NCBI GenBank assembly: GCA_019693395.1
Contig: JAAMXP010002228.1
Coordinates: 1-14,052, forward strand
Source of the DNA: Ettlia oleoabundans
Lineage: Eukaryota; Chlorophyta; Chlorophyceae; Chlamydomonadales
DNA: 14,052 nucleotides
Reading direction: 5' to 3'
A program made the translations under genes and the position numbers. Below are positions 1 to 14,052 of this stretch, piece by piece (position 1 is the stretch's first letter; the number at the start of each line of letters is the position of its first letter). The notes beneath the pieces were generated by a model, which saw only the letters and a program-made list of their open reading frames with translations, did no database searches and was not told the DNA's origin.

Positions 1-26
1 CACACACACACACACACACACACACA
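1..26 (+). repeat. (CA)13 microsatellite
   Basis: Thirteen uninterrupted CA units at the window edge, ending 22 bases before the first kinase exon. It lies in the preceding intron, close to the 3' splice site CCAG at 45-48. Length variation here could affect the acceptor context. The repeat may extend beyond the window. Confidence 0.95.
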
Positions 27-48
27 TCCTTCCCCTGTGCCTTGCCAG

Positions 49-2633
49 GGAGCAAGTTTGACCCCCGACCGCACCATGTTAGTGACAGAGTACATGGAGG
101 GCGGCAACCTGGCCAACAACATTGCTGCAGGGCGAGTCAACTGGTACCGCAGGGGCAAGAAGGTGGGTGGGTCAGCTGGTACCGCAGGGGCGAGAAGGTG
201 GGTGCTCGGTATGGTTGCGGGTGGCAGGCACGGCAAAAAGGCAGGGTTTGACTCAGCTGGTGCTACTGTGACGAGTAAGTGCGTTGCTGGGTGGGGGTTT
301 GACGATGGCTGCTTGTTGGGGCAGGAGTAGCAGCGGCGCTGCCATGCTTGGTCGGGCATGGCATACGCTCGTGTACATGTGTATCAGCAGCTGCTCTGGC
401 CGATCTGTGGCATGCATAGCTCGTCCACTGTCATTAGCAGGCCCTGCCTGCCTCCCAGCTTCCGTTGCACCCTCAACCAGCCATCCTCGTTCTTTGGCCT
501 TGTGCCCTGCCAGTCTATCCCTTCTCGCTGCCCCTTCTGCAGCACCTGCAGTCTGTCGACCATCTTGCATTGCCATTTTCTTGACGCTTTACCCGGCAGC
601 GCACAAGCGCCCTCGTCTGCTCCCCATCCCGCACCGCTCAATCGCCACTCCCCCTCATCTGTCCTTGCCGCCATTCAATCTTGCACCCCTGCATCTATAC
701 TGAGCGGCCTACTTAACGGCAATAACGTTTTCCAATTCATCTCGTTACAGTTTCGTATAATCTTTCCACCGTGTGTAGATTGCCCTTGACGTTGCGCGCG
801 GCCTTGTGTTCCTGCACGCCCGCCGCATCGTGCACTTTGATGTCAAATCACCAAACATACTGCTGGCAAGGTGCGGTTAGGGTTACAGGCACCTGCGATT
901 GGTTGCCTAGGGTGACAGATAGGGGACTAAAGGGGGCCAGAGCTTGCGGCTTGCTCATGTGATGAATGGCTGGCTGGTGGGTGGCTGGGTGGGTGGTAGG
1001 TAACAAAGGTACCCATCAGGTTTGGGCTGGAGCTCGCATCATCTACAAGGTGGTTTGTTTGAGTCCACATCTGGTACCCCAGGAATGGTACTGCTCTTGT
1101 ATACAGTTACTGTTTTGTTCCCTTGGCAGGGATGGTACTGCCAAGATTGGTGATGTGGGCATGGCCAAGATTCTGGCCCGGGACTATGTGACCGGCGTGG
1201 TGGGCACACTGGCATGGTGAGTGGCGGCAGAGCATCACAATGCAGTGCGAAGTATATGACTGCATGGGCGGCTTGTACTGCCTGCCTCCACAGCTTGTAC
1301 TGCCTACAGCGCACTGAGCGGCCAGCATGGCAGCTAGAAATCTGTCGATCTGGCAACGCCCCCACCCCTTGCCACCTCGCCCTGCCCTCCAACCCCAACT
1401 AAGCAAACACACTCTGCTCGGCCTTGTTCGCTAAGTTAGAACTGCCCGCAGCGGTGCAGCCATGCCAATCTTCCAGGCCACAAAGTCTAGACAGCTCTGC
1501 AGTGTGACACGCCAGCCAGCATTGACGGCCTCCTGGGAGGGCTTCCCATCTACTGGCAGCTTCCCATCCCCCACTGCAGCAGCCTTCCGCACGTGCCCCG
1601 CTGGGGTGTGTCACAGCCTCTCCCTACGTTGGCTTTTGCAGGGCTGCGCCGGAGATGCTGTGGGGTGATCGCTGCACCGAGAAGGCCGACATTTACAGCT
1701 ATGGTGAGGGCAGGATACTTCTGCCCCTCTGTGCTGGCTTATAGTTTTTTCTCAACTCTACACGCATTTGGCGCAGTTTTCCCTTTTCCAAGTGCAAGAG
1801 ATGGCAGCGAGGGGGATCGGGGCAAGAGTCGCAGTGTTAGGGGCGTTGACAGCGCCTGTGATTTGTGCTGCTGTTGCCATGTGCTGCATACCGCCCGTCG
1901 TACCTCAAATTATTGTGCTGACAGATCCTGCACAGTACGCTCCCTGCCACACGTTGTGTACTGCCGCAATGCTGTATCACCTACTGTACCGCATGTTGTA
2001 CCGCAGGCATTGTGCTGTGGGAGATCTGCGGGGGCGAGAAGCCGATGAGAGGGCAGCTGCGGGACCTGCGGTGGGTGGCGGCTATGCCTGCCCTGCATTT
2101 GAACTTGCACTTGTACTGGCCACGAACCATGTCGTTTGTTGCAGTGTTCTTGATTATGACTCATCGACTCCCCCTGCTGTACCTGCCTGCCATTCTTATG
2201 CAGTGTTCCCGAGGAGTGCCCCGCTGGCGTGCGAGATATCATCCTCCAATGCTTGGAGAACCGCCCCAGCCTGCGCCCCTCTGCTCTAGAAATAGTGCAA
2301 CGCCTGCAGGCAGAGCCTGGAGAGCCGCCGTCGCGGCGCAGCCGCGACACCCCCTCTCCCTCCCAACGCCTGGAGGACGGTCCCTCCATGGGAAACGTGG
2401 CCAGCCCCGCTGCTGCCACTGCACCAGAAGCCGGCCGCATAGGCGGCGGTGCTAGCAAGGCCTCGGTCAGTGGAGGTCAGGCGGCGGCGGCGGCTCCCCA
2501 ATCAATACAATTTAGGGCACCAGGGGGCGGTGGCAGCGGCACCGGCAGCGGTGGTGGTGGTGGCAGCGGGGTGGGCATGGCCACCCAGTTTGGGGCGGCG
2601 CAATCGCCTTTTGAGGGCAAAGCGCCCCCCTAG
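49..2633 (+). CDS. Tyrosine-kinase-like (TKL/Raf-like) protein kinase, 3' part, six exons
   Basis: Partial gene; the N-lobe lies before the window. Exons by phase-consistent GT-AG splicing: 49-162, 779-870, 1130-1216, 1642-1703, 2007-2070, 2204-2633, giving 282 aa plus stop TAG. Visible kinase landmarks, numbered from the first visible residue: hinge LVTEYMEGGNL with Thr as likely gatekeeper (about 11-21); catalytic loop HFDVKSPN (57-64) with Asp59, Lys61 and Asn64; metal-binding loop GDVG (76-79) in place of DFG; GTLAWAAPEML (94-104, APE present); helix F DIYSYGIVLWEI; and a final RPSALEIVQRL segment. The Arg of HRD is Phe, so it is a non-RD kinase. It should phosphorylate Ser/Thr (sometimes Tyr) on unknown substrates. 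After the domain comes a roughly 110-aa Ser/Pro- then Gly/Ala-rich tail, probably disordered. Whether the missing N-terminus holds a receptor, a regulatory domain or neither cannot be seen. The kinase call is very sure; the subfamily is inferred. Confidence 0.93.
136..205 (+). repeat. 35-bp tandem duplication across exon end and 5' splice site
   Basis: Positions 136-170 and 171-205 are two near-identical 35-bp copies, about three mismatches by eye. Each contains CTGGTACCGCAGGGG, then an AGAAG exon end and a GTGGGT donor (GT at 163 and at 198). The first donor gives the correct kinase reading frame into the exon at 779. Because 35 is not a multiple of three, use of the second donor would shift the frame. 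Confidence 0.92.
1274..1312 (+). repeat. Imperfect tandem repeat in kinase intron
   Basis: Two copies of GCTTGTACTGCCT lie about 22 bases apart inside the intron 1217-1641. The same TGTACTGC/TGTACCGC word recurs in the intron 1704-2006, next to its acceptor. No gene is seen in this intron. Confidence 0.7.
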
Positions 2634-2829
2634 TTCCACAAGCAACCAGCAGAGGGATGTGCAGCTGGAACACCATCCACAGCAGCTACACCATCCACAG
2701 CAGCAGCACCAGCAGCAGCAGCAGCTACAGCACCAACCCTCGTTGCAACGCCACCAGTCGCAGCAATCCTAACCCCAGCAGGCGCAGCAGGCGAGCCAGA
2801 GCGGTAGCGCCCGTGTGGCGCACCATTGA
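2634..2829 (+). other. Gln/His-rich reading frame after the kinase stop (possible shifted C-terminal extension)
   Basis: Just after the kinase TAG, the +1 frame reads through CAG/CAC/CAT-rich sequence (Ser-Ser-Thr-Ser-Asn-Gln-Gln, then runs such as HPQQQHQQQQQ) to a TAA at 2770-2772. The same frame then continues with Gln/Ala/Ser-rich codons to a TGA at 2827-2829. It joins the kinase frame at a run of six C at 2625-2630, where losing one base would fuse the two. It may be ordinary CAG-repeat 3' UTR, a real extension hidden by a one-base indel, or an eroded tail. Confidence 0.5.
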
Positions 2830-4138
2830 CAAGCCACAAGTCTGTTTTATAAGGCGCTTCCTGCCTGGATGTACCTCGATAGACTGGTACTCCTGATTGC
2901 TGCGAGCTGTTGGTGGCAGCACGCCCGTCATGCTGTTGATCGTGGCTGCCTGTTGTTGATGGCAGCATGCTGTTCAAGCTGTTGATGGTGGCATAGATAC
3001 CGCGCACGTCAGTGTGATGCCGTGACGGCCAACGGGGACTTCACCATCATATCAGGACTTGCTTGTGCTCTTGCCTCCTTCTTGCTTTTATTCCATCCAT
3101 TTTGCATTGTGTCGTACTACCGTCACCCGCGCTCTTGTACGTCACCGCCAGTCTCTCTAGCCGATGCAACAACGTTGCTTTCACCTTATTGCCCGCCCAC
3201 CCTCCTCCTCAATATAGTCAGTTCTCATTGACAATGTCTGTTGGTGCATGCAAAACAGTTGCTTCTCATTTCATACCAAGTCTGACGTCAAGTCTAAGAG
3301 GTGCTAACCTTAACAAGGCTATGGGGCGCATTTTTTCACTTTTTTTCCAGCTTCTCCACTACCTTTTCTAAGGGTTGTCCCCGCACCACCAGTGTTGATT
3401 GTTCTTTGCCTGGTACCTTTCAGTGAACCCTCCCCAGTTTGCCACGTTGATACACACCAGAAAGACATAGTTAAAATCATAGACTGGCAAAGCAAACAGC
3501 CCAAGCAGGCAGGTGGAGTACAACGTGCGTGCACACCATGGGGGTGGTTGATGGGGTTTAGGTGTGGTGGGTGGCAAGTGTGCAAAGTCTTGTTTCAAGC
3601 CTGCCAACATCAAGCTTGTTTCGCTGCTACTTGAGGGTTGAGCGTAGTGAGCCAGCTAAACCTTAAAGGGAGAGTAGAAGCGGCAGGAAGTGTCACCAGC
3701 TGAGACTGTGAGTGACACGGGGCCTGGTGCCCCAGGGGTTAATATCTGTGATATAAAGAGAATTAGGGGCACGGCATAGACATGTAAGGCGGGCAAGTCC
3801 GCATCCTTGAATGGTAGGGGAATGGGCGCAGCATGCACAGCGAAGCATGTATGCCAGTGTCAGGCGCGGCAGCAAATGTGCCGTCCTTCGACAGACGGCA
3901 ACTTTGTCTGCCATGCCGTGATGGCTATGCGTGTAGCACACGTGGGACGATGCAAGAGGAACGGGAAAAGCAGCACCAGAATCCCACTTTCAAGAAATGA
4001 CGAGCCATCGCTATGCCGCTTCTGTTCGACTCGACTCGACTGAGATGATAGCGTGCCGCCAAGTTGGTTTGCCTCTTCTAGCCCGCTGCGCTTGCGAGCC
4101 AGGTTTGAATTGTCAACCAAAACAGCGCTGAGCCCAAC
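2830..4138. other. Convergent intergenic region: presumed 3' UTRs of kinase and 8-Cys genes
   Basis: No convincing gene is seen; open frames here are short and compositionally odd. The two flanking genes point at each other, so both 3' UTRs should lie here. A TGTAA, the usual green-algal polyadenylation signal, is present on the + strand at 3783-3787 and could end a long kinase transcript. I saw no TGTAA on the minus strand in this interval. The segment 2903-2995 has several imperfect copies of a CTGTTGATGGTGGC-like word. Positions 4026-4041 hold a GACTC-type short tandem repeat. Confidence 0.55.
3690..3737. other. Paired short inverted repeats (possible 3' UTR hairpins)
   Basis: GTGTCAC at 3690-3696 pairs with GTGACAC at 3712-3718. 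Immediately after, GGGGC at 3719-3723 pairs with GCCCC at 3729-3733, with an overlapping alternative CCTGG/CCAGG pairing. The region falls between the convergent genes, about 50-90 bases before the + strand TGTAA at 3783. It could be RNA structure in a 3' UTR; a function is not shown. Confidence 0.4.
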
Positions 4139-5545
4139 TCAATTGCCGTTCGAATCCAACTGGATGGTCTCTCCAGGCTGGCAGGGAGGAAAGTCAAAGC
4201 CACAGGCGACCGCCAGGATGTGGGTGGCACCTTCGAAGTAGGCGGGGTCAAAGCCGCCAATGGGGAGCAGCTGCTGGTACTCCCTGCAGTACACGTGGGC
4301 AGGCACACAGCGGTGCAAGCAGTACAAAGATATTCATGGAGTGGCTGCCACAATGGGTGCAAAGGAAAGGCTCTAAAAAGACGTGAAGGACAATAAAGCT
4401 GTGCTGGTTCGAAGGCAAGCTGCTATTTTTAGTTGGCATTCTTTGTTGGCACAGACATATAGTGCAGGCTGAGACCTGGCAGGAGGCTTAACCGGCCAAG
4501 ATCGGCAGGGGCACGCGCGGGGGGGCACGCCAGGTGGCGTGCAGGTGGCGGCAGGCGAGCAGCGGGTACTTGCAGGCGTGCTGGCAGGCAGGCAGAGCTT
4601 CCCAATCAATCAATGTTATCAATTCATATTGCCGGCGGTAATAAGCTTACGGGTCGCAGGGGCATCGAGCGTCGCTGAAAGGCTTGAGCCCGTCGCAGCA
4701 GCTGGGGGCCGGCTGCGCCGCCGCCATCATGTTGAGGATGGCGGTATCGATCTGCTCCTGAGTGGGGGGTTCCTCGGAGCCACGGGGGTACACAAGGCTC
4801 ACTGCAGAGGTGGCAAAAGCATGGGAGCTAAGGTAGGGCAAGTCTCGGGGCAAGGCAGGGCAGGGCGGGGTGGGGCGGGCCATGCAAGCAGGCAAAGGGG
4901 GAGTCGAGGCGGCAGTGCAGGGTTGTACGCCACAAGAAAGGCAAAGGGAGCGGCCTGGTGGGTGCTGGAGGACATGATGGTACGAGCAGAGCAGAGCAAA
5001 GCAAAGCAAGTGGGTGCTGGAGGACATGATGGTGAGAGCAAAGCAAAGCAAGGCACAACAGGTTGAGCAGTGGTGGCCGCTGGCGATTTAGAATGGCAGT
5101 GGCGCGGGGAGGGGTCGAGGCAAGGTCCAGTTGTGCTATTCAGCAACCAGCTGTAATCTTGCTTGTTGCCACCTCCTTTTGTGTACACAACTGGCCTGTA
5201 CACAACTGGCCTAACGCGATGGACCTTGCAACACCGCAGCCTGATGCGCCCCCACTCACGTGTATCAGACTCCACTGTACAAGCCCGCCCAGCGGTGTTT
5301 GTCAGTTTGACGCATTGATCCACTGCTGGGCTGCCATATATGCTCTCAAATGGTGGTTCAAATGGTGGCGGCTCGCTGGGCGACTCTGCAGACGCCACCG
5401 CCTGTGCGTCGGGCGCAGGCCCGGGCGCTGCCTCAGGGCCCTCTGCTGCCTGCATCAGCCTCCTGGTTCCAGCAGCAGGCCCTGCCAGACAGAGTGCGGC
5501 AGCAGAAAGAAGGAGGAGGGCCAGGTGGCGCTGCAGCCCCGGCAT
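4139..5545 (-). CDS. Secreted eight-cysteine protein resembling non-specific lipid transfer proteins, three exons
   Basis: Complete gene on the minus strand. Exons 5545-5260, 4801-4651 and 4283-4139 join in phase (donors GTGAGT and GTAAGC, acceptors CTGCAG) and encode 193 aa ending in TGA. The start was chosen because it opens a clear signal peptide: MPGLQRH, a Leu/Ala core, then AGPAAG (about residues 1-26). Next is an Ala/Pro/Glu-rich linker to about residue 70. The mature part has exactly eight cysteines: C78, C89, C130-C131, C142-x-C144, C173, C180, that is C-x10-C-x40-CC-x10-CxC-x28-C-x6-C. This order (C, C, CC, CxC, C, C) defines the plant eight-cysteine motif of lipid transfer proteins, and the CC-to-end spacing is closest to type 2. 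Expected role: extracellular or wall-associated binding of lipid in a disulfide-linked helical bundle. The C2-CC gap of 40 is much longer than usual. Gene structure is secure; family assignment is moderate. Confidence 0.82.
4959..5056. repeat. 52-bp tandem repeat in intron 1 of the 8-Cys gene
   Basis: TGGGTGCTGGAGGACATGAT begins at 4959 and again at 5011. Both copies are followed by GAGCAAAGCAAAGCAA-type sequence. The whole repeat is inside the first intron (4802-5259) and carries no reading frame of its own. Confidence 0.85.
5182..5211. repeat. 15-bp perfect tandem repeat, two copies
   Basis: TGTACACAACTGGCC occurs at 5182-5196 and 5197-5211 without mismatch. It is within intron 1 of the minus-strand gene, about 50-80 bases past its 5' splice site. 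Confidence 0.9.
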
Positions 5546-5703
5546 TGCGCGGTGTGCTAGTTTGAGGCCCAGGCAGAAGCTGGCTAGCCGGCGTGAGTAC
5601 TCTGCCCCTCTTTACCACATACGCGGAGCGATGACGACAATGGCAGCCGCACGATACTTCCACGCGTGGCCAATGGAGAGGAAAGAGAGAGGAAAGGCAA
5701 GGT

Positions 5704-5801
5704 GCACCTAGGTGCGCGCCTAGGCGGTCATACTGGGGACCCACGGGCCCCATGGGATGAATGTTACCGATGCTGATTGGGGAGGACCGTCCCACGGACG
5801 G
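5704..5801. repeat. Cluster of perfect short palindromes and hairpins
   Basis: GCACCTAGGTGC (5704-5715) is a 12-bp perfect palindrome, followed at once by CGCCTAGGCG (5717-5726), a 10-bp one with the same CCTAGG core. At 5787-5801 CCGTCC-CAC-GGACGG forms a 6-bp stem. The cluster lies upstream of the minus-strand 8-Cys gene. Such CCTAGG-rich blocks are common in repetitive elements of plants and algae, but no element boundary or target duplication is evident. Confidence 0.55.
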
Positions 5802-7315
5802 CGTATGTGGTTAGGATCGGGCAGTCGCCCCCTCCTGTCAGCCTTCGGCCCGCTGCCTCACTCGGCGGCGCTTCGTGCTTCGCACCTGGCGCCTTGGCCC
5901 TCCAGGCGCGAGGGCCTCAGGCTCCCTGCGCATCAATAGGCTCGCCGCGCTGACTTGAAGCCGGTGGCGCCAGCAGCAGTGCCAGCCACAGATTCCCAGC
6001 AGGATGCTGGATGTCCGGTTTGCTTGGCAACCTCTCCTAAATCTTTTTATCAATTTCACTTCCAATTGTTTCTGTTGGGTGTTTGAGGTTTGAAACGCTC
6101 TCGTGCAGAAGCAAATGCGCCGCCTGAGCTTGAGAAGGAGCTCCTCCCGAGCGTAACTCGATAAACCGGGATGACCACACCAGCACGCCATTTCAGCAGG
6201 TGGATGTAGCAAGTGTTGGGCCCGCCAGCATTGCCAATAACAGCAAAACAACGCCAGCAATCTCTCACAGAACATTCACAACATTTGCCTCATCTGGCAA
6301 CACTCACTTTGAACTCGTGCGCCGTTCCAAGGATTGGTGAGCTGCGTTAGGAGGCCTTGCCTTTCCAATATGGGGCTCCCACATGACAAGATGCTGGTGA
6401 TGAACCACGGTCTTAGGTTGTGCAAGGGCGGGCCCCCCTTGAGCTAAGGACTTCGCAGGGTTATCTGTTACCGGAGAGTACACAGGCAAAGCTCAATTAA
6501 GAGGGGCCGGCAGTAGGGTGACTCCGAGTACCCGTTGGCTCCTATTCAGGGTTCCCAACCGGTCATAAGGAGCATTCCCCTTACAGTGGGGCACATAGAC
6601 TGAGCAAACTAAATTGTGAAGCTAGCAACAGAACATACAGAGTGGAATTGTCAGTCAAACATTGGCTCATCGGCTAGGATGTGTGCCAAAGGTGCGACAC
6701 ATCCAAGCATCCATGCTCTGCAAGTGTAGCAGACTCACATTCTGCCGACAAGCCAGCTACCATGTTGAGATTGAGGAAGTGGTGAATGACACATAGTGAG
6801 CAACACACTTGGCGGTGTAGGAGATGCAGGGACGCAACTTCAGCAGCGTTGGGGTGCGCGTAGAGTGCAGTCTTGCAGCATGAACCCTAGGTGTCCTGCG
6901 GAATCATGGCGTATGCAGCCGTGGCAAAGCTGAACAGCTGCGCCTGCACTCCACCACAGCGCTACCGGTTTACCGCAGTGCACTCTAGGCGGCAGAGCGG
7001 GGGCTGTGCAATGCACAGAGACGCTGTTGCACGCTGGCGACCTCTGTGCCTCGGTCAGCGGCGATTTCTGGCTTGCAGTTGTGCGGATGCTCCTCCAGCT
7101 GTTGCACAACACCCTCTAACCTGCGACACCAGGCGTCGTCATGAAAGCGCTCAATGCACTCCCCAAGGCAAACACTGCCGCTGACGCCGCCTGTTGAACG
7201 GCTGCTGCTGCCCACTGATGCGGTAAGCGGTTGCTTGTTAAACCCCTTTGTCTCTGTTGGCCCGCTGTATTGGCCCACCGTCTGTCGGGCTTGCGGCGGA
7301 CTGGCTGGTTTGTGA

Positions 7316-7645
7316 CCTCCTGCCCATACGAATAAAGCTCAACGACGGCCCCCTCAACTATGCAACTTGTATCTCGAGACCAAACGGAAACAAACTCAAG
7401 TGTTTGATGAAGATTTGCGGGGAATGTCGGATGCAGATGGCCCAGCTCAGCACGCCGAGCAGGACCAGGAGCATCTGCCACCCTGGACATGCTACAGGGA
7501 GGCCTACCTACCGAAGCTGCCTCAGAGGCCGGCCCGAGCGAAGTTTAATACATCGTTGCGGCAGTGCGGGCTGCCAGTCCTTGGGACAGGGGTAAGGGCC
7601 TTCCCAGCACTTGGGATGCCTCCGTTGCCTTGCGGCCGCCCGTAG
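7316..7645 (+). other. Unassigned open frame, possibly an exon or remnant
   Basis: One frame is open for about 110 codons from after a TGA at 7313-7315 to the TAG at 7643-7645. It has charged and Pro-rich stretches such as QHAEQDQEHLPPW and YLPKLPQRPARAKFN, and a possible splice donor GGTAAGG near 7590. I do not recognise any family. There is no ATG near the start, no clear acceptor, and no continuing exon that I could phase-match. It may be a chance frame, a decayed gene or transposon sequence. Confidence 0.2.
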
Positions 7646-7938
7646 AGTAGACAGCAGGCGAAGTCCCGATTGCCTTGCTACCGAGGGAGTGCTCCTGACG
7701 AGAGCCGAGGTGGGTTGCAAATGGAGCACCGCAGGGTCGGCTCAGCTTGTTTAACCTCAAAGGCATCGCCCCGCCGTAGTAGCAGCCGCCTTAAAGCGGC
7801 TGGAACGGCTATGGCAGAGCTGCTGACTACCCTCTTACTGCTCAATCACAGGCTGAGAGTCGACCGAGAAGGGAACTTCCCACCCCCCGCCAGCTAGCCC
7901 GCCTATACCGTAAAAGTGGCCAAAGCAGTGAATTTGGG

Positions 7939-10900
7939 ATGTGGCGTGCACACCTGCTGCTCGCCTGTCAACTGGCCGCAGTGGCGGCATCAGGCCTTGC
8001 GGCAGCGCAGCCCTCCAATGGAAGCGGCGACGGCGCAGGGGGCACGGCAAGCCAGGGCGGCGCCGCCAGGCAGAGCTTAGGGACGGAAGGGGGGCTTCCT
8101 GCTGCAGGGGACAGCGGTGGGGCCGCCCCAGGCCTGACCGCCCCATTCATGCAAGGCAGCAGACAGGTGGACGGTGAGTGGGCGGCGAACAAAGTGGCTC
8201 TAGGGAACCTATATGACGGTTTCCTCCACTTTTTTTTATTTCATTACCCATCAGCCATCATCAGCACGACCAGGCTTGCCCTTACCAACACACGTCCGGC
8301 TCGGAGCAGGCGCACCCTAATGAGTCCAAAAGCCGTTTTAAGCTCAAACGACTTTTGCGCTGCCCATACCCGCGCACGCCCGAGCGCACGCCCATCCTTC
8401 CCTTCCCTGCAGTGGAATCCCTGTTGGCGTTGCGCGACTCGGTGGAAAACTGGGTTGAGTTTTCTGAGGGCAACGGCTTCAGAGGCTGGAACCAAGCATC
8501 ACCGCTGTGCTCTTGGAGTGGGGTCACTTGTAGTGATGATGGCACCCTGCTGACTATGTGAGCATTGATGGTTACGAGTGGGGCTGGGCCGCGGTTTAGC
8601 TTGTTTGCAGGCCCAGTAAAAGGGGTGCGGCAGCAGGCCATTTCTTGCTTACACTATGAACGGCGAGTTGATGGTTTTGTTGCCTGCGAACAGTGACCAT
8701 GTGCCAAAGCGGGGCCCTACTCAGTTTGCCTCGCCCTTTTTTGGCAAAAATGGCTGGGCTGCGCACACGCAGATTTGCCTTTGAGCACAGCCAGCCTTGA
8801 CTCATGCACCAAACCGCTGACATGGTTGGCGCAGGTCGTGGCAGTGCCGTGCGTGCAAGGTGCGCGCTGTGGGCACGCTCCCAGCCGAGCTGGGCACCCT
8901 CCGCACCATCACAACCTTGGACCTGCAAAGCAACAGGTGGCTCCCCAGCTTTTGGCTGTTCATCGCACCACAAACGTTAGCTATCGTTCATTGCCGCGGG
9001 TCGGGGCCGTCGCCGCCTTTGCAGGTTTTTTACATACATAGGTTAGCTTCTCCTGCCTGCTGCCTGACCGACACCTCGTCTCTTGGCTGTGTGCAGCTTC
9101 CATGGCACTCTGCCGCCGCAGTGGGGCGATGTGGACATGTGGCCGCAGCTGCAAAACCTCTACCTGAACGACAACAACCTCACCGGCACCCTGCCTGACG
9201 TGAGTGCTAGCCTGCAGTACCAGCCAGCATTACCAGGCTGTAATGTCAAACTGTGACTGTGCCATGCTGGGCTGGCAGCTGTGCTGTGATTTGCCTGTCC
9301 CTCTGCTGGTGCTATGTCTCCTCTGGCTGTGTACATGGGAAGTTGGTATGGGTGTTTGCTTCGAGGCCCATGGATGCAACTGACGATCAATGGGTCGACC
9401 GGTCCGGCAGTGCTTGGGACTCGCAACCCCGCCTCAAGCAGCTGCTAAGCAAGAGGTGCAACATGTGAACCTTGGACAGCTTAGCCTAACAGCTTACCCA
9501 ATCTTCTTTTCTTGAGCGATTTAAGCGAGGGCTCGGGAGGGAGCAAGCAACCTCACCCCAAACCTGAATGCAAAATCCGCACAAATCGTTGTCTAACCTC
9601 CATCTGTGAAAGTGACTGAACCCTCTACTCTTCACTTCTTCGCAACATCACTCTACTGCAGGAGTGGGGGAATCCTGGAGCCATGCCTCACCTTCTGCAG
9701 CTGCGAGCCGACAGCAACCGACTGTGAGTCCACCTTCCCCTCTCACCACAATATTGCCATGCAAATGCTTCACTTTGTTTTGCTCTTCCTTGCTTGCTTT
9801 TCTTTGCATGTTGTGAGGGCCGTTTGTCTGTTACACCCATATGGAGCGCGTAATCGCTACATGGCCAGCCGTATTTGCAGCAACTGGAAGGAGCATGCAC
9901 CACACACAAGCATCTGTTGTAACACCTGTTGTCCCTGTTGCAGCACCGGCACGCTGCCCCAGAATTGGGGTAACGAGGAAACCGCCATGCGAGAACTTGG
10001 GGTCATGTAAGTCACCCAGCACCAGTCTGTGAACATAACAACTTGGGAACGTGGGCTATTATATATGAATGGTATGACTGGTATAACTGGTGGAGCTGTT
10101 GTAGGAGGGGCAGGCTGTGAGCATACCGCCTCTGCAGATGGCATGCGGCCAAGGCCGTCTTCTATTGCTGCACTTTGTCGCCACTTTGCCACCTTTGGCC
10201 TGTGCTTCCTTTCCCGTTACGACTGAAACAGACGTGGCACCTTACCATTACGTTTGAGATAGCTGCCTGCCGTCTATTCAATCGTAATGGTAAACTGCCA
10301 CATCTGTTTCAGTCGCACAAGGCATACGGTTTGTAACTTGTAGGCAGCTTTGTCCCTGTGTCTGTTCCAATTTGCATGCCTGAACGCAGCCAACGCATTG
10401 CGATTGCATCACCCCTACCACCACCACCACCACCCACCCACTCCCACCCTTGCCCCCTCATGTCTGCTCGCAGTCGCCTGTCCAACAACAGCCTTGAAGG
10501 TACTCTGCCAGAACAGGTAAGCTGGGGCGGAAGCTGATACGACGCAGTTTAACAGTGGCCAGACAGCAAAGGTGCCTTGAGCTCCGCATCCAAGCGCCTG
10601 CAGGAACACGAGCGGCTCATATCAGCACCAAAGTGGCCGGCGGCTTCTTGAAGCTGCCCTGCACCTCAGTGCAATACTCCTTGCCTCCCTCATTCACTGA
10701 GGCACTTCAACTGCCTCTACTCAGCTGCGAATGCTTTCCCTGTTTGCCCTCGCAGTGGGGCACTCCAGGCGCATTTACCCAGCTCTCGGTGCTTGCCCTC
10801 GACAGAAATCAAATTTCGGGCACGCTGCCGCAATTGTGGGGGGCACCTGCTGCCATGGCCTTCCTCCAAGAGCTGTGAGTGCTGCTTTTGCTGTTGCTTT

Positions 10901-13506
10901 GCTGTTGCTTTTTACGTTTTCCACACTCCTGTTCCCAGCTGCAATGGCTTGCTGCTGAAAAAAAAATTGGCCGGCTTCGGGCGGTTGTTGAAGTGGTGCT
11001 GGTGGGTAGGTGGGGTTGGGGGTCCGCTGCGTCAACGGGGCGGTGCCGGCGCTGGGCGGTGGCGGCGGCTAGCATAAGCTTGGCACGGGCACCAGCTGGG
11101 CTGGGTCTGTCGGTAGCCTCTCACAAAATGTAGGGCAATGTCTGCCCATCTGTACAGCCTGTTGCGAGGCTTGACAAGCGGCCGGCTGCTGCTGCCCCTT
11201 GCCGTCTGGTGCCGCAGGTATTTGCAGAGCAACCGGTTGACCGGCGGGCTGCCTTCCACCTGGGGTTCCATCGACAACTTCCCACGCCTGCGCTTCTTGT
11301 TCGTGGCCAACAATCAGCTGGGAGGTGGGCGGGGACGCGGCTGCCGGCAGGAACTACTTGTCATATCCGGTGTCTGTGTGTTGTGCCCGCAGAACTCCTT
11401 AGCGTTGCATGACCAATCGTCACGTGGCATATCTGTGCGCGCCACCACGGCTGTCCACGGCGATGTGTGCAGGGGGCGTGGGTGTGCCCCGTTCTGTGGC
11501 ATGCACCCAGGCCCTAAACCTCAATGTCCTCAATGTGACGCAGTTGTTGCAACACACTGAAGTTCAAAAGATACACGCCCCTACCCGCATGCAGGCACCC
11601 TCCCGGCAGAGTGGGGCCGCAAGAAATCTTTCCCGGTGCTGAAAACGCTGTGAGTAGTGATCAGCCGCCGCTGAATGCAACCACAGCATGCATTTCATGT
11701 CCTTACTAGGGGTGCCCTGTGATAAAAACGCTGTGAGTAGTGATCAGCCGCCGCTGAGTGCAGCCACAGCATGCATTTCATGTTCTTGCTGGAGGTGGCC
11801 TGCGCTCAAAAGGCAGTTCACTACTCATAGGCTGCGAGTAGTGGGCCGCCGCTCAGTCCAGCCACATCAAGCCCGTTGTGTCATCACTGGACCTCAGTTG
11901 TTTTGTCATCACTTCACCATTGACAATATGCATGGGGCTCGACCCTGTTGGTGCACCCTTGTGCTGGCCTTGAATGACACATATTTTGCACACTCCACCT
12001 GCAAGTGCTAATGGCCTCGCCGTGCCACGACGGCGGCACCATCTTCTACCGCCCTCTATGCGCAAATGTCGCCCACATGATCGAATGAGCTGTCCGACGG
12101 CCGTACCATTCTGCGATGCACGTAACATACAGCTGTACTGTAACGTTGTACTGCACCACCGTACTGCAGGGACATGAATAACACGGGGGTGTACGGCACG
12201 CTACCACCAGAGTGGGGTGACGTTTCTGCCATGGCGCAGCTTGACGCCATGTGAGAAACCCCCCTGCAGCTGCCTGTCAGCCCCCCCGTCCCTGCCTGCC
12301 TGCCTGCCTGCCTGCAGTTCTTCCCTGCCTGCCAGCCTGCCTGCCAGCCTGCCCGCGGTTCTTGCCTGGCTTCCGGCCCTCTCGTCTGCCTGTTAGGGCA
12401 CTCCCGCTTGCCACCCCTTTTGCTGCACTTGCATGCGCCACTTGGCCTTCCTGCCAGTGCCCACATAGCACCTGCATGCACCACTGCTATGGCCCTTCCC
12501 CCAGCGGAGTTTGCACCACCCTTTTACTTAAACATTTTTCTCCGCCTATAGGCTGGCTAGCCAGCTAACAGCACACAACTTAGTCCAAGATTGGACGGGA
12601 AGCAACATGTGCTGCGATACCATGCCATGCCATGCCATGCCATGCCATGCCATGCCCTGGAATGCCTCGCGGCGGTTCAAATTGCACCTTCTTTGCGCCC
12701 TATTTGCAAACCGTATTTCCCTTCAAATTCTCCCTTTGCAGGCGCCTTGAACGCAACGATCTGTCGGGGTCCATCCCCCAGGAGTGGCTGGGCTTTGAAA
12801 CCCTCTCACGTCTCATCATCAAGCCAGGCAACCCGCGCCTGTGCGGCCAGCCACCACCCGACCTGCCCTTCTCACGTGAGTAAGGATGGACAGGATTGGG
12901 TCATTGCATTGCAGTATGACAGGGTCCTGACTCTGCATATTTTATGGAGCTTACCCCCACCCCCACCCCCCAATTCGCTATATAACAATTACTCGACGTT
13001 TGCAATTTCTGAGCTGCTTGTTCGCCGCACCCCGCCACTCCATCCACCCCCACCTTCCTCCTGCAGTGTGCGATGACAGGGACCTGACCTGCCTGCGCAT
13101 CCCGGTAGATCTCAACGACACCTGCGGACCCATACTGGCCCCACCCCGTACCCCGGCTGCTGAGGCTGACGTGTCGCCGGCACCGGGCGGCGCCACCCCT
13201 GGGACAGCTGTTGAAGGCGCAGAGGTTTCCCCCCCTGCAGCTGCATCACAGGCTGCCCCCTGGGACGGCGGCACCAGCGCTAGTGCTGGCGGCGGCGGTG
13301 ACAGCGACGGCGGCGGCAGCGGCGGCGGTGGGCCCAACGTTGGTGCGATAGTCGGGGGCGTCGTTGGCGGCGCGGTGGCGGCGGCTCTCGTGGCAGCACT
13401 TGTAGCGCTATTATTGGGCAGGAAGCGGAGGAAACAAGAGGGGACTGGCCGAGTGGAAAAGTACAAGCCGTCCGTCCGCCCATTCATCTCAGAGGTGTGC
13501 GGCTAG
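7939..13506 (+). CDS. LRR receptor-like membrane protein, ten 27-residue GTLPxxWG repeats, 13 exons
   Basis: Exons: 7939-8173, 8413-8557, 8835-8936, 9097-9199, 9662-9723, 9944-10006, 10474-10516, 10756-10874, 11218-11324, 11595-11649, 12170-12250, 12742-12875, 13067-13506. Every junction is GT-AG and in phase, giving 562 aa. Domains: signal peptide MWRAHLLLACQLAAVAASG (about 1-24); Gly/Ser-rich linker (25-78); LRR N-cap with GWNQASPLCSWSGVTC (about 79-127); ten LRRs beginning near residues 140, 164, 191, 218, 246, 273, 300, 327, 354 and 381; C-cap GNPRLCGQPP; Cys-containing segment; Pro/Ala/Gly-rich stalk (about 437-507); transmembrane helix 508-533; stop-transfer RKRRK; short cytosolic tail. 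The outside part probably binds a ligand or partner protein. There is no kinase in this model. The least certain junction is the start of exon 3 (8835). The 3' end could also splice onward from 13494. Confidence 0.92.
10220..10315 (+). repeat. Intronic foldback hairpin with 33-bp arms (MITE-like or small-RNA-precursor-like)
   Basis: The arm at 10220-10252 starts CGACTGAAACAGA and ends TTACCATTACG. The arm at 10283-10315 is its reverse complement with three mismatches (30 of 33 paired). The loop is 30 nt. It sits wholly inside LRR intron 10007-10473, in the sense strand. No convincing target-site duplication flanks it. It could be a miniature inverted-repeat transposable element or a small-RNA hairpin. 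Confidence 0.88.
10418..10447 (+). repeat. (CCA)n/(CCCA)n microsatellite
   Basis: A run of CCA units followed by CCCA-like units in the pyrimidine-rich part of LRR intron 10007-10473, about 30 bases before its GCAG acceptor. It probably also serves as the polypyrimidine-like tract. Confidence 0.75.
11642..11866 (+). repeat. 83-bp tandem duplication copying the end of LRR exon 10 and its 5' splice site
   Basis: The block from 11642 (AAAACGCTGTGAGTAGTGAT, with the real donor GT at 11650) is repeated 83 bases later (donor copy GT at 11733), with few differences over the first 60 bases. A shorter third copy at 11831-11866 reads GCTGCGAGTAGT, so its donor-like site is GC rather than GT. The first donor fits the reading frame into the exon at 12170. 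Because 83 is not a multiple of three, the second would shift the frame. Confidence 0.9.
12296..12357 (+). repeat. (CCTG)n-rich low-complexity block
   Basis: Consecutive CCTG units, then diverged CCTGCCAG units, inside LRR intron 12251-12741. It is a simple-sequence repeat with no coding meaning; open frames through it are artefacts. Confidence 0.85.
12621..12655 (+). repeat. (CATGC)7 pentanucleotide microsatellite
   Basis: Seven perfect CATGC units in LRR intron 12251-12741, about 85 bases before the acceptor. Likely length-polymorphic. Confidence 0.95.
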
Positions 13507-14052
13507 TGCTGTCTGCTGAACGTGCGTTGTTGCTTTGGCTCCTGCGCGGTGTGTTTGTTTCGTATTTGTTCATACTGCCTGTTGTGTGGGTTTGTGCTTT
13601 TGCCGTCTGCTGTGCGGGTTGGTGCTGTGTTGCCTGTGGTGTGTGGTTGACGTTGTACCTCACCTTTGTACCTCACCTTTCTAACTTGATTCCAAGGCTA
13701 AGTTGCAGGCTAAGTTATAGTGTTCTCTTAATTCCGAGGCTCATTCTGAGATACTTTATCATCTTGAAAAAAACTTTCGCAAACCGCCTTGAGCGTGGTG
13801 TGCAGGAGGAAGAAATGGAGCTGGGCGGTGGCGGCTGTGCTGGGGGCACCATTGCAGTGAATTGGTTTGCTCCACCATCCCCCGCATCTCCTGCTGCAAT
13901 GGCCTCTCTGCCGGCAAGCTCCAGGTGCCTCTCGCTGCCTTAGTGTCGACAGTAGTGCCCAATGCCAGCCTGGTGCTGTGCATTTGCTGACCCGGTTATG
14001 CTGACCCCGTGCATGTTGTGCTTTACCAGTCATGAACCCCCCCACCCCCCAC
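13507..14052 (+). other. Downstream of the LRR stop: T/G-rich sequence, 3' UTR or last intron
   Basis: 13507-13800 is T/G-rich and contains short tandem repeats: GTACCTCACCTTT twice near 13655-13681, and AGGCTAAGTT twice near 13695-13717. No TGTAA polyadenylation signal is visible from the stop to the window end. An in-phase alternative terminal exon is possible at 13806-13943 (acceptor GTGTGCAG), beginning EEEMELGGGGCAGG and ending in TAG at 13941-13943. Both a long 3' UTR and an intron are compatible with what is visible. Confidence 0.45.

What the first reader, a model, noticed from the sequence alone, without database searches (positions are those of the whole stretch)
4139..5545. Lipid-transfer-like eight-cysteine protein in an apparent green alga
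The spliced 193-aa product has a signal peptide and exactly eight mature cysteines in the order C-C-CC-CxC-C-C, with CC-x10-CxC-x28-C-x6-C spacing close to type 2 plant lipid transfer proteins. As I recall, surveys have treated non-specific lipid transfer proteins as a land-plant family missing from chlorophytes. If real, this is an algal member, a deep precursor, or convergence. The long C2-to-CC gap (40 residues) and the long C6-to-C7 gap (28) are unusual. Cysteine order and splicing are seen in the sequence; homology is inferred.
Basis: partly seen in the sequence, partly recalled or inferred. Interest (0 to 1): 0.75.

Follow-up and report, generated by a model that had tools for sequence, protein, structure and literature searches.

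The report
Green-alga relative of plant lipid-transfer proteins
This is a real, conserved secreted-looking eight-cysteine protein gene from a Chlorella-like green alga, of a lipid-carrier kind that was already reported in green algae in 2023, so it extends a known family and does not reveal a new one.

Summary
On the minus strand, three exons (5545-5260, 4801-4651, 4283-4139) give exactly the 193-aa protein described, with eight mature cysteines C-x10-C-x40-CC-x10-CPC-x28-C-x6-C. Five database relatives, four of them annotated Chlorella or Micractinium proteins, and a paralogue on another contig have identical spacing; the paralogue also shares both intron phases. dN/dS against the paralogue is about 0.17-0.23. 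Pfam points to the LTP/seed-storage family PF00234: two of five relatives scanned pass its cut-off, the window protein does not. Profile comparison favours type 2 LTPs and beats 749 of 750 cysteine-fixed shuffles. AlphaFold models are confident and helical but match solved LTPs only weakly.

The surprise does not hold. Huang et al. 2023 (PMC9832785) reported nsLTPs in 12 chlorophytes; their group AI has the long C2-C3 gap, Pro/Ser in CXC and introns inside the motif. Two relatives already carry UniRef names beginning 'Bifunctional inhibitor/pla...'. What remains new is modest: a Chlorellaceae branch with a conserved insertion, and an enlarged family in this genome.

The parts
5260..5545 (-). 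Exon 1: start codon, putative signal peptide (about residues 1-26, by eye), Pro/Ala-rich spacer, C1 and C2, ends within the codon after VESDT
   Evidence: conserved in relatives. Five of six exon-1 read-through ORFs (P0007, P0008, P0009, P0015, P0019) leave the protein right after VESDT; P0020 agrees for three residues more
5315..5467 (-). Pro/Ala-rich N-terminal spacer before C1 (residues 27-77; 21.6% Pro, 19.6% Ala)
   Evidence: mostly low confidence in the models of two relatives
4802..5259 (-). Intron 1 (458 bases, phase 1), between C2 and C3
   Evidence: GTGAGT...CTGCAG; same phase in paralogue C188b
4651..4801 (-). Exon 2: rest of the long C2-C3 segment (YPRGSEEPPT...), then CC and CPC
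4284..4650 (-). Intron 2 (367 bases, phase 2), between C6 and C7
   Evidence: GTAAGC...TGCAG; same phase in paralogue C188b
4139..4283 (-). Exon 3: YQQLLPIGGFDPAYFEGATHILAVACGFDFPPC (C7, C8), C-terminal tail and stop
   Evidence: 84% identical to C. variabilis over 43 residues

Best explanation
The gene encodes a secreted, disulfide-stabilised helical protein of the non-specific lipid transfer protein kind, of the algal AI type described by Huang et al. 2023. A signal peptide sends it out of the cell (inferred). A Pro/Ala-rich spacer, probably flexible, precedes the domain (composition shown, role inferred). The eight-cysteine domain folds into a small helical bundle held by four disulfides around a hydrophobic cavity that carries long-chain lipids across the wall space (inferred from the family; pairing and cavity not shown). 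The 40-residue C2-C3 stretch is about 27 residues longer than in rice type 2 LTP, is predicted to include an extra helix, and is conserved. [quoted passage not shown]
For: Gene structure and eight cysteines. Spacing identical in 7 of 7 full-length sequences. PF00234 'Protease inhibitor/seed storage/LTP family' passes its cut-off of 21.7 bits in C. variabilis (22.1) and C. vulgaris (22.8), 2 of 5 relatives scanned, and is matched at E <= 10 by 5 of 7 domain sequences, best E 1.5e-5. hhalign against three type 2 LTPs: probability 58.3%, score 28.5, with CC, CxC, C7 and C8 in register, against 5.5% and 20.2 for five type 1 LTPs. With cysteine columns fixed, 1 of 150 shuffles and 0 of 600 did as well. 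dN/dS 0.20/1.21 (NG86) and 0.22/0.98 (YN00) against a paralogue. AlphaFold models of two relatives are helical, with ten-residue-block pLDDT of 80-96 over the cysteine domain. Solved LTPs align from C1 to about C8 at 3.6-4.0 A. CrLTP2 binds C20-C24 fatty acids and resists protease (PMC9832785 section 11).
Confidence: 0.82

Rival explanations
1. Another member of the wider eight-cysteine group (2S-albumin-like, amylase/trypsin-inhibitor-like or hybrid proline-rich protein) that does not carry lipids.
Confidence: 0.12
2. Convergence: an unrelated algal secreted cysteine-rich helical protein that happens to share the cysteine order.
For: Weak fold matches, with elicitins matching about as well; no relevant PDB sequence match; long insertion; the window protein is below the Pfam cut-off.
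Against: Similarity to type 2 LTPs beyond the cysteines (1 of 150 and 0 of 600 cysteine-fixed shuffles as good), including CGFDFPPC against CGIALPTC of rice LTP2. Two relatives pass a curated LTP-family cut-off.
Confidence: 0.1
3. Wrong gene model or pseudogene.
For: No RNA evidence was available here.
Against: Four annotated relatives read across both junctions; paralogue with identical intron phases; dN/dS well under 1.
Confidence: 0.02

Closest known systems
Algal nsLTP group AI (Huang et al. 2023, PMC9832785; e.g. Chlamydomonas CrLTP1/CrLTP2)
   Same: 8CM order; long C2-C3 gap; Pro in C5XC6; introns inside the 8CM; Pro-rich N-terminal spacer; 10-25 kDa, acidic
   Different: Sequence link to CrLTPs not shown here. 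C7-C8 gap is 6, below the n = 8-50 search range as written in the paper. Two introns, against five in CrLTPs. More family loci in this genome than the paper's usual 1-2 (Coccomyxa C-169 has 8).
Chlorella variabilis CHLNCDRAFT_133696, C. vulgaris D9Q98_010204, Micractinium ABPG75_004578 and ABPG77_005196
   Same: 59-68% identical over the alignment, identical cysteine spacing; the two Chlorella proteins carry UniRef names beginning 'Bifunctional inhibitor/pla...'
   Different: Length differences in the N-terminal spacer and tail; true orthology not tested by a tree
Land-plant type 2 nsLTP (rice 1l6h; 1n89)
   Same: 8CM order; C7-x6-C8; CG-x3-P-x-C ending; best profile match
   Different: C2-C3 gap 40 against 13 in 1l6h; C6-C7 28 against 23; C1-C2 10 against 7; Pro rather than Phe in CXC; 193 aa precursor against about 70-aa mature proteins; two introns against none (PMC9832785 background)

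Membership tests
nsLTP (general) | 8CM: C-Xn-C-Xn-CC-Xn-CXC-Xn-C-Xn-C | tested here: met
   7 of 7 sequences incl. the window
nsLTP (general) | N-terminal secretory signal peptide | tested here: inconclusive
   Hydrophobic N-terminus seen by eye in the window protein and P0001-P0005; no predictor available
nsLTP (general) | Profile HMM match to the LTP families | tested here: inconclusive
   Window 15.6/17.4 bits against cut-off 21.7; P0001 22.1 and P0004 22.8 pass, 2 of 5 scanned
nsLTP (general) | Four-to-five-helix bundle superposable on solved LTPs | tested here: inconclusive
nsLTP (general) | Four disulfides with C2-C3 and C4-C7 pairs | not testable with these tools
   No model coordinates were available to scripts (directory listing)
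nsLTP (general) | Lipid binding and transfer | not testable with these tools
   Needs purified protein
Algal nsLTP group AI | Extended C2-C3 region | tested here: met
   40 residues, 7 of 7
Algal nsLTP group AI | Pro or Ser as X in C5XC6 | tested here: met
   Pro in 7 of 7
Algal nsLTP group AI | Several introns inside the 8CM | tested here: met
   Two, between C2-C3 and C6-C7
Algal nsLTP group AI | Mass above 10 kDa with an extended N-terminal region rich in turn-forming residues | tested here: met
   17.5 kDa if cut after residue 26; Pro 21.6%, Gly 5.9% of the spacer; paper's mass range 10.36-50.28 kDa
Algal nsLTP group AI | pI in the reported algal range (4.11-10.28, mostly low) | tested here: inconclusive
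   pI 4.05, acidic but marginally below the range; different pI program
Algal nsLTP group AI | Falls in one clade with known AI proteins | not tested
   No AI sequence of the paper was fetched; searches returned none named from Chlamydomonas
Type 2 nsLTP of land plants | Type 2 cysteine spacing and intronless gene | tested here: not met
   C2-C3 40 against 13 in rice 1l6h; two introns
Type 2 nsLTP of land plants | Bulky hydrophobic residue in C5XC6 | tested here: not met
   Proline

The most novel reading that the evidence does not exclude
The Chlorellaceae proteins form an undescribed, expanded branch of algal 8CM proteins: a fixed ~27-residue inserted element (PRGSEE-PT...) in the C2-C3 loop with its own predicted helix, a type-2-like C7-x6-C8 ending, and a second divergent tandem subfamily in the same genome. 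The branch would fall outside the published survey's stated search pattern and would mean that algal nsLTP diversity has been undercounted.
Probability: 0.35. Interest if true: 0.4.

Novelty: new member of a known kind. Interest (0 to 1): 0.25.

Why it matters
nsLTPs were long used as an example of a land-plant invention. Chlorophyte members push the origin of the eight-cysteine lipid carrier back to the green-plant ancestor, or raise convergence. This gene adds a conserved, selected Chlorellaceae branch with fixed intron places and a conserved loop insertion, useful for testing that origin by structure. The main claim, that green algae have nsLTPs, has been in print since 2023.

Tried and rejected
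Own-genome search with Pfam LTP_2 found nothing, but the control rang in none of 14 genomes, so it says nothing. PF00234 on the own genome gave one weak match on C1113 (17.8 bits, below cut-off; that control also rang in none of 14). Its DNA was fetched but not analysed. The weak hit on C146 showed none of three motifs on the matching strand and was dropped; weak hits on C901, C478 and C740 (E 0.19-0.87) were not followed.

The third protein search, made on the domain alone to reach Chlamydomonas or Coccomyxa relatives, returned close relatives and exon fragments (19 hits; the four with a named organism are Chlorella or Micractinium). In the second search only the 7992 candidates sharing most words were scored. 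No TGTAA polyadenylation signal lay in the 539 bases after the stop. I considered and rejected a bacterial or viral origin (introns, eukaryotic relatives) and an LRR-receptor ligand role suggested only by the neighbours.

Full report
What is there. The minus strand of 4139-5545 holds a three-exon gene. The first intron (458 bases) is phase 1 and lies between C2 and C3; the second (367 bases) is phase 2 and lies between C6 and C7. Mature cysteines follow C-x10-C-x40-CC-x10-CPC-x28-C-x6-C. A hydrophobic N-terminus (by eye) and a 51-residue Pro/Ala-rich spacer (21.6% Pro, 19.6% Ala) precede the domain.

Is it real. A search of 5.8 billion proteins returned four relatives with E <= 1 among 598 candidates, all Chlorella or Micractinium. 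They are 59-68% identical to it over the alignment and read straight across both junctions. A profile search added P0005 (no named organism) and shorter fragments (15 hits). All seven full-length sequences examined (window, paralogue C188b, P0001-P0005) have identical spacing. Of six exon-1 read-through ORFs from relatives, five leave the protein right after VESDT, the place of intron 1 (P0007, P0008, P0009, P0015, P0019); P0020 agrees for three residues more. Between the window gene and C188b, dN/dS over 117 codons of the domain is 0.20/1.21 (NG86) and 0.22/0.98 (YN00), about 0.17-0.23. So this is a constrained gene.

The genome and its family. The window is G000:C712:1-14052 of a 32.9-Mb, 1230-contig genome, plausibly a Chlorellaceae alga by its best matches; the species was not identified. 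Searching it with the C. variabilis protein (17 exon-level matches at E <= 10) found further loci: C188 near 6.6-7.4 kb (exons 1 and 2 seen), C188 near 8.4-8.7 kb (exon 1 only), C188 near 15.0-16.0 kb (all three exons) and C245 (exons 2 and 3). Contig C634 holds four tandem copies of a more divergent subfamily with C-x10-C, FPRGSSELPT and C-x-CC...CGC. That is the window gene, four close loci and four divergent ones. These are exon-level sightings; full gene models were made only for the window gene and C188b.

What it is. Pfam gives PF00234 (protease inhibitor/seed storage/LTP): below cut-off for the window protein (15.6 bits whole, 17.4 for the C-terminal 96 aa, cut-off 21.7), above it for C. 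variabilis (22.1) and C. vulgaris (22.8), 2 of 5 relatives scanned; one more was below and two matched nothing at E <= 1. Of seven domain sequences, five match PF00234 (best 1.5e-5) and two LTP_2 weakly; UBA2_C matched one at E 0.13. Profile comparison with three solved type 2 LTP sequences gives 58.3% probability, score 28.5, aligning CC, CxC, C7 and C8 in register; five type 1 LTPs give 5.5%, score 20.2. With cysteine columns fixed and the others shuffled, one of 150 shuffles did as well (best score 29.9) and none of 600 in a second run (mean 13.2, sd 3.4, best 26.4). So the likeness is more than cysteine order, though modest. 2S albumin, inhibitor or elicitin profiles were not compared in this way.

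How it probably works. Shown: gene, cysteine pattern, constraint, family-level sequence likeness. Inferred: secretion, four disulfides, hydrophobic cavity, lipid carriage in the wall space. The nearest experimental evidence is CrLTP2 of Chlamydomonas, which binds C20-C24 fatty acids and resists protease in vitro (PMC9832785 section 11) and is expressed in late zygotes (abstract).

Against the literature. Edstam et al. 2011 found none in green algae, as quoted in passages of PMC10215178, whose own analysis also saw none, though its table cites one count of a single Chlamydomonas member. Huang et al. 2023 (PMC9832785; read: abstract, sections 5, 6, 7, 8, 9, 11, 12 part 1, 31 and found passages; supplements not read) reported 29 nsLTP genes from 12 chlorophytes and one charophyte. 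Group AI has an extended C2-C3 region and Pro/Ser in CXC, and algal nsLTP genes have introns within the 8CM. The window gene fits each of these. A 2025 review accepts the algal lineage (PMC12480973, passages). Type 1 and type 2 criteria come from passages of PMC5052319. In the listings of searches (13, 67 and 81 showed only part of their hits) PMC9832785 was the only paper whose title or abstract is about algal nsLTPs; PMC12985213 mentions CrLTP and was not opened. Whether this exact gene or CHLNCDRAFT_133696 is among the 29 cannot be told from the text. The stated range n = 8-50 would exclude the C7-x6-C8 of all seven sequences here (follows), but rice type 2 LTP also has six there, so that wording may be loose.

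Verdict. Observation confirmed, interpretation broadly right, surprise out of date. A new member of a known kind, with a modest novel case in the Chlorellaceae branch and its family size.

Noticed in passing
window 7939-13506, + strand: Exons of an LRR receptor-like protein: LRRNT_2 domain over cut-off (31.4 against 20.7 bits, within 8355-8558), LRR-like pieces by eye or below cut-off, and a transmembrane-like segment near 13348-13428.
   Followed up: partly
window 1-2633, + strand: Likely end of a protein kinase gene (LVTEYMEGGNLA..., DGTAKIGDVGMAKI by eye; PF07714 below cut-off), so the LTP gene lies on the opposite strand between two receptor-like genes.
   Followed up: partly
L015 (G000:C634:1500-9500, minus strand): Four tandem copies of a divergent relative with the same PRGS-ELPT element and C-x-CC...CGC, apparently with an intron after CGC as in the window gene; exon 3 and the full cysteine set were not resolved.
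   Followed up: partly
window 4957-5040: Duplicated segment (gtgggtgctggaggacatgatggt) with AGCAA-rich repeats inside intron 1, seen by eye.
   Followed up: no
PMC9832785 Table 1 and data section: Chlorella variabilis is listed with 2 nsLTPs and 'Chlorella NC64A' with 0, yet both are given the same assembly GCA_000147415.1.
   Followed up: no
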